Shown: in pieces, positions 1 to 64,000 of the stretch
Position numbering within the stretch: the first letter of the stretch is position 1
Layout: each line of letters opens with the position of its first letter
From: Streptomyces sp. HM190
GTDB taxonomy: Bacteria > Actinomycetota > Actinomycetes > Streptomycetales > Streptomycetaceae
Assembly: GCF_009857135.1 (NCBI RefSeq)
Contig: NZ_CP047318.1
Coordinates: 3,162,001 to 3,226,000, forward strand
Direction: 5' to 3'
DNA length: 64,000 bases
Notes under the pieces: model-generated
What the model saw: only the letters and a program-made list of their open reading frames with translations
Told to the model about the DNA's origin: nothing
Database searches by the model: none
Translations under genes and position numbers: made by a program

Positions 1-225
1 ACGGGTGCCGCGGGACGTCCGGTGTGTCCGGGACATCCGGTGAGTCATGAAGGTTTCCCCCTTGAGTGGCAGCGAACGCACTCGTGGCACGTTCACCTCA
101 CTCGACTCGCAAGGGTGTCCGATAGTTGCACTCCCGTTCGCAATTCCCGGCACGGTTGCGCGGCCGGTGCTAGCGTCCCGGGGCGACATCCCCCAGAACT
201 CCGACGAAACGGATATCCACCCGCC

Positions 226-735
226 ATGCCCCAGTCGTGGACCACGCGCGCCGAGACCGAGGCGGACGTTCCCGCCGTCCGCACCGTCAACCTGGCGGCG
301 TTCGGGCGGCCCGAGGAGGCCGACCTCGTCGAGGCGCTGCGCGCCGACCCCGGCTGGATCGACGGCCTGTCGGTCGTCGCCACCGGGGAGGACGGCACGG
401 TCGTCGGCCACGCGCTGCTGACCCGCTGCCACATCGACAGCGTTCCGGCCCTGTGCCTGGGCCCGGTGGCGGTCCTGCCGGACCGTCAGAGGACCGGCGC
501 GGGGGCGGCGGCCGTCCGGGCCGCGCTGCGGGCCGCCACGTCGAGGGGCGAACGCTTCGTCGTCGTCCTCGGCCACCCGGAGTACTACCCCCGGTTCGGC
601 TTCAGCCGCGCCTCGCCGCACGGCATCCGCCTGACCGTCGACGTCCCCGACGAGGCGCTGATGGCCCTCGCCCTCGACCCCGCGCACCCCCTGCCGAGCG
701 GCACCGTGCGCTACGCGGCGCCGTTCGGCATCTGA
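226..735 (+). CDS. GNAT family N-acetyltransferase
   Basis: Predicted 169-residue cytoplasmic acetyltransferase of the GNAT fold; the substrate cannot be inferred. Visible features are an N-terminal strand and helix (residues about 6-28), a central CLGPVAVLPDRQRTGAGAAA segment matching the acetyl-CoA loop (normally Q/R-x-x-G-x-G/A), and a YYPRFGFSRA motif near residue 130, typical of the YhbS/Eis-like GNAT subgroup. The frame is open upstream, but the protein homologous to the family begins at the ATG at 226, so that start is chosen. It stands alone, followed by the divergence-free ArsR-VOC pair about 120 bases downstream. The first 225 bases hold no recognisable gene. Confidence 0.85.
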   Translation: MPQSWTTRAETEADVPAVRTVNLAAFGRPEEADLVEALRADPGWIDGLSVVATGEDGTVVGHALLTRCHIDSVPALCLGPVAVLPDRQRTGAGAAAVRAALRAATSRGERFVVVLGHPEYYPRFGFSRASPHGIRLTVDVPDEALMALALDPAHPLPSGTVRYAAPFGI

Positions 736-819
736 CCGGCCGGCGGAGCGGGCACGACGGGTGCGGCGCGTCCGGGTTCACCTCCGGGCGGCGCCCCGGC
801 CCGCCCCCCATACCCGCTT

Positions 820-845
820 GATAGGCAAGTGAACTCTTGCCTATC
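820..845. promoter_or_regulatory. Perfect 10-bp inverted repeat upstream of the ArsR-type gene (probable operator)
   Basis: GATAGGCAAG (820-829) is followed by a 6-base spacer and its exact reverse complement CTTGCCTATC (836-845). It ends 9 bases before the proposed ATG at 855. Position and symmetry fit an autoregulatory operator of the ArsR-family repressor overlapping the promoter of the ArsR-VOC operon. Binding is inferred. Confidence 0.6.
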
Positions 846-854
846 GTGGTCGGC

Positions 855-1148
855 ATGGCGGAGGATGTGTTCAAGGCGCTGGCCGACCCGACCCGGCGGC
901 GCATCCTCGACGAGCTGGTGGAACGGGACGGGCAGACGCTGTTCGAGATATGCGGGCGGCTGGTCGCCCGGCACGGTCTGGGGCTGTCCCGGCAGGCGAT
1001 CAGCCAGCATCTGGCCGTCCTGGAATCGGCGGGTCTGGTCGTCACGCGCCGCCAGGGCCGTTACAAGTTCCACGACCTGAACACCGAGCCGCTGGAGCGC
1101 GTCATGACCCGATGGCTCAGGCCCGACGGACCGGAGAGCACACCATGA
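855..1148 (+). CDS. ArsR/SmtB-family winged-helix transcriptional regulator
   Basis: About 97-residue DNA-binding repressor. The motif FKALADPTRRRILDEL at the N-terminus, the recognition helix SRQAISQHLAVLESAGLV and the wing RRQGRYKFH are diagnostic of ArsR-type HTH proteins. There are no clustered cysteines of the metal-binding ELCVCDL type, so it is probably not a classical metal sensor; ArsR proteins of this length paired with VOC or SRPBCC genes usually sense small molecules. The ATG at 855 is chosen over the upstream TTG because the ArsR homology starts there and the palindrome at 820-845 would otherwise lie in the coding sequence. The stop overlaps the next start (ATGA), indicating translational coupling to the VOC gene. 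Confidence 0.87.
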   Translation: MAEDVFKALADPTRRRILDELVERDGQTLFEICGRLVARHGLGLSRQAISQHLAVLESAGLVVTRRQGRYKFHDLNTEPLERVMTRWLRPDGPESTP

Positions 1149-1534
1149 GGATCCACATCACCAGCGTCTTCGTCGACGACCAGGAGAAGGCCCTGCGCTT
1201 CTACACGGACGTGCTGGGCTTCGTGAAGAAGCACGACGTCCCGATGGGCGGCACGGACCGGTGGCTCACCGTGGTCTCCCCGGAGGAGCCCGAGGGGACC
1301 GAGCTGCTGCTGGAGCCCTCCGGCCACCCGGCGGTGCGGCCGTACAAGGCGGCCCTGACCGAGGACGGCATCCCGGCCACGTCCTTCGCCGTGGACGACG
1401 TCCCCGCGGAGTACGACCGCCTGACGGCGCTCGGGGTGCGCTTCACCCAGCCGCCGCTGGAGATGGGCCCGGTCACCACCGCCGTCCTGGACGACACCTG
1501 CGGCAACCTGATCCAGCTCGTCCACAGCAAGTAG
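1145..1534 (+). CDS. VOC (glyoxalase/bleomycin-resistance superfamily) protein
   Basis: A 129-residue protein of the vicinal oxygen chelate fold. The N-terminal repeat (TSVFVDDQEKALRFYTDVLG) and the C-terminal repeat ending in DTCGNLIQLVHSK show the paired beta-alpha-beta-beta-beta modules of single-chain VOC proteins. Candidate metal ligands are His4, Glu53-56 in GTELLLEP and Asp/Asn near the C-terminus, but the exact set cannot be fixed by eye. It overlaps the ArsR gene by 4 bases and is co-transcribed with it. The likely role is detoxification or binding of the small molecule sensed by the repressor. Substrate unknown. Confidence 0.88.
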   Translation: MRIHITSVFVDDQEKALRFYTDVLGFVKKHDVPMGGTDRWLTVVSPEEPEGTELLLEPSGHPAVRPYKAALTEDGIPATSFAVDDVPAEYDRLTALGVRFTQPPLEMGPVTTAVLDDTCGNLIQLVHSK

Positions 1535-1586
1535 CGGCCGGGAAACCCGTCGCCCGGGGTCCGGCCGGCACATAGGCTCGGCGTCC

Positions 1587-1952
1587 ATGACGATCACCCT
1601 GCGGACCCTTAACGACGTGCCCGTCCTCCTGTGCGCCCCCGAGGGCGAACCCATCGCCCGCGACAGCGACGTGCTGGACCTCATCGGCGACGCCGGGTAC
1701 CACGGGGCCGCCTGGGTCGCCGTCCCGGTGGAGCGGCTCGACGCGTCGTTCTTCCAGCTGCGGACGCGGGTCGCCGGTGACATCGTGCAGAAGTTCGCGC
1801 AGTACCGCACGGGTCTCGCCGTCGTCGGCGACATCTCCCGCCACACGACGGCGAGTACGGCCCTGCGGGACTTCGTCCGCGAGTGCAACCGCAACCGTCA
1901 GACGTGGTTCGTGGCCGACCTCGACGAGCTGGGTGAGCGGCTGAAGGGCTGA
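1587..1952 (+). CDS. DUF4180 domain-containing protein
   Basis: A 121-residue cytoplasmic protein matching the compact DUF4180 family: strand-rich N-terminus (VPVLLCAPEGEPIARDSDVLDLIGDAGYHGAAWVAV broken here into its parts as VPVLLCAP then DVLDLIGDA), a central RLDASFFQLRTRVAGDI segment and a C-terminal FVRECNRNRQTWFVADLDEL. Members resemble STAS-like or phage-type regulators but have no established activity. It is a single gene that ends 20 bases from the convergent PAP2 gene. Function unknown. Confidence 0.75.
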   Translation: MTITLRTLNDVPVLLCAPEGEPIARDSDVLDLIGDAGYHGAAWVAVPVERLDASFFQLRTRVAGDIVQKFAQYRTGLAVVGDISRHTTASTALRDFVRECNRNRQTWFVADLDELGERLKG

Positions 1953-1971
1953 GACGGGCCCGCCGCGCCGC

Positions 1972-3336
1972 TCACACCAGTTCGAGCCGGCGTTCCGGCC
2001 GGGGCAGCGGCGCGGCCTTCGGCTCCCACCGCCCGACGGTGCGCGCGTAACCGTAGATCACGGACCCCATGGCGGTGAGCAGCATCGGTCCCGCCGCCCA
2101 CGGGTAGCGGGCCATCTCCTCCGGCAGCCAGCGGTACGACACCAGCAGCGCCACGAACACCGCCGCGCCGTAGGCGACCATCTGGAGTCCCGAGCGGTCC
2201 CAGCCCCGGTCGTAGGTGCGCAGGGCCGCCTCGATGGTGAGGGTGAACACCACACCGGCGATGAGGTCCACGCCGTAGTGGTAGCCGAAGCCGAGCGTCG
2301 CGCAGAGCGTGGCGACCAGCCAGAACGTGCCCGCCCAGCGCAGGGCGCGGGGGCCGCCGCGGGAGTGCAGGAAGATCGCGGTGGCCCACGCGGTGTGCAG
2401 GCTGGGCATGCAGTTGCGCGGGGTGATCCCGTCGTACGGCATCGCCTCGGGGGCGCCGATCGGCGGGGCCGTGTGCGGCCACAGGCTGGCCAGGGCCCAG
2501 GGCTCGCCGCCGGTTCCCATGGCGCCGGCGCCGTAGGCGAAGACCGGCCCCACCACCGGGAAGATCATGTAGATGCCGGGGCCGAGGAGGCCGATCACCA
2601 GGAAGGTCCGCACCAGGTGGTGGCGGGGGAAGCGGCGTTCGGCCGCCACATGGCGGAGCTGGTAGAGGGCGACGGCGACGGCGGCCACCGCGAGCTGGAT
2701 GTAGATCCAGTCGAGGAGGTGGGTGCCGACCGGTCCGGTGACCCGGACCAGCCGGCCCATCAGCCACGACGGGTTGCCCAGCGCGTGGTCGGCGGAGGCC
2801 AGGTACTGGTCGAGCACCAGCGGCTGGGTCTTGGACGTGATGAGCAGCCACGTGTCACCGGTCTTGCGGCCGGCCACCAGCAGCAGCCCCAGCCCGACCC
2901 CCTTGAGCAGCAGGGTCCTCTCCCGGCCGGTGCGGCGGGTGACGGCGACCACGGCGCAGCCGAGGATCACCCACAGCGCGCCGTTGCCGAACATCATGTC
3001 GGCGCCGGCGGCCCACCGCACGAGGAAGAAGACGACGTCGATGCCGACGGCGACGGCGGCCGCGATCAGCCGTTGCCGCCAGGTGAGCACCACCATCGTC
3101 AGCGCCATGCTGGCGTACAGCAACGGACCCGACTTGGGGGCGAACACCACCTCCCGCGCCTGGTTGGTGAGCGGCCCCGGCACACCGTAGTGGCGGGCGG
3201 CGATCTCCAACGCGACGAAGAATCCCAGCGCCGTCACGCCCACCGCGGCCCACAGCAGGACGCGGGCCCGGCGCCCTTCGACGGAGGAGGTGCCGCTGCG
3301 TATTCGCGAGAACACCCGCGAGGCTATGGATATCAA
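1972..3336 (-). CDS. Membrane PAP2-superfamily phosphatase (PAP2_3 type)
   Basis: A 454-residue integral membrane protein with about nine to ten hydrophobic segments. The phosphatase signatures are CMPSLHTAWATAIFLHS (motif 2, catalytic His) and GFGYHYGVDLIAG (motif 3, nucleophilic His plus Asp), late in the chain at about residues 310-370, as in inositol-phosphorylceramide-synthase-like PAP2_3 proteins. It probably removes or transfers a lipid phosphate at the outer membrane face; the substrate is not predictable. The N-terminus is basic and serine rich before the first membrane span. It is transcribed convergently with the DUF4180 gene and stands alone. A second PAP2_3 gene lies at 58715-59788. 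Confidence 0.85.
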   Translation of the reverse strand: MISIASRVFSRIRSGTSSVEGRRARVLLWAAVGVTALGFFVALEIAARHYGVPGPLTNQAREVVFAPKSGPLLYASMALTMVVLTWRQRLIAAAVAVGIDVVFFLVRWAAGADMMFGNGALWVILGCAVVAVTRRTGRERTLLLKGVGLGLLLVAGRKTGDTWLLITSKTQPLVLDQYLASADHALGNPSWLMGRLVRVTGPVGTHLLDWIYIQLAVAAVAVALYQLRHVAAERRFPRHHLVRTFLVIGLLGPGIYMIFPVVGPVFAYGAGAMGTGGEPWALASLWPHTAPPIGAPEAMPYDGITPRNCMPSLHTAWATAIFLHSRGGPRALRWAGTFWLVATLCATLGFGYHYGVDLIAGVVFTLTIEAALRTYDRGWDRSGLQMVAYGAAVFVALLVSYRWLPEEMARYPWAAGPMLLTAMGSVIYGYARTVGRWEPKAAPLPRPERRLELV

Positions 3337-3521
3337 CTTATGCGGCCACGGTGTCGTTCAGTCGGCTGGGTCTCTTCGCGCTGGACGGCATGGGTTCTCC
3401 GGTGAACGGGTCGGGTCGGTGGGCTGGTCACCTGTCGTACACAGGGTTGCAGGCCCGGAAAGGAAGACGAAAGGGCCCCCCTGGTGGTTGCCTCGCCCGA
3501 CCCGCCCCGCCCGCCGGGACC

Positions 3522-4670
3522 TCAGCCCGCCGTGATGTGCAGGACGGCGTCCGCGCCGTCCAGAGTCGCCCGGTCGAGAGGGAAGTATCCCTGCGGCGGT
3601 GTGGTGTCGGTCCGGGTGCGGGCGTCCGGGATCGCGGCGGCCGGGGCCAGGGCCCAGGTGCCGACCCGGCGCTGCAGCCCGCCCTCGTAGGTGTCGGGGT
3701 CGGGTTCGCCGAGCGCGATGGCGTCGCTGCGGCCGAGGCTGCCGGCGACGAAGGTGTACCGCTCGCCCTCCAGTGAGGCCACGACGGCCCCGGCGCCGTA
3801 CCAGTTCACCTCCGTGTCCCCCATGCGCAGGGTGCCGGGGTTCCGCTGCAGGTGGAGGTTGTGGGAGAAGACCAGGGTCGGGCCGCGGCGGGCCTCGGTC
3901 CGGCGGATGTCGAGGAGGTTGCGGGCCATGAGCATGTCCCGGGTGACGCACAGCCGTGTCACCCGCGCGCCCTCCTCGATGCGCCGGGCCGCCTCCCGGT
4001 GGTAGCGCAGCAGACCGATGACGGCGGTGAGGTGGATCCGGGCCCGGTTCCAGGCGTCCCGCGAGGTCGCCGCGACGAGTTCCGGCGCGCGTTCGTACAG
4101 TGCGGCGAGCATGTCCTCCGCGATGACCCGCAGCCGGGCGGCGTCGGCCGTGCCGCCGACCGACCGGGCGGGGTCCAGGACCGCCTCCGTGCGGCTCCAC
4201 CGCTCGTCGTCGCCCACGAGGTGGGCGAAGTCGAGGTCCGGGCCGGGGGCCGGGCCGTGCCGCAGGTACGCGGCGACGTGTTCGAGGTAGGGGCGGGGGC
4301 TGGGGGCGCTCATGGTCTCCAACGGGGCGTCGAAGCCGTGGAACGTCAGCCGCTCCCCGGGCGCCCGGCCCTCGTTGTACGCGCGCATCCAGGTGACCAG
4401 CCGCAGGTTGCCGTCCAGTGCGCCGAAGCCGTGGGAGAAGCCCTCGCGCAGCACCGTGTCGAGGGTGGAGGTGCCCTCCCGGACGAAGTCGTCCACGGCG
4501 AGCGCGGCCACGCGGTCGGTCTCCAGCGCGACGGAGCGGAAGCCGTGCTCGACCAGTTCGGCGAACAGGTCGTTGCGCAGCCGCGCGAAGGCCGGTTCCT
4601 GGTGGGTGGGTTCGCCGAGCGCCAGAAGGCCGCACGACGGGGGCACGAAGTCTCGGATGTCCTGACTCAT
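3522..4670 (-). CDS. Erythromycin esterase-like protein
   Basis: A 382-residue cytoplasmic protein of the erythromycin-esterase (EreA/EreB, PF05139) superfamily. The hallmark N-terminal motif LALGEPTHQEPAFARLR corresponds to the G-E-x-T/S-H catalytic region, followed by LVEHGFRSVALETDR and, centrally, TLVFSHNLHLQRN (the second conserved His region). True macrolide esterase activity is not implied: most Streptomyces members are of unknown substrate. The ATG at 4670 is selected because family homology begins within ten residues of it. It diverges from the double MerR regulator across a 70-90 base region with opposed TTGAGACTT elements, so co-regulation with that gene is likely. Confidence 0.82.
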   Translation of the reverse strand: MSQDIRDFVPPSCGLLALGEPTHQEPAFARLRNDLFAELVEHGFRSVALETDRVAALAVDDFVREGTSTLDTVLREGFSHGFGALDGNLRLVTWMRAYNEGRAPGERLTFHGFDAPLETMSAPSPRPYLEHVAAYLRHGPAPGPDLDFAHLVGDDERWSRTEAVLDPARSVGGTADAARLRVIAEDMLAALYERAPELVAATSRDAWNRARIHLTAVIGLLRYHREAARRIEEGARVTRLCVTRDMLMARNLLDIRRTEARRGPTLVFSHNLHLQRNPGTLRMGDTEVNWYGAGAVVASLEGERYTFVAGSLGRSDAIALGEPDPDTYEGGLQRRVGTWALAPAAAIPDARTRTDTTPPQGYFPLDRATLDGADAVLHITAG

Positions 4671-4699
4671 GAGCCTCCACCGTATCTTTGAATGTCCGG

Positions 4700-4758
4700 T
4701 TGAGACTTGGTGCCGCATTCCGTGTGCACGGCGGTGCGACATGACCATAAAGTCTCAA
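4700..4758. promoter_or_regulatory. Opposed TTGAGACTT elements in a divergent promoter region
   Basis: TTGAGACTT at 4700-4708 and its exact reverse complement AAGTCTCAA at 4750-4758 enclose 41 bases between the esterase gene (leftward) and the MerR gene (rightward). Each copy reads like a -35 box pointing toward its own gene, or the two could be half-sites for the MerR-type protein. No convincing -10 boxes were found. Confidence 0.45.
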
Positions 4759-4761
4759 ACG

Positions 4762-5655
4762 ATGACGAGCCTGCGACCTTCCGATCTCGCGCGTGAGCAC
4801 GGCCTCTCGGCCCAGGCGGTCCGCAACTACGAGCGGGACGGGTTCCTCCCGCCCGCCGAGCGCACGGACAGCGGCTACCGCGTCTACACCGAGGTGCACG
4901 CGGCGGCCCTGCGCACCTTCCTCGCCCTCGTCCGGGCGTACGGGCACGGGACCGGCGGCCGCATCATGCGCGCGCTCCACGGCGGCGCGCTGGACGACGC
5001 GCTGGCCCTCGTCGACCGCGGCCACAGCGGACTGCTGCGCGACCGGGAGACCCTCGCGGCGGTACGGCACGACCTCGGCCGGCTGACGGCGGAGCGGACG
5101 GGACCGACAGCGCCCACCGGCCCGACGGGGGTGACAGGGGCGACGGGGACGACGGGGGCGACGGGGCAGGGCGCGCACCGGAACCGGACCGTCGGGGAGC
5201 TGGCCCGTCACCTGGGCGTCACCCCGGCCACGCTGCGGAAGTGGGAGGAGGCCGGCATCCTCGCCCCGGCGCGCGACCCGGCCACCGGGTACCGCGTCTT
5301 CCGCGCCGACGACGTCCGCGACGCCGAGCTGGCCCATCTGCTGCGGCGCGGCGGCCATCCGCCGGCCCACATCGCCGCCGTGGTCCGGCGGATCCGCACG
5401 GCCGGCGGCACGGACGCCCTCGCCGCCTCCCTCGGCGACTGGCAGCGCCGGCTGACCGCACAGGGCGTCGCCATGCTGCACGCCGCCGCCCACGTCAGCC
5501 ACTACCTGACGCTGCTGGACCTCCCGGCCACGCCGTCCACCGCCACGCCGTCCACCGCCACGCCGTCCACCGCCACGCCGTCCACCGCCACGCCGTCCAC
5601 CGCCACGCCGTCCACCGCCGCGGCGCCTCCGCCCGTCGGCCCGCAGCACGCCTGA
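4762..5655 (+). CDS. Double MerR-domain regulator (TioE-like)
   Basis: About 297 residues with two MerR-type winged-helix domains. The first (residues about 3-70) reads LAREHGLSAQAVRNYERDGF then GYRVYTEVHAAALRTFLAL. The second (about 145-215) reads LARHLGVTPATLRKWEEAGI then GYRVFRADDVRDAEL. They are joined by a Pro/Thr/Gly linker (PTGPTGVTGATGTTGATG). This double architecture matches regulators annotated TioE-like. The C-terminus carries six perfect ATPST repeats and probably no effector domain. The ATG at 4762 is preferred because the AAGTCTCAA element lies between it and an alternative ATG at 4741; neither has a strong ribosome site. It probably regulates the divergent esterase-like gene. 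Confidence 0.8.
   Translation: MTSLRPSDLAREHGLSAQAVRNYERDGFLPPAERTDSGYRVYTEVHAAALRTFLALVRAYGHGTGGRIMRALHGGALDDALALVDRGHSGLLRDRETLAAVRHDLGRLTAERTGPTAPTGPTGVTGATGTTGATGQGAHRNRTVGELARHLGVTPATLRKWEEAGILAPARDPATGYRVFRADDVRDAELAHLLRRGGHPPAHIAAVVRRIRTAGGTDALAASLGDWQRRLTAQGVAMLHAAAHVSHYLTLLDLPATPSTATPSTATPSTATPSTATPSTATPSTAAAPPPVGPQHA
5527..5616 (+). repeat. Coding tandem repeat, 6 x 15 bp
   Basis: Six identical copies of GCCACGCCGTCCACC lie in frame in the 3' end of the MerR gene and encode (ATPST)6. Perfect identity at third positions shows recent slippage or expansion, so copy number is likely to vary between strains. Confidence 0.95.
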
Positions 5656-5883
5656 CGCCGCACGTCAATGAGGGTCTCCCCTTCGCCCGGGGCACGCGGG
5701 GAACCGTGGGCGCACGGAAGATGACGCGTTCTCAAAAACGTCACCGAACCGCCCCCCGCCGGTTACACACGGAATGACCCGTCCATGCCAATCTCTCGGT
5801 GGCCCACAAGTCAACCCGCGTAGACCGAGACTCCCCGAACCACCCCTCGTTCCACGCGGCCCTCCGGGAAGGGACACCCCCTC

Positions 5884-6687
5884 ATGCCTGCTGCGCGGAT
5901 ACGCAGTTGGAAGACGGTCGCGCTCGCGACGTCGGCCGTGCTCGCCGGTCTCGTCCTGCCGGCGGCCACCGCCGCCCCCGCCTCGGCCACGACGACGGCG
6001 TACGACGACACGTACTACGCGAACGCGATCGGCAAGACCGGCACGGCGCTGAAGTCCTCCCTGCACACGATCATCAGCGACCAGACGGCCATCTCGTACT
6101 CGGCGGTCTGGAACGCGCTGAAGGTCACCGACCAGGACCCCAACAACAGCAGCAACGTCAAGCTGCTGTACAGCGGCATCTCCCGCAGCAAGTCCCTCAA
6201 CGGCGGCAGCACCGGCAACTGGAACCGCGAGCACGTGTGGGCCCAGTCTCACGGCGACTTCGGCACCTCCGCGGGCCCCGGCACCGACCTGCACCACCTG
6301 CGCGCCGAGGACGTCCAGGTCAACGCCCGGCGCGGCAACCTCGACTTCGACAACGGCGGCAGCGCCTTCACCAACAGCGGCGGCAGCCTCGTCGACGCGA
6401 ACTCCTTCGAACCGCGCGACGCGGTCAAGGGCGACGTGGCCCGCATGATCCTCTACATGGCGGTCCGCTACGAGGGCGACGACGGCTGGCCCAACCTGGA
6501 GCCCAACGACTCCGTCGACAACGGCGGCACCCGCTTCCACGGCCGCCTCTCCGTCCTGAAGGCATGGAACGACGAGGACCCGCCGGACGCGTGGGAGGAG
6601 CGCCGCAACGACCTCATCTACAGCGACTACCAGGGCAACCGGAACCCGTTCATCGACCACCCGGAGTGGGTCGAGGCGATCTGGTAG
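5884..6687 (+). CDS. Secreted endonuclease I-family nuclease
   Basis: A 267-residue extracellular nuclease of the EndA/NucM endonuclease I family. Residues 1 to about 38 form a Sec-type signal peptide (basic start, hydrophobic core, cleavage after an ASA-like site before TTTAYDDTYY). The family core is WNREHVWAQSHG (about residue 118) followed by GTDLHHLRAED, which carries the His/Asn active-site and metal-binding region; RNDLIYSDYQGNRNPFIDHP closes the domain. It probably degrades extracellular DNA non-specifically for nutrition. Disulfide cysteines seen in Vibrio Vvn are absent. A GGGAAGGGA ribosome site precedes the ATG. Single gene, followed by a strong terminator. Confidence 0.88.
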   Translation: MPAARIRSWKTVALATSAVLAGLVLPAATAAPASATTTAYDDTYYANAIGKTGTALKSSLHTIISDQTAISYSAVWNALKVTDQDPNNSSNVKLLYSGISRSKSLNGGSTGNWNREHVWAQSHGDFGTSAGPGTDLHHLRAEDVQVNARRGNLDFDNGGSAFTNSGGSLVDANSFEPRDAVKGDVARMILYMAVRYEGDDGWPNLEPNDSVDNGGTRFHGRLSVLKAWNDEDPPDAWEERRNDLIYSDYQGNRNPFIDHPEWVEAIW

Positions 6688-6704
6688 CAGCGGCACCGTG
6701 CCGC

Positions 6705-6739
6705 GCGGGCTCCCGGCCGACGCACGGCCGGGAGCCCGC
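6705..6739 (+). terminator. Hairpin terminator after the endonuclease gene
   Basis: Perfect 15-bp stem: GCGGGCTCCCGGCCG (6705-6719), 5-base loop, exact complement (6725-6739), starting 17 bases after the stop. There is no U-tract, which is usual in Streptomyces. Confidence 0.75.
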
Positions 6740-6767
6740 CGGCTACCGCCACCCCGCGCGTCCGCGG

Positions 6768-6846
6768 GCCCGACCGGAAAGCCCGACCGGAAAGCCCGAG
6801 GCCCGACCCGAAAGCCCGAGGCCCGACCGGAAAGCCCGACCGGAAA
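6768..6846. repeat. Symmetric array of 13-bp and 7-bp direct repeats
   Basis: Five copies of GCCCGACCGGAAA (one with a C for G change) start at 6768, 6781, 6801, 6821 and 6834. A 7-base unit GCCCGAG separates the 2nd from the 3rd copy and the 3rd from the 4th. The order is A-A-b-A'-b-A-A. It lies between the endonuclease terminator and the FG-GAP gene. Confidence 0.9.
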
Positions 6847-6938
6847 GAAGGACACGTCCGCCGTACAACCCCCGCCCCTCCGTTCGAGTCGCACTTCCTG
6901 AGCAACAACTGTCATGACCGACTCGAAAGGCACCGCCC

Positions 6939-8414
6939 ATGTCCCGAGCACCCCGAGCCACCCGACGCAGGATCAGCAGCGCCCTCCTGGCCGTACCGCT
7001 GGCCGCCTCGGTGGTGCTGACCGGCTCCGGCTCCGCGTCGGCCGCCACCACCTCCGTCCCGGCCGCGGACGACTTCAACGGGGACGGCTACGCCGACCTG
7101 GTCGTCGGAGCGCCGGGCGCGACGGTGTCCGGCAGGACGAAGGCCGGGTACGTGGCGGTGACGTACGGCTCGGCGAAGGGGCTGTCGACGGCCAACAAGA
7201 AGATCGTCAGCCGTTCGACCAGCGGGATACCGGGGGCCGCCACCCAGAACCAGCTGTTCGGCACGTCGTTCGCCAAGGCCGACCTGGACCGCGACGGCTA
7301 CGGCGACCTGGTGATCGCGGGCGGCAAGGAGGGCTCGGTGATCCTGTGGGGTTCCGCGTCCGGCCTGACCGGTGGCACCGCCATCGCCTACGGGGCCGCG
7401 CCCCAGGCGGGTGACTTCGACGGCGACGGCAGGACCGACCTGGCGCTGTTCTCCGCGCAGCGGGTCAGCGGTGACGACCCGTCGGGCGCCCCGGCCGCGC
7501 TGTGGAAGGGCCCGATCAAGCGCGACGGCAAGCCGACGGCCGTACTGCCGCTGCTCGACAAGTCGCTGTGGTGGGGCTGGTCCGAGGAGGACGCCTCCTG
7601 CGCGACCGGCGGCGGCTGCGAGGACGGCCCCTCCTCCATCACCGGCCCGGTGGTCTCCGGCGAGGTGGGCGACTTCGACGGCGACGGCCGCGACGACCTC
7701 GTCCAGTGGGTCTACACCGGCGACGGCACCTGGGGGAACCGTCTGCTCATGGGCGGCGGCGCCACCGGCTTCACCCGCGGCCAGGCGCCCGGCGACACCA
7801 CGGGCGGCGACGCGGGCACCGGCGTCGGCGACGTGAACGGCGACGGCTACCACGACCTGGTGGTCGGCGCCGACGACTGGTCCGAGAAGGCCCGTATCGC
7901 GTACGGCTCCGCCGCGGGCCTCACCGAGGCGAACACCCACACCTTCGACCAGGGCCTTGCGGGCTTCCCGGGCGCCCAGGAGGAGGGCGACCGCCTCGGC
8001 TCCGCCGTGTCCGTCGCCGACGTCACGGGCGACGGCTACGCGGACGTCGCGCTCGGCATCGAGGGCGAGGACATCGGCAGCATCGCCGACGCCGGCTCGG
8101 TCGCCCTGCTCCGCGGCAGCGCCGCGGGCCTCACCGGCACCGGCGCCCAGGTCTTCCACCAGAACACCGCGGGCGTCCCCGGCGTCGCCGAGGCGAACGA
8201 CCAGTTCGGCGCCACGACGGCCCTGCTCGACGTCAACGGCGACGGCCACCGCGACCTGGCCGCCGCGTCCATCGCCGAGAACGCCTCCCAGGGCGCCGTC
8301 TGGCTCCTGCGCGGCACCGCGTCGGGCCTCACCACGAAGTCGGCCCTGGCCTTCGGCCCGAAGGACCTCTCGGCCCCGTACACGAACGCCCTGTTCGGCA
8401 GCTCCCTGCGCTGA
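6939..8414 (+). CDS. Secreted FG-GAP/VCBS-repeat (integrin-alpha-like beta-propeller) protein
   Basis: A 491-residue secreted protein. The N-terminus (MSRAPRATRRRISSALLAVP...) is a signal peptide ending near ASAATTS at about residue 38. The mature chain contains seven FG-GAP type repeats with Ca-binding loops, including DFNGDGYADLVVGAPG, DLDRDGYGDLVIAGG, DFDGDGRTDLALF, DFDGDGRDDLVQW, DVNGDGYHDLVVGA, DVTGDGYADVALGI and DVNGDGHRDLAAAS. Seven repeats fit a closed seven-bladed propeller like the integrin alpha headpiece. No catalytic domain or anchor is visible, so it is probably a soluble binding protein. Ligand unknown. It is a single gene converging on the ThDP enzyme gene across a strong bidirectional terminator. 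Confidence 0.87.
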   Translation: MSRAPRATRRRISSALLAVPLAASVVLTGSGSASAATTSVPAADDFNGDGYADLVVGAPGATVSGRTKAGYVAVTYGSAKGLSTANKKIVSRSTSGIPGAATQNQLFGTSFAKADLDRDGYGDLVIAGGKEGSVILWGSASGLTGGTAIAYGAAPQAGDFDGDGRTDLALFSAQRVSGDDPSGAPAALWKGPIKRDGKPTAVLPLLDKSLWWGWSEEDASCATGGGCEDGPSSITGPVVSGEVGDFDGDGRDDLVQWVYTGDGTWGNRLLMGGGATGFTRGQAPGDTTGGDAGTGVGDVNGDGYHDLVVGADDWSEKARIAYGSAAGLTEANTHTFDQGLAGFPGAQEEGDRLGSAVSVADVTGDGYADVALGIEGEDIGSIADAGSVALLRGSAAGLTGTGAQVFHQNTAGVPGVAEANDQFGATTALLDVNGDGHRDLAAASIAENASQGAVWLLRGTASGLTTKSALAFGPKDLSAPYTNALFGSSLR

Positions 8415-8433
8415 CCGGCTCGGCGGCGACACG

Positions 8434-8471
8434 GACGGGCCGCCCGGAGCGGGAGTTCCGGGCGGCCCGTC
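8434..8471. terminator. Bidirectional terminator hairpin
   Basis: A 15-bp perfect stem GACGGGCCGCCCGGA (8434-8448) with an 8-base loop and its complement (8457-8471). It sits between two convergent genes and can serve both. Confidence 0.8.
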
Positions 8472-8474
8472 GTA

Positions 8475-10166
8475 CTACCCGGTGACGTGCGTCGGCGCGA
8501 ACATCCGCAGCACCGCCGGCAGCACCACCACCGAAGGGCCCGGCGCGGCCAGCGCCTTCGCCAGGTCCTCCGCGAGCGTCTCGGGGCTCGTCCGCACCCC
8601 CGGCACGCCGAACGACTCCGCCAGCGCCGCGAAGTCCGGGCGGGTCAGCTCCGTGCCCGTCGTCGCGCCGAACGAGTCGGTCATGTACTCGCGGAGGATG
8701 CCGTAGCCGCCGTCGTCGACGATCAGCCACGTGACGTTCAGGTCGTACTGCCGGGCCGTGGCCAGTTCGGCGACGGAGTACAGCGCGCCGCCGTCGCCGG
8801 AGACCGCGAGGACGGGGGTCGTGGGGTCGGCGACGGCAGCGCCGAGGGCCGCCGGGAAGGCGTAGCCGAGGCCGCCGGAACCCTGCGCGGAGTGCATGGT
8901 GTTGGCGCCCCGCGGGTCGAACGCCGACCACGCCCAGTACGCGAGGATCGTCATGTCCCAGAAGGAGGGCGCCCGGGACGGCAGGGCCCGGCGGACGGAC
9001 GCCAGCAGGTCCTGTTCGAGGGCGAGTCCCTGGGCGTCGATGCGTGCGCGGACCTTCGCCAGGACCTCCCGCACCCGCTCCGGCGCCGACGCGTCCTGCC
9101 TCGGCTCCTCGATCGTCTCCAGCAGCGCCTGGAGCGCGAGCCGCGCGTCGGCGTGGATGCCCAGCGCGGGGTGGTTGGACTCCAGTTTGCCGAGGTCCGC
9201 CTCGATCTGGACGACCCGGCCGCGGGGCTTGAACGTGTGGTAGTTCGAGGAGAGTTCGCCGAGACCCGAGCCGACGACCAGCAGGACGTCCGCGTCCTCC
9301 AGGAAGTCCGTGGTGTGCCGGTCCTCCAGCCATGACTGGAGCGACAGCGGATGCGTCCACGGGAAGGCGCCCTTGCCGCCGAACGTGGTCACGACCGGCG
9401 CCGACAGCCGCTCCGCCAGCTGCCGCAGCTTGCCCGCCGCGTCCGCCCGTACGACTCCCCCGCCCGCGATGATCGCCGGGCGGGCGGCGGACGCCAGCAG
9501 CTCGGCCGCCACCGCCGTCAGTTCGGGGCGCGGGGGCAGTTCCTCGGGGAAGGCGTCGGCGCCCGTCACCACCGGGATCACCGTCTCGGCGAGCAGGACG
9601 TCCTGCGGGATCTCCACCCACACCGGGCCGTGCGGGGCGGTCAGCGCCGACTCCCAGGCGGCGGCGACCGCCGACGGGATCTGCGACTGCGTGCGGACGG
9701 TGTGCACGGACTTCACGACGCCCCGGAACGAGGCCGCCTGGTCGGGGAGTTCGTGCAGATAGCCGTGGCGGCCGCCGCCCAGGCCCGCCGTCGGGACCTG
9801 GCTGCCGATGGCGAGGACGGGGGCGGAGGCCGCGGCGGCCTCGTGCAGCGCGGCCAGCGAGGTCAGCGCGCCGGGACCGGTCGACACCAGCAGCGGGGCG
9901 GCCTCGCCGGTGATCCGGCCGTACGCGTCCGCCGCGAACCCCGCGTTGTTCTCCACGCGCAGGCCGACGTAGCGCAGGCCGGAGCGGCGCAGCGCGTCGA
10001 ACAGGCCGAGGGCGTGCTGGCCGGGCAGCCCGAACACCGTGGTCGCGCCGAGCCCGGCCAGGGTCTCCACGACCAGGTCCCCGCCGGTGCGGCCGGGCGG
10101 AGGGTTCAGCGCGGCCTCCCGCTGGGCGGCGGTCGGACGGAGTACCAGGTCGTGGTCGTGGGTCAC
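8475..10166 (-). CDS. Thiamine-diphosphate-dependent enzyme (acetolactate-synthase-like; possible 2-oxo-acid decarboxylase)
   Basis: A 563-residue three-domain ThDP enzyme. The N-terminal pyrimidine-binding domain has the activating glutamate in GLRVENNAGFAADAYGR (about residue 75). The central domain follows, and the C-terminal PP domain has the metal/ThDP motif AVSGDGGALYSVAELATARQ running to WLIVDDGGYG. It starts with GTG at 10166. It is 34 bases downstream of the ureohydrolase gene and clearly in the same operon. No ilvN regulatory subunit is adjacent, so a biosynthetic acetolactate synthase is unlikely. Pairing with a ureohydrolase recalls the arginine transaminase route, in which a ThDP enzyme (AruI) decarboxylates 2-ketoarginine and guanidinobutyrase releases urea. 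That assignment is inference; benzaldehyde-lyase or oxalyl-CoA-type reactions remain possible. Confidence 0.8.
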   Translation of the reverse strand: MTHDHDLVLRPTAAQREAALNPPPGRTGGDLVVETLAGLGATTVFGLPGQHALGLFDALRRSGLRYVGLRVENNAGFAADAYGRITGEAAPLLVSTGPGALTSLAALHEAAAASAPVLAIGSQVPTAGLGGGRHGYLHELPDQAASFRGVVKSVHTVRTQSQIPSAVAAAWESALTAPHGPVWVEIPQDVLLAETVIPVVTGADAFPEELPPRPELTAVAAELLASAARPAIIAGGGVVRADAAGKLRQLAERLSAPVVTTFGGKGAFPWTHPLSLQSWLEDRHTTDFLEDADVLLVVGSGLGELSSNYHTFKPRGRVVQIEADLGKLESNHPALGIHADARLALQALLETIEEPRQDASAPERVREVLAKVRARIDAQGLALEQDLLASVRRALPSRAPSFWDMTILAYWAWSAFDPRGANTMHSAQGSGGLGYAFPAALGAAVADPTTPVLAVSGDGGALYSVAELATARQYDLNVTWLIVDDGGYGILREYMTDSFGATTGTELTRPDFAALAESFGVPGVRTSPETLAEDLAKALAAPGPSVVVLPAVLRMFAPTHVTG

Positions 10167-10200
10167 TGCGCTGCCTTCTCCTCGTGGTGCCCGGCGCGGT

Positions 10201-11202
10201 TCACCCGGCCGTGTTCCCCTTGCGGGCCTCGGCGATCTGGCGGGACATGATCGTGGTGAGTTCGTACGCCGTGTGCGAGGCGGCCACCGCGGTGATCTCG
10301 GCGTGATCGTACGCGGGCGCCACCTCGACGACGTCGGCGGAGACCAGGTTGCAGGAGGCCAGGCCGCGCAGGATCTCCAGCAGTTCCCGCGAGGTCATGC
10401 CGCCCGCCTCCGGGGTGCCGGTGCCGGGCGCGTGCGCCGGGTCGAGGCAGTCGATGTCGATGGAGATGTACAGCGGGCGGTCGCCGATGCGCTGGCGCAG
10501 CTGGTCGGCGACCTCGTCGGCGCCGCGCCGGTAGATGTCGGCGGACGTGACGATCCCGAAGCCCATCTTCTCGTCGTCGGTGAGGTCCTGCTTGCCGTAC
10601 AGCGGGCCGCGGGTGCCCACGTGGGAGAGGGCGGAGGTGTCGAGGACGCCCTCCTCCACGGCCCGCCGGAACGGGGTGCCGTGGGTGTACTCGGCGCCGA
10701 AGTAGGTGTCCCAGGTGTCGAGGTGCGCGTCGAAGTGGAGCAGCGCGACCGGGCCGTGCTTCTTGGCGACGGAGCGGAGCAGCGGCAGTGCGATGGTGTG
10801 GTCGCCGCCGAGGGTCATCAGGCGGGCCCCGCTGTCGAGCAGTTCGTCGGCGGCGGCCTCGACGGTCTCGACGGCCTCGTTGATGTTGAAGGGGTTGGCG
10901 GCGATGTCACCGGCGTCCGCGACCTGGGCGAGGGCGAACGGGGAGGCGTCCTGGGCCGGGTTGTAGGGGCGCAGCAGCCGGGACGCCTCACGGATGGCGT
11001 TGCCGCCGAACCGGGCGCCGGGACGGTAGGAGACACCCGAGTCGAACGGCACGCCCACGACCGCGACGTCGGCCCGCCCGCCGACCTCGTCCAGGCGCGG
11101 CAGCCGGGCGAAGGTCGCGGGGCCGGCGTACCGGGGGATGCGGGAGGAGTCGACGGGGCCGCGGGGGTGGCCGCCGGCTGCCGGGTTCTCGTTGCTGCTC
11201 AT
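10201..11202 (-). CDS. speB: Ureohydrolase: agmatinase or guanidinobutyrase
   Basis: A 333-residue binuclear manganese ureohydrolase. Metal-binding motifs are all present: [11 protein letters not shown] (His), [12 protein letters not shown] (Asp-x-His-x-Asp) and [19 protein letters not shown] (Asp-x-Asp). The family cleaves a guanidino group to urea plus an amine. Agmatine and 4-guanidinobutyrate enzymes cannot be separated by eye; the neighbouring ThDP enzyme favours guanidinobutyrate. The ATG at 11202 is chosen because homology begins in the following residues ([20 protein letters not shown]). It is divergent from the PucR regulator, which is the natural controller, and upstream of the ThDP gene in one operon. 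Confidence 0.85.
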
Positions 11203-11309
11203 GGCGCGTGCTCTCCAGGAGGTGGGTGCCGGTACGTGCGGTGGGGTGCGGGCGCGCGGGGGCGCGTGCCTCGACAGTAGGTGGCCGGCAAGCGGCTGCG
11301 AAGTGTACG

Positions 11310-11343
11310 TTTCCTCCACTGGAGCCGTTGCCGATGGAGGAAA
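11310..11343 (+). promoter_or_regulatory. Inverted repeat that masks the PucR ribosome-binding site
   Basis: TTTCCTCCA (11310-11318) and TGGAGGAAA (11335-11343) are perfect 9-bp complements separated by 16 bases. The right arm contains the GGAGG that serves the ATG at 11352. As RNA the hairpin would sequester the Shine-Dalgarno sequence; as DNA it could be the operator between the divergent units. Confidence 0.55.
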
Positions 11344-11351
11344 TGCACATC

Positions 11352-12980
11352 ATGTCGGACGCGGTGTTCCCGGCCGTGCCGCCCACCCCCGCCGTACCCC
11401 TCGCCGCCCTCCTCGCCCGCGAGGACCTGGGGCTGCGGCAGATCGCGGGCCCGGCGGGCGGTGGCACGGTGATCCACGGGGCGCACACATCGGAGCTGTC
11501 CGACCCCCATCCGTACCTGCTCGGCGGCGAGCTGCTGCTGACGGCGGGCGTGCACATCCCGGAGGGCGCGGCCGGGTCGCACGCCCCGGAGGCCTCGGCG
11601 GGGGCGGACGCCCCGGAGGACGCCGGGGGCGCCGGGTCCGGCGCCTACTTCGACGCGTACGTCTCGCGGATCGTGGCGGCGGGCGGCGCGGCCCTCGGCT
11701 TCGGCCTCGCCCCGGTCCACGACACCGTCCCGGGGGCCCTGGTGGCCGCCTGCGACGCGCACGGGCTGCCCCTGGTCGAGGTCCCGCCGCGCACCACGTT
11801 CTCCGGGGTGGCGCGGGCGGTCTGGCAGCTGATGGCCCGCGCGCGGCACGCCGAGCTCCGCCGCGTCACGGAGGCCCAGCAGGGCCTCGCCGCGGCGGCG
11901 TCCCGCCCCGACCCGGTCCGGTCGGTCCTGCGCCAACTGGCCCGGCGTGTCGAGGGCCGGGCGGTCCTGTACGGCCCGGAGGGCACGGAGCTGGCGGCGT
12001 CCGGTCGCGACCAGGGGCAGGCGGTCACCCGAGCCCTGGCCGCCCTGACAGCGGTGGTGCACCCCCACCCCCCGAGGGGCGCGGGGAACCGCGCGACCGG
12101 CCACGACGCACCTGCGGCCGCCCCGGCACAGCAGCCCCCCGGGCTCTCCCCGCGCACCCCCACCCCGGCCTCCGCCACGGACACGGTCGACGGCACCCAC
12201 CTCACCGCCCACGCCCTCGGCTCACCGCCCCGCTTCGCCCTCGCCGTCGCCACCCCCCGCCGCGACCCCGGCACGCACACGATCACCTCCGTGGCCGCCG
12301 TGCTCCTCTCCCTGCTCACCGGCGAGCAGCAGAGCGGCACCGGCGCGGCCCGCGTCTCCGCCCTGGTGCGGCTGCTGCTCGGCGCGGCCCCGGAGGAGGT
12401 CGCGCCCCTGCTGGGCGGGGCCGCCGCGTGGCTGGTCGTGCACGCCCACCCCAACGACGACGCGTCCCCACCCGACCCCCTGACGGCCGCCGCGCTCGGC
12501 GCGGCCCTCGGCTCCGCGCTGGTGGACCATCACGGCGACGTCGTACGCGTCCTGGTGCCCGCCGGCCGCGAGGTCACCGCCCAGCCGGGCTGGACGTGCG
12601 GAGTGAGCGCGCCGGCGGGCCCGGACGCGTGGCCGTCCGCGGACGCGCAGGCCGCCCGCGCGCTGGCCAGGGCGCGGGCCACCCGGACGGCGCTGGTGCG
12701 GCACGGGACCCGGACCGCGCTCGCCGATCTCGTGCCGGCGAGGGACGCGGCGGCCCACGCCCGCACCCTGCTGGCGCCGCTCGCGGGCTCCCCCGCGCTC
12801 GTGGAGACCCTGCGGACGTGGCTGTCGCTGCACGGCAGCTGGGACCGTACGGCCGTCGCGCTCGCCGTGCACCGCAACACGGTCCGCCAACGGGTGGGCC
12901 GCTGCGCCGCGTTGCTGGGGGCCGACCTGGACGACCCGGACGTGCGGATGGAGTTGTGGTTCGCGCTGCGCCAGGAGTGA
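11352..12980 (+). CDS. PucR-family transcriptional regulator
   Basis: About 542 residues. The N-terminal purine-catabolism domain (about residues 12-130: LAALLAREDLGLRQIAG, EDAG-rich loops, PLVEVPPRTTFSGVARAVW) is followed by a GGDEF-like middle region. The C-terminal PucR helix-turn-helix reads LVETLRTWLSLHGSWDRTAVALAVHRNTVRQRVGRCAALL in two parts, LHGSWDRTAVALAVHRNTVR being the recognition region. GGAGG at 11336-11340 gives an 11-base spacing to this ATG; two upstream ATGs overlap or crowd it. It is divergent from the ureohydrolase-ThDP operon and probably activates it in response to a nitrogen compound. A dispersed Streptomyces repeat is embedded in frame at about 12075-12121. Confidence 0.82.
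   Translation: MSDAVFPAVPPTPAVPLAALLAREDLGLRQIAGPAGGGTVIHGAHTSELSDPHPYLLGGELLLTAGVHIPEGAAGSHAPEASAGADAPEDAGGAGSGAYFDAYVSRIVAAGGAALGFGLAPVHDTVPGALVAACDAHGLPLVEVPPRTTFSGVARAVWQLMARARHAELRRVTEAQQGLAAAASRPDPVRSVLRQLARRVEGRAVLYGPEGTELAASGRDQGQAVTRALAALTAVVHPHPPRGAGNRATGHDAPAAAPAQQPPGLSPRTPTPASATDTVDGTHLTAHALGSPPRFALAVATPRRDPGTHTITSVAAVLLSLLTGEQQSGTGAARVSALVRLLLGAAPEEVAPLLGGAAAWLVVHAHPNDDASPPDPLTAAALGAALGSALVDHHGDVVRVLVPAGREVTAQPGWTCGVSAPAGPDAWPSADAQAARALARARATRTALVRHGTRTALADLVPARDAAAHARTLLAPLAGSPALVETLRTWLSLHGSWDRTAVALAVHRNTVRQRVGRCAALLGADLDDPDVRMELWFALRQE
12075..12121 (+). repeat. Streptomyces-type dispersed repeat inside the PucR coding sequence
   Basis: The segment beginning AGGGGCGCGGGGAACCGCGC and continuing through CGACCGGCCACGACGCACCT resembles a G-rich motif found repeatedly in Streptomyces intergenic DNA (recognised from memory). 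Here it is translated in frame as PRGAGNRATGHDAPAAA, a low-complexity insertion between the N-terminal and middle domains of the regulator. The exact limits are estimated. Confidence 0.5.
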
Positions 12981-13078
12981 ACCGCTGGGGCGAACGGCCG
13001 GCCGACGGGGGGAGTGACGCAGGTCGCAGCGGACGGTACGCCCGCGACTGGCGCAGTCGTCTGCCTCACAATGGACGC

Positions 13079-13873
13079 ATGCCGATACCCGGGACCCCCA
13101 GCCGCGCCGAGCTCGTCGAACACCTCGTACGGACGCGCATCGCGGGCGACGTCGCCACGCCGCGCGAGAACAACCTCTCCCACTACCGCGAACTGGCCAA
13201 CGGCAACCGCCACTACTGGCTCGGGCTGGAACTCGGCGACCGCTGGAGCGACGAGCAGGACGTGCTGGCCGTGATGGCCGAGCGGGTCGGCGTCAACGAC
13301 GACCCCGGGTACCGCTACGGCCAGGACACCATCGACCCGGATCTGACGGTCGACGCGCTGGAACGCATGGCGGCGCGGCTGCGCAAGGCGGCGGAGGGCA
13401 CCCAGCGGGTCCTGTTCGCCACCGGCCACCCCGGCGGCCTGCTGCACGTGCACCACGAGACGGCGCGGGCGCTGCGCGCGGCGGGCTGCGACATCGTCGT
13501 CATCCCGGACGGGCTCCAGACGGACGAGGGGTACGTGATGCAGTTCGCGGACGTGGCCGTCCTCGAACACGGCGCCACGCTCTGGCACACCCATTCGCCC
13601 GAGCCGATGCGGGCGATCCTGCGGGGCCTGGAGGGCGCCGGCCGGCCGCTGCCCGACCTGGTGGTCGCCGACCACGGATGGGCGGGCTGCGCGGCCCAGC
13701 TCGGCATCGACTCCGTCGGCTACGCGGACTCCAACGACCCGGCCCTCTTCCTGGGCGAGGCCGAGGGCACCCTCCAGGTCGCGGTCCCGCTCGACGACCA
13801 CGTGGTCAGCCCGCGCTACTACGACCCGATGACGGCGTACCTGCTGGAGCAGGCGGGGCTGCGGGAGAGCTGA
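13079..13873 (+). CDS. Actinobacterial phosphatase-family protein (PF15698-like)
   Basis: A 264-residue cytoplasmic protein matching an actinobacterial family named 'phosphatase'. Recognisable conserved stretches are ENNLSHYRELANGNRHYWLG, GVNDDPGYRYGQDTIDPD, VLFATGHPGGLLHVHHE, and LVVADHGWAGCAAQLGIDS with GYADSNDPA. The acidic and histidine residues in these stretches could bind metal. The reaction and substrate are not known. The ATG at 13079 follows a weak ribosome site. The gene is not obviously in an operon: the PucR gene ends 98 bases upstream and the thioesterase gene converges 25 bases downstream. Confidence 0.7.
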   Translation: MPIPGTPSRAELVEHLVRTRIAGDVATPRENNLSHYRELANGNRHYWLGLELGDRWSDEQDVLAVMAERVGVNDDPGYRYGQDTIDPDLTVDALERMAARLRKAAEGTQRVLFATGHPGGLLHVHHETARALRAAGCDIVVIPDGLQTDEGYVMQFADVAVLEHGATLWHTHSPEPMRAILRGLEGAGRPLPDLVVADHGWAGCAAQLGIDSVGYADSNDPALFLGEAEGTLQVAVPLDDHVVSPRYYDPMTAYLLEQAGLRES

Positions 13874-13898
13874 CGGCGAACCCCCTGACCAGGCACTC

Positions 13899-14783
13899 CT
13901 AGGGGCTCGTCGGCTTCGGGCGGGGGACGCGGACGACGCCCTCCTGGATCACGGAGATCGCGAGCCGGCCGTCGCGGGTGTAGATGCGGCCCTGGCCGAG
14001 GCCGCGCCCGGCCGACGCGGACGGCGACTCCTGGTCGTACAGCAGCCACTCGTCGGCGCGGAACGGCCGGTGGAACCACATGGCGTGGTCGAGCGACGCC
14101 CCGACGACGTCGCCGACGGCCCAGCCGCCGCGTCCGTGGGCGAGCAGGATGGAGTCGAGGAGGGTCATGTCCGACACGTAGGTGGCGAGCACCACGTGCA
14201 GCAGGGGGTCGTCGTCGAGCTTGCCGTTGGCGCGGAACCAGACCTGGGAGCGGGGTGCGCGGGGCTCGCCGTAGCGGCCGTAGGGCGGGTCGTCGACGTA
14301 GCGCAGGTCGACGGCGGCCCGTGCCTCCAGCATCTTCTCCACGACGGCCGGGTCGAGGCCGTACGCCGGGAGGCGCTCCTCGGCGGTGGGCAGGGTCTCC
14401 GGGTCGGGCGCGGGCGGCATCGGGGCCTGGTGTTCGAGGCCCTCCTCCCACCGCTGGAACGACGCCGACAGGGCGAAGATCGGCTGTCCGTGCTGGACGG
14501 CGAGGACGCGGCGCGCGGTGAAGGACCGGCCGTCGTTCATGCGCTCGACCGTGTAGACGATGGGCGCGCCCGGGTCGCCGGTCCGCAGGAAGTACGCGTG
14601 GAGGGAGTGGGGCAGCCGGTCCTCGGGGACCGTCCGCCCCGCGGCGACGAGCGCCTGCGCCGCGACCTGCCCGCCGAAGACGCGCGGGACGATCGCGGGC
14701 CGGGACGGGCCGCGGAAGATGTTCTCCTCGATCTGCTCCAGGTCGAGCAGATCGAGGAGATCCTCAAGTGGTGCCTGACTCAT
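13899..14783 (-). CDS. tesB: Acyl-CoA thioesterase II (TesB family)
   Basis: A 294-residue double-hotdog thioesterase that hydrolyses medium- or long-chain acyl-CoA. TesB landmarks are RVFGGQVAAQALVAAGRTV with PHSLHAYFLRTGDP in the first hotdog and SLDHAMWFHRPFRADEWLLY, whose Asp belongs to the Asp-Gln-Thr active-site set, in the second. RGLGQGRIYTRDGRLAISVI gives the conserved C-terminal motif. Length matches the family (about 286-300). It is 35 bases downstream of an acyl-CoA dehydrogenase gene on the same strand, so the two probably form a fatty-acid turnover operon. Confidence 0.9.
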   Translation of the reverse strand: MSQAPLEDLLDLLDLEQIEENIFRGPSRPAIVPRVFGGQVAAQALVAAGRTVPEDRLPHSLHAYFLRTGDPGAPIVYTVERMNDGRSFTARRVLAVQHGQPIFALSASFQRWEEGLEHQAPMPPAPDPETLPTAEERLPAYGLDPAVVEKMLEARAAVDLRYVDDPPYGRYGEPRAPRSQVWFRANGKLDDDPLLHVVLATYVSDMTLLDSILLAHGRGGWAVGDVVGASLDHAMWFHRPFRADEWLLYDQESPSASAGRGLGQGRIYTRDGRLAISVIQEGVVRVPRPKPTSP

Positions 14784-14818
14784 GGGGTCAGTTGTACGGG
14801 ACGGTGATGACCGGGGCC

Positions 14819-15976
14819 TTACAGCCCCATGTCCTTGGCGATGATCGTCTTCATGATCTCGCTGGTGCCGCCGTAGATGCGGTTGACGCGGTTGTCCGCG
14901 TACAGGCGGGCGATCGGGTACTCGTTCATGAAGCCGTAGCCGCCGTGCAGCTGGAGGCAGCGGTCGATGACGCGGTGGGCGACCTCGGTGGTGAACAGCT
15001 TGGCGCTGGCGGCCTCGGCCGGGGTCAGCTCACCGGCGTCGAGGGCCTCCGTGGCGCGGTCGACGACCGCCTCGGCGGCGTCCACCTCGGCCTGGCAGGC
15101 GGCCAGCTCGAACTTGGTGTTCTGGAAGGCGGCGACGGGCTGCCCGAAGACGACGCGGTCCTGGACGTACTGCTTGGCGAACCGGATCGCGGCCTTGGCC
15201 TGCGCGTAGGCGCCGTAGGCGATGCCCCAGCGCTCGGAGGCGAGGTTGTGGCCGAGGTAGTAGAAGCCCTTGTTCTCCTCGCCGAGGAGGTCCTCGGCGG
15301 GGACCTTGACGTCGACGAACGCCAGCTCGGCGGTGTCGGAGGTCTTCAGGCCGAGCTTGTCGAGCTTGCGGCCGACCGAGTAGCCCTCGGCCTTGGTGTC
15401 GACGACGAACAGGGAGATGCCGTGGCGGCGGTCCTCCTTGGTCGGGGCGGCCGTGCGGGCGCAGACGATCATGCGGTCGGCGTGCACGCCGCCGGTGATG
15501 AAGGTCTTGGCGCCGTTGAGGACGTAGTGCGTGCCGTCCTCGCTGAGCTTGGCGGTGGTGCGCATGCCGGCGAGGTCGGAGCCGGTGCCCGGCTCGGTCA
15601 TCGCGATCGCCCACATCTCCTCGCCGGAGACGAACTTGGGCAGGTAGCGCTTCTTCTGCTCGTCGTTGGCGAGCATCTTGATGTACGGCAGGCCGAGCAG
15701 GACGTGCACGCCGGAGCCGCCGAAGGTGATGCCGGCGCGGGCGGTCTCCTCGTAGAGGATGGCTTCGAACTTGTACGAGTCGATGCCGGCGCCGCCGTAC
15801 TCCTCGTCCACGCGGATGCCGAAGACGCCCAGCTCGGCGAGCTTGTAGTAGAAGTCGCGCGGCGCCTGGCCCGCGGCCAGCCACTCGTCGTAGACGGGGA
15901 CGACCTCGGCCTCGATGAAGGCACGCAGGGTCTCCCGGAACGCCTCGTGATCCTCGTTGAACACCGTACGGCGCAC
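14819..15976 (-). CDS. Acyl-CoA dehydrogenase
   Basis: A 385-residue FAD flavoenzyme catalysing alpha,beta-dehydrogenation of an acyl-CoA. It shows the ACAD signatures AMTEPGTGSDLAGMRTTA (FAD/acyl-CoA loop), LNGAKTFITGG, YVQDRVVFGQPVAAFQNTKF, and the C-terminal LHGGYGFMNEYPIARLYADN with GGTSEIMKTIIAKDM. The IYGGTSE region does not carry a glutamate directly before it as in medium-chain enzymes, so chain-length specificity is unclear. The start is GTG. It shares an operon with tesB. A palindromic AAGCGCTT element lies about 95 bases upstream. Confidence 0.9.
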   Translation of the reverse strand: MRRTVFNEDHEAFRETLRAFIEAEVVPVYDEWLAAGQAPRDFYYKLAELGVFGIRVDEEYGGAGIDSYKFEAILYEETARAGITFGGSGVHVLLGLPYIKMLANDEQKKRYLPKFVSGEEMWAIAMTEPGTGSDLAGMRTTAKLSEDGTHYVLNGAKTFITGGVHADRMIVCARTAAPTKEDRRHGISLFVVDTKAEGYSVGRKLDKLGLKTSDTAELAFVDVKVPAEDLLGEENKGFYYLGHNLASERWGIAYGAYAQAKAAIRFAKQYVQDRVVFGQPVAAFQNTKFELAACQAEVDAAEAVVDRATEALDAGELTPAEAASAKLFTTEVAHRVIDRCLQLHGGYGFMNEYPIARLYADNRVNRIYGGTSEIMKTIIAKDMGL

Positions 15977-16068
15977 AGCCGACCCCTTTCTGCGCCCGAA
16001 CCGGCGCCACTGTCACCCACATGGCTGCAAGCCGGCGGATCCGGGGTCGAACGACCCCACCCCGCATG

Positions 16069-16083
16069 GCTAAGCGCTTGCTC
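16069..16083. promoter_or_regulatory. AAGCGCTT-centred palindromic element upstream of the acyl-CoA dehydrogenase
   Basis: GCTAAGCGCTTGCTC contains the perfect 8-base palindrome AAGCGCTT (16072-16079). It lies about 95 bases upstream of the GTG start of the leftward acyl-CoA dehydrogenase gene, in a 280-base gene-free interval. It could be a TetR-type lipid-regulator operator; binding is inferred only. Confidence 0.4.
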
Positions 16084-16256
16084 AGACCCCACCGTACCGG
16101 CGAGTACGAACAGCCGTCCAGACAACCGAGGGGGTAACGCTCGTCACGCCGGGCACCCCGCCCGGCCCACGCGCCGGCCCGGGCGCCGGTCCTCGCTCCG
16201 GCCCCGCACCGGTACCGGCCACGGACGCCCTCGGGGGTGATCCGGCACGGACCGGC

Positions 16257-16997
16257 TCAGTCGGCGGCAGCCGCCGCTGCGAACGCGCCGCGGGCCATGC
16301 GGTGCAGCAGCTCCGCCGTGGCCGCGCGGCCCGGCAGGGAACCCGGGCGGCCCAGGTGGGGGGTGGAGTTCAGGAGGCCGAAGACGGAGTGGACGGCCGA
16401 GCGGGCGGCCGGCTCGGTGAGGGCGGGGTAGACCTCCCGGAGCACCTCGACCCACAGTTCGACGTACTGCCGCTGGAGCTGGCGCACCAGCTTGCGGTCG
16501 CTGTCGCGGAGGCGGTCCAGCTCACGGTCGTGCAGGGTGATGAGCGGACGGTCGTCGAGGGCGAAGTCGATGTGCCCCTCGATGAGCGAGTCCAGCACCG
16601 CCCCGGAGTCCCGCCGCCCCCTGTGTCCGTCCACCCGCGACCCGCCGGCAACGGCACCCCCGACGACCGCACCACCCCCGGCCGCCACCCCACCGCCAGG
16701 AGCGCCACCGGCGGTACGGCCCGCACCCCCGGCCCCCCGGCCACCCCCCGCGGAGCCGTCCGCCTCGGCGATCCTGCGCTTCGCGCCCGTCAGCAGCCGG
16801 CCGCTGATGCCGACCAGCAGCTCGGCGAGCATCGCGTCCTTGCCGGCGAAGTGGCGGTAGAGGCCGGGGCCGCTGATGCCGACGGCGGCGCCTATCTCGT
16901 CGACGCCGACCCCGTGGAAGCCGCGCTCGGCGAAGAGCCGGGCGGCCTCCTTGAGGATCTGCTCACGGCGGGTGGGGGCGTCGGTTCTGGTGGCCAT
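16257..16997 (-). CDS. TetR-family regulator of the acyl-CoA/leucine catabolic operon
   Basis: A 246-residue TetR repressor. The N-terminal HTH (residues 10-57) reads RREQILKEAARLFAERGFHG then ISGPGLYRHFAGKDAMLAEL. The ligand domain resumes at AVLDSLIEGHIDFALDDRPL and ends with an SACE_7040-like C-terminal region. Residues about 81-131 are an unusual Gly/Ala-rich insertion (GGGRGAGGAGRTAGGAPGG and onward) between helices 4 and 5 of the regulatory core, longer than normal for the family. It is divergent from the carboxylase operon with two TTAnCG-type operators in the 88-base interval, so it very likely represses that operon and itself. Confidence 0.87.
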   Translation of the reverse strand: MATRTDAPTRREQILKEAARLFAERGFHGVGVDEIGAAVGISGPGLYRHFAGKDAMLAELLVGISGRLLTGAKRRIAEADGSAGGGRGAGGAGRTAGGAPGGGVAAGGGAVVGGAVAGGSRVDGHRGRRDSGAVLDSLIEGHIDFALDDRPLITLHDRELDRLRDSDRKLVRQLQRQYVELWVEVLREVYPALTEPAARSAVHSVFGLLNSTPHLGRPGSLPGRAATAELLHRMARGAFAAAAAAD

Positions 16998-17019
16998 GGA
17001 GCCAATTCTAGACAGGGAG

Positions 17020-17064
17020 GTTAGCGGTCGTTAACCTGGGGGAAATGCGTTAACGCTCATTAAC
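17020..17064. promoter_or_regulatory. Duplicated TetR operator between the regulator and the carboxylase operon
   Basis: Two 16-base near-palindromes, GTTAGCGGTCGTTAAC (17020-17035) and GTTAACGCTCATTAAC (17049-17064), share the form TTAnCG-nn-CRTTAA, each with one mismatch between arms. They start 29 bases apart, close to three helical turns, in the divergent promoter region. This fits cooperative TetR binding. Confidence 0.65.
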
Positions 17065-17085
17065 AAAAGGTGAGGGGACCGCACG

Positions 17086-18702
17086 ATGGACCAGGCACCG
17101 GAGCTCACGACCGCGGCGGACCCCGCGGCTGAGTCGTTTCGGGCCAATGAGGCCGCGCACCGCGCCCTCGGCGAGGAACTGCGCGCCAGACTGGCCGCGG
17201 CCCGCCTCGGCGGCGGCGAGAGGGCGCGCGCCCGGCACACCGCCCGCGGCAAGCTGCTGCCGAGGGACCGGGTCGACACCCTCCTGGACCCGGGCTCGCC
17301 CTTCCTGGAGCTGGCCCCCCTCGCCGCCGACGGCATGTACGACGGGCAGGCGCCGGCGGCCGGGGTGATCGCCGGGATCGGCAGGGTCAGCGGCCGTGAG
17401 TGCGTGATCGTGGCCAACGACGCCACCGTCAAGGGCGGCACGTACTACCCGATGACGGTGAAGAAGCACCTGCGGGCCCAGGAGGTGGCACTGGAGAACC
17501 GCCTCCCCTGCCTCTATCTCGTCGACTCCGGCGGCGCCTTCCTGCCGATGCAGGACGAGGTCTTCCCCGACCGCGAGCACTTCGGCCGGATCTTCTACAA
17601 CCAGGCCCGGATGTCGGGCGCGGGCATCCCGCAGATCGCGGCCGTCCTCGGCTCCTGCACGGCGGGCGGCGCGTACGTGCCGGCGATGAGCGACGAGGCC
17701 GTGATCGTCCGCAACCAGGGGACGATCTTCCTCGGCGGCCCCCCGCTGGTGAAGGCCGCCACAGGTGAGGTCGTCACCGCGGAGGAGCTGGGCGGCGGCG
17801 AGGTCCACTCCCGGGTCTCCGGGGTCACCGACCACCTCGCCGAGGACGACGCGCACGCCCTGCGGATCGTGCGGACCATCGTCTCGACGCTGCCCCCGCG
17901 CGGCCCGCTCCCCTGGTCGGTCGAACCGGCCGTCGAGCCGAAGGTCGACCCGTACACGCTGTACGGGGCGGTGCCGGTCGACTCGCGCACCCCGTACGAC
18001 GTGCGGGAGGTCATCGCGCGCGTGGTGGACGGCTCGCGGTTCGCCGAGTTCAAGGCGGAGTTCGGGCAGACCCTCGTCACCGGCTTCGCCCGGATCCACG
18101 GCCACCCGGTGGGGATCGTCGCCAACAACGGCATCCTGTTCTCGGAGTCGGCTCAGAAGGGCGCCCACTTCATCGAACTGTGCGACCAGCGCGGCATCCC
18201 CCTGGTGTTCCTGCAGAACATCTCCGGCTTCATGGTCGGCCGGGACTACGAGGCCGGCGGCATCGCCAAGCACGGCGCCAAGATGGTGACGGCGGTGGCC
18301 TGCACCCGCGTCCCCAAGCTGACGGTCGTCGTCGGCGGCTCGTACGGCGCGGGCAACTACTCGATGTGCGGCCGGGCCTATTCACCGCGCTTCCTGTGGA
18401 TGTGGCCCAACGCCAAGATCTCGGTGATGGGCGGCGAGCAGGCCGCGTCGGTCCTCGCGACCGTGAAGCGGGACCAGTTGGAGGCACGGGGGGAGCAGTG
18501 GACCCCGGAGGACGAGGAGTCCTTCAAGGACCCGATCCGCGCCCAGTACGAGCGCCAGGGGAACGCCTACTACGCCACCGCCCGCCTCTGGGACGACGGC
18601 GTGATCGACCCGCTGGACACCCGCCAGGTCCTGGGCCTCGCCCTGACCGCGTGCGCCAACGCGCCCCTGGGTGACCCCCAGTTCGGCGTCTTCCGGATGT
18701 GA
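17086..18702 (+). CDS. accD1: Acyl-CoA carboxylase carboxyltransferase (beta) subunit, methylcrotonyl-CoA type
   Basis: A 538-residue carboxyltransferase that moves CO2 from carboxybiotin to an acyl-CoA. The N- and C-terminal crotonase-like halves are complete. [20 protein letters not shown] with [20 protein letters not shown] is characteristic of methylcrotonyl-CoA carboxylase beta subunits rather than propionyl-CoA enzymes. [20 protein letters not shown] marks the C-terminal oxyanion region. The ATG at 17086 follows GGTGAGGGGA. The alpha subunit gene overlaps or abuts its stop, and HMG-CoA lyase follows, so a role in leucine breakdown (3-methylcrotonyl-CoA to 3-methylglutaconyl-CoA) is well supported by context. 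The symbol follows S. coelicolor usage from memory. Confidence 0.9.
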
Positions 18703-18716
18703 GGGGGCTTGTGAAC

Positions 18717-20672
18717 ATGAGCATGTTCGACACGGTGCTGGTGGCCAACCGCGGCGAGATCGCCGTCCGCGTCATCCGCACCCTGCGCGCCCTCGGCGTC
18801 CGCTCGGTCGCGGTGTACTCCGACGCGGACGCCGACGCCCGGCACGTGCGGGAGGCCGACATGGCGGTACGGATCGGTCCGGCGCCGGCGGCGGAGAGCT
18901 ATCTGTCGGTGGAGCGCCTGCTGGAGGCGGCGGCCCGCACGGGCGCGCAGGCCGTGCACCCGGGCTACGGCTTCCTCGCGGAGAACGCCGGGTTCGCGCG
19001 GGCGTGCGCGGATGCGGGGCTCGTCTTCATCGGGCCGCCCGCCGACGCCATCTCCCTGATGGGCGACAAGATCCGCGCCAAGGAGACGGTCCGGGCGGCC
19101 GGGGTGCCGGTGGTCCCCGGCTCCAGCGGCAGCGGTCTGACCGACGCCGAACTCGCCGCCGCCGCACGGGAGATCGGGATGCCGGTGCTGCTGAAGCCCA
19201 GCGCGGGCGGCGGCGGCAAGGGCATGCGGCTGGTGCGGGACGAGGGCGCGCTGGCCGACGAGATCGCCGCCGCCCGCCGCGAGGCCCGCGCCTCCTTCGG
19301 CGACGACACCCTGCTCGTGGAGCGGTGGATCGACCGCCCCCGGCACATCGAGATCCAGGTCCTGGCCGACCACCACGGGCACGTGATCCACCTCGGGGAG
19401 CGCGAGTGCTCCCTGCAGCGCCGCCACCAGAAGGTCATCGAGGAGGCGCCCAGCGTCCTGCTCGACGAGGCCACCCGCGCCGCGATGGGCGAGGCGGCGG
19501 TCCAGGCGGCCCGCTCCTGCGGCTACGCCGGCGCGGGCACGGTCGAGTTCATCGTCCCCGGCGGCGATCCGTCGTCGTACTACTTCATGGAGATGAACAC
19601 CCGCCTCCAGGTGGAGCACCCGGTGACCGAGCTGGTCACCGGCGTCGACCTGGTGGAGTGGCAGCTGCGGGTCGCGGCGGGCGAGCGGCTGGCCCTCACA
19701 CAGGACGACATCCGGCTGACGGGCCACGCGGTCGAGGCGCGGATCTGCGCCGAGGACCCCTCGCGTGGCTTCCTGCCCTCCGGCGGCACGATCCTCAGGC
19801 TGCGCGAGCCGCAGGGCGACGGCGTCCGCACCGACTCCGGCCTCACCGAGGGCACGGAGGTCGGCTCGCTGTACGACCCGATGCTGTCCAAGGTCATCGC
19901 GTACGGCCCCGACCGGCCCACCGCGCTGCGCCGGCTGCGGGCCGCCCTCGCCGGGACGGTCACCCTCGGCGTGCAGACGAACGCCGGGTTCCTGCGCCGG
20001 CTGCTGGCGCATCCGGCGGTGGTCGCGGGCGACCTGGACACCGGCCTGGTCGAGCGGGAGGTCGACGGGCTCCTGCCGGAGGGGGTGCCCGAGGCCGTGT
20101 ACGAGGCGGCGGCGGCCCTGCGGCTCGACGGGCTGACGCCCCGCGGGGACGGCTGGACGGACCCCTTCTCGGTGCCGAACGGCTGGCGCCTGGGCGGTGC
20201 GGCCGTCCCGCCGGCGTTCGACCTGCGGGTGCCGGGCCTCGAACCCGTCACCCACCGCCCGCTGGGCACCCACACCGTCACCGGCGACCGGGTCTCGGTG
20301 ACCCTGGACGGCGTCCGTCACACCTTCCACCACGCCGGTGGCTGGCTCGGCCGGGACGGCGACGCCTGGCACGTACGGGACCACGACCCGGTGGCCGCCG
20401 CCCTGACCGGCGCGGCCCACGGCGGCGCGGACTCGCTGACGGCGCCGATGCCCGGCACGGTCACGGTGGTGAAGGTGGCCGTCGGGGACGAGGTGAGCGC
20501 CGGTCAGAGTCTGCTGGTGGTGGAGGCGATGAAGATGGAGCACGTCATCGCCGCGCCGCACGCCGGGACCGTCACCGAGCTGGACGTGGCGCCGGGCACG
20601 ACCGTCGCCATGGACCAGGTGCTGGCGGTCGTCGCCCCGCACGAGGAGCAGGACGCGGAGGCCGCGCGATGA
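18717..20672 (+). CDS. Acyl-CoA carboxylase biotin carboxylase/biotin carrier (alpha) subunit
   Basis: About 651 residues. The N-terminal biotin carboxylase has [20 protein letters not shown], the ATP-grasp glycine loop [17 protein letters not shown] and the [15 protein letters not shown] active site. The C-terminal biotinyl domain carries the lysine to be biotinylated in [15 protein letters not shown], about 35 residues from the end. It pairs with the beta subunit as a methylcrotonyl-CoA carboxylase. The ATG at 18717, 9 bases after GAGGGGG, is chosen over a GTG at 18711. Its stop overlaps the HMG-CoA lyase start (ATGA). Confidence 0.9.
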
Positions 20673-21655
20673 CCGCACCGGACAGCACGGCGACGACCGC
20701 CGGGGGCACTGCCCTCGGCCTCCCGATGACCGTGCCCGCCCCGGCCTCCGACGGGCTCCCGGCACGGGTCCGCATCCACGAGGTGGGCGCCCGGGACGGC
20801 CTGCAGAACGAGAAGGCGACCGTCCCGACGGAGGTGAAGGCCGAGTTCGTCCGCCGGCTGGCCGGCGCGGGGCTCACGACGATCGAGGCGACGAGCTTCG
20901 TGCACCCGAAGTGGGTGCCGCAGCTCGCCGACGCCGAGGCACTGTTCCCGCAGGTCGCCGATCTGCCGGTGGACCTGCCGGTCCTGGTGCCCAACGAGCG
21001 CGGTCTCGACCGGGCCCTGGCGCTGGGCGCCCGCCGGGTGGCCGTCTTCGCCAGCGCCACCGAGTCCTTCGCCAAGGCCAACCTGAACCGCACGGTCGAC
21101 GAGGCGCTGGCCATGTTCGACCCGGTGGTCGGGCGGGCGAAGGCCGACGGCGTGCATGTGCGGGGCTATCTGTCCATGTGCTTCGGCGACCCCTGGGAGG
21201 GCCCGGTGCCGGTGGCGCAGGTCGTCCGGGTCTGCCGGGCCCTCATCGACCTGGGCTGCGACGAGCTGAGCCTCGGCGACACCATCGGCGTCGCCACGCC
21301 GGGCCATGTGCAGGCGCTGCTCCTGGCGCTGAACGAGGCGGGCGTGCCGACCGGGACCCTCGGTGTCCACTTCCACGACACCTACGGCCAGGCCCTCGCC
21401 AACACCCTCACGGCGCTGCGGCACGGCGTCACGACCGTCGACGCCTCCGCCGGCGGCCTCGGCGGCTGCCCTTACGCGAGGAGCGCCACCGGCAACCTCG
21501 CCACGGAGGACCTCGTGTGGATGCTGCGGGGCCTCGGCATCGACACCGGCGTCGACCTCGGCCGTCTCGTCGCCACCAGCGCGTGGATGGCCGACCACCT
21601 GGGCCGACCCAGCCCGTCCCGCACCGTACGAGCCCTCTCCCACAAGGAGCAGTGA
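20669..21655 (+). CDS. Hydroxymethylglutaryl-CoA lyase
   Basis: A 328-residue TIM-barrel lyase cleaving HMG-CoA to acetoacetate and acetyl-CoA, the last step of leucine degradation. Key motifs are [19 protein letters not shown] (metal Asp and catalytic Arg), [28 protein letters not shown] (metal His-x-His) and the signature [20 protein letters not shown] containing the active-site cysteine. About 30 N-terminal residues before RVRIHEVG are extra and low in complexity, so the true start may be later. It is translationally coupled to the alpha subunit. The 3-methylglutaconyl-CoA hydratase needed between MCC and this enzyme is not in the window. Confidence 0.92.
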
Positions 21656-21661
21656 GTTTTC

Positions 21662-22822
21662 ATGGACCACCACCTCTCTCCCGAACTGGAAGAACTCCGC
21701 CGCACGGTGGAGGAGTTCGCGCACGAGGTCGTCGCGCCGAAGATCGGCGACTTCTACGAGCGGCACGAGTTCCCGTACGAGATCGTGCGCGAGATGGGCC
21801 GTATGGGCCTGTTCGGGCTGCCGTTCCCGGAGGAGTACGGCGGCATGGGCGGTGACTACCTGGCGCTCGGCATCGCCCTGGAGGAGCTGGCCCGGGTCGA
21901 CTCGTCCGTGGCCATCACCCTGGAGGCGGGTGTCTCCCTGGGCGCCATGCCGATCCATCTGTTCGGCACGCGGGCCCAGAAGGAGGAGTGGCTGCCGCGG
22001 CTGTGCTCCGGGGAGGTCCTGGGCGCGTTCGGCCTCACCGAGCCGGACGGCGGCTCGGACGCGGGCGCGACCCGTACGACGGCCCGGCTCGACGAGGAGA
22101 CCAACGAGTGGGTGATCAACGGCAGCAAGTGCTTCATCACCAACTCCGGCACCGACATCACGGGGCTCGTCACGGTCACGGCGGTCACCGGCCGCACCCC
22201 GGAGGGCAAGCCGCTGATCTCCTCCATCATCGTCCCGTCCGGCACCCCGGGCTTCACGGTGGCGGCCCCCTACTCGAAGGTCGGCTGGAACGCCTCCGAC
22301 ACCCGTGAGCTGTCCTTCTCCGACGTCCGGGTCCCGGCGGAGAACCTCCTCGGCGAACTCGGCCGCGGCTACGCGCAGTTCCTGCGCATCCTCGACGAGG
22401 GCCGGATCGCCATCTCGGCGCTCGCCACGGGGCTCGCCCAGGGCTGCGTGGACGAGTCGGTGAAGTACGCCAAGGAGCGCCACGCCTTCGGCCGGCCGAT
22501 CGGCTCCAACCAGGCGATCCAGTTCAAGATCGCCGACATGGAGATGAAGGCCCACACGTCCCGTCTGGCGTGGCGGGACGCGGCCTCGCGGCTGGTCGCC
22601 GGGGAGCCGTTCAAGAAGGAGGCGGCGCTGGCGAAGCTGTACTCCTCCACGGTCGCCGTCGACAACGCCCGCGACGCCACGCAGATCCACGGCGGCTACG
22701 GCTTCATGAACGAGTATCCGGTGGCCCGTATGTGGCGCGACTCCAAGATCCTGGAGATCGGCGAGGGCACGAGCGAGGTCCAGCGCATGCTGATCGCGCG
22801 TGAGTTGGGGCTCGTGGGCTGA
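21662..22822 (+). CDS. acdH: Branched-chain acyl-CoA dehydrogenase
   Basis: A 386-residue FAD acyl-CoA dehydrogenase. ACAD motifs are FGLTEPDGGSDAGATRTTA, VINGSKCFITNSGTD, YAKERHAFGRPIGSNQAIQF, QIHGGYGFMNEYPVARMWRD and KILEIGEGTSEVQRMLIARE. Its place at the end of the MCC-HMG-CoA lyase operon, 6 bases after the lyase stop, points to isovaleryl- or isobutyryl-CoA as substrate. From memory, acdH of S. coelicolor holds the equivalent position. The ATG is served by AAGGAG within the lyase 3' end. The operon ends in a clear terminator. Confidence 0.88.
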   Translation: MDHHLSPELEELRRTVEEFAHEVVAPKIGDFYERHEFPYEIVREMGRMGLFGLPFPEEYGGMGGDYLALGIALEELARVDSSVAITLEAGVSLGAMPIHLFGTRAQKEEWLPRLCSGEVLGAFGLTEPDGGSDAGATRTTARLDEETNEWVINGSKCFITNSGTDITGLVTVTAVTGRTPEGKPLISSIIVPSGTPGFTVAAPYSKVGWNASDTRELSFSDVRVPAENLLGELGRGYAQFLRILDEGRIAISALATGLAQGCVDESVKYAKERHAFGRPIGSNQAIQFKIADMEMKAHTSRLAWRDAASRLVAGEPFKKEAALAKLYSSTVAVDNARDATQIHGGYGFMNEYPVARMWRDSKILEIGEGTSEVQRMLIARELGLVG

Positions 22823-22847
22823 CACCGCCGTATCGGGACGGTGTCGA

Positions 22848-22882
22848 GAGGGCCGGATCCGATCCGCACGGATCCGGCCCTC
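22848..22882 (+). terminator. Terminator of the leucine-catabolism operon
   Basis: Stem GAGGGCCGGATCC (22848-22860), 9-base loop, exact complement (22870-22882), 25 bases after the acdH stop. Confidence 0.78.
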
Positions 22883-22973
22883 CGCCGTGCGGGAGGCGGT
22901 CCGGCGGTCACGGGGACGGGCACCCGCCCCGGCGAGGTGCCCGCACAGCGGACCCCACCCCCTGGACAAGCGG

Positions 22974-22992
22974 TGAGGTTAGGCTAACCTAC
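22974..22992. promoter_or_regulatory. Iron box (DmdR/IdeR operator) upstream of desE
   Basis: TGAGGTTAGGCTAACCTAC contains the palindrome AGGTTAG-G-CTAACCT and differs at a few end positions from the actinobacterial iron-box consensus TTAGGTTAGGCTAACCTAA. It lies 54 bases before the desE start, so iron-dependent repression is expected. Confidence 0.85.
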
Positions 22993-23045
22993 CTTCGAAC
23001 TCACCCTCGGGCGGCACTCCGCCCCGTTCGAAAGTAGCCACACTC

Positions 23046-24095
23046 ATGCCCAACGCCAGAGCCGCTCATCTCACCCGCCGTGGCATCCTCGCCGCCGGTG
23101 GCGCACTCGGTCTCGGTGCCGTGCTCGCCGCCTGCGGAGACGACAAGGCGAGCGGTGGCGCCGGCTCCGGCGAGAAGACGGCTGCCGCCACGTCGGGCCC
23201 CTGGACGTTCAAGGACGACCGCGGCGAGACCGTCAAGCTCGACAGGACCCCGGCGAACATCGTCGCCTTCGTCGGCGTCGCCGCCGCGCTGCACGACTAC
23301 GGCATCGGCGTGAAGGGCGTCTTCGGCCCGACCAAGCTGCAGAACGGCAAGGCCGACGTCCAGGCCGGCGACCTCGACGTCAGCAAGGTCACCGTCATCG
23401 GCAACGTGTGGGACGAGTTCAGCGTCGAGAAGTACGCGGCCCTCTCCCCCGACGTCCTCATCACCACGATGTTCGACGACGCGGGCACCCTCTGGTACGT
23501 GCCCGAGGCGTCCGCGGAGAAGATCGCCAAGCTCGCCCCGAGCGTCGGCATCTCCGTGTTCGACCGTCAGATGACCGAGCCGCTCCAGCGGGTCTACGAG
23601 CTGGCCAGGTCACTGGGCGCGGACGTCGAGTCCGAGAAGGTCACGGCGGCGAAGAAGCGGTTCGAGGACGCCGCCGCCCGGCTGCGCGCGGCCACCAAGG
23701 CCAAGCCCGACATCAAGGTGCTGGCCGGTTCGGCCAGCCAGGACATCTTCTACGTGTCCGGCTCGAACCTCTCCATCGACCTGGAGTACTTCAAGTCCCT
23801 CGGTGTGAACTTCGTCGAGCCGAGCGCCGAGGCGCTGAAGGCCAGCGGCGGCTGGTTCGAGAACCTCAGCTGGGAGAACGTCGACAAGTACGGCGCGGAC
23901 GTCATCATCATGGACAACCGCACGTCGGCGATCCAGCCGGACGCGATCGAAGAGGCGACCTGGAAGAAGCTGCCCGCGGTGAAGGCCGGTCAGGTCATCG
24001 GGCGCAACCCCGAGCCGATCCTGTCCTACGACAAGTGCGCGCCGCTCCTGGAGGAGCTGGCCGAGGCGATCGAGAAGGCCAAGAAGGTCAGTTGA
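23046..24095 (+). CDS. desE: Ferrioxamine-binding lipoprotein of an iron-siderophore ABC importer
   Basis: A 349-residue class III (BtuF/FhuD-like) substrate-binding protein. The N-terminus has a twin-arginine motif (LTRRGILAAGGALG) and a lipobox LAAC near residue 30, so it is probably a Tat-exported lipoprotein. The mature part begins with GPWTFKDDRGETVKLDRTP, the standard opening of siderophore-binding proteins, followed by VAFVGVAAALHDYGI. No permease or ATPase genes are adjacent. The iron box at 22974 and its place beside desF and desABCD match the S. coelicolor DesE system for ferrioxamine uptake. Confidence 0.92.
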   Translation: MPNARAAHLTRRGILAAGGALGLGAVLAACGDDKASGGAGSGEKTAAATSGPWTFKDDRGETVKLDRTPANIVAFVGVAAALHDYGIGVKGVFGPTKLQNGKADVQAGDLDVSKVTVIGNVWDEFSVEKYAALSPDVLITTMFDDAGTLWYVPEASAEKIAKLAPSVGISVFDRQMTEPLQRVYELARSLGADVESEKVTAAKKRFEDAAARLRAATKAKPDIKVLAGSASQDIFYVSGSNLSIDLEYFKSLGVNFVEPSAEALKASGGWFENLSWENVDKYGADVIIMDNRTSAIQPDAIEEATWKKLPAVKAGQVIGRNPEPILSYDKCAPLLEELAEAIEKAKKVS

Positions 24096-24239
24096 GGCCC
24101 TGACCGCGGGTGAGCCGCGCGTGCGCCGTGGCCGGCGCGCGCACGCGGCGGCGCCGCACACGCCGACGCCCCGCGTCCCCGACCGTGCCGGGCGCGACCT
24201 CCCGCCCACCCGCGCCCCGACCCGTCCCAGGAGCATGCG

Positions 24240-25097
24240 ATGACGACGGCCGTAGCCGCCCCCTTCCGTTTCTTCCCCCTCCAGGTCGTGCGGACGCGAC
24301 GGCTGGGGCCGTCTCTCGTGCGTGTCTCCTTCGCGGGGGACGACCTGCGGTTCTTCCGGTCCGACGGGAGGGACCAGTCGCTGTCGCTGTTCCTGCCGCA
24401 GCCGGGGCAGGACGCCCCCGTCGTCCCCTACGAACTGGGCGACGGCTGGTGGCAGGCATGGCGGGAACTGCCGGACGACATGCGGGCGGTGATGCGCTCG
24501 TACACGCTGCGAGGGCTGCGGACCGACGCGTGCGGGGAGACCGCCGGGATCGACATCGACTTCGTGCTGCACGGGGTGGAGCCGGGGGCCGCCGTGCCCG
24601 CCGGGCCGGCGTCCCGGTGGGCGTCGGGGGCGCGGACCGGGGACCGGGTGGTGCTGCTCGGACCCGCGGTCGCCGACAACCGGGCGATCCGGTTCCGGCC
24701 GCCGGAGGGCACCGACCTGGTGGTGATCTGGGCGGACGAGACGGCGCTGCCGGCCGCCTCGGCGATCCTGGAGTCGCTGCCGGCCGGGACGCCGGCGCGG
24801 GTCTGGCTGGAGGTCCACCACGCGGGGGACGTCCAGGACCTGTCCACCGAGGCCGACGCCGAGATCACCTGGCTGGTGCGCGGCGAGGGCGCGCCGTCCG
24901 CGGTGGACGCCGTCCGCGCCGCCGTACTGCCGCCCTGCGCGTTGCCGTACGCCTGGATCGCCGGGGAGTCCGGGCGGGTCAAGGAGCTGCGCCGGCATCT
25001 GGTGCGGGAACGCGGCGTCGACAAGCGGCGCGTGACCTTTGTCGGGTACTGGCGTGAGGGCCTGACGGAGGAACAGCTGCGGGAGCGCGGCGAATAG
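24240..25097 (+). CDS. desF: Siderophore-interacting protein, FAD-dependent ferric-siderophore reductase
   Basis: A 285-residue cytoplasmic reductase of the SIP/ViuB family that frees iron from imported ferrioxamine. The FAD-binding motif is MRSYTLRGLR (R-x-Y-T/S-x-R). The NAD(P)H domain includes LVVIWADETALPAASAILES and the C-terminal PYAWIAGESGRVKELRRHLV with RVTFVGYWREGLTEEQL. AGGAG at 24229-24233 gives a 6-base spacing to the ATG. A 144-base gap separates it from desE with no iron box of its own visible, so it is probably read through from the desE promoter. Confidence 0.88.
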   Translation: MTTAVAAPFRFFPLQVVRTRRLGPSLVRVSFAGDDLRFFRSDGRDQSLSLFLPQPGQDAPVVPYELGDGWWQAWRELPDDMRAVMRSYTLRGLRTDACGETAGIDIDFVLHGVEPGAAVPAGPASRWASGARTGDRVVLLGPAVADNRAIRFRPPEGTDLVVIWADETALPAASAILESLPAGTPARVWLEVHHAGDVQDLSTEADAEITWLVRGEGAPSAVDAVRAAVLPPCALPYAWIAGESGRVKELRRHLVRERGVDKRRVTFVGYWREGLTEEQLRERGE

Positions 25098-25182
25098 GGC
25101 GCTCGTCGGGCCAACTGCCGTCACCGGCCGCGTGACTGACGTGATGACAGTCACGGAGGAGGCATGGCCACACCCGACCAAT

Positions 25183-25201
25183 TTAGGTTAGGCTTGCCTA
25201 A
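25183..25201. promoter_or_regulatory. Iron box upstream of desA
   Basis: TTAGGTTAGGCTTGCCTAA matches the 19-base iron-box consensus at nearly every position. It lies 75 bases upstream of the desA start and should place desABCD under DmdR1/IdeR control. Confidence 0.9.
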
Positions 25202-25276
25202 GTTGAATTCGGGATTCCACTCCACTCCCCCTCATCTCTCCGTCCCACCCGGACCCCCCGCTCGGAGGACCTCCCC

Positions 25277-26746
25277 ATGCGCTCGCACCTGCTCAATGAC
25301 ACGACCGCGGAGCGGTACCGCCGCACCGTGACCGAAGGCGTGGAGCGGGTGGCGGCCAAACTCGCCACCACCGACCGTCCGTTCACCGGTGTCGGGGTCG
25401 ACGCACTCGCTCCCGTCATCGACAGGATCGACCTCGACCGGCCGCTGCACGACACGGCCGCCGTCCTCGACGAACTGGAGGAGGTGTACCTCCGGGACGC
25501 GGTCTACTTCCACCACCCCCGCTACCTCGCCCACCTCAACTGCCCGGTCGTCATACCGGCCGTGCTCGGCGAGGCCGTCCTGTCCGCCGTCAACTCCTCG
25601 CTGGACACCTGGGACCAGTCCGCGGGCGGCACCCTGATCGAGCGGAAACTCATCGACTGGACCAACGAGCGCGTCGGCTTCGGCCCCGCCGCCGACGGCG
25701 TGTTCACCTCCGGCGGCTCGCAGTCCAACCTCCAGGCACTGCTCCTCGCCCGGGAGGAGGCGAAGCCGGGGCCCGACGGGTGGGAGGGACCGGCCGACCA
25801 CGCCCGACTGCGGATCTTCGCCTCCGAGGTCAGCCACTTCAGTGTGAAGAAGTCGGCGAAACTGCTCGGCCTCGGACCGGACGCGGTGGTCTCCGTCCCG
25901 GTCGACGCCGACAAGCGGATGCAGACCATGGCGCTCGCCCGCGAGCTGGAGCGCTGCCGCGGCGAGGGCCTCGTCCCCATGGCGGTCGTCGCCACCGCCG
26001 GCACCACCGACTTCGGGTCCATCGACCCGCTGCCCGAGATCGCCGAGCTGTGCGCCCAGTACGGGACGTGGATGCACGTCGACGCCGCCTACGGCTGCGG
26101 ACTGCTCGTCTCCCGCAAGCGGCGCGCGCTGCTCGACGGGATCGAGCGCGCCGACTCGGTCACCGTCGACTACCACAAGTCCTTCTTCCAGCCGGTGAGT
26201 TCGTCCGCGGTCCTGGTCCGGGACGGGGCGACCCTGCGCCACGCCACGTACCACGCGGAGTACCTCAACCCGCGCCGCATGGTCACCGAGCGCATCCCCA
26301 ACCAGGTCGACAAGTCCCTCCAGACCACCCGCCGCTTCGACGCGCTGAAGCTGTGGATGACGCTGCGCACGATGGGCGCCGACGGTGTCGGGCAGCTCTT
26401 CGACGAGGTCTGCGACCTGGCGGAGGAGGGCTGGCGGCTGCTCGCCGCGGACCCGCGCTACGACGTGGTCGTCGAGCCCCGCCTGTCCACGCTGGTCTAC
26501 CGCTACGTCCCCGAGGCCGTCACCGACCCCGCCCAGATCGACCGCGCCAACCTGTACGCCCGCAAGGCCCTGTTCGCCTCCGGCGACGCCGTGGTGGCGG
26601 GCACCAAGGTGGACGGCCGCCACTACCTGAAGTTCACCCTGCTCAACCCCGAGACCACGGTCGCCGACATCGCCGCCGTGCTCGACCTGATCGCCGGCCA
26701 CGCCGAGCAGTACCTGGGAGAATCCGTTGACCGCGTCGCTTCCTGA
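25277..26746 (+). CDS. desA: Lysine decarboxylase of desferrioxamine biosynthesis
   Basis: A 489-residue PLP-dependent group II decarboxylase (glutamate/aromatic type) making cadaverine from L-lysine. The PLP lysine is in [19 protein letters not shown], the cofactor-stacking and Asp region in [19 protein letters not shown], and the phosphate-binding [15 protein letters not shown] near residue 140. It has the standard length. It begins the desABCD operon behind the iron box and overlaps desB by 20 bases. Confidence 0.95.
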
Positions 26747-28016
26747 ACCCGCCGGGCACGTCCACGACTTCATCGGCATCGGACTGGGACCCTTCAACCT
26801 CGGCCTGGCCTGCCTCACCGAGCCCATCGCCGAACTCGACGGGATCTTCCTGGACGCGAAGCCGCACTTCGAGTGGCACTCGGGGATGTTCCTCGACGGC
26901 GCCCACCTCCAGACCCCGTTCATGTCGGACCTGGTCACCCTCGCCGACCCGACGTCGCCGTACTCCTTCCTCAACTACCTGAAGGAATCCGGCCGGCTGT
27001 ACTCGTTCTACATCCGCGAGAACTTCTACCCACTGCGCGTCGAGTACGACGACTACTGCCGCTGGGCCGCGAACCGGCTGAGCAACGTCCGCTTCGGCAC
27101 GACGGTCACCGAGGTGACGTACGAGGACGACGTGTACGCGGTGCGGACGGCCGGCGGGGAGGTCCTGCGCGCCCGGCGGCTGGTCCTCGGCACCGGCACC
27201 GTCCCGCACGTCCCCGAGGCGTGCGAGGGCCTGGGCGGCGACTTCTTCCACAACGCGCAGTACGTGCACCGCAAGGCGGAGCTGCTGAAGAAGAAGTCGA
27301 TCACGATCATCGGCAGCGGGCAGAGCGCCGCGGAGATCTACTACGAGCTGCTCTCCGAGATCGACGTCCACGGCTACCGGCTCAACTGGGTCACCCGCTC
27401 CCCCCGGTTCTTCCCCCTCGAATACACCAAGCTGACGCTGGAGATGACGTCCCCGGACTACATCGACTACTTCCACGCGCTGCCCGAGGACACCCGCTAC
27501 CGGCTGGAGAAGCAGCAGAAGGGCCTGTTCAAGGGCATCAACGGGGATCTGATCGACTCGATCTTCGACCTGCTGTACCAGAAGAACGTGACCGCCGGCG
27601 GCCGCCCGGTCCCCACCCGGCTGCTCACCAACTCCACCCTGCGCAGCGCCTCCTACACGGACGGCCGGTACACCCTCGGCTTCCGCCAGGACGAGCAGGG
27701 CAAGGACTTCGCGATCGAGACCGAGGGCCTGGTCCTGGCCACCGGCTACCACTACCGGCCGCCGGCGTTCCTCGCCCCGATCCGCGACCGGCTCGTCCAC
27801 GACGGCCACGGCCGCTTCGACGTGGCCCGCAACTACGCCATCGACACCACCGGCCGCGGGATCTTCCTGCAGAACGCGGGCGTCCACACCCACAGCATCA
27901 CCTCGCCCGACCTGGGCATGGGCGCGTACCGCAACGCGTCCATCATCCGTGAGCTGCTGGGCACCGAGTACTACCCGGTCGAGAAGACCATCGCCTTCCA
28001 GGAGTTCGCGGTATGA
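26727..28016 (+). CDS. desB: Cadaverine/lysine N-hydroxylase of desferrioxamine biosynthesis
   Basis: A 429-residue FAD- and NADPH-dependent N-monooxygenase (SidA/IucD family) that hydroxylates cadaverine. FAD motif [17 protein letters not shown] lies about residue 18, NADPH motif [18 protein letters not shown] about 195, and the [14 protein letters not shown] motif near 350. The start is TTG at 26727 with GGGAG upstream; no other start precedes the FAD motif, so this rare codon is well supported. It overlaps desA by 20 bases and desC by 4, so translation is coupled. Confidence 0.94.
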
Positions 28017-28567
28017 GCGGCACGGACTTCACCTTCCGCCCCCTGGACCCGCTGGGGGACGCGGAGCTGCTGCACGGCTGGGTCACCCACCCCAAGGCTG
28101 CCTACTGGATGATGCAGGACGCCCGGCCGGAGGACGTCGAGCGCGCCTACCTGGAGATCGCGGCCGACCCCCACCACCACGCCCTGCTGGGCCTGCGCGA
28201 CGGCGAGCCCGCCTTCCTGATGGAGAAGTACGACCCCGCCCACCGCGAGCTGGTCGGCCTGTACGAGCCGGAGCCCGGCGATGTCGGCATGCACTTCCTG
28301 GTGCCGCCGACGGACACCCCCGTGCACGGGTTCACCCGGTCCGTGATCACCGCCGTGATGGCGCACCTCTTCGAGGACCCGGCCACCCGCCGGGTCGTCG
28401 TCGAGCCGGACGTGTCCAACACGGCGGTGCACGCGCTCAACGCGTTCGTCGGTTTCGTCCCCGACCGCGAGATCGACAAGCCGGAGAAGCGCGCCCTGCT
28501 CAGCTTCTGCACCCGCGAGCAGTTCCTCGCCCGTCACCGCCTCGCCGCCCGAGGAGTCCCCGTATGA
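28013..28567 (+). CDS. desC: N-hydroxycadaverine acyltransferase of desferrioxamine biosynthesis
   Basis: A 184-residue GNAT-type acyltransferase (IucB/RhbD-like) that adds succinyl or acetyl groups to N-hydroxycadaverine. Conserved stretches are [39 protein letters not shown] and [20 protein letters not shown]. It is joined to desB and desD by ATGA overlaps. Confidence 0.93.
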
Positions 28568-30336
28568 CCCTGTCCGATGCCGTGGCGCATCTGTCCCCCC
28601 ACCGCTGGGCACGGGCCAACCGCCTGCTCGTCCGCAAAGCCCTCGCCGAGTTCGCCCACGAGCGGCTCATCACGCCGCAGGCCACCGCCGACGGCCGCTT
28701 CGAGGTCCGCAGCGACGACGGTCAGACCCGCTACGGGTTCACCGCGACGCGCTACGCCCTCGACCACTGGCAGGTCGACGCCGACTCGATCACCCGTCAC
28801 CGGGACGGCGTCGACCTCCCCCTCGCCGCGCTGGACTTCTTCATCGAGCTGAGGGGGTCCCTGGGGCTGAGCGACGAGATCCTCCCCGTCTACCTGGAGG
28901 AGATCTCCTCCACCCTCTCCGGCACCTGCTACAAGCTGACCAGACCGCAGGTCCCGGTCGCCGAGCTGGTGGACGCCGGCTTCCAGGCCGTCGAGACCGG
29001 GATGACCGAGGGCCACCCCTGCTTCGTCGCCAACAACGGCCGCCTCGGCTTCGGCGTCCACGAGTACCTGGCGTACGCCCCCGAGACGGCGAGCCCGGTC
29101 CGCCTGGTCTGGCTGGCCGCGCACCGCTCCCGGGCGGCGTTCACGGCGGGCGTCGGCATCGAGTACGAGACCTTCCTGCGGGACGAGCTGGGCGCGGAGA
29201 CCGTCGCCCGCTTCACCTCCGTCCTCACCGGCCTGGACCTCGACCCGGCCGACTACCTGTTCATCCCGGTCCACCCCTGGCAGTGGTGGAACAAGCTGTC
29301 CGTGACCTTCGCCGCCGAGGTCGCCCGGCGGCACCTCGTGCTGCTCGGCGAGGGCGACGACGCGTACCTGGCCCAGCAGTCCATCCGCACCTTCTTCAAC
29401 GCCTCCAGCCCGGAGAAGCACTACGTGAAGACGGCCCTGTCCGTCCTCAACATGGGCTTCATGCGGGGCCTGTCGGCGGCGTACATGGAGGCGACCCCGG
29501 CGATCAACGACTGGCTGGCCGCCCTGATCGAGAACGACCCGGTGCTGAAGTCGACGGGCCTGACGATCATCCGCGAGCGCGCCGCCGTCGGCTACCGGCA
29601 CCTGGAGTACGAGGCCGCCACCGACCGGTACTCCCCGTACCGCAAGATGCTGGCCGCGCTGTGGCGGGAGAGCCCGGTGGCGTCCCTCCGGGAGGGCGAG
29701 TCACTGGCGACGATGGCCTCGCTGGTCCATGTCGACCACGAGGGCGACGGCTTCGCGGCGGCCCTGATCGCCCGCTCGGGCCTGACCCCGACGGAATGGC
29801 TGCGCCGCTACCTGAACGCGTACCTCACGCCGCTGCTGCACTGCTTCTACGCCTACGACCTGGTGTTCATGCCGCACGGCGAGAACGTCATCCTGGTGCT
29901 GAAGGACGGGGCGGTCGAGCGGGCGATCTTCAAGGACATCGCGGAGGAGATCGCGGTCATGGACCCGCAGGCGGTCCTCCCGCCGACGGTCGAGCGCCTG
30001 CGGGTGGACGTCCCCGACGACAAGAAGCTCCTGTCGATCTTCACGGACGTCTTCGACTGCTTCTTCCGCTTCCTCGCCGCCCAGCTGGCCGAGGAGGGTG
30101 TGCTGGCGGAGGACGACTTCTGGCGGACGGTCGCCGAGACGGTACGCGACTACCAGCACGCGGTGCCCGAACTGGCCGACAAGTTCGCCCAGTACGACAT
30201 GTTCGCGCCCGAGTTCGCGCTGTCCTGCCTCAACCGGCTCCAACTGCGCGACAACCGCCAGATGGTCGACCTGTCGGACCCGGCCGGCGCGCTGCAACTG
30301 GTCGGCGACCTGAGGAACCCGATAGCGGGCCTGTAG
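28564..30336 (+). CDS. desD: NIS synthetase of desferrioxamine biosynthesis
   Basis: A 590-residue ATP-dependent NRPS-independent siderophore synthetase (IucA/IucC) that oligomerises and cyclises N-hydroxy-N-succinylcadaverine to desferrioxamine. Family landmarks are MTEGHPCFVANNGRLGFGVH, IPVHPWQWWNKL, SIRTFFNASSPEKHYVKTAL, and MPHGENVILVLKDGAVERAI in the C-terminal (FhuF-like) half. It ends the des operon with a strong terminator beyond. Complete and of usual length. Confidence 0.95.
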   Translation: MTLSDAVAHLSPHRWARANRLLVRKALAEFAHERLITPQATADGRFEVRSDDGQTRYGFTATRYALDHWQVDADSITRHRDGVDLPLAALDFFIELRGSLGLSDEILPVYLEEISSTLSGTCYKLTRPQVPVAELVDAGFQAVETGMTEGHPCFVANNGRLGFGVHEYLAYAPETASPVRLVWLAAHRSRAAFTAGVGIEYETFLRDELGAETVARFTSVLTGLDLDPADYLFIPVHPWQWWNKLSVTFAAEVARRHLVLLGEGDDAYLAQQSIRTFFNASSPEKHYVKTALSVLNMGFMRGLSAAYMEATPAINDWLAALIENDPVLKSTGLTIIRERAAVGYRHLEYEAATDRYSPYRKMLAALWRESPVASLREGESLATMASLVHVDHEGDGFAAALIARSGLTPTEWLRRYLNAYLTPLLHCFYAYDLVFMPHGENVILVLKDGAVERAIFKDIAEEIAVMDPQAVLPPTVERLRVDVPDDKKLLSIFTDVFDCFFRFLAAQLAEEGVLAEDDFWRTVAETVRDYQHAVPELADKFAQYDMFAPEFALSCLNRLQLRDNRQMVDLSDPAGALQLVGDLRNPIAGL

Positions 30337-30360
30337 CCCCCGGCACGTCCCCCAAGAACA

Positions 30361-30399
30361 GACGGGCACCTCGGAGTACGGTCCTGCGAGGTGCCCGTC
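30361..30399. terminator. Terminator after desD
   Basis: A perfect 13-bp stem GACGGGCACCTCG (30361-30373), 13-base loop, and complement (30387-30399), between desD and the leftward GH20 remnant. Confidence 0.8.
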
Positions 30400-30445
30400 G
30401 CGTCGTGCCGATGCACACCCGCCGGCGGGACCCGAACCCCGCGTC

Positions 30446-31043
30446 CTACCGCGCGGGCCAGTCCACCTGCGGCGACCGGTGGTACCCGATCCCGAGCGCC
30501 GCCCACCGTGGCCCCTGCGCGGCCGACCGCACCCGATAGCCGTCCCAGTCGTGCGTCGAGGCCGGCGACCAGCCCGGCTCGGCGACGCCCGGCAGCCTCG
30601 GGAACACCATCCGGTCCATGTCGGCGGGCGTCACGACCGTCTCCGTCCACAGCGGCGCCTCGACCCCCCGGACCGCCGAGGCCGGCACGCCGTCCCGGTA
30701 GGCGCCCGGATCCCAGTCGTAGGACCGCCGCACCTCCACGTACCCCGCCCAGTCGAGCCCCAGCGGCGTGTCCTTGTCGTACTTCATGTCGAGTTGACGT
30801 GCTCTCCCGGCTGAAGCCGGGAGATTCCTGCCCACCTCGCGGTGGCGGGCTGGACGCCGCAGGGGCGCCGCCGACCTGGGTGGAGCCGCCGCGGGTGGCG
30901 AGGCGCGGCCAGGAGTCGATCGCGATGCGCCAGCCCTGGTCGTCGGAGAGGTGCAGGTGCAGGTGCAGCTTGTCGAACCTGTGGAGCGCCAGCTGGTCGA
31001 CGTACCGCTTGCCCTGGTCGACGGTGAGGAAGGCCCGGCTGCC
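30446..31043 (-). pseudogene. Disrupted GH20 beta-N-acetylhexosaminidase
   Basis: Two pieces of one GH20 enzyme remain. The upstream piece (31043 down to about 30867) encodes FLTVDQGKRYVDQLALHRF, LHLHLHLSDDQGWRIAIDSW and RLATRGGSTQVGG. The downstream piece (30787-30446), in a different frame, encodes MKYDKDTPLGLDWAGYVEVR, VEAPLWTETVVTPADMD and the C-terminus VDWPAR. The middle of the TIM barrel, including the catalytic Asp-Glu (normally GGDE), and the whole N-terminus are absent. An IS200/IS605-like end occupies the internal gap. The LHLHLHLSD stretch has an extra His-Leu from a 6-base duplication. From memory, an intact hexosaminidase sits next to desD in S. coelicolor. The locus cannot make an active enzyme. 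Confidence 0.8.
30793..30850 (-). mobile_element. Remnant of an IS200/IS605-type element right end
   Basis: Read on the minus strand, the segment has GTGGGCAGGAATCTCCCGGC followed by a perfect 10-bp hairpin (TCTCCCGGCT/AGCCGGGAGA, plus-strand 30803-30824, GA loop) and ends in GCACGTCAA. This arrangement is typical of the right end of TnpB-bearing IS605-family elements, which also forms the 3' end of the TnpB guide RNA scaffold (recognised from memory). A second small hairpin CCACC-TCGC-GGTGG is at 30833-30846. No tnpA or tnpB remains, and the remnant exactly fills the internal gap in the GH20 gene. Confidence 0.5.
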
Positions 31044-31095
31044 GCACCCGTCAAGCGCCGCCGACGCACCCGCGCCGCGGCTCCCCGCCCCCGGC

Positions 31096-31218
31096 GGCGG
31101 GGACGACCACGACGCCCTGCTGCGCCGTCTGCGTGAGCTGGGCGAGCTGCACAGGTCGGGCGTCCTCACGGACGAGGAGTTCACGCTGGCCAAGCAGGCG
31201 GTCCTCAAGCGCATGTGA
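31096..31218 (+). pseudogene. Headless SHOCT-domain gene
   Basis: The frame ends in a clear SHOCT domain: DALLRRLRELGELHRSGVLT followed by DEEFTLAKQAVLKRM and a stop. Upstream of about 31096 the same frame runs into antisense GH20 sequence and offers no credible start or membrane segment. SHOCT domains normally sit at the C-terminus of longer proteins, so the 5' part has been lost. It and the GH20 gene faced away from each other, and both lost their 5' ends at the same junction near 31045-31095. Confidence 0.6.
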
Positions 31219-31259
31219 CCCGCCCGGGACCGCCGCGCGCGGGCCCTCCGACAGCAGCT

Positions 31260-31275
31260 TGCCCGAAATCGGGCA
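31260..31275. promoter_or_regulatory. 16-base palindrome upstream of the small gene before glmS
   Basis: TGCCCGA-AA-TCGGGCA has perfect 7-base arms and lies 42 bases upstream of the GTG at 31318. It is a candidate operator, or a terminator hairpin for the SHOCT remnant. It has no U-tract. Confidence 0.4.
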
Positions 31276-31317
31276 GGATTCTTGCGAAACGGACGCCCGT
31301 ACCCCAGGATCTACCGG

Positions 31318-31575
31318 GTGCACGACGAACTTGTCGATCATCTGACGCGGTCCACGCCCTTGAGCCGGGGCGAGGCCCTGCGGGTGATCCAGGACGTGCT
31401 CGCCTACTTCGACGAGACGACGGAGGACTACGTCCGTCGCCGCCACCGCGAGCTCCAGGCCCAGGGCCTGGTGAACGCGGCGATCTTCGAACGGATCGCG
31501 GCGGATCTGACATACCGGGCGGTCGCGCCGCCGGAGCTGACGCTCAGGCAGCTGCGCCGCATCGTCTACGGCTGA
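31318..31575 (+). CDS. Conserved small protein of unknown function upstream of glmS
   Basis: An 85-residue helical, highly charged protein (VHDELVDHLTRSTPLSRGEA ... FDETTEDYVRRRHRELQAQG). Similar short proteins occur beside glmS2 in other streptomycetes, as far as I recall, but no function is known to me. The GTG at 31318 is chosen for AGGA 8 bases upstream; a TTG at 31282 would add 12 residues. It ends 52 bases before glmS on the same strand and is probably co-transcribed with it. Confidence 0.65.
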   Translation: MHDELVDHLTRSTPLSRGEALRVIQDVLAYFDETTEDYVRRRHRELQAQGLVNAAIFERIAADLTYRAVAPPELTLRQLRRIVYG

Positions 31576-31627
31576 CGGGACGGCCACGGACCCGGTACAC
31601 ACCGACCGAGAAACGGGATACCCATAC

Positions 31628-33445
31628 ATGTGCGGAATTGTCGGCTACATCGGCAAGCGTGATGTCGCGCCGCTGCTCCTGGAGGGCCTGCAGCGCCTGG
31701 AGTACCGGGGCTACGACTCCGCGGGCATAGTGGTCACCTCGCCCAGGACGGCCGGGCTGAAGATGGTCAAGGCCAAGGGCCGGGTCCGGGACCTGGAGGC
31801 CAAGGTCCCCGCGCGCTTCAAGGGCACCACCGGCATCGCCCACACCCGCTGGGCCACCCACGGCGCCCCCTCCGACATCAACGCCCACCCGCACATGTCG
31901 GCCGACGACAAGGTCGCCGTCGTCCACAACGGCATCATCGACAACGCCTCCGACCTGCGCCGCAAGCTGGAGGCGGACGGCGTCGAGTTCCTCTCCGAGA
32001 CGGACACCGAGGTCCTCACCCACCTCATCGCCCGCTCCCAGGCGGAGACCCTGGAGGAGAAGGTCCGCCAGGCCCTGCGGATCGTCGAGGGCACCTACGG
32101 CATCGCCGTCATGCACGCCGACTTCAACGACCGCATCGTCGTCGCCCGCAACGGCTCCCCGGTCGTCCTCGGCATCGGCGAGAAGGAGATGTTCGTCGCC
32201 TCGGACATCGCCGCGCTGGTCGCCCACACCCGGCAGATAGTGACCCTCGACGACGGCGAGATGGCCACCCTCAAGGCCGACGACTTCCGCACCTACACCA
32301 CGGAGGGCACCCGCACCACCGCGGAGCCCACCACCGTGGAGTGGGAGGCGGCCTCGTACGACATGGGCGGCCACGACACGTACATGCACAAGGAGATCCA
32401 CGAGCAGGCCGACGCCGTGGACCGGGTGCTGCGCGGCCGCATCGACGACCGGTTCTCCACCGTGCACCTCGGCGGTCTCAACCTGGACGCCCGCGAGGCG
32501 CGCCAGATCCGCCGGGTGAAGATCCTCGGCTGCGGCACCTCGTACCACGCGGGCATGATCGGCGCCCAGATGATCGAGGAGCTGGCCCGCATCCCCGCCG
32601 ACGCCGAGCCGGCCTCCGAGTTCCGCTACCGCAACGCGGTCGTGGACCCCGACACCCTCTACGTCGCCGTCTCCCAGTCCGGTGAGACCTACGACGTACT
32701 GGCGGCCGTCCAGGAGCTGAAGCGCAAGGGCGCCCGCGTCCTCGGCGTGGTGAACGTCGTCGGCTCGGCGATCGCCCGCGAGGCCGACGGCGGCATCTAC
32801 GTCCACGCGGGCCCCGAGGTCTGCGTGGTCTCCACGAAGTGCTTCACCAACACGACGGTGGCCTTCGCGCTCCTCGCCCTGCACCTGGGCCGCACCCGCG
32901 ACCTCTCGGTCCGCGACGGCAAGCGGATCATCGAGGGCCTGCGCAAGCTGCCCGCACAGATCGCCGAGATGCTGGAGCAGGAGGAGGAGATCAAGAAGCT
33001 GGCCCTGGAGTACGCCGAGGCCCGCTCGATGCTCTTCATCGGCCGGGTCCGCGGCTACCCGGTCGCCCGCGAGGCCTCCCTCAAGCTCAAGGAGGTCTCG
33101 TACATCCACGCCGAGGCCTACCCCGCCTCCGAGCTGAAGCACGGCCCGCTGGCCCTGATCGAGCCGGCGCTCCCCACGGTCGCGATCGTCCCCGACGACG
33201 ACCTGCTGGAGAAGAACCGCGCCGCGCTGGAGGAGATCAAGGCCCGCAGCGGCAAGATCCTCGCCGTCGCGCACCAGGAGCAGGAGAAGGCCGACCAGAC
33301 GATCGTCGTCCCCAAGAACGAGGACGAACTCGACCCGATCCTGATGGGCATCCCCCTCCAACTCCTCGCCTACCACACGGCGCTGGCCCTCGGCCGGGAC
33401 ATCGACAAGCCGCGGAACCTGGCGAAGTCGGTGACGGTGGAGTAG
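31628..33445 (+). CDS. glmS: Glutamine-fructose-6-phosphate aminotransferase (isomerising)
   Basis: A 605-residue two-part enzyme making glucosamine-6-phosphate for peptidoglycan. The glutaminase domain starts with the nucleophile Cys2 in MCGIVGYIGKRDVAPLLLEG and contains RWATHGAPSDINAHPH. Two SIS domains follow (ILGCGTSYHAGMIGAQMIEE and SQSGETYDVLAAVQE; later RGYPVAREASLKLKEVSYIH), and the chain ends LAKSVTVE. Length is standard. Streptomyces often carry two glmS genes; position suggests glmS2. No glmS ribozyme is visible in the 52-base leader. A strong terminator follows. Confidence 0.95.
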   Translation: MCGIVGYIGKRDVAPLLLEGLQRLEYRGYDSAGIVVTSPRTAGLKMVKAKGRVRDLEAKVPARFKGTTGIAHTRWATHGAPSDINAHPHMSADDKVAVVHNGIIDNASDLRRKLEADGVEFLSETDTEVLTHLIARSQAETLEEKVRQALRIVEGTYGIAVMHADFNDRIVVARNGSPVVLGIGEKEMFVASDIAALVAHTRQIVTLDDGEMATLKADDFRTYTTEGTRTTAEPTTVEWEAASYDMGGHDTYMHKEIHEQADAVDRVLRGRIDDRFSTVHLGGLNLDAREARQIRRVKILGCGTSYHAGMIGAQMIEELARIPADAEPASEFRYRNAVVDPDTLYVAVSQSGETYDVLAAVQELKRKGARVLGVVNVVGSAIAREADGGIYVHAGPEVCVVSTKCFTNTTVAFALLALHLGRTRDLSVRDGKRIIEGLRKLPAQIAEMLEQEEEIKKLALEYAEARSMLFIGRVRGYPVAREASLKLKEVSYIHAEAYPASELKHGPLALIEPALPTVAIVPDDDLLEKNRAALEEIKARSGKILAVAHQEQEKADQTIVVPKNEDELDPILMGIPLQLLAYHTALALGRDIDKPRNLAKSVTVE

Positions 33446-33486
33446 TCGGGCGACCACGCTCCCCCGCACGGGCGAGAACAGCCGAA

Positions 33487-33525
33487 CGGACCCCCACGTG
33501 GTGCCACCGCACCCGTGGGGGTCCG
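33487..33525 (+). terminator. glmS terminator
   Basis: Stem CGGACCCCCACG (33487-33498) with its exact complement (33514-33525), 41 bases after the glmS stop. Confidence 0.8.
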
Positions 33526-33942
33526 CTCCATGTCGCCGGGGTCGCCCAACTCCCCGGCACCGGCTGCCGGTCAACCCGTGGCCGTCACACCCCGTCCGGC
33601 AGCCCGCCTGGGAAGCCTCGTGGGCCGGTGGGCCGACGCCGCGCGCGGCGGCCCGTACGTCGGCCGCCCGAGAGCGAGTTGACCCAGCACGGGTTATGCC
33701 CTTCACAAGAGCACAAACACCTCTACGCGCCAGTAGGTTCACCCGGCGGCGCACGGCGGACCCGCGCGAAGCCCCGCCATCCCACCTGTGGGAAACGGGA
33801 GTTGCGGGACGGAAGGAGGAGAGGCGGGAGAAGGGAGGGAGCGCGGCGGAGGGGAGCCACCGGACGACGGACAACGGGCCTACGGGCTACGGGCTACGGG
33901 CTACGGGCTACGGGCTACGGGCTACGGGCTACGGGCTACGGG
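33526..33942. other. Gene-free interval between glmS and the stress-protein gene
   Basis: About 400 bases with no credible coding sequence on either strand. The right third turns purine rich (GGAGGAGAGGCGGGAGAAGG near 33815) and then into a heptamer repeat. No RNA gene was recognised. Confidence 0.6.
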
Positions 33943-33949
33943 CTACGGG
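33880..33949. repeat. Ten tandem copies of the 7-bp unit CTACGGG
   Basis: Ten perfect, uninterrupted copies occupy 33880-33949. The last copy (33943-33949) includes the stop codon (TAG on the minus strand) and last Pro codon of the universal stress protein gene, so the repeat forms that gene's 3' untranslated region. A 7-base unit cycles all three frames if read through. Confidence 0.95.
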
Positions 33950-34473
33950 ATGACGATGACGGGCCGCTGCGCCCGCTTCGCGAGGCGTCCGGCGACGGAG
34001 CCGAAGATCCGCCCGACGATCCCGTGCGTGGACCCGACGACGATCGCGTCCGCCTCGTACTCCCGCCCGACCTCTTCGAGTTCGTGGCAGATGTCACCGC
34101 CGCGCTCGACGAGGATCCACGGCACCTCGGCGAGGTAGTCGGCGCATGCCAGCTCCAGTCCGAGCACCTCGGTGCGGTGATCCGGCACGTCGACGAAGAC
34201 CGGCGGCTCGCAGCCGGCCCACACGGTCGTGGGCAGCCGGTTGGCGACATGGACGATGATCAGGCCCGAGCCGGAGCGGCTGGCCATGCCGATGGCGTAG
34301 GCGAGGGCGCGCTCACTGGACGTCGAACCGTCGAAGCCGACGACGACGCCGTGCTTGAAGGCGGGGTCGCAGCTGGGGCGTGCCTCTTCCGCCGCGAGGG
34401 GGTCGGCCGCCGTGTGATCGGCGACGGGACGTCGCTTGCGGTCCGCGGAGTCGAAGAAATCGTGACCGGCCAT
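33943..34473 (-). CDS. Universal stress protein (UspA family)
   Basis: A 176-residue single-domain Usp. After a polar N-terminal extension of about 38 residues, VVVGFDGSTSSERALAYAIG opens the fold. The ATP-binding-type motif IVVGSTHGIVGRIFGSVAGR (G-2x-G-9x-G-S/T) and the final RPVIVIP close it. ATP binding is likely. The ATG at 34473 is chosen; the upstream frame lacks Usp homology. Expression under stress is inferred from the family only. The stop lies in the heptamer array. Confidence 0.88.
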   Translation of the reverse strand: MAGHDFFDSADRKRRPVADHTAADPLAAEEARPSCDPAFKHGVVVGFDGSTSSERALAYAIGMASRSGSGLIIVHVANRLPTTVWAGCEPPVFVDVPDHRTEVLGLELACADYLAEVPWILVERGGDICHELEEVGREYEADAIVVGSTHGIVGRIFGSVAGRLAKRAQRPVIVIP

Positions 34474-34850
34474 GAGTGTCTCGGCGTTCGGATCCTCGTG
34501 GGTGGGACGACGTGGATGGGACGTCAGTGTGCGGCGGAGCTGTGTCCGGGAATCATCTTCCCAACCCCATACCCCCAAGGGTACGGCCGCACGCCTCCTC
34601 CGCGCACCGGCTCCGCGGGGTTCCAGGGAGCATGCACGACCCCCCGCCCGTAACGCAATGGTTGCTGCCACGTACAGCCGGTTCCCACCGCCCGGCCCGG
34701 ACACCGCCCGGCCCGGACACCGCCCGGCCGGGGTGCGCACCGGGCGGCCCCCGAGGTCCACCCGACGGGGCGACGGCAGTGACCGACGGGTCGAACACGC
34801 GTTGAACCCCGGTAAGCCAGACCCGAGGGAGCCCAGAAGCGAGCCAGCCC
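34474..34850. other. Divergent intergenic interval with a 16-bp tandem repeat
   Basis: No gene was found between the stress protein and the membrane protein. About 2.7 copies of the 16-base unit ACCGCCCGGCCCGGAC lie at 34687-34730. The rest is GC-rich sequence with no recognisable promoter. Confidence 0.55.
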
Positions 34851-35393
34851 GTGTCCGCACCCCGCCCCGCCCGACAGTCGCCCCACCCCGCCCCCGACGC
34901 CCCGCGCACCGTCCCCGACACCCCCCGCCCCGCCGCGGCGGACGGCCCCCCTCCGGCCGACGGTCCTCCCCCCGCCGCCGCGCCCGGTCCGGCCCCCGCC
35001 CACCCCGACACCGCGACGGACGTGGTCCGCTGGGCGGTGTTCAGCTGCGTGCTCGTACCCGTCGTCCTCGTCTGGTACGGCACCTCGCTGGCCGGCGCGA
35101 CGGGCGCGGCCCTGGGCCTGGCCGCGGTGACCGGGGTGTGCCGCGTCCTGCTGCGCCAGTCCGAACGCGGAGCGGCCCACATGGCACACGCGCCCCACGC
35201 GACCCACGTGACCGGGGCGACCCACCCGACCCATACGGTTCGCCCGGTCCCCCCGAGCCGTTCACCGCACACGGACCGAACCGAACGCGCCGTGACCGAA
35301 GAGCGCTCCTCCCAGCGTGGCCGGCACGGCCGCGCCGCCTCGCGGGCGCACAGGGGCGGGCGGAACCCCGGTTCGAGTACGCCGGTCGACTGA
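34851..35393 (+). CDS. Proline-rich membrane-anchored protein of unknown function
   Basis: A 180-residue protein with a GTG start. Residues 1-50 are a Pro/Ala-rich tail (PPPADGPPPAAAPGPAPAHP). Two hydrophobic segments follow at about 59-80 (VVRWAVFSCVLVPVVLVWYG) and 82-97, then a basic and His/Thr-rich tail (HAPHATHVTGATHPTHT). It resembles the small hypothetical membrane proteins seen upstream of adpA in other streptomycetes. The codon bias is right for a real gene despite low complexity. No function can be assigned. Confidence 0.6.
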   Translation: MSAPRPARQSPHPAPDAPRTVPDTPRPAAADGPPPADGPPPAAAPGPAPAHPDTATDVVRWAVFSCVLVPVVLVWYGTSLAGATGAALGLAAVTGVCRVLLRQSERGAAHMAHAPHATHVTGATHPTHTVRPVPPSRSPHTDRTERAVTEERSSQRGRHGRAASRAHRGGRNPGSSTPVD

Positions 35394-35771
35394 CCGGTTT
35401 CCGTACCCACGCCCGTATCTTTTCAGCCAACTTCGGCTCACCGGGTATCCCTGGGTCGAACACCCCCCCACCCCCCGTTCGACCTGCGCTGAAAGGGGTC
35501 CTGGGGCCGCGCGCACCCTACGTGGACCAGCCACCGGGACGAGGCGCACTTCCCTGCACGGCCCACGAGTGCAACGCTTCGTGATCGAATGCTTTACGCC
35601 AAGTTGCCATGTCGACAATGTGCCGGATGGCGAACTGGTCACGCCGGCACCACGGGACACAGTAGATTCGATCATGACTGTCTTACGGCGGGGGACTCGT
35701 GCAGGACCGAGGGGAAACGTGCAGGAGCGACACAACCGAGGAGCCGCGACCACCGAGGGGGGCTTAGCAGG
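35394..35771 (+). promoter_or_regulatory. adpA upstream region
   Basis: A 378-base gene-free interval that should hold the adpA promoter. A plausible -10 (TAGATT in CACAGTAGATTCG) is near 35662. The minus strand at 35592-35601 reads TGGCGTAAAG, one base off the AdpA consensus TGGCSNGWWY, a possible autoregulatory site. Both are weak single-site matches. Confidence 0.35.
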
Positions 35772-36998
35772 ATGAGCCACGACTCCACCGCCGCGCCGGA
35801 TGCCGCGGCCCGGAAGCTTTCCGGGCGTCGCCGCAAGGAGATCGTCGCGGTGCTGCTGTTCAGCGGCGGCCCCATCTTCGAGAGTTCCATACCGCTGTCG
35901 GTGTTCGGGATCGACCGCCAGGACGCCGGCGTACCGCGCTACCGCCTTCTGGTGTGCGCGGGCGAGGAAGGCCCCCTGCGGACCACGGGGGGCCTGGAAC
36001 TCACCGCACCGAACGGCCTGGAGGCGATCTCGCGGGCGGGCACGGTGGTCGTGCCCGCATGGCGTTCGATCACCTCACCGCCGCCGGAGGAAGCGCTCGA
36101 CGCCCTGCGTCGCGCGCACGAAGAGGGCGCCCGCATCGTGGGGCTGTGCACCGGAGCGTTCGTGCTGGCCGCGGCCGGACTGCTGGACGGCAGGCCGGCC
36201 ACCACGCACTGGATGTACGCGCCGACGCTGGCCAAGCGCTATCCGTCCGTCCACGTCGATCCGCGCGAGCTGTTCGTGGACGACGGGGACGTACTGACAT
36301 CGGCCGGCACCGCGGCCGGAATCGATCTCTGTCTGCACATCGTGCGGACGGACCACGGCAACGAGGCGGCCGGCGCGCTCGCCCGCCGGCTGGTGGTCCC
36401 GCCGCGCCGGTCGGGCGGCCAGGAGCGCTACCTCGACCGGTCTTTACCGGAGGAGATCGGCGCCGACCCGCTCGCCGAGGTCGTCGCCTGGGCGCTGGAG
36501 CACCTCCACGAGCAGTTCGACGTGGAGACGCTCGCCGCGCGCGCGTACATGAGCCGGCGGACGTTCGACCGCCGGTTCCGGTCGCTGACGGGCAGCGCCC
36601 CGCTGCAGTGGCTGATCACCCAGCGGGTGCTGCAGGCGCAGCGGCTGCTGGAGACGTCCGACTACTCGGTGGACGAGGTCGCGGGCCGCTGCGGCTTCCG
36701 TTCGCCGGTGGCGCTGCGCGGGCACTTCCGCCGCCAGCTCGGCTCGTCCCCCGCGGCGTACCGGGCGGCCTACCGCGCCCGTCGCCCGCAGGGCGACAAG
36801 CCCGCCGAGCACGACAGCCAGGCCGGCCACCCCGGTCCGTCCCCGGTGTCGCCGGAGCACGCCCACGGGGTGCCGCCCCAGGCCCGGCGTACGGCCACGG
36901 CAAGCGCCCTGGCGCCGTCGGCGTCCCTGTCGGCGGACGGCGCCAAGCCGGAGCTGTACGCCACCGGCAGGCTGCCGGGGCAGCGCAGCGCGCACTAG
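35772..36998 (+). CDS. adpA: AdpA (BldH), master regulator of development and secondary metabolism
   Basis: A 408-residue AraC/XylS-family activator. The N-terminal DJ-1/PfpI-like dimerisation domain (residues about 25-190) includes AVLLFSGGPIFESSIPLSVF and ARIVGLCTGAFVLAAAGLLD. The C-terminal HTH (about 235-335) includes VETLAARAYMSRRTFDRRFR and DEVAGRCGFRSPVALRGHFR. A TTA leucine codon (codon 225, 36444-36446) lies in the linker between the domains, the conserved position that makes adpA translation depend on the bldA tRNA. The tail is Pro/Ala rich. The oligoribonuclease gene follows 92 bases downstream, as in other streptomycetes. Confidence 0.96.
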   Translation: MSHDSTAAPDAAARKLSGRRRKEIVAVLLFSGGPIFESSIPLSVFGIDRQDAGVPRYRLLVCAGEEGPLRTTGGLELTAPNGLEAISRAGTVVVPAWRSITSPPPEEALDALRRAHEEGARIVGLCTGAFVLAAAGLLDGRPATTHWMYAPTLAKRYPSVHVDPRELFVDDGDVLTSAGTAAGIDLCLHIVRTDHGNEAAGALARRLVVPPRRSGGQERYLDRSLPEEIGADPLAEVVAWALEHLHEQFDVETLAARAYMSRRTFDRRFRSLTGSAPLQWLITQRVLQAQRLLETSDYSVDEVAGRCGFRSPVALRGHFRRQLGSSPAAYRAAYRARRPQGDKPAEHDSQAGHPGPSPVSPEHAHGVPPQARRTATASALAPSASLSADGAKPELYATGRLPGQRSAH

Positions 36999-37090
36999 CG
37001 CGCGACGGCGCATGACGGCCCGGTCCCGCACTGGATCACCCCGGTGCAGGACCGGGCCGGACGGCTGTCACGGGCCGTAAGGTGAGACAC

Positions 37091-37693
37091 ATGAACGATC
37101 GCATGGTGTGGATCGACTGCGAGATGACCGGCCTCTCGCTGTCCGACGACGCGCTCATCGAGGTGGCCGCCCTCGTCACCGACTCCGAGCTGAACGTGCT
37201 CGGTGACGGTGTCGACATCGTCATCCGCCCGCCGGACTCGGCGCTGGAGACCATGCCGGAGGTGGTGCGCCAGATGCACACCGCGTCCGGTCTGCTCGAC
37301 GCGCTGCCCGGCGGCACGACCCTGGCGGACGCCGAGGAGCAGGTCCTCGCGTACGTCCGCGAACATGTGAAGGAGCCGGGCAAGGCGCCGCTGTGCGGCA
37401 ACTCGGTGGGCACCGACCGCGGCTTCCTGCTGCGGGACATGCCGACGCTGGAGGACTACCTCCACTACCGGATCGTCGACGTCTCCTCGGTCAAGGAGCT
37501 GGCCCGCCGCTGGTACCCGAGGGCGTACTTCAACAGCCCGGAGAAGAACGGCAACCACCGCGCGCTGGCGGACATCCGCGAATCCATCGCCGAGCTCCGC
37601 TACTACCGCGAGGCGATCTTCGTCCCGCAGCCGGGCCCCGACTCCGACACCGCACGCACCATCGCCGCGAAGCACGTCCTGCCCGCCGGCTAG
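37091..37693 (+). CDS. orn: Oligoribonuclease
   Basis: A 200-residue DEDDh 3'-5' exoribonuclease that clears 2-5 nt RNAs and pGpG. Exonuclease motif I is [13 protein letters not shown], motif II is [18 protein letters not shown], and motif III is [19 protein letters not shown]. The ATG at 37091 is preferred over a GTG nine bases upstream. In Streptomyces it is ornA, downstream of adpA and required for normal aerial growth. Complete. Confidence 0.95.
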
Positions 37694-37820
37694 ACCGGCT
37701 CCGGGGGCCTCGCCGGGCCCCTGAAGCCCCGCGGGGAAACGTGTGCGCGGGCACCCCTGAAGACCCTGTACACTTTTTCTCGGCCGGTCGGGGAAACCTT
37801 CGGATGAACCGCCGGTCATG

Positions 37821-37893
37821 GTGGGTGTAGCTCAGCTGGTAGAGCACCTGGTTGTGGTCCAGGATGTCGCGGGTTCGAGTCCCGTCACTCACC
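37821..37893 (+). tRNA. tRNA-His (anticodon GTG)
   Basis: Full cloverleaf: acceptor GTGGGTG pairs with CACTCAC (37886-37892, one G-U), D-arm GCTCAGCTGGTAGAGC, anticodon stem CCTGG/CCAGG with loop TTGTGGT (anticodon GTG at 37854-37856), and T-arm GCGGGTTCGAGTCCCGT. Base 37820 is G and 73 is C, giving the genomically encoded G(-1):C73 pair that histidyl-tRNA synthetase needs. CCA is not fully encoded. TACACT at 37769-37774 is a possible -10 box. Confidence 0.97.
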
Positions 37894-37900
37894 CTGATAC

Positions 37901-37936
37901 ATCGGCCCCGGCCCGCGGAAGCGGACCGGGGCCGAT
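37901..37936 (+). terminator. Terminator after tRNA-His
   Basis: Stem ATCGGCCCCGG (37901-37911) pairs exactly with 37926-37936. An inner CCGC/GCGG extension closes on a GGAA tetraloop. It starts 8 bases after the tRNA. Confidence 0.82.
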
Positions 37937-37979
37937 CGTCGTTCCACCCCGTCGAACCCACCCTCCGTGCGGGCTGGTT

Positions 37980-38113
37980 GATCCGGGCGCCGAGACGAAC
38001 GCATGGATCACCGAGCGGGCCACCAGCGCCACCGGGTGGATCCTCGCCATCGCCGGGTTCCCCGTGCCCGCGACGCGGCGGCCCGGCTGTGGGTCCCCGA
38101 GGCGTTCGGCTGA
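37980..38113 (+). pseudogene. Possible frameshifted coding remnant beside tRNA-His
   Basis: The frame around 37990-38070 reads ETNAWITERATSATGWILAI with strong GC3 bias. It then seems to continue in another frame as RDAAARLWVPEAFG before a stop at 38111-38113. This could be the tail of a degraded gene between the tRNA and cebR. No family is recognised and no start is visible. Confidence 0.2.
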
Positions 38114-38138
38114 CCACCCGCGCGGGCGCGCGGCCGGC

Positions 38139-39197
38139 TCAGGACGACGCCCGCGCCACCAGCTCCGTGGGCAGGACCACCTGACGGCGTTCCAGACCCC
38201 GGGAGATCGCCGGACGGCGGTCGGCGATCTCGTCGAGGAGCAGGTCGATCATGGCGCGGCCCATCTCCTCGATCGGCTGGCGGACGCTGGTGAGGGGCGG
38301 GTCCATGTGACGGGCGATGGCGGAGTCGTCGTAGCCCACCATGGCGACGTCGTCGGGCAGGCGGCGCCCCGCCTCCCGGAGGACCTGCCGGGCTCCCGCC
38401 GCCATGACGTCGGACTCCGCGAACACCGCGTCGAGGTCCGGGCAGCGCTCCAGCAGCTCCCGCATCGCCCGGCGGCCGCCCTCCTCCGTGAAGTCACCGG
38501 GGGCGATCAGCCGCTCGTCCACCTCGCGCCCCGCGTCCTCCAGTGCGTCGCGGTAGCCCTCGATACGGCGCTGGGCGCCGTACACGTCGAGGCGGCCGGT
38601 GATCGTGGCTATCCGGGACCGGCCGCGTGCGATCAGGTGCTCCACGGCCGAGCGGCCGCCGCCGTAGTTGTCGGAGTCGACCGAGGGCAGCGTCTCGTGC
38701 TCGGAGCGCGGACCGCTGATCACCGCGGGGATCTCCAGCTGCGACAGCAGGTCGGGCAGCGGGTCGTCGGCGTGCACGGAGACCAGCAGCACCCCGTCGA
38801 CCCGGTGGGCCGCCAGGTACTGGGCCAGCCTCCGGCGCTCCCGGTCGCTGCCCGCGAAGATCAGCAGGAGCTGCATCTCCGTGTCGGAGAGCTGGGCGCC
38901 GACGCCCTTGAGGATGTCGGAGAAGTAGGGCTCGGAGAAGAAGCGGGTCTCCGGCTCGGGCACGACCATCGCGATCGCGTCGGTGCGGTTCGCGGCGAGG
39001 GCGCGGGCCGCCGTGTTCGGGACGTAGCCCAGCTCCGCGACGGCCGCCTCGACCGCCGCCCGGGTCGCCTCGCTGACCCGCGGCGAGCCGTTGATCACAC
39101 GGGACACCGTGCCGCGGCCGACACCGGCCCGCGCGGCGACCTCCTCCAGGGTCGGCCGCCGGCCGCTCCGGCCCCGTGCTCCGTGGCCTGCCACCAT
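38139..39197 (-). CDS. cebR: CebR, LacI-family repressor of cellobiose utilisation
   Basis: A 352-residue LacI-type repressor. The N-terminal HTH reads RPTLEEVAARAGVGRGTVSR and VINGSPRVSEATRAAVEAAV with the hinge YVPNTAARALAANRT. The periplasmic-binding-protein-like effector core follows (VVPEPETRFFSEPYFSDILK; GYDDSAIARHMDPPLTSVRQ). GGGAGG lies just before the ATG at 39197, which is preferred to an upstream ATG. It is divergent from cebEFG-bglC, and two operators of CebR type (39504 and 43052) are present, so cellobiose or cellotriose is the expected inducer. Confidence 0.93.
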   Translation of the reverse strand: MVAGHGARGRSGRRPTLEEVAARAGVGRGTVSRVINGSPRVSEATRAAVEAAVAELGYVPNTAARALAANRTDAIAMVVPEPETRFFSEPYFSDILKGVGAQLSDTEMQLLLIFAGSDRERRRLAQYLAAHRVDGVLLVSVHADDPLPDLLSQLEIPAVISGPRSEHETLPSVDSDNYGGGRSAVEHLIARGRSRIATITGRLDVYGAQRRIEGYRDALEDAGREVDERLIAPGDFTEEGGRRAMRELLERCPDLDAVFAESDVMAAGARQVLREAGRRLPDDVAMVGYDDSAIARHMDPPLTSVRQPIEEMGRAMIDLLLDEIADRRPAISRGLERRQVVLPTELVARASS

Positions 39198-39634
39198 GGT
39201 CGCCTCCCGTTCACACCGCACTGGCGTGGAATCTAACAGCCCCGCTCCCCCGACGACGTCCGGCGACCCCTGTTCCGGACCCCGGGGCCCGGTCCCCGGA
39301 CCGGCGCGGCCCCGGCCGCCGACCTGTTCGTCTCCCCGGTACCGCCGACCTGTGAAGACCCCCGGCCGTGCCGGAGGACGACACGGGGCTTGCCCGGCCC
39401 TCGGTCCCGCGGTTAGTTAACAGCCCGATAACCGAAGACATCTCTCCGCGCCGACTCCCTTGACACCCCCGCACGAACCGACGACTCTTCAACACATCAC
39501 TTGTGGGAGCGCTCCCACAGTACCTGGCACTTACACATCCCGCACGTTCCCCGCCCGAGCCGCAGCAGTGAAAAGACGGGCCCAACAACGCAGTTGGCCG
39601 GGGGGTCGGCACGTCAGGGCATCAGGAGGACGCA
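39198..39634. other. cebR-cebE divergent control region
   Basis: A 437-base gene-free interval. The left half shows no clear signal apart from a 6-base inverted repeat CGGTTA/TAACCG at 39410-39434. The right half holds the CebR operator at 39504-39517. Divergent promoters are expected, but no confident boxes were seen. Confidence 0.6.
39504..39517. promoter_or_regulatory. CebR operator upstream of cebE
   Basis: TGGGAGCGCTCCCA is a perfect 14-base palindrome identical to the known CebR box. It lies 118 bases upstream of the cebE start. Confidence 0.92.
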
Positions 39635-40999
39635 ATGCGAGCACGTACCCTCCCCCACTCTCGGCTGCGGTCGGGCGGGGGCACCCGAATCGCCCGCACC
39701 ACGCGCAAGACGGTGGTCATCGCGGCCGTCGCCGCACTGGGCGCCGGGCTGCTCGCCGGCTGCGCCGACGACGGCAAGGACGAGGACGACTCGTCGTCGG
39801 GCAGTGGTGGCGGCGGCAAGACCAAGATCACCCTGGGGCTGTTCGGCACCGCGGGCTTCGAGGAGTCCGGCCTGTACAAGGAGTACGAGAAGCTCCACCC
39901 GGACATCGACATCCAGCAGACCGTGGTGGAGCGGAACGAGAACTACTACCCCGCTCTCCTCAACCACCTGACCACCGGCAGCGGTCTGCAGGACATCCAG
40001 ATGGTCGAGGTCGGCAACATCGCCGAAATCGTCGGCACCCAGTCGGACAAGCTGCTCGACCTGTCCAAGTACGGCAAGAAGGACGACTACCTGCCCTGGA
40101 AGTGGCAGCAGGCCACCACCTCCGGCGGCCAGACCGTCGCGCTCGGCACCGACGTCGGCCCGATGGCCATCTGCTACCGCAAGGACCTCTTCGAGAAGGC
40201 CGGGCTGCCCACCGACCGCGCCGAGGTCGGCAAGCTGTGGGCCGGCAGCTGGGACAAGTTCGTCGAGACCGGCAACAAGTACAAGGCGAAGGCGCCCAAG
40301 GGCACCACGTTCCTGGACTCCCCCGGTGGTCTGCTGCAGGCGATCCTCAGCAGTGAGAAGGACCGGTTCTACGACTCCTCCGGCGAGGTCATCTACAAGA
40401 CGAACCCGGCCGTCAAGGACGCCTTCGACCTCACGGCGAAGGCCGCCGAGGACGGGCTGGTCGGCAACCAGACGCAGTTCCAGCCCGCCTGGGACACGAC
40501 GATCGCCAACAGCAAGTTCGCCGCGATGTCCTGCCCGCCGTGGATGCTCGGCTACATCAAGGGCAAGTCGAAGCCCGACGCGGCCGGCAAGTGGGACATC
40601 GCCCAGGCCCCGAAGTCCGGCAACTGGGGCGGCTCGTTCCTCTCCGTGCCGAAGAACGGCAAGAACGCCGAGGAGGCCGCGAAGCTCGCCGCCTGGTTGA
40701 CCGCTCCCGAGCAGCAGGCGAAGCTCTTCGCCGTACAGGGCAGCTTCCCCAGCACCCCGGCCGCCTACGACTCGGCCGCGGTGAAGGACGCGAAGAACGA
40801 CATGACCGGTGACGCGCCGATCGGCACGATCTTCGCCGAGGCCGCCAAGAACATCCCCGTCCAGACGATCGGCCCGAAGGACCAGATCATCCAGCAGGGC
40901 CTGACCGACAACGGCGTGATCCTCGTGACCCAGGGCAAGTCCGCCGCGGACGCGTGGAAGAACGCCGTCAAGACCATCGACAACGCACTGGACAAGTGA
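39635..40999 (+). CDS. cebE: Cellobiose/cellotriose-binding lipoprotein
   Basis: A 454-residue extracellular solute-binding protein (family 1). A basic start and hydrophobic segment (VVIAAVAALGAGLLAGC) end in a lipobox with Cys43, so it is membrane-anchored outside the cell. The mature chain opens ITLGLFGTAGFEESGLYKEY and contains WMLGYIKGKSKPDAAGKWDI and GNWGGSFLSVPKNGKNAEEA, typical of CebE. It heads the cebEFG-bglC unit behind the CebR operator. Confidence 0.93.
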   Translation: MRARTLPHSRLRSGGGTRIARTTRKTVVIAAVAALGAGLLAGCADDGKDEDDSSSGSGGGGKTKITLGLFGTAGFEESGLYKEYEKLHPDIDIQQTVVERNENYYPALLNHLTTGSGLQDIQMVEVGNIAEIVGTQSDKLLDLSKYGKKDDYLPWKWQQATTSGGQTVALGTDVGPMAICYRKDLFEKAGLPTDRAEVGKLWAGSWDKFVETGNKYKAKAPKGTTFLDSPGGLLQAILSSEKDRFYDSSGEVIYKTNPAVKDAFDLTAKAAEDGLVGNQTQFQPAWDTTIANSKFAAMSCPPWMLGYIKGKSKPDAAGKWDIAQAPKSGNWGGSFLSVPKNGKNAEEAAKLAAWLTAPEQQAKLFAVQGSFPSTPAAYDSAAVKDAKNDMTGDAPIGTIFAEAAKNIPVQTIGPKDQIIQQGLTDNGVILVTQGKSAADAWKNAVKTIDNALDK

Positions 41000-41004
41000 C
41001 CGGT

Positions 41005-42009
41005 ATGCCCACACGGCACGACGCCGCCGCGCCCCCCGTCAAGGGGGGCGCGGCCCCGGCCCGCCCGCCCGCGGAGTCCGCGACCGAGGAACGACGCCGG
41101 GCCCGGCTGTCCCGCCGCTGGCAGCGGGACGTGCGCTGGAGCCCGTACGCCTTCGTCTCGCCCTTCTTCCTGCTGTTCGTCGCGTTCGGCCTGTTCCCGC
41201 TGCTCTACACCGGCTGGGCCTCGCTGCACGCGGTGGAACTGACCGCCCCCACCGACATGGACTGGGTGGGACTGCGGAACTTCACCCGCATCTTCGACGA
41301 CGAGTTCTTCTGGAACGCGGCGAAGAACACGCTGATCATCGGGATCATCTCGACCGTCCCGCAGTTGCTGATGGCGCTGGGCATCGCGCACATCCTCAAC
41401 TACAAGCTCCGCGCGTCGACCTTCTACCGGGTCATCATGCTCGCCCCGTACGCCACGTCGATCGCGGCCGCCACCCTGGTCTTCGTGCTGCTCTTCGGCC
41501 GCGACTACGGCATGATCAACTGGTTCCTGGGGCTGTTCGGCATCGACCAGATCGACTGGCAGAACGGCACCTGGTACTCGAAGATCGCCGTGTCGACCAT
41601 CGTCATCTGGCGCTGGACCGGCTACAACGCGCTGATCTACCTGGCCGCGATGCAGGCGATCCCGCAGGACCTGTACGAGTCGGCGGCCCTGGACGGCGCG
41701 AGCCGCTGGCGGCAGTTCCTCCATGTGACGCTGCCCTCGCTGCGCCCGACGATCCTCTTCACCTGCGTCGTCTCGACCATCGGCGCCTCGCAGCTCTTCG
41801 CCGAGCCCCTGCTGTTCGACGCCAACAAGGGCGCGTCCGGCGGGTCCCAGCACCAGTTCCAGACGCTCGGCCTGTACCTGTACGAGCAGGGCTGGGTGAA
41901 CCAGCACCTGGGCCGTGCCTCGGCGATCGCCTGGACGATGTTCCTGATCCTCATCGTGGTCGGAATCATCAACTACGTCATCTCGCGCCGGCTGCGCGCC
42001 AGTAGTTAG
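41005..42009 (+). CDS. cebF: Cellobiose ABC importer permease CebF
   Basis: A 334-residue MalF-type permease with six membrane spans starting SPYAFVSPFFLLFVAFGLFP. The EAA loop (coupling to the ATPase) is ESAALDGASRWRQFLHVTLP. The ATG lies 5 bases after the cebE stop. No ATPase gene is present, so a multi-use ATPase such as MsiK is expected to energise it. Confidence 0.93.
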   Translation: MPTRHDAAAPPVKGGAAPARPPAESATEERRRARLSRRWQRDVRWSPYAFVSPFFLLFVAFGLFPLLYTGWASLHAVELTAPTDMDWVGLRNFTRIFDDEFFWNAAKNTLIIGIISTVPQLLMALGIAHILNYKLRASTFYRVIMLAPYATSIAAATLVFVLLFGRDYGMINWFLGLFGIDQIDWQNGTWYSKIAVSTIVIWRWTGYNALIYLAAMQAIPQDLYESAALDGASRWRQFLHVTLPSLRPTILFTCVVSTIGASQLFAEPLLFDANKGASGGSQHQFQTLGLYLYEQGWVNQHLGRASAIAWTMFLILIVVGIINYVISRRLRASS

Positions 42010-42019
42010 GAGACCGGCC

Positions 42020-42937
42020 GTGACGACGACAATCACCAAACCCCCGGCCGACGCGGCGCCCGAGCCGCCGGACAGCGGCAGGCGCAGGCGCGGCCCGAAG
42101 GCCGCCCGCGCGGGCGGCCAGCACCACGCGGGACCCCTCGCGTACGTCCTCCTCATCGCGTTCACCGTCGTGTCGATCTTCCCGTTGTTCTGGACGGCGG
42201 TCGCCGCCTCCCGTGACAACGCGCGGCTGGCGGAGACCCCGCCGCCGTTCTGGTTCGGCGCGAACCTCTTCGACAAGATCGAAGTGGCCTGGAAGGACGC
42301 CAACCTCGGCGAGGCGTTCCTCAACACCACGATCGTGGCCGGCGTCTCCTCGCTGACCATCGTCTTCCTGTCGACCGTCGCCGGCTTCGCCTTCGCCAAG
42401 CTGAAGTTCAAGGGCCGCGGCGCGCTGATGCTGATCGTGATCGGCACGATGATGGTGCCGCCGCAGCTCCAGGTGATCCCGCTGTACATGATGGTCGCCA
42501 AGCTCGACTGGACCGACCAGCTCCAGGCGGTCATCCTGCCGTCGCTGGTCAGCGCGTTCGGTGTGTTCTTCATGCGGCAGTACCTGCTCCAGGCGCTGCC
42601 CGACGAGATCATCGAGGCGGCCCGCGTCGACGGCGCGAGCAGCTGGCGGGTGGTCTGGCACGTGGTCTTCCCCGCCGCGCGGCCCGCGATGGCCGTGCTG
42701 GGCATGCTGATGTTCGTCCAGACCTGGAACGACTTCCTCTGGCCGTTCCTCGTCCTGACCCAGCTGGGCAACCCGACCGTGCAGGTCGCGGTCGCCGGTC
42801 TCGGCCGGGGCTACACCCCCGACCAGGCCCTGATCATGGCGGGCGCGCTGCTCAGCACGCTGCCGCTGCTCCTGGTCTTCGCGATCTTCGGCAAGCAGAT
42901 CGTCGGGGGCATCATGCAGGGCGCGGTGAAGGGCTGA
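42020..42937 (+). CDS. cebG: Cellobiose ABC importer permease CebG
   Basis: A 305-residue MalG-type permease with a GTG start 10 bases after cebF. About 35 polar residues precede the first span (YVLLIAFTVVSIFPLFWTAV). The EAA loop is EAARVDGASSWRVVWHVVFP. It forms the heteromeric channel with CebF. Confidence 0.93.
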   Translation: MTTTITKPPADAAPEPPDSGRRRRGPKAARAGGQHHAGPLAYVLLIAFTVVSIFPLFWTAVAASRDNARLAETPPPFWFGANLFDKIEVAWKDANLGEAFLNTTIVAGVSSLTIVFLSTVAGFAFAKLKFKGRGALMLIVIGTMMVPPQLQVIPLYMMVAKLDWTDQLQAVILPSLVSAFGVFFMRQYLLQALPDEIIEAARVDGASSWRVVWHVVFPAARPAMAVLGMLMFVQTWNDFLWPFLVLTQLGNPTVQVAVAGLGRGYTPDQALIMAGALLSTLPLLLVFAIFGKQIVGGIMQGAVKG

Positions 42938-43051
42938 CCCCCGCGCCGTCCGCCGCACTCCTGGGGGCCGGGTCACCGCCGCCCCGGCCCCTTCCCCGCT
43001 CGTCAGTTCCTCCTTCCCCCCACCCACATCGTCGGTCTGATCGACCACCAA

Positions 43052-43064
43052 TGGGAGCGCTTCC

Positions 43065-43065
<1 letters not shown>
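43052..43065. promoter_or_regulatory. CebR operator overlapping the bglC start
   Basis: TGGGAGCGCTTCCA differs by one base from the perfect CebR palindrome. Its last base is the A of the bglC ATG, so bound repressor could block both transcription from an internal promoter and run-through from cebG. Confidence 0.85.
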
Positions 43066-44498
<1,433 letters not shown>

Positions 44499-44575
44499 CA
44501 CACCGACCTCCGGCGGCCGCGAAGCCGCCGGACGCGAACGGAGGGCCGGGGAAGCCCTCCGGGGGGAGCGGGGGC

Positions 44576-44613
44576 GAGGGGCGCGGTGCCATTAGGGGAG
44601 CACCGCGCCCCTC
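44576..44613. terminator. Terminator after bglC
   Basis: Stem GAGGGGCGCGGTGC (44576-44589), 10-base loop, complement (44600-44613), lying between bglC and the convergent toxin gene. Confidence 0.8.
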
Positions 44614-44661
44614 GGGGTGTGCGCGCCCCGCATGCGTGACGGCCCGGCCCGGACCGGCTCC

Positions 44662-45075
44662 CTACACGGCGACCAGGCGCACGCTTTCCCCGCAGAGTTT
44701 CGCCATGTCGTCGACGTCCGAGGTGAGCATGACCACCGGGCGGTGCTGCCGCAGGGCCATCTCGGCGACCGCGGCGTCGAGGGCGTACTTGTGGCCATGC
44801 AGACCGGCGGACATCAGCATGGCCGACGCCGCTCGGGCCTCCTCGTCCCCGACGGGCACGATCCGCACGCCGGACAGGATCCAGGCGAGCCGTGCCCTGT
44901 CGGTCCGCCGGTGCACCGCTTCGATGATCGTGAGCGCGCTGACGGCCACTTCCATGCCGCGCCTGCGCGCCTCGGCGACCAGGGCGACGACCGGCTCCCG
45001 GTCGTCCACGAGCTTGGACATGCCTTCACAGTCCAGGACGAGAGTGCCCTCGTGGCTCAGCTTGCGGCGGGCCAC
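44662..45075 (-). CDS. PIN-domain toxin (VapC-like) of a type II toxin-antitoxin pair
   Basis: A 137-residue PIN ribonuclease candidate. Conserved acidic residues are visible in TLVLDCEGMSKLVDDR (first Asp), ALTIIEAVHRR (Glu), HKYALDAAVAEMA (Asp) and MLTSDVDDMAKL (last Asp). PIN toxins usually cut tRNA or rRNA. The start is GTG and overlaps the antitoxin gene by 19 bases, the normal order of antitoxin first, toxin second. The pair lies between two sugar operons with no other mobile signature. Confidence 0.8.
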   Translation of the reverse strand: MARRKLSHEGTLVLDCEGMSKLVDDREPVVALVAEARRRGMEVAVSALTIIEAVHRRTDRARLAWILSGVRIVPVGDEEARAASAMLMSAGLHGHKYALDAAVAEMALRQHRPVVMLTSDVDDMAKLCGESVRLVAV

Positions 45076-45341
45076 TGCCCCTCCTCGGCGAACACCTCGT
45101 CGAAGACCCGCCGGGCACGCTCCTGCTCGTCCGGGGAGATCGGGCCCTTGCGCTGTTCGTAGTCGGCGAGGTACTCGTCGAGGATCTGCCCCCGCAGTTC
45201 ACGCTCCACCGCCCTGGTGATGAACGCCGAGAACTCCCGTTTGCCCACCCGCCGGCGAATCGCCTCGGCGGTGCCCTCCGGCAAGGAGAGACTGACCCTG
45301 GTGGCGGGCCCTTCGCCGATGCTGTACGAGGTCTCACTCAT
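45057..45341 (-). CDS. Putative antitoxin partner of the PIN toxin
   Basis: A 94-residue acidic protein. The N-terminal ATRVSLSLPEGTAEAIRRRV with FSAFITRAVERELRG looks like a ribbon-helix-helix (CopG-like) DNA-binding unit. The acidic C-terminus (ISPDEQERARRVFDEVFAEE) would wrap the toxin. On the minus strand GATAAT (45355-45350) is only 8 bases from the ATG, so the mRNA is probably leaderless. Autoregulation is expected from the family. Confidence 0.75.
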   Translation of the reverse strand: MSETSYSIGEGPATRVSLSLPEGTAEAIRRRVGKREFSAFITRAVERELRGQILDEYLADYEQRKGPISPDEQERARRVFDEVFAEEGQWPAAS

Positions 45342-45375
45342 GGACCGAGATTATCAAACGAGTAGGAATACGCGC

Positions 45376-45426
45376 GGGGCGCCCGCACGGCACCGACTCA
45401 CAAGTCAGTGCTCGTACGGGCGCCCC
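45376..45426. terminator. Hairpin between the beta-galactosidase and antitoxin genes
   Basis: GGGGCGCCCG (45376-45385) and CGGGCGCCCC (45417-45426) form a 10-bp stem with further partial pairing inside. It can end the leftward GH42 operon only if read late, because it lies 16 bases past that stop on the upstream side of the antitoxin promoter. Confidence 0.5.
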
Positions 45427-45442
45427 GAGCAGTTCGCGACCG

Positions 45443-47455
45443 TCAGCGCGGTTCGCGCACCACCGCCACGTCGCCGGCCGCCAGCTTCAGGGAGCCGGTG
45501 GTGACGGTCCTGCCCGTCAGGAGGTCGACCGCGTCCGCGGCCACCTCGACCTCGGCCTCCTCGTCCCCGTGGTTGATCAGGAAGAGGTAGTCGGCCTCGG
45601 GGCCGCGCCGCAGGGCCGCCTCGACCGTGCGCGGGGTCGTGCGGACCGGGCGTACGCCCGCCTCCTCGCGGATGCGGTCCAGCAGGGCTGCCAGGGTCTC
45701 CCCGTCGGGGCGGGTCGCCACGTACCAGGTCGTGCCCGTGCCGTACGTGTGACGGGTCACCGCCGGGACCCCGGCGAGCGGGCAGGAGGCGTACGAGGCG
45801 ACCGGCTCGGCGCCCCGCAGCGCGACCCGCTCGGACCACAGGACGCCGCGCGCGCCCTCGCCCAGTCCGGTCAGCTCGACCGACTCGTCCGGCAGCAGCG
45901 GGAACACCTCGTCCGTGTGGACGCCGAGCGCCTCGCGGAACGCGCCCGGGTAGCCGCCGAGGCGGATGTGGCAGTTCTCGTCGACCGCCCCGCTGTGGAA
46001 GCCGACGGCCAGGGTGCCGCCCCGCTCGGCGAAGCCGGTGAGGTTCGCGGCGCCCTCGTCGTCCACCAGGTACAGGCTCGGTGCGAGGACCAGCCGGTAC
46101 GCCGACAGGTCCGCGTCGGGGCGGACGAAGTCCACCGCCACGCCGGACCGCCACAGCGGCTCGTACCAGGCCCGCACCAGGTCCTGGAAGCGCAGCTCAC
46201 CGCTCGGCTGCGAGGGGAGTTCCACGGCCCACCAGGCGTCCCAGTCCCAGACGACGGCGACCTCGGCGGTGCCCGTGCTGCCGCGGACCTCCGCGAGCGC
46301 CTTCAGGTCCGCGCCCAGGGCGACGACGTCCCGCCAGATCCGGCTGTCGGTGCCGGCGTGCGGGAGCATCGCCGAGTGCCACTGCTCGGCGCCCGCCTTC
46401 GCGGCCCGCCACTGGAAGTAGGCGATGCCGTCGGCGCCGCGCGCCACGTGGGAGAGCGCGTTGCGGCGCAGTTCGCCTGCCGTCTTGGCCCGGTTGACCG
46501 GCTGCCAGTTGACCGCGCCGGTGGAGTGCTCCATCAGCAGCCAGGGGCGGCCGCCCGCGAGCGAACGCACCAGGTCGCCGCTGAGCGCGATGTCGATCTC
46601 CGACTCGGGGTCCGTGGACTGGAGGTAGTGGTCGTTGGAGACGATGTCCAGCTCGGGGGCCCAGCGCCAGTAGTCCAGCTTGTCGAAGTTGTACATCACC
46701 ATGAAGTTGGTGGTGGCGGGCACCTCGGGGGCGGCGCCCCGCAGTACCTCGCGCTCCGCCTTCAGCAGGGACAGCAGCGCGTCGCTGCAGAAGCGGCGCC
46801 AGTCCAGCTGGTGCGTGGGGTTGGGGACGGCACCGGTGGCGCGGGGCGGGATGATCTCGTCCCAGTCGTAGTACCACTGGCTCCAGAACGTGGTGCCCCA
46901 GGCGTCGTTGAGCGCCGCCAGGTCGTCGTCGTACTTCTCGCGCAGCCAGACGCGGAACGCGGCGGCGCTGGTGTCGCAGTGGCACTCGCCGTTGTGGCAG
47001 CCGTACTCGTTGTGGACGTGCCACATGACCACCGCGGGGTGGTCGGCGTAGCGGCGGCCGAGTTCGCCGGCCATCCGCAGGGCCGCCTCACGGTACGCGG
47101 GGCTCGACGGGCAGAACGTCTGGCGGCTGCCGTACGACAGGGTGCGGCCGTCCTTGTCGACGGGAAGCGCCTCGGGGTGGGCGCGGAAGAACCACGCCGG
47201 GGGCGCCGCCGTCGGGGTGGCGAGGTCGGCCGCGATGCCGTTCTCGTGGAGCAGGGCGAGGATGCGGTCCAGGCGGGAGAAGTCGTACTCGCCCTCGCGG
47301 GGCTCCAGGAGCGCCCACGAGAAGATGTTGACGCTGACCATGGTGACGCCGGCCTCGCGCATGAGGCGTACGTCCTCCTGCCAGACCTCCTCGGGCCACT
47401 GCTCGGGGTTGTAGTCGCCGCCGTACGCGATGCCGGGGACGTTCAGGGTGCTCAT
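45443..47455 (-). CDS. GH42 beta-galactosidase
   Basis: A 670-residue intracellular family 42 glycosidase with trimerisation and C-terminal beta domains. GIAYGGDYNPEQWPEEVWQE is the standard GH42 opening. VMWHVHNEYGCHNGECHCDT contains the acid/base Glu of the NEY motif and three of the four cysteines that bind zinc in family members. WLLMEHSTGAVNWQPVNRAK carries the nucleophile Glu. No signal peptide is present. It ends the operon SBP-permease-permease-GH42, so it probably hydrolyses an imported galactoside. Confidence 0.92.
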   Translation of the reverse strand: MSTLNVPGIAYGGDYNPEQWPEEVWQEDVRLMREAGVTMVSVNIFSWALLEPREGEYDFSRLDRILALLHENGIAADLATPTAAPPAWFFRAHPEALPVDKDGRTLSYGSRQTFCPSSPAYREAALRMAGELGRRYADHPAVVMWHVHNEYGCHNGECHCDTSAAAFRVWLREKYDDDLAALNDAWGTTFWSQWYYDWDEIIPPRATGAVPNPTHQLDWRRFCSDALLSLLKAEREVLRGAAPEVPATTNFMVMYNFDKLDYWRWAPELDIVSNDHYLQSTDPESEIDIALSGDLVRSLAGGRPWLLMEHSTGAVNWQPVNRAKTAGELRRNALSHVARGADGIAYFQWRAAKAGAEQWHSAMLPHAGTDSRIWRDVVALGADLKALAEVRGSTGTAEVAVVWDWDAWWAVELPSQPSGELRFQDLVRAWYEPLWRSGVAVDFVRPDADLSAYRLVLAPSLYLVDDEGAANLTGFAERGGTLAVGFHSGAVDENCHIRLGGYPGAFREALGVHTDEVFPLLPDESVELTGLGEGARGVLWSERVALRGAEPVASYASCPLAGVPAVTRHTYGTGTTWYVATRPDGETLAALLDRIREEAGVRPVRTTPRTVEAALRRGPEADYLFLINHGDEEAEVEVAADAVDLLTGRTVTTGSLKLAAGDVAVVREPR

Positions 47456-47489
47456 GGGTCGGGTTGTTCTCTTTCGAACGGGGCCGGTG

Positions 47490-48383
47490 TCAGCCCTTGT
47501 TGGCGCCGAGCGTCAGACCGCTGACGAACTGCCGCTGGAGCGCGAAGTACACGACCAGCGTCGGGATGGCGGTGAGCAGGGCACCGGCGGCGACCAGGTT
47601 GGGGTCGGTGAAGTACTGGCCGGAGAGGTTGTTCAGGGCCGAGGTGATCGGCATGTTCTCACCGGTGGAGATCAGCACCAGCGCCCAGAAGAAGTCGTTG
47701 TAGATCCAGATCGACAGCAGCGTCGCCAGGGCGGCCATGGCGGGCTTGCACAGGGGCAGCACGATCTGCCAGTACAGACGCCACACGGAGGCGCCGTCGA
47801 CGAGCGCGGCCTCGGTCAGCTCGTGCGGCAGGGACCGCATGTAGTTGCTCAGCACGAAGGCGCAGAAGCCGGACTGGAAGGCCACGTGGATGAGGACCAG
47901 GCCGAGCGCGGAGTCGTAGAGCTTGCCGCTCATCGTGATGCCGGGCAGGTCGATGAGCAGGTACAGGCGGTACAGCGGGGTGATGATGACCTGCTGCGGG
48001 AGCAGGTTGCCCGCGGTGAAGACCAGCAGCAGGAAGAGGTTGACACGGAAGTCGAAGCGGCTGACGTAGAACGCGACCATCGACGACAGGAACAGCGTCA
48101 GCAGCACCGCGGGTACGGCGATGATCAGCGTGTTCACGAAGTAGTGCGTCATCTCCGACTGGGTGAACGCGTTCGTGAAGTTGTCGAAACTCAGCTTGTC
48201 GGGCCAGGAGACGTAGCCCTTCTCGCTGGTCTCGCCGTAGGGGCGCATCGCCGCGTAGAGCGCCCACAGCAGGGGCGCCAGCCAGGCGAGCGCCGCACCG
48301 GCGAGGAAGACGTGCAGCAGGACCCGGGCCGGGCGGACGGGAGTGCGCTTCTTCAGAGCGCCGGTCGCGACGGTGGTGCTCAT
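47490..48383 (-). CDS. Sugar ABC importer permease, MalG type
   Basis: A 297-residue six-span permease (LHVFLAGAALAWLAPLLWAL at the first span). The EAA loop is EAALVDGASVWRLYWQIVLP. It overlaps the upstream permease gene by 4 bases and precedes the GH42 gene by 34. It probably imports a galactoside. Confidence 0.9.
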   Translation of the reverse strand: MSTTVATGALKKRTPVRPARVLLHVFLAGAALAWLAPLLWALYAAMRPYGETSEKGYVSWPDKLSFDNFTNAFTQSEMTHYFVNTLIIAVPAVLLTLFLSSMVAFYVSRFDFRVNLFLLLVFTAGNLLPQQVIITPLYRLYLLIDLPGITMSGKLYDSALGLVLIHVAFQSGFCAFVLSNYMRSLPHELTEAALVDGASVWRLYWQIVLPLCKPAMAALATLLSIWIYNDFFWALVLISTGENMPITSALNNLSGQYFTDPNLVAAGALLTAIPTLVVYFALQRQFVSGLTLGANKG

Positions 48384-49366
48384 GCGCGCCGCTCCTTCCG
48401 GAAGGTCGCGATCAGGTAGGGGATGATCACGGCGAGGGAGATCACCAGCAGGACGACGGCGATGGCCGAGCCGTATCCGATACGGCTGGACTCACCGATG
48501 ATGTTGTTGGTGACCAGGATCGACAGCAGCTCGGTGCCCTCGGCGCCCTTGTTGAAGACGAAGACGAGGTCGAAGGCGCGCAGGGCCTCGATGATGGTGA
48601 CGACCAGCACGACGGTGTTCGTGGGGCGCAGCGTCGGGAAGATGACGTTCTTGAACGTCTGCCACTCGTTGGCGCCGTCGAGGGCGGAGGCCTCCCGCAG
48701 GGACGGGTCGACGCTCTTGAGACCGGCCAGGTAGAGGATCATCATGTAGCCGGTGTGGCGCCAGGACGCGGCGATCAGGATCGCCCAGAGGTTCAGGTCC
48801 GGGTCGCCGATCCAGTCGATGTAGCGGCCGGGCTCGTTGGCGCCGATGATGCTGTTGATCAGGCCCGTGTCGGGGTTGTAGATCAGCTGCCACACGAAGC
48901 CGATGACGGCGAGCGACATCACGACGGGCAGGAAGAACGCGGTCTGGTAGACGCGGCTGAAGCGGATCTGCTTGTCCAGCTGCACCGCGAGGAACAGTCC
49001 CAGCGGTGTCGGGATCAGGATCAGCACCACGAACCACACGATGTTGTGCTCGACCGCGGGCCAGAACTGCGGGTTGTTGGTGAACAGTTCCGAGAAGTTG
49101 TGCAGTCCGACCCACTTGATGGAGTCGAAGCCGATGCCGTCCCAGGTGGTGAAGGCCAGCAGGATCGAGGCGAGCGCGGTCACCCAGACGAGGGCGACGT
49201 GCAGGAACGTCGGCAGGCCCGCCATCAGGCCCAGCGTGAGCCGGTCACGCGGGGTGAGGAGGCGCTTGTGCCCCTGGGGCACCTTGGTGGCCGCCTTCGC
49301 GGCGGCAGGGGTGGAGCCCGGAGGCGGCGCGGGCGCTTCCGGGCTCTTGGTGGGCGAGGTCGTCAT
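48380..49366 (-). CDS. Sugar ABC importer permease, MalF type
   Basis: A 328-residue permease. An N-terminal polar region rich in Pro/Ala precedes LMAGLPTFLHVALVWVTALA, the first span. The EAA loop is EASALDGANEWQTFKNVIFP. It pairs with the MalG-type partner. No ATPase gene is in this operon, so a shared ATPase is expected. Confidence 0.9.
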   Translation of the reverse strand: MTTSPTKSPEAPAPPPGSTPAAAKAATKVPQGHKRLLTPRDRLTLGLMAGLPTFLHVALVWVTALASILLAFTTWDGIGFDSIKWVGLHNFSELFTNNPQFWPAVEHNIVWFVVLILIPTPLGLFLAVQLDKQIRFSRVYQTAFFLPVVMSLAVIGFVWQLIYNPDTGLINSIIGANEPGRYIDWIGDPDLNLWAILIAASWRHTGYMMILYLAGLKSVDPSLREASALDGANEWQTFKNVIFPTLRPTNTVVLVVTIIEALRAFDLVFVFNKGAEGTELLSILVTNNIIGESSRIGYGSAIAVVLLVISLAVIIPYLIATFRKERRA

Positions 49367-49489
49367 GTCTGTCGGTCATCCAGTCGTGAGGACGGTCTGG
49401 GGGGCGGACAGTCCTGGGGACAGCCGCCCCGGCGGCCGCCCGCGTGACCGCGGAGGCGGTCGTGGGGCGGCCGTCGGGACGGTCGGCCG

Positions 49490-50800
49490 TCAGGACGCGA
49501 AGATCGTCTTCTTCTGGCGCTCGATCGACGAGAGCAGGCTGTCGATGCCCTTGGGGTCCCGGATGAACTTCTGCAGCGACGGCTGCATCACCGTGGAGGT
49601 GAAGTCCGGGCGGCTGTCGCGGTCCATGAACTGCGTCAGGCTCTTGGCGCCGGAGATCATGTCGTACGCCTTCTTCTGCAGCGGCGTGTACGAGGAGGTG
49701 TCGGCCTTGGTGGAGGCGGCCACCACGTTCGGGTCGGCCTTGAGGTAGATCTGCTCCGCCTCGGCGGTGCCGAGGAACTCCAGGAGCTTGACCGCGCCGG
49801 ACTTGTTCTTCGGGCTCTTGCTCATCATGAAGCCGTCGGTCGGGGCCTCGACGGTGTCCTGGCCGTACGCCGGGTCGATCTCCGGGAAGGCGAAGAAGTC
49901 CAGGTCGTCCAGGTCGGCCTTGTTGGTGAACTGCTGGCCCACGAAGGAGCCCAGCAGGTACATGCCCGCCTTCTTCGACACCAGCGTCTGCGCCGCGTCC
50001 TGCCAGGTGCGGCCGACCGCGCCCTCCTGGTGGTACGGCAGCAGCTCGGTCCACAGGTCGAACGTCTTGCGGACCTTGGCGTCGGTCCAGGAGACCTTGC
50101 CCGCCATCAGCTCGACGTGGAAGTCGTAGCCGTTGGCGCGGAAGTTGATCTGGTCGAACGTGCCCATCGCCGGCCAGGCGTCCTTGTCGCCGAAGGCGAT
50201 CGGGACGAGGCCGTCCTTCTTCATCTGCTTGCACAGCGCGATGAGCTGGTCCCACGTGGTGGGAACCTCGTAGCCCTTCTCCTGGAAGACGCTCTTGCGG
50301 TAGAAGAGCGCCCAGGGGTACGTGTACAGCGGCACGAAGTAGAACTTGCCGTCCTCGCCCTTGCTCAGCTTCTGCATCGCCTCGGGGAAGTTCCCGCTGA
50401 TCGTCTTCCAGACGTCGTCGATCGGGCTGGCCAGCCCCTTGGAGGCGAAGAACTGCATCCGGTAGCCCGCGAACCAGTGGAAGACGTCGTCCGGCGTGCC
50501 CTGCAGGTAGGAGTTGATCTGCTCCTGGAACGTGTTGTGGTCCTTGGTGTTCACGTCGACCTTGATGCCTGACTTCTTGGCGAAGTCGGCGTAGATCTCC
50601 GCGAACGCCTTCTTCGGCACCGCGTCGGAGGCGTTGGAGCCGAGCGAGACGGTCTTCGAGTCAGTGGCCGAGCTGCCACTGCCGCCGCAGGCGCTGAGCA
50701 GCGGGATGCCCGCGCCGAGCGCCGCGGCCCCGCCTATGCCGCGCAGCAGGGTGCGGCGGCTCGTGCCGGGCACGGAGAGACCGGAAGGTGTGAGATGCAT
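49490..50800 (-). CDS. Extracellular sugar-binding lipoprotein
   Basis: A 436-residue family 1 solute-binding protein. A twin-arginine motif (TSRRTLLRGIGG) and the lipobox LLSAC near residue 38 suggest a Tat-exported lipoprotein. KKAFAEIYADFAKKSGIKVD and DVFHWFAGYRMQFFASKGLA are typical of oligosaccharide binders. The ATG at 50800 is chosen for GGGAGC upstream. It is the first gene of the GH42 operon. Confidence 0.9.
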   Translation of the reverse strand: MHLTPSGLSVPGTSRRTLLRGIGGAAALGAGIPLLSACGGSGSSATDSKTVSLGSNASDAVPKKAFAEIYADFAKKSGIKVDVNTKDHNTFQEQINSYLQGTPDDVFHWFAGYRMQFFASKGLASPIDDVWKTISGNFPEAMQKLSKGEDGKFYFVPLYTYPWALFYRKSVFQEKGYEVPTTWDQLIALCKQMKKDGLVPIAFGDKDAWPAMGTFDQINFRANGYDFHVELMAGKVSWTDAKVRKTFDLWTELLPYHQEGAVGRTWQDAAQTLVSKKAGMYLLGSFVGQQFTNKADLDDLDFFAFPEIDPAYGQDTVEAPTDGFMMSKSPKNKSGAVKLLEFLGTAEAEQIYLKADPNVVAASTKADTSSYTPLQKKAYDMISGAKSLTQFMDRDSRPDFTSTVMQPSLQKFIRDPKGIDSLLSSIERQKKTIFAS

Positions 50801-51759
50801 GAACGGCTCCCTGGGGACAAGTGGTTCGGTCATCAAGAGGCCCTCGTCGGTTAGTGATCGAAATCAACCAGAAACCAACTTGACCGAACACGGTGGTCGC
50901 CATAACAGCTCCATGCCAGGTCGCGCGTCAAGCCTTCTTGTCCCCCTTTGTTGAAACGTAATCCCTGTTCGTCGAAACGTGACCGTCACATACGTGAGTC
51001 ATGTCACGTGTCGGGAGGCTCACGCGACCGGGGCGCGGCGATCGCACAAGACACCCCACACGGGGGGGGAGCGGCCACCGGGGGGCCGCCGAGAGCGGGA
51101 ACGGGCTGGGGCGGGCGGGAACAGGCGGGGGCGGGTGAGGTCGGCCCTGGACGGGGCTCCTGTCGGCCTCGGTGGCGCGCCGGGCGCTCCTGGGGCCCCC
51201 GGGCGCCCCGACGGGCCCGTGCGCCGCCCTGAGGGCGCCGCCGGGGCGGCCTCGGGGGTACCGGCCGGCTCCGCCTCCTGGTCGGCGACGGTACGGGGGG
51301 CCGTACCGTGCGCGCCCGCGTACGGCACGGCCGTCCGCGCGCGTCCCCGTGTGGGTCGTCCGGGCGCGCCAGGCCGCGTGCGACTCGTTTGCGAGGGCCA
51401 CCGACCGGTCGCCGTGACAGTTCTTGTTCGTTCGTGTTTGTTCGTCGGCGGCGGCACCGTGCCCACGCTGCACACCCGTGCCGCGAAACCCTCGCGGACC
51501 CGTGCACGGTCCACCCCGACCCAGCAGGTACGAAGGCCCGGCGAGCCCACAGGGCGGGCCCTGCGGCGCGCGGGACGACCCGGGGCGGCACCCGGTGCCG
51601 GTCTCGGCCCGCGGGCGGACGGCGAGCGTGTCCCTGGCCCTGGGCCACTGGACCGGGACCACCAGGAGTTCGTTCCTGCAAACACCCGGGGGCCATGGCC
51701 CGGACCCCGGCCACCCCGGCCACCCCGGCCACCGAGATCCTCGTCCCCGAGGGGTGTCG
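50801..51759. other. Long gene-free interval with putative operator repeats
   Basis: About 960 bases without a convincing gene. The AT-richer stretch at 50850-50876 (GTTAGTGATCGAAATCAACC and onward) is the likely promoter/operator of the GH42 operon. Direct repeats of GAAACGT lie at 50953-50959 and 50974-50980, 21 bases apart, and a GTGAC-C-GTCAC palindrome at 50979-50989. A 9-bp hairpin ACGGTACGG/CCGTACCGT is at 51288-51309. CCACCCCGG repeats occur near 51704-51732, just after the kinase gene. The long open frames here are low-complexity and are not called. Confidence 0.55.
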
Positions 51760-53157
51760 TCACCTGAGGACCGACGCCGGTCCGGTCTGTCTGCGGCGTC
51801 GCATCGTCCCGCGGTTCCCCTTGCGGGCCGGCCCCTTGCCGCCCGGTCCGCCCAACTGGATCCAGATCCGTACCTCGGCGCCACCCAGCACCGACGATCC
51901 GATGCGGACGTCGCCGCCCGTGGCCTCCGCGAGGCGGCGCACGATGTCGAGGCCGAGCCCGGTCGAGCCGTCGTGCCCGGAACCCCGGCCGCGGGCCATG
52001 GCCGCCGCGGGGTCGGCTATGCCGTCACCCGCGTCGGAGACGAGCACGATCACGGCGTCCTCGCCGTCGTGGACGTCGACGGCGAACGCGGTGCCCTCCG
52101 CCGTGTGCCGGAAGACGTTGCCGAGGAGGGCGTCGAGCGCTGCGGCGAGGTCGGCCCGGGCGACGGGGGCGCGGACCGGCCGCTCGACCCCGGCCACCCG
52201 CCACTTGCGGCCCTCGTCCTCCGCGAGCGCCGACCAGAACGCCATCCGTTCCCGCACCACCTCCGCGGCGTCGCACCCGGCGCCCGGGCCCACCGACGCG
52301 GTCTGCGGCTTGGCCTCCCGCGCCGTCCGGATGATCGTGTCGACCTCGCGCTCCAGCTGCTCCACCGCCGCCCGGGTCTGCTCGGCGGCCGGCCCGTCGC
52401 CGAGCGAGGCCGCGTTGAGCCGCAGCACGGTCAGCGGCGTACGCAGCCGGTGCGACAGATCGGCCGCCAGCTCCCGCTCGTTCGCCAGGAGCTGGACCAC
52501 CTGGTCGGCCATCGCGTTGAACGCCACCGCCGCCAGCCGCAGTTCCTTCGGCCCCTCCTCGGGCACCCGCGCGCCCAGCTGCCCCTCGCCCAGGTCGCGG
52601 GCGCTGTGCACCAGCCGCCGGGCGGGCCGGACCATCCGCACCCCCAGCCGGTCGGCCACCGCGACCGAGCCGACGACGAGGGCCACGCCCACCCCGGCGA
52701 GCACCGCCCACGCGGTGGCCACGCCGTTGCTCACCGCGGCCTCGGGGACGAACACCTCGACGACGGCTGTCTCGCCCGAGCTGACCGCGGTGGGCTGCAG
52801 CAGCGTGGACCCGCCCGCGACGTCGGTGGTGGACGCGCGGCCCAACGCGCGGACGGTGGCGATGTCCTCGTCGGAGGCCCGCTGCCGGCCGAGGTCGAGC
52901 GCGGCGGCCCCGTCACCGGCCGCGGGGATGTGGACGGCGAGGCCGTCGTCCGCGCCCGCCGAGGCGACGACCCGCTCCAACTGCTCGCGGTCGCTGGTGA
53001 TGGACAGGGCCGGGGCGATGGCCGCCGCCACCCGCTCGGCGCCCGAGAACGCGCGGTCGCGGGCCATCTCCTTGATGACGAGCCCGAGCGGCACGGCGAA
53101 GGCGACCACGACCATCGTCGTCACCGCCACGCACACCTTGACCAGCGCCCACCTCAT
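51760..53157 (-). CDS. Sensor histidine kinase
   Basis: A 465-residue membrane kinase. The first span (VCVAVTTMVVVAFAVPLGLV) and the second (AWAVLAGVGVALVVGSVAVA, about residue 155) flank an extracytoplasmic sensor loop. HAMP follows (DRLGVRMVRPARRLVHSARD). The H-box ADLSHRLRTPLTVLRLNAAS, N-box LLGNVFRHTAEGTAF, and G-boxes SDAGDGIADPAAA and GSTGLGLDIVRRLAEATGG are complete. The ATG overlaps the response regulator stop (ATGA). Signal unknown. A short basic tail (RRRRQTGPASVLR) ends the protein. Confidence 0.92.
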   Translation of the reverse strand: MRWALVKVCVAVTTMVVVAFAVPLGLVIKEMARDRAFSGAERVAAAIAPALSITSDREQLERVVASAGADDGLAVHIPAAGDGAAALDLGRQRASDEDIATVRALGRASTTDVAGGSTLLQPTAVSSGETAVVEVFVPEAAVSNGVATAWAVLAGVGVALVVGSVAVADRLGVRMVRPARRLVHSARDLGEGQLGARVPEEGPKELRLAAVAFNAMADQVVQLLANERELAADLSHRLRTPLTVLRLNAASLGDGPAAEQTRAAVEQLEREVDTIIRTAREAKPQTASVGPGAGCDAAEVVRERMAFWSALAEDEGRKWRVAGVERPVRAPVARADLAAALDALLGNVFRHTAEGTAFAVDVHDGEDAVIVLVSDAGDGIADPAAAMARGRGSGHDGSTGLGLDIVRRLAEATGGDVRIGSSVLGGAEVRIWIQLGGPGGKGPARKGNRGTMRRRRQTGPASVLR

Positions 53158-53858
53158 GGCAGCACCGCCGGCCCCGGCGGCTCCAGCTTCACCCCGACGC
53201 CCCGCAGGGTGTGCAGATAGCGCGGCTGCGCCGCCGTCTCCCCCAACTTCCGCCGCAGCCACGACAGATGGACGTCGATCGTCTGGTCGTCGCCGTAGGA
53301 CTGCTGCCACACCTCCGCCAGCAGTTCCCTGCGGGGCACGACCACCCCGGGCCGGCCGGCGAGGAACGCGAGGAGGTCGAACTCGCGGCGCGTCAGGTCG
53401 AGTCGTACGCCGTCCAGGGCGGCCTGACGGCGCAGCGGGTCGATGGCGAGACCACCGACGCGGATGACCGTGGACGGGGGCGGCTCGCCGACGGGCCCGC
53501 GTGCGCGGCGCAGGACGGCGGCCATCCGGGCCGACAGGTGCTCCACGGAGAACGGCTTGGTCAGATAGTCGTCCGCGCCCGCGTTGAGCAGGCGGACGAT
53601 CTCCGTCTCGTCGTCCCGGGCGGTGGCGACGATCACCGGTACGTCGGTGATCCCGCGCAGCATCTTCAGCGCCTCGGAGCCGTCCAGATCGGGCAGCCCG
53701 AGGTCGAGGACGACCAGGTCGAAGCGGTGGTGGGCGACCTCGCGCAGCGCCTCCAGGGCCGTGCCGACGCTGCGCACGGTGTGTGCGGCGTCCGTCAGAT
53801 GCCTGATCAGCGCCGAGCGTACGAACTGGTCGTCCTCGACCACGAGCACACTTGCCAT
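53154..53858 (-). CDS. OmpR-family response regulator
   Basis: A 234-residue regulator. The receiver has VLVVEDDQFVRSALIRHL with the phospho-acceptor Asp52 in LVVLDLGLPDLDG and the Lys in DDYLTKPFSVEHL. The winged-helix output reads LTRREFDLLAFLAGRPGVVV and DDQTIDVHLSWLRRKLGET. It is first in the operon with the kinase. A long DnaA-box palindrome lies 36 bases upstream. Confidence 0.93.
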   Translation of the reverse strand: MASVLVVEDDQFVRSALIRHLTDAAHTVRSVGTALEALREVAHHRFDLVVLDLGLPDLDGSEALKMLRGITDVPVIVATARDDETEIVRLLNAGADDYLTKPFSVEHLSARMAAVLRRARGPVGEPPPSTVIRVGGLAIDPLRRQAALDGVRLDLTRREFDLLAFLAGRPGVVVPRRELLAEVWQQSYGDDQTIDVHLSWLRRKLGETAAQPRYLHTLRGVGVKLEPPGPAVLP

Positions 53859-53893
53859 GCGCCGCACCGTACGCCATCGGGGCGAGCCCGGTC

Positions 53894-53924
53894 GGGGCCT
53901 GTGGACAACTTGTCCACAGGCCCC
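53894..53924. promoter_or_regulatory. 31-base palindrome containing two opposed DnaA boxes
   Basis: GGGGCCTGTGGACAA (53894-53908), one C, and its exact complement TTGTCCACAGGCCCC (53910-53924). Each arm contains TTGTCCACA, the preferred Streptomyces DnaA box, on opposite strands. It lies between the divergent response regulator and a secreted-protein gene, upstream of both, so it is not a terminator for either. DnaA binding is inferred. Confidence 0.6.
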
Positions 53925-54012
53925 GCGCACACGCGCCCCAGGCCCTCCACGCGTCGGGCGGGCCCCCGCACCCCCACGACACGGACGGGGCTCGTGGTGC
54001 AGGATGGCCGCG

Positions 54013-54567
54013 ATGCGCAGAGGACTTCTCCCCGTACTGGCCTGGCTGCTCGCCACGAGCGCGGCGGTCACGCTGACGTGGTGGAGTGTCCACACGGTGA
54101 TGGAGGGCACCGCCTACGACCCGCCCCGCGCCCTGCCCATCACGGCCGCCGACGCGAAGGACCGGGAAGCGGACCGAGAGGAGCCCGAGCGGGTCCCCGA
54201 CACGGCCGGCCCGACCTCCCCCGGTGCCGACCGGACGGAGCGGACGGACGGTCGGGGGAGCAGCGGCACCGGCGCGGCGTCACCGCCCCCGGCGAAGTCC
54301 CTGCGGGTCAGCCCGAGTCCGGGCGGGGGCGCGTCCGGCGACTCCGGTCAGGTCAAGGCGTACGGCACCGAGGGCGGCCGGGTGGTCTTCTCGCTGACGA
54401 GGACGTACGCGACGCTCGTCTCGGCGACGCCCGGCGCGGGCTGGTCGATGCAGGTGTGGAAGACGGAGTCCTGGATCCGCGTGGACTTCGCCGCGGGTGC
54501 GGACCGGGTGTCGGTGTTCTGCACCTGGCACGACAGCGCGCCCCGCGTGGACGTGCAGAACTTCTGA
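54013..54567 (+). CDS. Membrane-anchored or secreted protein of unknown function
   Basis: A 184-residue protein. The N-terminal segment RRGLLPVLAWLLATSAAVTL is a signal anchor or signal peptide. A long Pro/Ser/Asp-rich linker follows. The C-terminal 75 residues (GQVKAYGTEGGRVVFSLTRT to DSAPRVDVQNF) form a small beta-rich domain with one cysteine. AGGA lies 8 bases upstream of this ATG. Similar proteins occur beside two-component genes in streptomycetes, so an envelope-sensing role is possible but unsupported. Confidence 0.65.
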   Translation: MRRGLLPVLAWLLATSAAVTLTWWSVHTVMEGTAYDPPRALPITAADAKDREADREEPERVPDTAGPTSPGADRTERTDGRGSSGTGAASPPPAKSLRVSPSPGGGASGDSGQVKAYGTEGGRVVFSLTRTYATLVSATPGAGWSMQVWKTESWIRVDFAAGADRVSVFCTWHDSAPRVDVQNF

Positions 54568-54623
54568 CCGGCGACCGGCGACCAGCGACACCGTGCCCTG
54601 CCCCGCCGTGCCCTGACGTCGGG

Positions 54624-55487
54624 TCAGCGGAACACCGACGGCGGTGGGGCGGGCGAGGCGACGGCCGCCGCGTCGGTCACGGCCACCGCGCCGCCGGTGA
54701 AGTCGGTGAGCGCCCTGCCGTGTTCGACGCGGCCGGGATGCGGGTCGGAGGCGGCGCGGCGGGTGAGTTCGGCGAGCGGCAGCGGCCGTCCCGAGGCGAC
54801 GAGGACCGCGTTGCCGAACCGTCGGCCCCGCAGGACGGCCGGGTCGGCGACCAGCGCGAGTTCGGGGAGGACGGCGGCGGCGGTCGCGATCTGGCCGCGC
54901 AGATGGGCGAGCGGGGGGCCGTCGGCGACGTTGGCGGCGTAGCACCCGCCCGGCTTCAGCACCCGCCGTACCTCCGTGAGGAACTCCGTCGACGTCAGAT
55001 GGGCCGGGGTGCGGGCCCCGCTGAACACGTCCGCGATCACCAGGTCCGCCCAGCCGTCCGGCATCTTGGCCAGGCCCGCGCGCGCGTCCGTCGACCGCAC
55101 CCGTACCCGGGCGTTCGGGTCCAACGGCAGCTCACGCCGCACGAGTCGGACGAGCGCCGCGTCACGCTCGACGATCTGCTGGGTGGACCGGGGCCGGGTG
55201 GCGGCGACGTACCGGGCGAGCGTGAAGGCACCCCCGCCGAGGTGCACGGCGTGCACGGGCCGCCCGGCCGGGGCGACGAGGTCGATGACGTGGCCGAGGC
55301 GCCGCTGGTACTCGAACGACAGATACGCGGGGTCGTCGAGGTCGACGTGCGACTGCGGGGCCCCGTCGAGAAGCAGCGTCCAGGCCCGCGCGCGATCCGG
55401 GTCGGGCACCAGCTCGGCGAGCCCTCCGTCGACCGCTTCGACGACGACGTCGGCTCCCCGTCCCCGCCCCTTCCTGGACCTGCCCAT
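54624..55487 (-). CDS. Spermidine-synthase-like methyltransferase-fold protein
   Basis: A 287-residue protein with the spermidine synthase Rossmann core: YLSFEYQRRLGHVIDLVAPA, PVHAVHLGGGAFTLARYVAA (nucleotide loop), VERDAALVRLVRRELPL (acidic ribose ligand) and ADLVIADVFSGARTPAHLTS (active-site Asp region). It lacks the usual N-terminal beta domain, and no speD is nearby, so polyamine synthesis is uncertain. The ATG at 55487 is chosen over one 36 bases upstream. Confidence 0.8.
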   Translation of the reverse strand: MGRSRKGRGRGADVVVEAVDGGLAELVPDPDRARAWTLLLDGAPQSHVDLDDPAYLSFEYQRRLGHVIDLVAPAGRPVHAVHLGGGAFTLARYVAATRPRSTQQIVERDAALVRLVRRELPLDPNARVRVRSTDARAGLAKMPDGWADLVIADVFSGARTPAHLTSTEFLTEVRRVLKPGGCYAANVADGPPLAHLRGQIATAAAVLPELALVADPAVLRGRRFGNAVLVASGRPLPLAELTRRAASDPHPGRVEHGRALTDFTGGAVAVTDAAAVASPAPPPSVFR

Positions 55488-55599
55488 ACGGCCATTATCG
55501 ACCGTGCCGGGCAGCTGCTCCACGCCGGTGTGCTCCCCGGCCGACCGTGGGCGCCCCGTCCCGGTGGGCTCCCTGGGGCGGCCTGGCGGTTCGCGCCGT

Positions 55600-56049
55600 T
55601 CAGCGGCAGTTGTCGGCGGCCTCGATCAGCCGCGCCGCCTCGCCCAGCGCCGCCCGGAGCACCGCCGGGTCCGTCGCCAGGTCCGCCTCACCCGGCGGCA
55701 CCAGCCAGTCGGCACCCTCCGCGGGGGCCGGCACGACGCCCCGCCCGTGGCTCTGGGTGCATGTGCTGCCCGGCACGTCCCACGCGTCGGCCGTGCCCGG
55801 CGGGACGAGGAACCCGAGGGTGTCGCAGGCGTCGTCGAGGAGGACGGGGCCGACGGTCATGACGGGCCCGACCACGTCGAGGGCGCCGCGCCGGAGGATG
55901 TCGACGGCCTCCAGGCCCTGCCTCGCGGGGACGGTCACGAGGTCGCACTCGGAGGCCGACTGGGCGGGCAGGGCAGGGTGTTCGCAGGTCGGCCAGGGCT
56001 CCGCGGGGGGCACGTCGGACGTCGGCGTGCGGGGTTCGACGTTCTTCAT
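55600..56049 (-). CDS. Hypothetical protein
   Basis: About 149 residues with no recognised domain. Notable are four to five cysteines (PTCEHPALPAQ, SECDLVTVP, DDACDTLGF, GSTCTQSHG, and the terminal DNCR) and two similar phrases, FLVPPGTADAW and WLVPPGEADL, which suggest an internal duplication. Codon bias supports a real gene. The ATG at 56049 is tentative; one at 56094 is possible. Single gene, divergent from the next regulator. Confidence 0.6.
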   Translation of the reverse strand: MKNVEPRTPTSDVPPAEPWPTCEHPALPAQSASECDLVTVPARQGLEAVDILRRGALDVVGPVMTVGPVLLDDACDTLGFLVPPGTADAWDVPGSTCTQSHGRGVVPAPAEGADWLVPPGEADLATDPAVLRAALGEAARLIEAADNCR

Positions 56050-56366
56050 CCGGGCCTCCAAGGCGTACAACCCCCTGTCTCCGGCAGACGGCATCGGGAG
56101 TTCGGGCGCTCCCGGTTCAGGCTGCCCAACGCGCGGGCCTGTCAACGGCTACGGCGGAACCGTGCCGCAAAGGATGGCAGTTCATGGCGAATCAAGGAGG
56201 AGATATCCGGTTTGTAGCCAAACCTCGCACCGTGGCATCCGCAGGGCGGGTACGTTCTTGCCCCGCCGGACACAGAAGAACCAACCGTCCAGGACACGGA
56301 CAACTCGGCACGGACAACTCCTCTGATTCCGGCACGGTTCGACGGTTCGCGAGAGAGGGCCCGACC
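56050..56366. other. Divergent interval with a GGTTTG/CAAACC inverted repeat
   Basis: About 317 bases. GGTTTG-TAGC-CAAACC at 56209-56224 is a perfect 6-base inverted repeat and an operator candidate. A strong AAGGAGGAG at about 56194 has no start codon behind it. An ATG at 56184 would extend the next gene by 61 residues. Confidence 0.45.
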
Positions 56367-57878
56367 ATGGCGTCGTCATCGGTGACCTCATCCCAGTCCC
56401 CCCGGCCACAGCGGCCGAACCTCGTCTTCCGGCAGCTGCGCGGGCAGCGCTCACCGGGCGAGTTCGCGGCGGCGGTGCGCCGTGCCGCGCGGGAGATAGG
56501 TGAGCGGGTGAGCTGTGACGCGCGCTACGTCGGGCGGGTCGAGTCCGGAGAGATCCGCTGCCCGAACTACGCGTACGAGCGGGTGTTCCTGCACATGTTC
56601 CCGGGCCGGACCCTGACCGACCTGGGGTTCACGCCCCGCGCGGAGGTGCGCGGCCGGGGGGCGCGTTCCGCCGAGGAGGCGCCCCCTTCTCATACCGGGA
56701 GCCTTTCGTGCTCCTCGCTCGACGCGAGGGGTGGGACGGGAGGGGCGTACGAGCCGTATGACACGCAAGAGACGTACGACATGCAGGACCCGCTGGGCGG
56801 CGCGGAGCGTGTGCGCGGCCGGCGGGACACGCACGGCACGTACCAGGACCACGAGGAGAGCGACGTGCAACGTCGCGCGTTCATGACCGGGGGTACCGCC
56901 GCCATGGCGGCCGCCTCCTTCGGCCCCTTCGCCCTCGGCGGCACGGCCTCGGCCGCGGGCCGCTCCGCGCACCGCGCGGGTGCGTCGGAGGTGGGGGCCC
57001 TCGAAGCGGCCGTGCGCAAGATCCGGCTGCTCGACGACCGGCACGGGGCCGACGGGCTGTACCGCAGGGCCTCGGCGCCGCTGCGGGCGGCGTACGCACT
57101 GCTCGACGCGGGAACCACCCGGCAGGCCAGCGCCGACCGGCTGTACGCGGGCGCCGGTGAACTCGCCATCTCGGTGGGCTGGCTGGCCCACGACTCGGGA
57201 CGTTTCGACGACGCGCGCTCGCACTACGCGGAGGCGCTCGCCACGGCCCGGATGTCGGGCGACCCGGCCCTGGAGGCGCACGCGTTCTGCAACACGGCGT
57301 TCCTCGCGCGGGACGCGGGCCGGCCGCGGGAGGCGGTGCGGGCCGCCCAGGCCGCGCAGCGGGTGGCGCGCCCCCTGGGTTCACCGCGGCTGATGTCCCT
57401 GCTGGCGCTGCGGGAGGCGGGCGGCTGGGCGGGCCTCGCCGACCGCACCGGGTGCGAGCAGGCGCTGGCCCGGGCGCACGCCCTGTTCGGGCGGGGGACG
57501 TCCGACGCCGACCCGGAGTGGATGACCTTCTACGGCGAGGCCGAACTGGAGGCGCTGGAGGCGCAGTGCTGGTCCACGCTCGGTGACTGGCCCCGCGCGG
57601 CCCGGCACGCGCGGCGGGCCGCGCGGCTCCAGAAGCCGCACTTCACCCGCAACATCGCGCTCTACACCGCCGAGCTTGCCGACGACCTCGCGCGCGGGGG
57701 CCGCCCCGACGAGGCCGCGGCGGCCGGGATGCGGGTCCTCGACCTGCTGGACGAGGTCCAGTCCTCACGGATCCAGCAGATGCTCGCGGGCACGGCCCGC
57801 GTCCTGCTGCCGCACCGCCGGGCCGCGGGCGTGTCGGCGTTCCTGGAACGCCACGCAGGGCTCGCGCGCACCGCCTGA
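56367..57878 (+). CDS. Transcriptional regulator-like protein with XRE-type N-terminus and TPR C-terminus
   Basis: A 503-residue protein. Residues about 15-90 resemble an XRE helix-turn-helix (FRQLRGQRSPGEFAAAVRRA; CDARYVGRVESGEIRCPNYA). Residues about 165-200 form a twin-arginine-like hydrophobic stretch (VQRRAFMTGGTAAMAAASFG) in mid-protein. From about 210 onward there are helical TPR-type repeats (ELAISVGWLAHDSGRFDDAR; LEALEAQCWSTLGDWPRAAR). This mosaic recurs in Streptomyces regulators related to NsdA-type proteins. Start chosen at 56367 with GAGAGAGGG upstream; an ATG at 56184 is an alternative. Target genes unknown. Confidence 0.75.
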   Translation: MASSSVTSSQSPRPQRPNLVFRQLRGQRSPGEFAAAVRRAAREIGERVSCDARYVGRVESGEIRCPNYAYERVFLHMFPGRTLTDLGFTPRAEVRGRGARSAEEAPPSHTGSLSCSSLDARGGTGGAYEPYDTQETYDMQDPLGGAERVRGRRDTHGTYQDHEESDVQRRAFMTGGTAAMAAASFGPFALGGTASAAGRSAHRAGASEVGALEAAVRKIRLLDDRHGADGLYRRASAPLRAAYALLDAGTTRQASADRLYAGAGELAISVGWLAHDSGRFDDARSHYAEALATARMSGDPALEAHAFCNTAFLARDAGRPREAVRAAQAAQRVARPLGSPRLMSLLALREAGGWAGLADRTGCEQALARAHALFGRGTSDADPEWMTFYGEAELEALEAQCWSTLGDWPRAARHARRAARLQKPHFTRNIALYTAELADDLARGGRPDEAAAAGMRVLDLLDEVQSSRIQQMLAGTARVLLPHRRAAGVSAFLERHAGLARTA

Positions 57879-57921
57879 GGCACCGCTCCCGCGACACCGG
57901 CACCAGCGCCGGCACCGGCGC

Positions 57922-58524
57922 TCATGCCCAGCCGGACAGGTGCCCCGTGTCGTTCCACGACTCGATCGCCGGGTCGCCGTAGGCCCAGCCGAGGACCGAC
58001 AGCGACGTCGGGCTGAGGCGGACGCGGGCGGCGAAGTCGATGCCCTGGCCGAGCCAGCGGGCGGCTATGGACCGCAGGATGTGGCCGTGGGCGAAGACCA
58101 GCACGTCGCGTTCCTCGCTCCGGGCCCACTCCACCACCTCGTCCGCCCGCGCGGTGAGCTGTCGCAGGGTCTCCCCCTCGGGAACACCGTCGCGCCACAT
58201 GAGCCAGCCGGGCCGTACGGCGTGGATGTCGGCCGGGGTGAGCCCCTCGTACGCTCCGTAGTCGACCTCCATCAGCGTGTCCCACGGGGTGGCCCGCTCA
58301 CCGAACCCGGCCAGTTCGCAGGTCTCACGCGCGCGTGCGAGGGGACTCGTACGGACCTCGACCCCGGGAAGCCCGTCCAGGGGCGGCCGGTGCAGGCGCT
58401 CGCCGAGCAGCTTGGCACCGCGTCGGCCCTCTTCGAGGAGGGGGACGTCCGTCCTGCCGGTGTGCCTGCCGAGCCGGGACCATTCCGTCTGTCCGTGCCG
58501 GGCCAGCAGGATGCGCGGTGCCAT
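57922..58524 (-). CDS. Histidine phosphatase (phosphoglycerate mutase-like)
   Basis: A 200-residue single-domain phosphatase. The catalytic RHG is in [20 protein letters not shown]. The second conserved Arg is in [15 protein letters not shown], the acid in [12 protein letters not shown], and the second His in [20 protein letters not shown]. It acts on a small phosphorylated substrate that cannot be named. It converges with the TPR regulator and diverges from the PAP2 gene. Confidence 0.9.
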
Positions 58525-58714
58525 GAAAAACCTTTCCGGGTGGCCTCTGGGAGAAGGGAGAATGCAGAGGCGGGTGCGTCCATCATCGCTCACACCGCCG
58601 GGGGCAACCCGGGGGGCGGTCCCGGCGTCTTGGACAACGTCCTGCACACGGGAGGACGTCCCGCGCACGACGTACAGATGAACACAGTGGACGCAGATGG
58701 GGGAGGGCGATCGG

Positions 58715-59788
58715 ATGCCGCAGACCGAGGCGGCCGTAGCACCGGTCACCGAGAGGGCCGGCGCACCGGTCACCGAGGCAGTGCCAGGCACGCACACGCG
58801 GCTCCGCTGGTGGACCGAGTTGCCCCTGATCCTGCTGGTGTACGGGGCGTACTCCGCGGGTCGGCTGCTCGCCCGGGGCGACACGTCGAGCGCCGTCGAG
58901 CACGGCCTGGCGATCCTGCGCTTCGAGAAGGCGCTGGGGCTCAACGCCGAGCATCCGCTGAACCGGCTGTTCACGCGGGAACCCTGGATAGGCATACCCG
59001 CCGACTTCTGGTACGCCTCCCTGCACTACCTGGTCACGCCCGCGCTCCTGGTGTGGCTCTTCCGGACCCACGCCGTGCGCTACCGCGCGGCCCGCACCTG
59101 GCTGATGACCTCCACGTTCATCGGCCTGATCGGCTTCACCCTGCTCCCGACCTGCCCGCCCCGGCTGCTCGACCCGGCGCACGGCTTCGTCGACACCATG
59201 GCCCACTACAGCTCCTGGGGCTGGTGGGGCGGTGAGGCCAGCGCGCCCCGCGGCCTGGGGGGCATGACGAACCAGTACGCGGCGATGCCGAGCCTGCACG
59301 TCGGCTGGGCGCTGTGGTGCGGGGTGATCCTGTGGCGCTTCGGCGGCGGCTCCCGCGCGGTCCGGGTCGCGGCCGTCGCGTACCCCGTGATCACCACGAT
59401 CGTGGTGATGGGCACCGCGAACCACTACTTCCTCGACGCGGCGGCCGGCGCCGCCGTGATGGGCGCCGGTCTGCTGCTGGCGCCACTGGTGCTGCGGACC
59501 GCCGACCGGTGCCGGGCCGCGCTCGGGCTCATGACGGCCGGCGCCGACCGCGCCGACGGCGGCCCGGCGGTCCGCAGCGAGGGCGACGGCGGGCCGCGCC
59601 GGGAGGAGCGCGCGGACGACGCCGCCACCCCCGTCCCGGGGGCCTCCCCCGCCGCCCTGTCCCCGATTGTCAGTGCCGGATGCCAGACTTCGCCGGGTGA
59701 GCGAATTCCACGGCAGCGGATCACCGAACCCGAGCCGGGTGCCGTCCCCTCGGAAGCAGGAGACGGCGCTCCGGCGGCAGCTCGCTGA
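58715..59788 (+). CDS. Membrane PAP2-superfamily phosphatase (PAP2_3 type), second copy
   Basis: About 357 residues with five or six spans. [37 protein letters not shown] (motif 2) and [20 protein letters not shown] (motif 3) define the family. The last 90 residues are a polar cytoplasmic tail, the end of which overlaps the next gene by 92 bases in another frame. GGGAGGG gives 8-base spacing to the ATG at 58715; an ATG at 58697 is an alternative. A lipid phosphate is the probable substrate. Confidence 0.85.
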
Positions 59789-60890
59789 GCTGCGCGGACC
59801 CGAGGTCCCCCCGAAGGCGCTGGACGCGCGGGCCCTCGCCGCGCTCGCGGCCAACCCGGGCTGCGAGCGCCGCGCGCTGCTGGACGGCGCCGGGGTGAAC
59901 AAGGCGGTGCTGGCGGACGCGCTCGGTTCGCCCTCCGCCTTCGGACAGTCCCAGTTCGCCTTCATGCGGGGCAACGCCTTCGAGGCCCGGGTGAAGGCGG
60001 ACGGCGGGGCGGAGCTGCTGAGACTCGTCCACGAGACGCTGGACCCGGGCGCCGAGCCGCCGGCCGGCGCGTCCGTCCCCGACCTCGCCGCCGTCGGCCC
60101 CGAGGGCCGCGCCGCCCGTACGGCACTGGCCCTGAAGGAGGCCACCGACGCGGGCGGCTGGGCGCTGCTCGACCACCCCATGCTGGCGCTGGACGTCGCG
60201 GGCTCCCCCGCCTTCCTGGAGCCGGACGCTGTGGTCGTCCACCCCGACGGCACCTGGACGGTCGTCGAGATCAAGTCCTTCCCGATGCTGGACGGTTCGG
60301 CGGACCCGGCGAAGGTGGGCGCCGCCGCCCGCCAGTCCGCCGTGTACGTCCTGGCGCTGGAGGAGGTGGCCGCCCGGCTCGACCCCGCGCCCGCCGTCCA
60401 CCACCGGGTGCTGCTCGTGTGCCCCAAGGACTTCACCAACCTCCCCACGGCCGCCGCGGTGGACATCCGCAAGCAGCGCGCGGTCACCCGGCGCCAGCTG
60501 ACCCGGCTCACCCGGATCGAGGACATCGCCCGGTCCCTCCCCGAGGGCACCTGCTTCGCCCCCGACCTCCCCCGTGCGGAGCTGACGACCGCCGTCGAGG
60601 CGCTCTCCGCCACCTACGCCCCCGAGTGCCTTTCCGCCTGCGAGCTGGCCTTCCACTGCCGGGCCCGCTCCCGCGCGGACGGCGCCGTCACCTCCCTGGG
60701 ACGCGCCGCGCGGGCCGAGCTGGGGGGACTCACCACCGTCGAGGACGTCCTGGCGGCGGCCCACGGCAGGGCGGGCGATCCCGACGACCCGACGGTGGCG
60801 GCGCTGCGCCGGGCGGCGGAACTGCGCGCGGAGGCCCTCGCGGCGGCCGGTGCCCCCGTCCCGGCCACCGAGGGGGCCATGTGTCACTGA
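59697..60890 (+). CDS. RecB/Cas4-like PD-(D/E)XK nuclease with a predicted iron-sulfur cluster
   Basis: About 397 residues from a GTG. The RecB-type nuclease core shows GNAFEARV near 92-99 (motif I region, Glu96), FLEPDAVV with Asp177, VVEIKSF with Glu191 and Lys193, and a QxxxY motif at Gln213-Tyr217. Four cysteines are placed as in AddB, Cas4 and Dna2: Cys56 (NPGCERRALL) before the core, and Cys311, Cys315 and Cys321 (PECLSACELAFHC) after it. The spacing here is C-x3-C-x5-C, where the usual form is C-x2-C-x5-C. It should cut or trim DNA ends. It overlaps the next gene by 10 bases. The true start may lie later, given the 92-base overlap with the PAP2 gene. Confidence 0.78.
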   Translation: MSEFHGSGSPNPSRVPSPRKQETALRRQLAELRGPEVPPKALDARALAALAANPGCERRALLDGAGVNKAVLADALGSPSAFGQSQFAFMRGNAFEARVKADGGAELLRLVHETLDPGAEPPAGASVPDLAAVGPEGRAARTALALKEATDAGGWALLDHPMLALDVAGSPAFLEPDAVVVHPDGTWTVVEIKSFPMLDGSADPAKVGAAARQSAVYVLALEEVAARLDPAPAVHHRVLLVCPKDFTNLPTAAAVDIRKQRAVTRRQLTRLTRIEDIARSLPEGTCFAPDLPRAELTTAVEALSATYAPECLSACELAFHCRARSRADGAVTSLGRAARAELGGLTTVEDVLAAAHGRAGDPDDPTVAALRRAAELRAEALAAAGAPVPATEGAMCH

Positions 60891-62497
60891 TCGCCACCCT
60901 CGCCCGGCTCGAAGCCATCAGCTCGGGCCGCGCCCAGCCCGCCGCCACCGTCCTGCACCGGCATCTGACGGCGACCCCGCTCGTGTTCGTGCCGCTCACC
61001 ACCGCCGGTGAGGCCGGGGCCCCGCTCGGGGCGCTCGTCGGCACCGACCGGGACGCGCCCCGGCTGCTGGTCGTCCCCCAGCCCCGCGACCGCGACCTGC
61101 GCTTCGCGTTCCTGGCCGAGCTGGCGGACGTCGTCCTGCCGTACGTGGACGCGTACGCCGACGTCGTGGAGGCGGCCGAGCGCACCGAGACCGACCCGGA
61201 GACCGGCAAGCGGGTCAAGGTCGAGGTCGAGCTGTGCGCGGACGCCCCGCAGCTGATCGTGCCGAGCCGCACCGGCATCGACTTCGTCCGGCTCCTCGGG
61301 CGCTCCATGCGGTTCCGGCGGACCGCCGAGCAGGACCCGGAGGCCCCCCACCCGGCGCCGCCGCGGGTGCCGCTGCTCGGGCGGTGGCTCACCCACTTCG
61401 GGGAGCGGGCGCGGGTGCCCGGCTCCTCGCTGCTGCTCGCCCTGACCGATCTGCTGTCACGGCACTGGGCGACCGGGCAGTCCGGCGTCGAGGACCAGCA
61501 CCTCGCGTCGCTGCTCGCCTGGATCGACCCGCCCGAGGGCGAGTCCGGTGAGGCGGCGGCGCGGCGGGCGGAGCTGGCGCGGGACGCCGAGGGCCAGCTG
61601 CTGTGCCCGCCCGCCGGTCCGGCGACGGACCCGGCGTTCGACAACAAGCTGCTGGCCCCGGCCATCGAGCGGTACGACCGGGCGCGGCTGGCGCTGGCCG
61701 CCGCCGAGGACGGTCTGGAGGCCGACGCGCGGCTGGGCGCGCTGACCGCCGCCGAGCGCGAGATCCGCGCCCTCGTCGAGAGCCGCACCCGGCCCACGTG
61801 GGACGCCGTCTGGCACGGCCTCGACCTGCTGCGCGCCCTGCCGGAGGGCGCCCACGCGGCCGACCGGTGGACCCGCGACCGCTGGTCCTTCACCGCCCAC
61901 CGGGACCGGATCACCGCCGGGGAGCCCCCGCAGCCCCGCATCGACGACGCGGTCACCGCCGCGAACAAACTGGCCGCGCGGGAGCGGGAGCAGGCCCGGC
62001 TCGACGCCCAGGAGGCCCTCGACGACCCGCTGGTCATGGCGGGGCGGCGGCTGTCCGGGGAGGCGTTCGCCGGTGAGGTCACCGATGTCGTGATGGCGTA
62101 CGGCGAGGGGAAGCGGCCGAGCCCCCGGCCGCTGGTCACCGTACGGACGCGGGACCGGCCGCATCTCGGGGAGCGGGTGAAGGTGTACCGCTCGCTGGGC
62201 GGGAAGCCGCAGACCGCCGAGTTCGTGGCCGCCGAGGACCAGGGCGGGGACACCGACGGCGGCGAGGTGCTCCTCGTGCTGCGGATCATGGACAAGATGG
62301 GGCGGGGCAAGGAGCCGGAGGTCGGTTCGGTCCCCGAGAAGGGCGACCGGGTCTGCTTCACGCTGTTCGAGCACGATCAGCGGGGCGGGGCGAAGCTGCC
62401 CGACCCCGAGGACACCCCGTGGACGCACGGCGGGCCGCCGGGCGAGCCCGACGCCGTACCGCTGCCGGACCCGGTGACCGAGGAGGACGTCCTGTGA
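60881..62497 (+). CDS. Unrecognised middle protein of the nuclease-helicase cassette
   Basis: A 538-residue protein with a GTG start inside the end of the nuclease gene. No family is recognised. Visible regions: residues 1-95 mixed alpha/beta (LVFVPLTTAGEAGAPLGALV; FAFLAELADVVLPYVDAYAD). A charged helical region covers about 220-390. A strand-rich C-terminal stretch at about 397-498 (AGEVTDVVMAYGEGK, PLVTVRTRDRPHLGERVKVY, VLLVLRIMDKMGRG, GDRVCFTLFEHDQ) could be a beta-barrel like the domain linking nuclease and helicase in Dna2, or the 1B domain of Upf1-like helicases. That is inference. Its stop overlaps the helicase start by 4 bases, so the three products are made together. Confidence 0.65.
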   Translation: MSLIATLARLEAISSGRAQPAATVLHRHLTATPLVFVPLTTAGEAGAPLGALVGTDRDAPRLLVVPQPRDRDLRFAFLAELADVVLPYVDAYADVVEAAERTETDPETGKRVKVEVELCADAPQLIVPSRTGIDFVRLLGRSMRFRRTAEQDPEAPHPAPPRVPLLGRWLTHFGERARVPGSSLLLALTDLLSRHWATGQSGVEDQHLASLLAWIDPPEGESGEAAARRAELARDAEGQLLCPPAGPATDPAFDNKLLAPAIERYDRARLALAAAEDGLEADARLGALTAAEREIRALVESRTRPTWDAVWHGLDLLRALPEGAHAADRWTRDRWSFTAHRDRITAGEPPQPRIDDAVTAANKLAAREREQARLDAQEALDDPLVMAGRRLSGEAFAGEVTDVVMAYGEGKRPSPRPLVTVRTRDRPHLGERVKVYRSLGGKPQTAEFVAAEDQGGDTDGGEVLLVLRIMDKMGRGKEPEVGSVPEKGDRVCFTLFEHDQRGGAKLPDPEDTPWTHGGPPGEPDAVPLPDPVTEEDVL

Positions 62498-63837
62498 CCA
62501 GCGCCGAGGCTGTGCTCGATCCCGGGGCGGCGGCCGGCCGGGCCACCGAGGCGATCCTGCGCGACACCCTGCACGGCACGCACCGCGGGGTGGTGGTCGA
62601 CTCGCCGCCCGGCGCCGGCAAGTCCACGCTCGTCGTGCGCGCCGCGCGGGAGCTGGCCGCCGCCGGACGCCCGCTGATGGTCATCGCGCAGACCAACGCG
62701 CAGGTCGACGACCTGGTGATCCGGCTCTCGGAGAAGGACCCCGAGCTGCCGGTGGGCCGGCTGCACAGCAGTGACTCCGACCCGTACGACAAGGCGCTCG
62801 ACGCCCTGCCGAACGTGAGGAAGTCGACGAAGGCGGCCGAGCTGGCGGGCCTCGACGTCGTGATCTCCACGGCCGCGAAGTGGGCCCACGTCAAGGGTGT
62901 CGAGCCGTGGCGGCACGCGATCGTCGACGAGGCGTACCAGATGCGGTCGGACGCGCTGCTGGCCGTGGCGGGGCTGTTCGAGCGGGCGCTGTTCGTGGGC
63001 GACCCCGGGCAGCTGGACCCGTTCTCGATCGTGGGCGGCGAGCAGTGGGCGGGACTGTCGTACGACCCGTCGGCCTCGGCGGTGACGACGCTGCTGGCGC
63101 ACAACCCCGAGCTGCCGCAGCACCGGCTGCCGGTGTCGTGGCGGCTCCCGGCGTCGGCCGCGCCGCTCGTCTCCGACGCGTTCTACCCGTTCACGCCGTT
63201 CCGCAGCGGGACGGGGCACGGGGACCGGCGGCTCGCCTTCGCGGTGCCGTCCGACGGCTCCGGCCCGGACCGGGTCATCGACGAGGCCGCCGAGTCGGGA
63301 TGGGGGCTGCTGGAGCTGCCGGCCCGCCACACGCCCCGGACCGACCCCGAGGCGGTACGGGCGGTCGCGCTGGTCGTTCGGCGGCTGCTGGACCGGGGCG
63401 GGGCGGCGACGTCGGAGCGGGCGGAGGAGCCGGCGCCGCTGACGGCCGACCGGATCGCCGTCGGCACGGCCCACCGGGACCAGGCCGCCGCGGTGCGCTC
63501 CGCGCTGGCCGAGCTGGGGGTGTCCGACGTGGTGGTCGACACCGCCAACCGGCTCCAGGGCCGGGAGTACGACGTGACCGTCGTCCTGCACCCGCTCTCC
63601 GGCCGCCCCGACGCGACGGCCTTCCACCTGGAGACCGGACGCCTGTGCGTGCTCGCCTCGCGCCACCGGCACGCCTGCATCGTCGTCTGCCGCGCGGGGG
63701 TGACCGACCTCCTGGACGACCATCCGTCCACCGAGCCGGTGCAGCTGGGCGTGACCGTCAAGTTCCCGGACGGCTGGGAGGCGAACCACGCGGTCCTGGC
63801 CGAGCTGGGAGAACACCGAGTCGTCTGGCAACCGTAA
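62494..63837 (+). CDS. Compact SF1 (Upf1/Dna2-like) DNA helicase
   Basis: A 447-residue two-RecA-domain helicase with a GTG start. Walker A is SPPGAGKST (37-45), motif Ia AQTNAQVDDLVI, motif II AIVDEAYQM (Asp145-Glu146; the fourth letter Tyr is unusual), motif III FVGDPGQLDPFS, motif IV SWRLPASAAP, motif V VDTANRLQGREYDVTVV and motif VI CVLASRHRHACIVV. The Q-L-P/D-like GDPGQLDP and the S-x-R-L-P pattern place it with SF1B-type Upf1/Dna2 helicases. Accessory 1B and 2B domains are minimal. It is the last gene of the cassette and likely works with the Fe-S nuclease. Confidence 0.85.
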   Translation: MTSAEAVLDPGAAAGRATEAILRDTLHGTHRGVVVDSPPGAGKSTLVVRAARELAAAGRPLMVIAQTNAQVDDLVIRLSEKDPELPVGRLHSSDSDPYDKALDALPNVRKSTKAAELAGLDVVISTAAKWAHVKGVEPWRHAIVDEAYQMRSDALLAVAGLFERALFVGDPGQLDPFSIVGGEQWAGLSYDPSASAVTTLLAHNPELPQHRLPVSWRLPASAAPLVSDAFYPFTPFRSGTGHGDRRLAFAVPSDGSGPDRVIDEAAESGWGLLELPARHTPRTDPEAVRAVALVVRRLLDRGGAATSERAEEPAPLTADRIAVGTAHRDQAAAVRSALAELGVSDVVVDTANRLQGREYDVTVVLHPLSGRPDATAFHLETGRLCVLASRHRHACIVVCRAGVTDLLDDHPSTEPVQLGVTVKFPDGWEANHAVLAELGEHRVVWQP

Positions 63838-63913
63838 GCCGCACGACGGAACGGGACCGACGACGACACCGACCACCCGCCCGGCCGAGCACCACCCCAC
63901 CACCACCCGAACC

Positions 63914-63930
63914 GCCGGACAGAGTCCGGC
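63914..63930 (+). terminator. Hairpin after the helicase gene
   Basis: GCCGGAC-AGA-GTCCGGC is a perfect 7-bp stem 77 bases past the helicase stop. A second GC-rich hairpin follows at about 63933-63949. This is a weak terminator candidate. Confidence 0.4.
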
Positions 63931-63960
63931 ACGCCGCCGACAGGCGGCCGAACGCAACAG

Positions 63961-64000
63961 CCCGGACGGCTGGGAGGCGAACCACGCGGTCCTGGCCGAG
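63961..64000 (+). repeat. 40-base exact copy of the helicase 3' coding end
   Basis: The last 40 bases of the window are identical to 63765-63804, which encode PDGWEANHAVLAE in the helicase gene. The copies start 196 bases apart. The match begins abruptly at CCCGGACGGC and runs off the window edge, so its full length is unknown. Confidence 0.9.

Follow-up and report, generated by a model that had tools for sequence, protein, structure and literature searches.

Our analysis of a 64,000-nucleotide stretch of Streptomyces sp. HM190 DNA (the window, by which we mean this whole stretch) suggests that three overlapping genes, here called A, B and C, probably each encode one subunit of a single ATP-driven helicase-nuclease resembling Dna2 and Bad. 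We infer the complex itself, its Fe-S cluster, its 5'-3' polarity and its cellular role from the following features and from the comparisons described below.

59697..60890, + strand: gene A, nuclease, 397 aa (GTG start at 59697, stop at 60890)
59862..59864, + strand: codon of C56 in A, first predicted Fe-S ligand (sequence pattern)
60225..60347, + strand: nuclease motifs D177, E191-x-K193 and Q213-x3-Y217 in A (translation, alignment)
60627..60659, + strand: codons of C311-x3-C315-x5-C321 in A, the other predicted Fe-S ligands (sequence pattern)
60881..62497, + strand: gene B, 538 aa (GTG start), with an N-terminal part (about 1-355) and a putative C-terminal stalk/beta-barrel
61943..62395, + strand: B residues 355-505, which in the structure model and by VIA resemble the stalk plus 1B beta-barrel found in Upf1-like SF1B helicases
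62494..63837, + strand: gene C, 447 aa (GTG start), SF1B motor with the RecA folds 1A and 2A
62599..62628, + strand: helicase motif I, DSPPGAGKST, C residues 36-45 (translation, alignment)
62926..62931, + strand: helicase motif II, DE, C residues 145-146 (translation, alignment)

The initial annotation placed three genes at 59697-63837 with overlaps of 10 and 4 bases, and translation of the open reading frames of the window reproduced these coordinates, with 10 bases shared by A and B and 4 by B and C. In the 14-row alignments, the 12 rows from the same genus are identical to the window proteins at 74-90% (A), 78-92% (B) and 87-95% (C) of positions, and the sole row from outside the genus at 49%, 48% and 61%, respectively. 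The identities kept across these alignments indicate that all three are real genes. Any of the three was found at 85 loci, namely the window locus, 4 from the phylum sample and 80 from an all-phyla scan with A (the best 80 of 559 matches, all 80 of them in Streptomyces). The order A-B-C on one strand is found at 81 of these loci, and the remaining 4 are interrupted by a contig end. The three are separate genes at every one of the 81 loci that hold them all; once start positions are transferred from the window proteins, the A/B overlap is exactly 10 bases in 73/81 and B and C overlap in 54/81.

The genes are also retained together. A, B and C are each present in the identical 70 of 394 genomes of the class, and C was retained even in two genomes where it lies 36 kb (G232) and 49 kb (G333) from the A-B pair. 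The annotation had named genes mostly apart in other genomes as a result that would speak against it, and the outcome was favourable to its proposal, as the three adjoin in nearly all genomes that carry them. A copy of the window type, hereafter the core copy, occurs in 39/40 sampled Streptomyces genomes, and the nine core copies included in the tree form one clade (support 100/100). Some soil bacteria related to Streptomyces also carry A-B-C. In the phylum samples, B was found only within its own class (5/149 and 10/217 genomes). The survey of B was extended to plasmid and phage collections; no match was obtained among 50,697 phage records, nor by a pattern scan of viral contigs. The best reading of the core copy is that of a housekeeping set in Streptomyces.

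Subunit A had been described as a RecB-type PD-(D/E)XK nuclease with Asp177, Glu191-x-Lys193, QxxxY and four cysteines (C56 and C311-x3-C315-x5-C321). All these residues are present as described, and a Cas4-like fold was predicted for the protein. In 36 A rows from six families, C311, C315, C321, D177 and Y217 are kept in 36/36 and C56 in all 35 readable rows (one row reads X), so the annotation's proposal also withstood its own test of cysteine conservation in orthologues. E191 is kept in 34/36 rows and K193 in 35/36; the A proteins of two loci (L161 and L166) have lost E191, and that of L166 K193 as well, which suggests that cutting is not always needed. The structure model of A has a pLDDT of 90. 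Foldseek placed the Cas4-family ACE1, MGME1 and RecE on top, with three rows at E<=0.001, and VIA gave Z 10.9 to Cas4, up to 8.6 to AddAB chains, 8.2 to AdnA and 7.0 to Dna2. With good confidence, these models assign A to the Cas4/EXO5/AddAB/Dna2 nuclease type of fold. No family was matched by A at E<=1 in Pfam, NCBIfam or PADLOC, Cas4 profiles included, and the 36 A members gave only weak matches (PDDEXK_1 in 4/36, best E 0.013; NERD in 2; five other families in one member each). Three profile matches of A among PDB sequences were set aside as chance, two being designed repeat proteins and one standing at E 0.66.

Subunit C is, by its sequence, a motor of the Upf1/IGHMBP2/Dna2-type SF1B group. 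Beyond motifs I and II it contains GDPGQ (169-173) and the later SF1 motifs; AAA_11, AAA_30 and AAA_12 score above the profile cut-off (UvrD_C_2, at E 0.13, below it), and its closest solved relatives are IGHMBP2 and DNA2. These data confirm the initial description of a 447-residue SF1B-like helicase with all motifs. C starts almost at motif I (residue 36) and has no stalk/1B of its own. Upf1-like SF1B motors are able to act on RNA too.

Subunit B had been reported as a 538-residue protein of no recognised family, and we likewise found no match at E<=1 in Pfam, NCBIfam or PADLOC; 0/36 of its members match family profiles, and its own profile has no match among solved (PDB) sequences. The annotation further proposed that B may end in a beta-barrel. 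A C-terminal barrel was indeed modelled, and most of B (about 1-355) is something else, belonging to no known family and having no counterpart that we could find in eukaryotic DNA2. The model of B, built on a shallow 14-row alignment, has a mean pLDDT of 53 and is usable in the C-terminal part only. Foldseek returned nothing at E<=0.001. In the VIA comparison of residues 359-505 of this weak model, the six best rows (Z 7.4-8.6) are IGHMBP2 (Z 8.6), SETX, DNA2 (7.7) and Sen1, and ferredoxin-reductase-type barrels reach Z 7.2, little below them. These matches point weakly to a stalk plus 1B barrel at the C-terminus of B.

As the best structural matches of B are to the domain that C does not have, the SF1B motor is probably split over B (stalk/1B) and C (RecA folds), to judge from the models. 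B'-C' pairs without A were found on plasmids of Euzebya, Rhodococcus and Mycolicibacterium, and hhalign joined B to B' (three sequences) with Prob 95.5 and E 1.4e-8 over B residues 123-502. The existence of these nuclease-free pairs on actinobacterial plasmids supports the idea that the split is old. In the titles and abstract openings from searches of open-access literature, no description of a split form of such a helicase-nuclease was found.

In the machine that we propose, C would be the 5'-3' SF1B motor core (1A+2A), and B would supply the stalk and 1B barrel to it in trans, which single-chain Upf1-like motors carry before motif I. B would also connect the motor to A, a Cas4/Dna2-like nuclease ring held by the predicted Fe-S cluster, through which single-stranded DNA would be threaded and cut. 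The Streptomyces core copy would most likely trim 5' flaps or resect broken or stalled DNA ends in routine genome upkeep. No SOS-like box was seen in front of A, and in the window this motif is about as frequent as chance predicts (21 matches vs 18 expected).

The description of the genes as Dna2 in pieces is supported by these results, in that the best structural matches of the barrel, from the weak model of B, are the stalk/1B of DNA2-like helicases. With a nuclease in A, a putative stalk/barrel at the end of B and a motor in C, the gene order equals the domain order of Dna2, given as nuclease, stalk/barrel and a motor of about 450 residues in one report (PMC4716839). A resembles eukaryotic DNA2 in fold and C in sequence; unlike A-B-C, DNA2 is all one chain, has an OB domain and interacts with Rpa. 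The annotation took eukaryotic Dna2 as its yardstick, which holds for the order, but it is not the sole one, since the single-chain bacterial proteins Bad (PMC7430649) and TM0106 exist. According to PMC7430649, Bad of Geobacillus stearothermophilus has a RecB-type nuclease of the four-cysteine Fe-S kind, then a domain of unknown structure that eukaryotic DNA2 lacks, and then an SF1B motor, following one another as A, B and C do; it is rare and sporadic, and adjoins a methyltransferase in Geobacilli. A-B-C has a RecB-family nuclease with the four-cysteine staple pattern (by sequence and predicted fold) and an SF1B motor with intact motifs; we do not class it as a DNA2/Bad-type member because it consists of three ORFs, whereas Bad is one monomeric polypeptide (PMC7430649).

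Other known systems share single parts. TM0106 (TIGR03491) is a single chain of nuclease and helicase, and C aligns with its C-terminal helicase (hhalign Prob 99.4, three sequences); A and B gave no detectable match to the three TM0106 proteins, and the NCBIfam model TIGR03491 matched neither A, B or C nor anything in the whole genome. The three-protein form differs from the closest known enzymes, the single-chain Geobacillus Bad and TM0106. AddAB and AdnAB combine a RecB-type nuclease (with Fe-S in AddB) and helicase subunits in end resection, and A is similar to them in fold. Their motors are UvrD-like SF1A, unlike the Upf1-like SF1B motor of C. In the IGHMBP2/Upf1/Senataxin group, the barrel of B matches residues 12-150 of 4b3f and C matches 204-611 of the same chain; these are single chains without a nuclease. 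Cas4 shares the predicted fold of A and has no profile match to it.

It could be argued that A, B and C are only co-transcribed, C being a complete short SF1B helicase and the barrel of B an unrelated nucleic-acid-binding or reductase-type fold. The weak model of B, with its reductase-type matches, leaves room for this, and there are SF1B helicases, those of the RecD2 type, that have neither stalk nor barrel (PMC4716839). However, C belongs with Upf1/IGHMBP2/DNA2, the three genes are strictly co-retained even where unlinked, and B'-C' pairs recur without A, and we regard this explanation as improbable. A chiefly anti-phage or anti-plasmid function, in which A-B-C would degrade foreign DNA with help from a fourth gene, D, and SbcCD or Wadjet, the core copy being a domesticated or fixed defence system, is less improbable but still unlikely. 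D is carried by accessory copies and is absent from the window's copy type. It was called at 16 loci, and at 8 of them (L163, the five second copies L166-L170, and the plasmid copies L181 and L183) the adjoining genes are SbcD-like/SbcC, Wadjet, HmaA, PprPDDEXK or a restriction-like helicase; L164 likewise adjoins SbcCD-like genes. From this neighbourhood, the accessory copies may serve defence. The L163 copy (f89) groups with two Streptomyces plasmid copies (support 100/100), as after a transfer. C partially matches defence helicases (best in NCBIfam the PLuB-system helicase, 55 bits; in PADLOC among others Mko proteins, at most 31 bits), which favours defence a little, and Bad is likewise suspected of belonging to a restriction system (PMC7430649). 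On the other hand, the core copy, present in nearly all sampled Streptomyces, lacks D and 0/10 of its neighbours in the window match PADLOC at E<=0.001, neither A nor B is matched by any PADLOC model, B was absent from the phage records and viral contigs, and the other 8 D loci (f62 type, Nonomuraea), where few neighbours were scanned for defence genes, have 0 members of the SbcD or SbcC clusters.

The three-subunit helicase-nuclease can be joined with these observations in a wider reading, which we hold tentatively as a nearly even call. The motor would be permanently split into stalk/1B and RecA folds, a division already old in distant nuclease-free plasmid modules of actinobacteria; Streptomyces would have gained the Cas4-like subunit and fixed a three-subunit Dna2-like resection machine, and accessory copies with D as a fourth subunit would cooperate in defence islands with Wadjet or with SbcCD, the bacterial counterpart of Mre11-Rad50. 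The association of D and SbcCD in some copies would then parallel Mre11-Rad50 plus Dna2 in bacteria. Streptomyces are a major source of antibiotics and have linear, unstable chromosomes, and a core helicase-nuclease in nearly all sampled members could be a missing DNA-repair component. If the motor is split between 1B and 1A, the role of the SF1B barrel and stalk can be tested by mixing subunits.

D was considered as a marker of a defence lineage and dropped, as it accompanies A-B-C in 12/12 sampled f62 genomes that have the set. The position of some accessory copies (L168, L181) close to the end of a contig or linear plasmid led us to consider a telomere-only role; for the core copy this was also dropped, as the set lies centrally in the 7.76 Mb contig and occurs in Nonomuraea on a circular record.

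The three reading frames proposed in the initial annotation, their overlaps of 10 and 4 bases and all the motifs named in them were found as claimed in the translations:

59697-60890, + strand: gene A, 397 aa, Cas4/RecB-type PD-(D/E)XK nuclease
60881-62497, + strand: gene B, 538 aa
62494-63837, + strand: gene C, 447 aa, SF1B motor

The A-B-C set is real and conserved. The window is located inside a single contig of 7.76 Mb, and the closest relatives of A outside it (best 80 of 559) all belong to Streptomyces. Because a mechanical ORF list is full of spurious frames, conservation was taken as evidence that the genes are real. In 14-row alignments, identity to the window within the genus was 74-90% for A, 78-92% for B and 87-95% for C, and a locus outside the genus showed 49%, 48% and 61%, respectively. 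The initial annotation would have been weakened by genes lying mostly apart elsewhere, and the opposite was found. The order A-B-C was kept in 81 of 85 loci with at least one of the genes (the window's own, four from a phylum sample and the best 80 of 559 A matches), and the other four stop at a contig edge. In an even sample of 394 genomes of the class, with C counted at E<=1e-30, A was detected in 70, B in 71 and C in 70. The lists are the identical 70 genomes, the 71st B genome being dismissed as a 20-bit chance match; they comprise 39 of 40 Streptomyces and 31 others from five families. In 35 further loci, A always adjoined B, and C adjoined both in 32, including one (L155) where C was read as two pieces. 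The exceptions are a contig end and two genomes, G232 and G333, with C 36 kb and 49 kb away. The retention of C after relocation favours a working link over mere adjacency. Five Streptomyces genomes carry a second copy, each with all three genes.

The four-cysteine pattern noted earlier in A is conserved in its relatives. In a 36-row alignment, C311, C315, C321, D177 and Y217 were kept in 36/36 rows, C56 in all 35 readable rows, K193 in 35/36 and E191 in 34/36. The model of A was good (pLDDT 90), and its Foldseek matches were the Cas4-family ACE1, MGME1, RecE, Cas4, EXO5, AdnA, Dna2 and AddB, with three of the rows reaching E<=0.001. With VIA-align, Cas4 came top (7mi4 chain A, residues 23-334; Z 10.9, 199 positions aligned at rmsd 4.4), and Dna2 scored Z 7.0. 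The paper on Bad, the single-chain DNA2-like helicase-nuclease of Geobacillus, calls this cysteine pattern the iron-staple signature (PMC7430649), and by this pattern the four cysteines of A are predicted to hold an Fe-S cluster. Two A proteins (L161, 9616-10698; L166, 9020-10177) have lost the catalytic Glu E191, and that of L166 also the Lys, with the four cysteines intact, as if the nuclease ring were retained for structure.

The middle protein was described as lacking a recognised family, and B indeed matched no profile in Pfam, NCBIfam, PADLOC or solved sequences, nor did 36 B members. A possible C-terminal beta-barrel was modelled where it had been suggested, although the B model was weak overall (pLDDT 53) save about residues 370-497 (mostly 70-86), which form a helix-rich stretch and then a six-stranded barrel. 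When VIA-align was run on the best 1000 Foldseek chains, B 359-505 matched IGHMBP2 12-150 best (Z 8.6, rmsd 4.1, 117 aligned), and the rest of the six best rows were SETX, DNA2 (456-567; Z 7.7, rmsd 3.2, 103 aligned), Sen1 twice and SETX again (Z 7.4). Ferredoxin-reductase barrels came next (Z <=7.2). By themselves, these model-based matches are suggestive of a 1B-type domain. C exceeded the Pfam cut-offs for AAA_11, AAA_30 and AAA_12, and its nearest solved sequences were SMUBP-2/IGHMBP2 and DNA2. The profile alignment starts at residue 28 of C and residue 204 of IGHMBP2; therefore, C is without the ~200 residues that house the stalk and 1B barrel of IGHMBP2. Since the B model resembles this stalk and barrel and the adjoining motor lacks just that domain, a motor split between B and C is the likeliest interpretation. 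The top NCBIfam match of C, a PLuB-system helicase, was far under cut-off, and PADLOC gave partial matches to defence helicases. No fold was assigned to B 1-355; Bad likewise has a middle domain whose structure is unknown and which eukaryotic DNA2 lacks (PMC7430649).

C matched 65 plasmid records, with three A-B-C copies ranking first, followed by "AAA family ATPases" from Rhodococcus, mycobacteria, Euzebya and others, with identities of 31-38% for most. In three of these records, from M. alvei, Euzebya pacifica and R. opacus B4, a C relative of 432-451 aa is preceded by a hypothetical protein, B', of 392-448 aa. B' matched 44 plasmid records, and hhalign joined the B profile to B', built from three sequences only, over B 123-502 (Prob 95.5, E 1.4e-8). 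Two Pseudarthrobacter plasmids had no B'-sized gene before the C relative on the same strand, so the pairing is not universal. Mycolicibacterium and Rhodococcus plasmids (L188 2793-8137, L190 3032-8134) carry a MoxR/other AAA ATPase, a VWA protein, a B'-like and a C-like gene in a row, possibly a nuclease-free module. Single-chain relatives annotated TM0106 (Piscirickettsia, Rhizobium, Acaryochloris) have the motor in common with C (hhalign Prob 99.4) and gave no hhalign match to A or B; a whole-genome search found no TM0106 member in the window's genome.

Dna2 is described as a cylinder with the nuclease ring at its base and the barrel and 1A on top, the barrel held by a two-helix stalk, and SF1B Upf1-like motors travel 5'-3' (PMC4716839); Bad unwinds 5'-3' and cuts ssDNA (PMC7430649). 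By analogy with Dna2, A would be the ring, the stalk and barrel of B the link and C the motor. From the Upf1-like movement and the activities of Bad, we propose that the Streptomyces core copy may serve genome upkeep by 5' flap trimming or DNA-end resection, and accessory copies may perhaps be part of defence. We consider such a machine more likely than not, with less confidence in its exact substrate; the complex, its Fe-S cluster, polarity and substrate are inferred. A-B-C would work like DNA2 and Bad, but in three chains instead of one, and it is therefore regarded as a variant of that type, not a member. Searches of an open-access library turned up no description of this three-gene set.

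Outside the core copy, an additional protein, D (256-324 aa as called), sits upstream of A at 16 loci (L146-L148, L150, L157, L160, L161, L163, L166-L170, L181-L183). It consists of a coiled coil, judged by eye, and then a conserved domain; two members scanned gave no Pfam family at cut-off. D occurred in 22 of the 394 class genomes: 20 copies are in A-B-C genomes, each adjoining A, and the others are a lone relative without A-B-C (G224) and a fragment (G406). It accompanies all 12 sets of f62, a family other than the window's, and in Streptomyces only the five second copies. Defence-like or SbcCD-like neighbours were found at 8 of the 16 loci:

L163: SbcD-like, SbcC, Wadjet II JetA/JetB/JetC
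L166: HmaA, PprPDDEXK
L167: PprPDDEXK, type-III-restriction-like
L168-L170: SbcD-like, SbcC (in two), restriction-like helicase
L181 (plasmid): SbcCD, Wadjet I
L183 (plasmid): Wadjet I

The other eight had no SbcD- or SbcC-cluster member, and few neighbours there were scanned for defence genes. In the C tree, the nine Streptomyces core copies form one clade (100/100). L163, from another family (f89), joins the two Streptomyces plasmid copies (100/100), and together they join L160 (f62) and L168-L170 at 86/80, with L166 apart; long branches make some of the groupings uncertain.

The window's copy is surrounded by histidine phosphatase, PAP2 phosphatase, TerC, heliorhodopsin and GGDEF/EAL genes, and none of 10 neighbours matched PADLOC. 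The upstream PAP2 phosphatase ORF (58697-59788, Pfam PAP2_3) runs 92 bases into A. The heliorhodopsin gene lies ~2 kb downstream of C (L088 2731-3636; Pfam 315 bits) and the GGDEF/EAL gene ~7 kb past C (L088 7705-9711). In G232, the gene after B (L154 5749-8082) is GGDEF/EAL-like by eye and BLAST-clusters with other loci's genes. The last ~72 bases of C recur as a near-exact copy from 63962, 124 bases past its stop. In front of this copy stands a conserved element of two hairpins (CCGGACNGAGTCCGGCACGCCGCC..., then ACAGC):

63912-64000, continuing ~34 bases past the window end (L088 ~912-1033): hairpin element and C-tail copy

A wider scan, which took in the window's locus as one of those with copies, found one or two C-tail copies at 21 of 80 loci; a narrower count that left out the window's locus gave 21/72, one (L081) being a self-overlap. 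Among 41 genomes of the genus, all six matches of the element with 0-1 mismatches, the window's own included, adjoin two C-tail copies, and the eight with 2 mismatches do not. The C-tail copies are alike within one genome and different between species.
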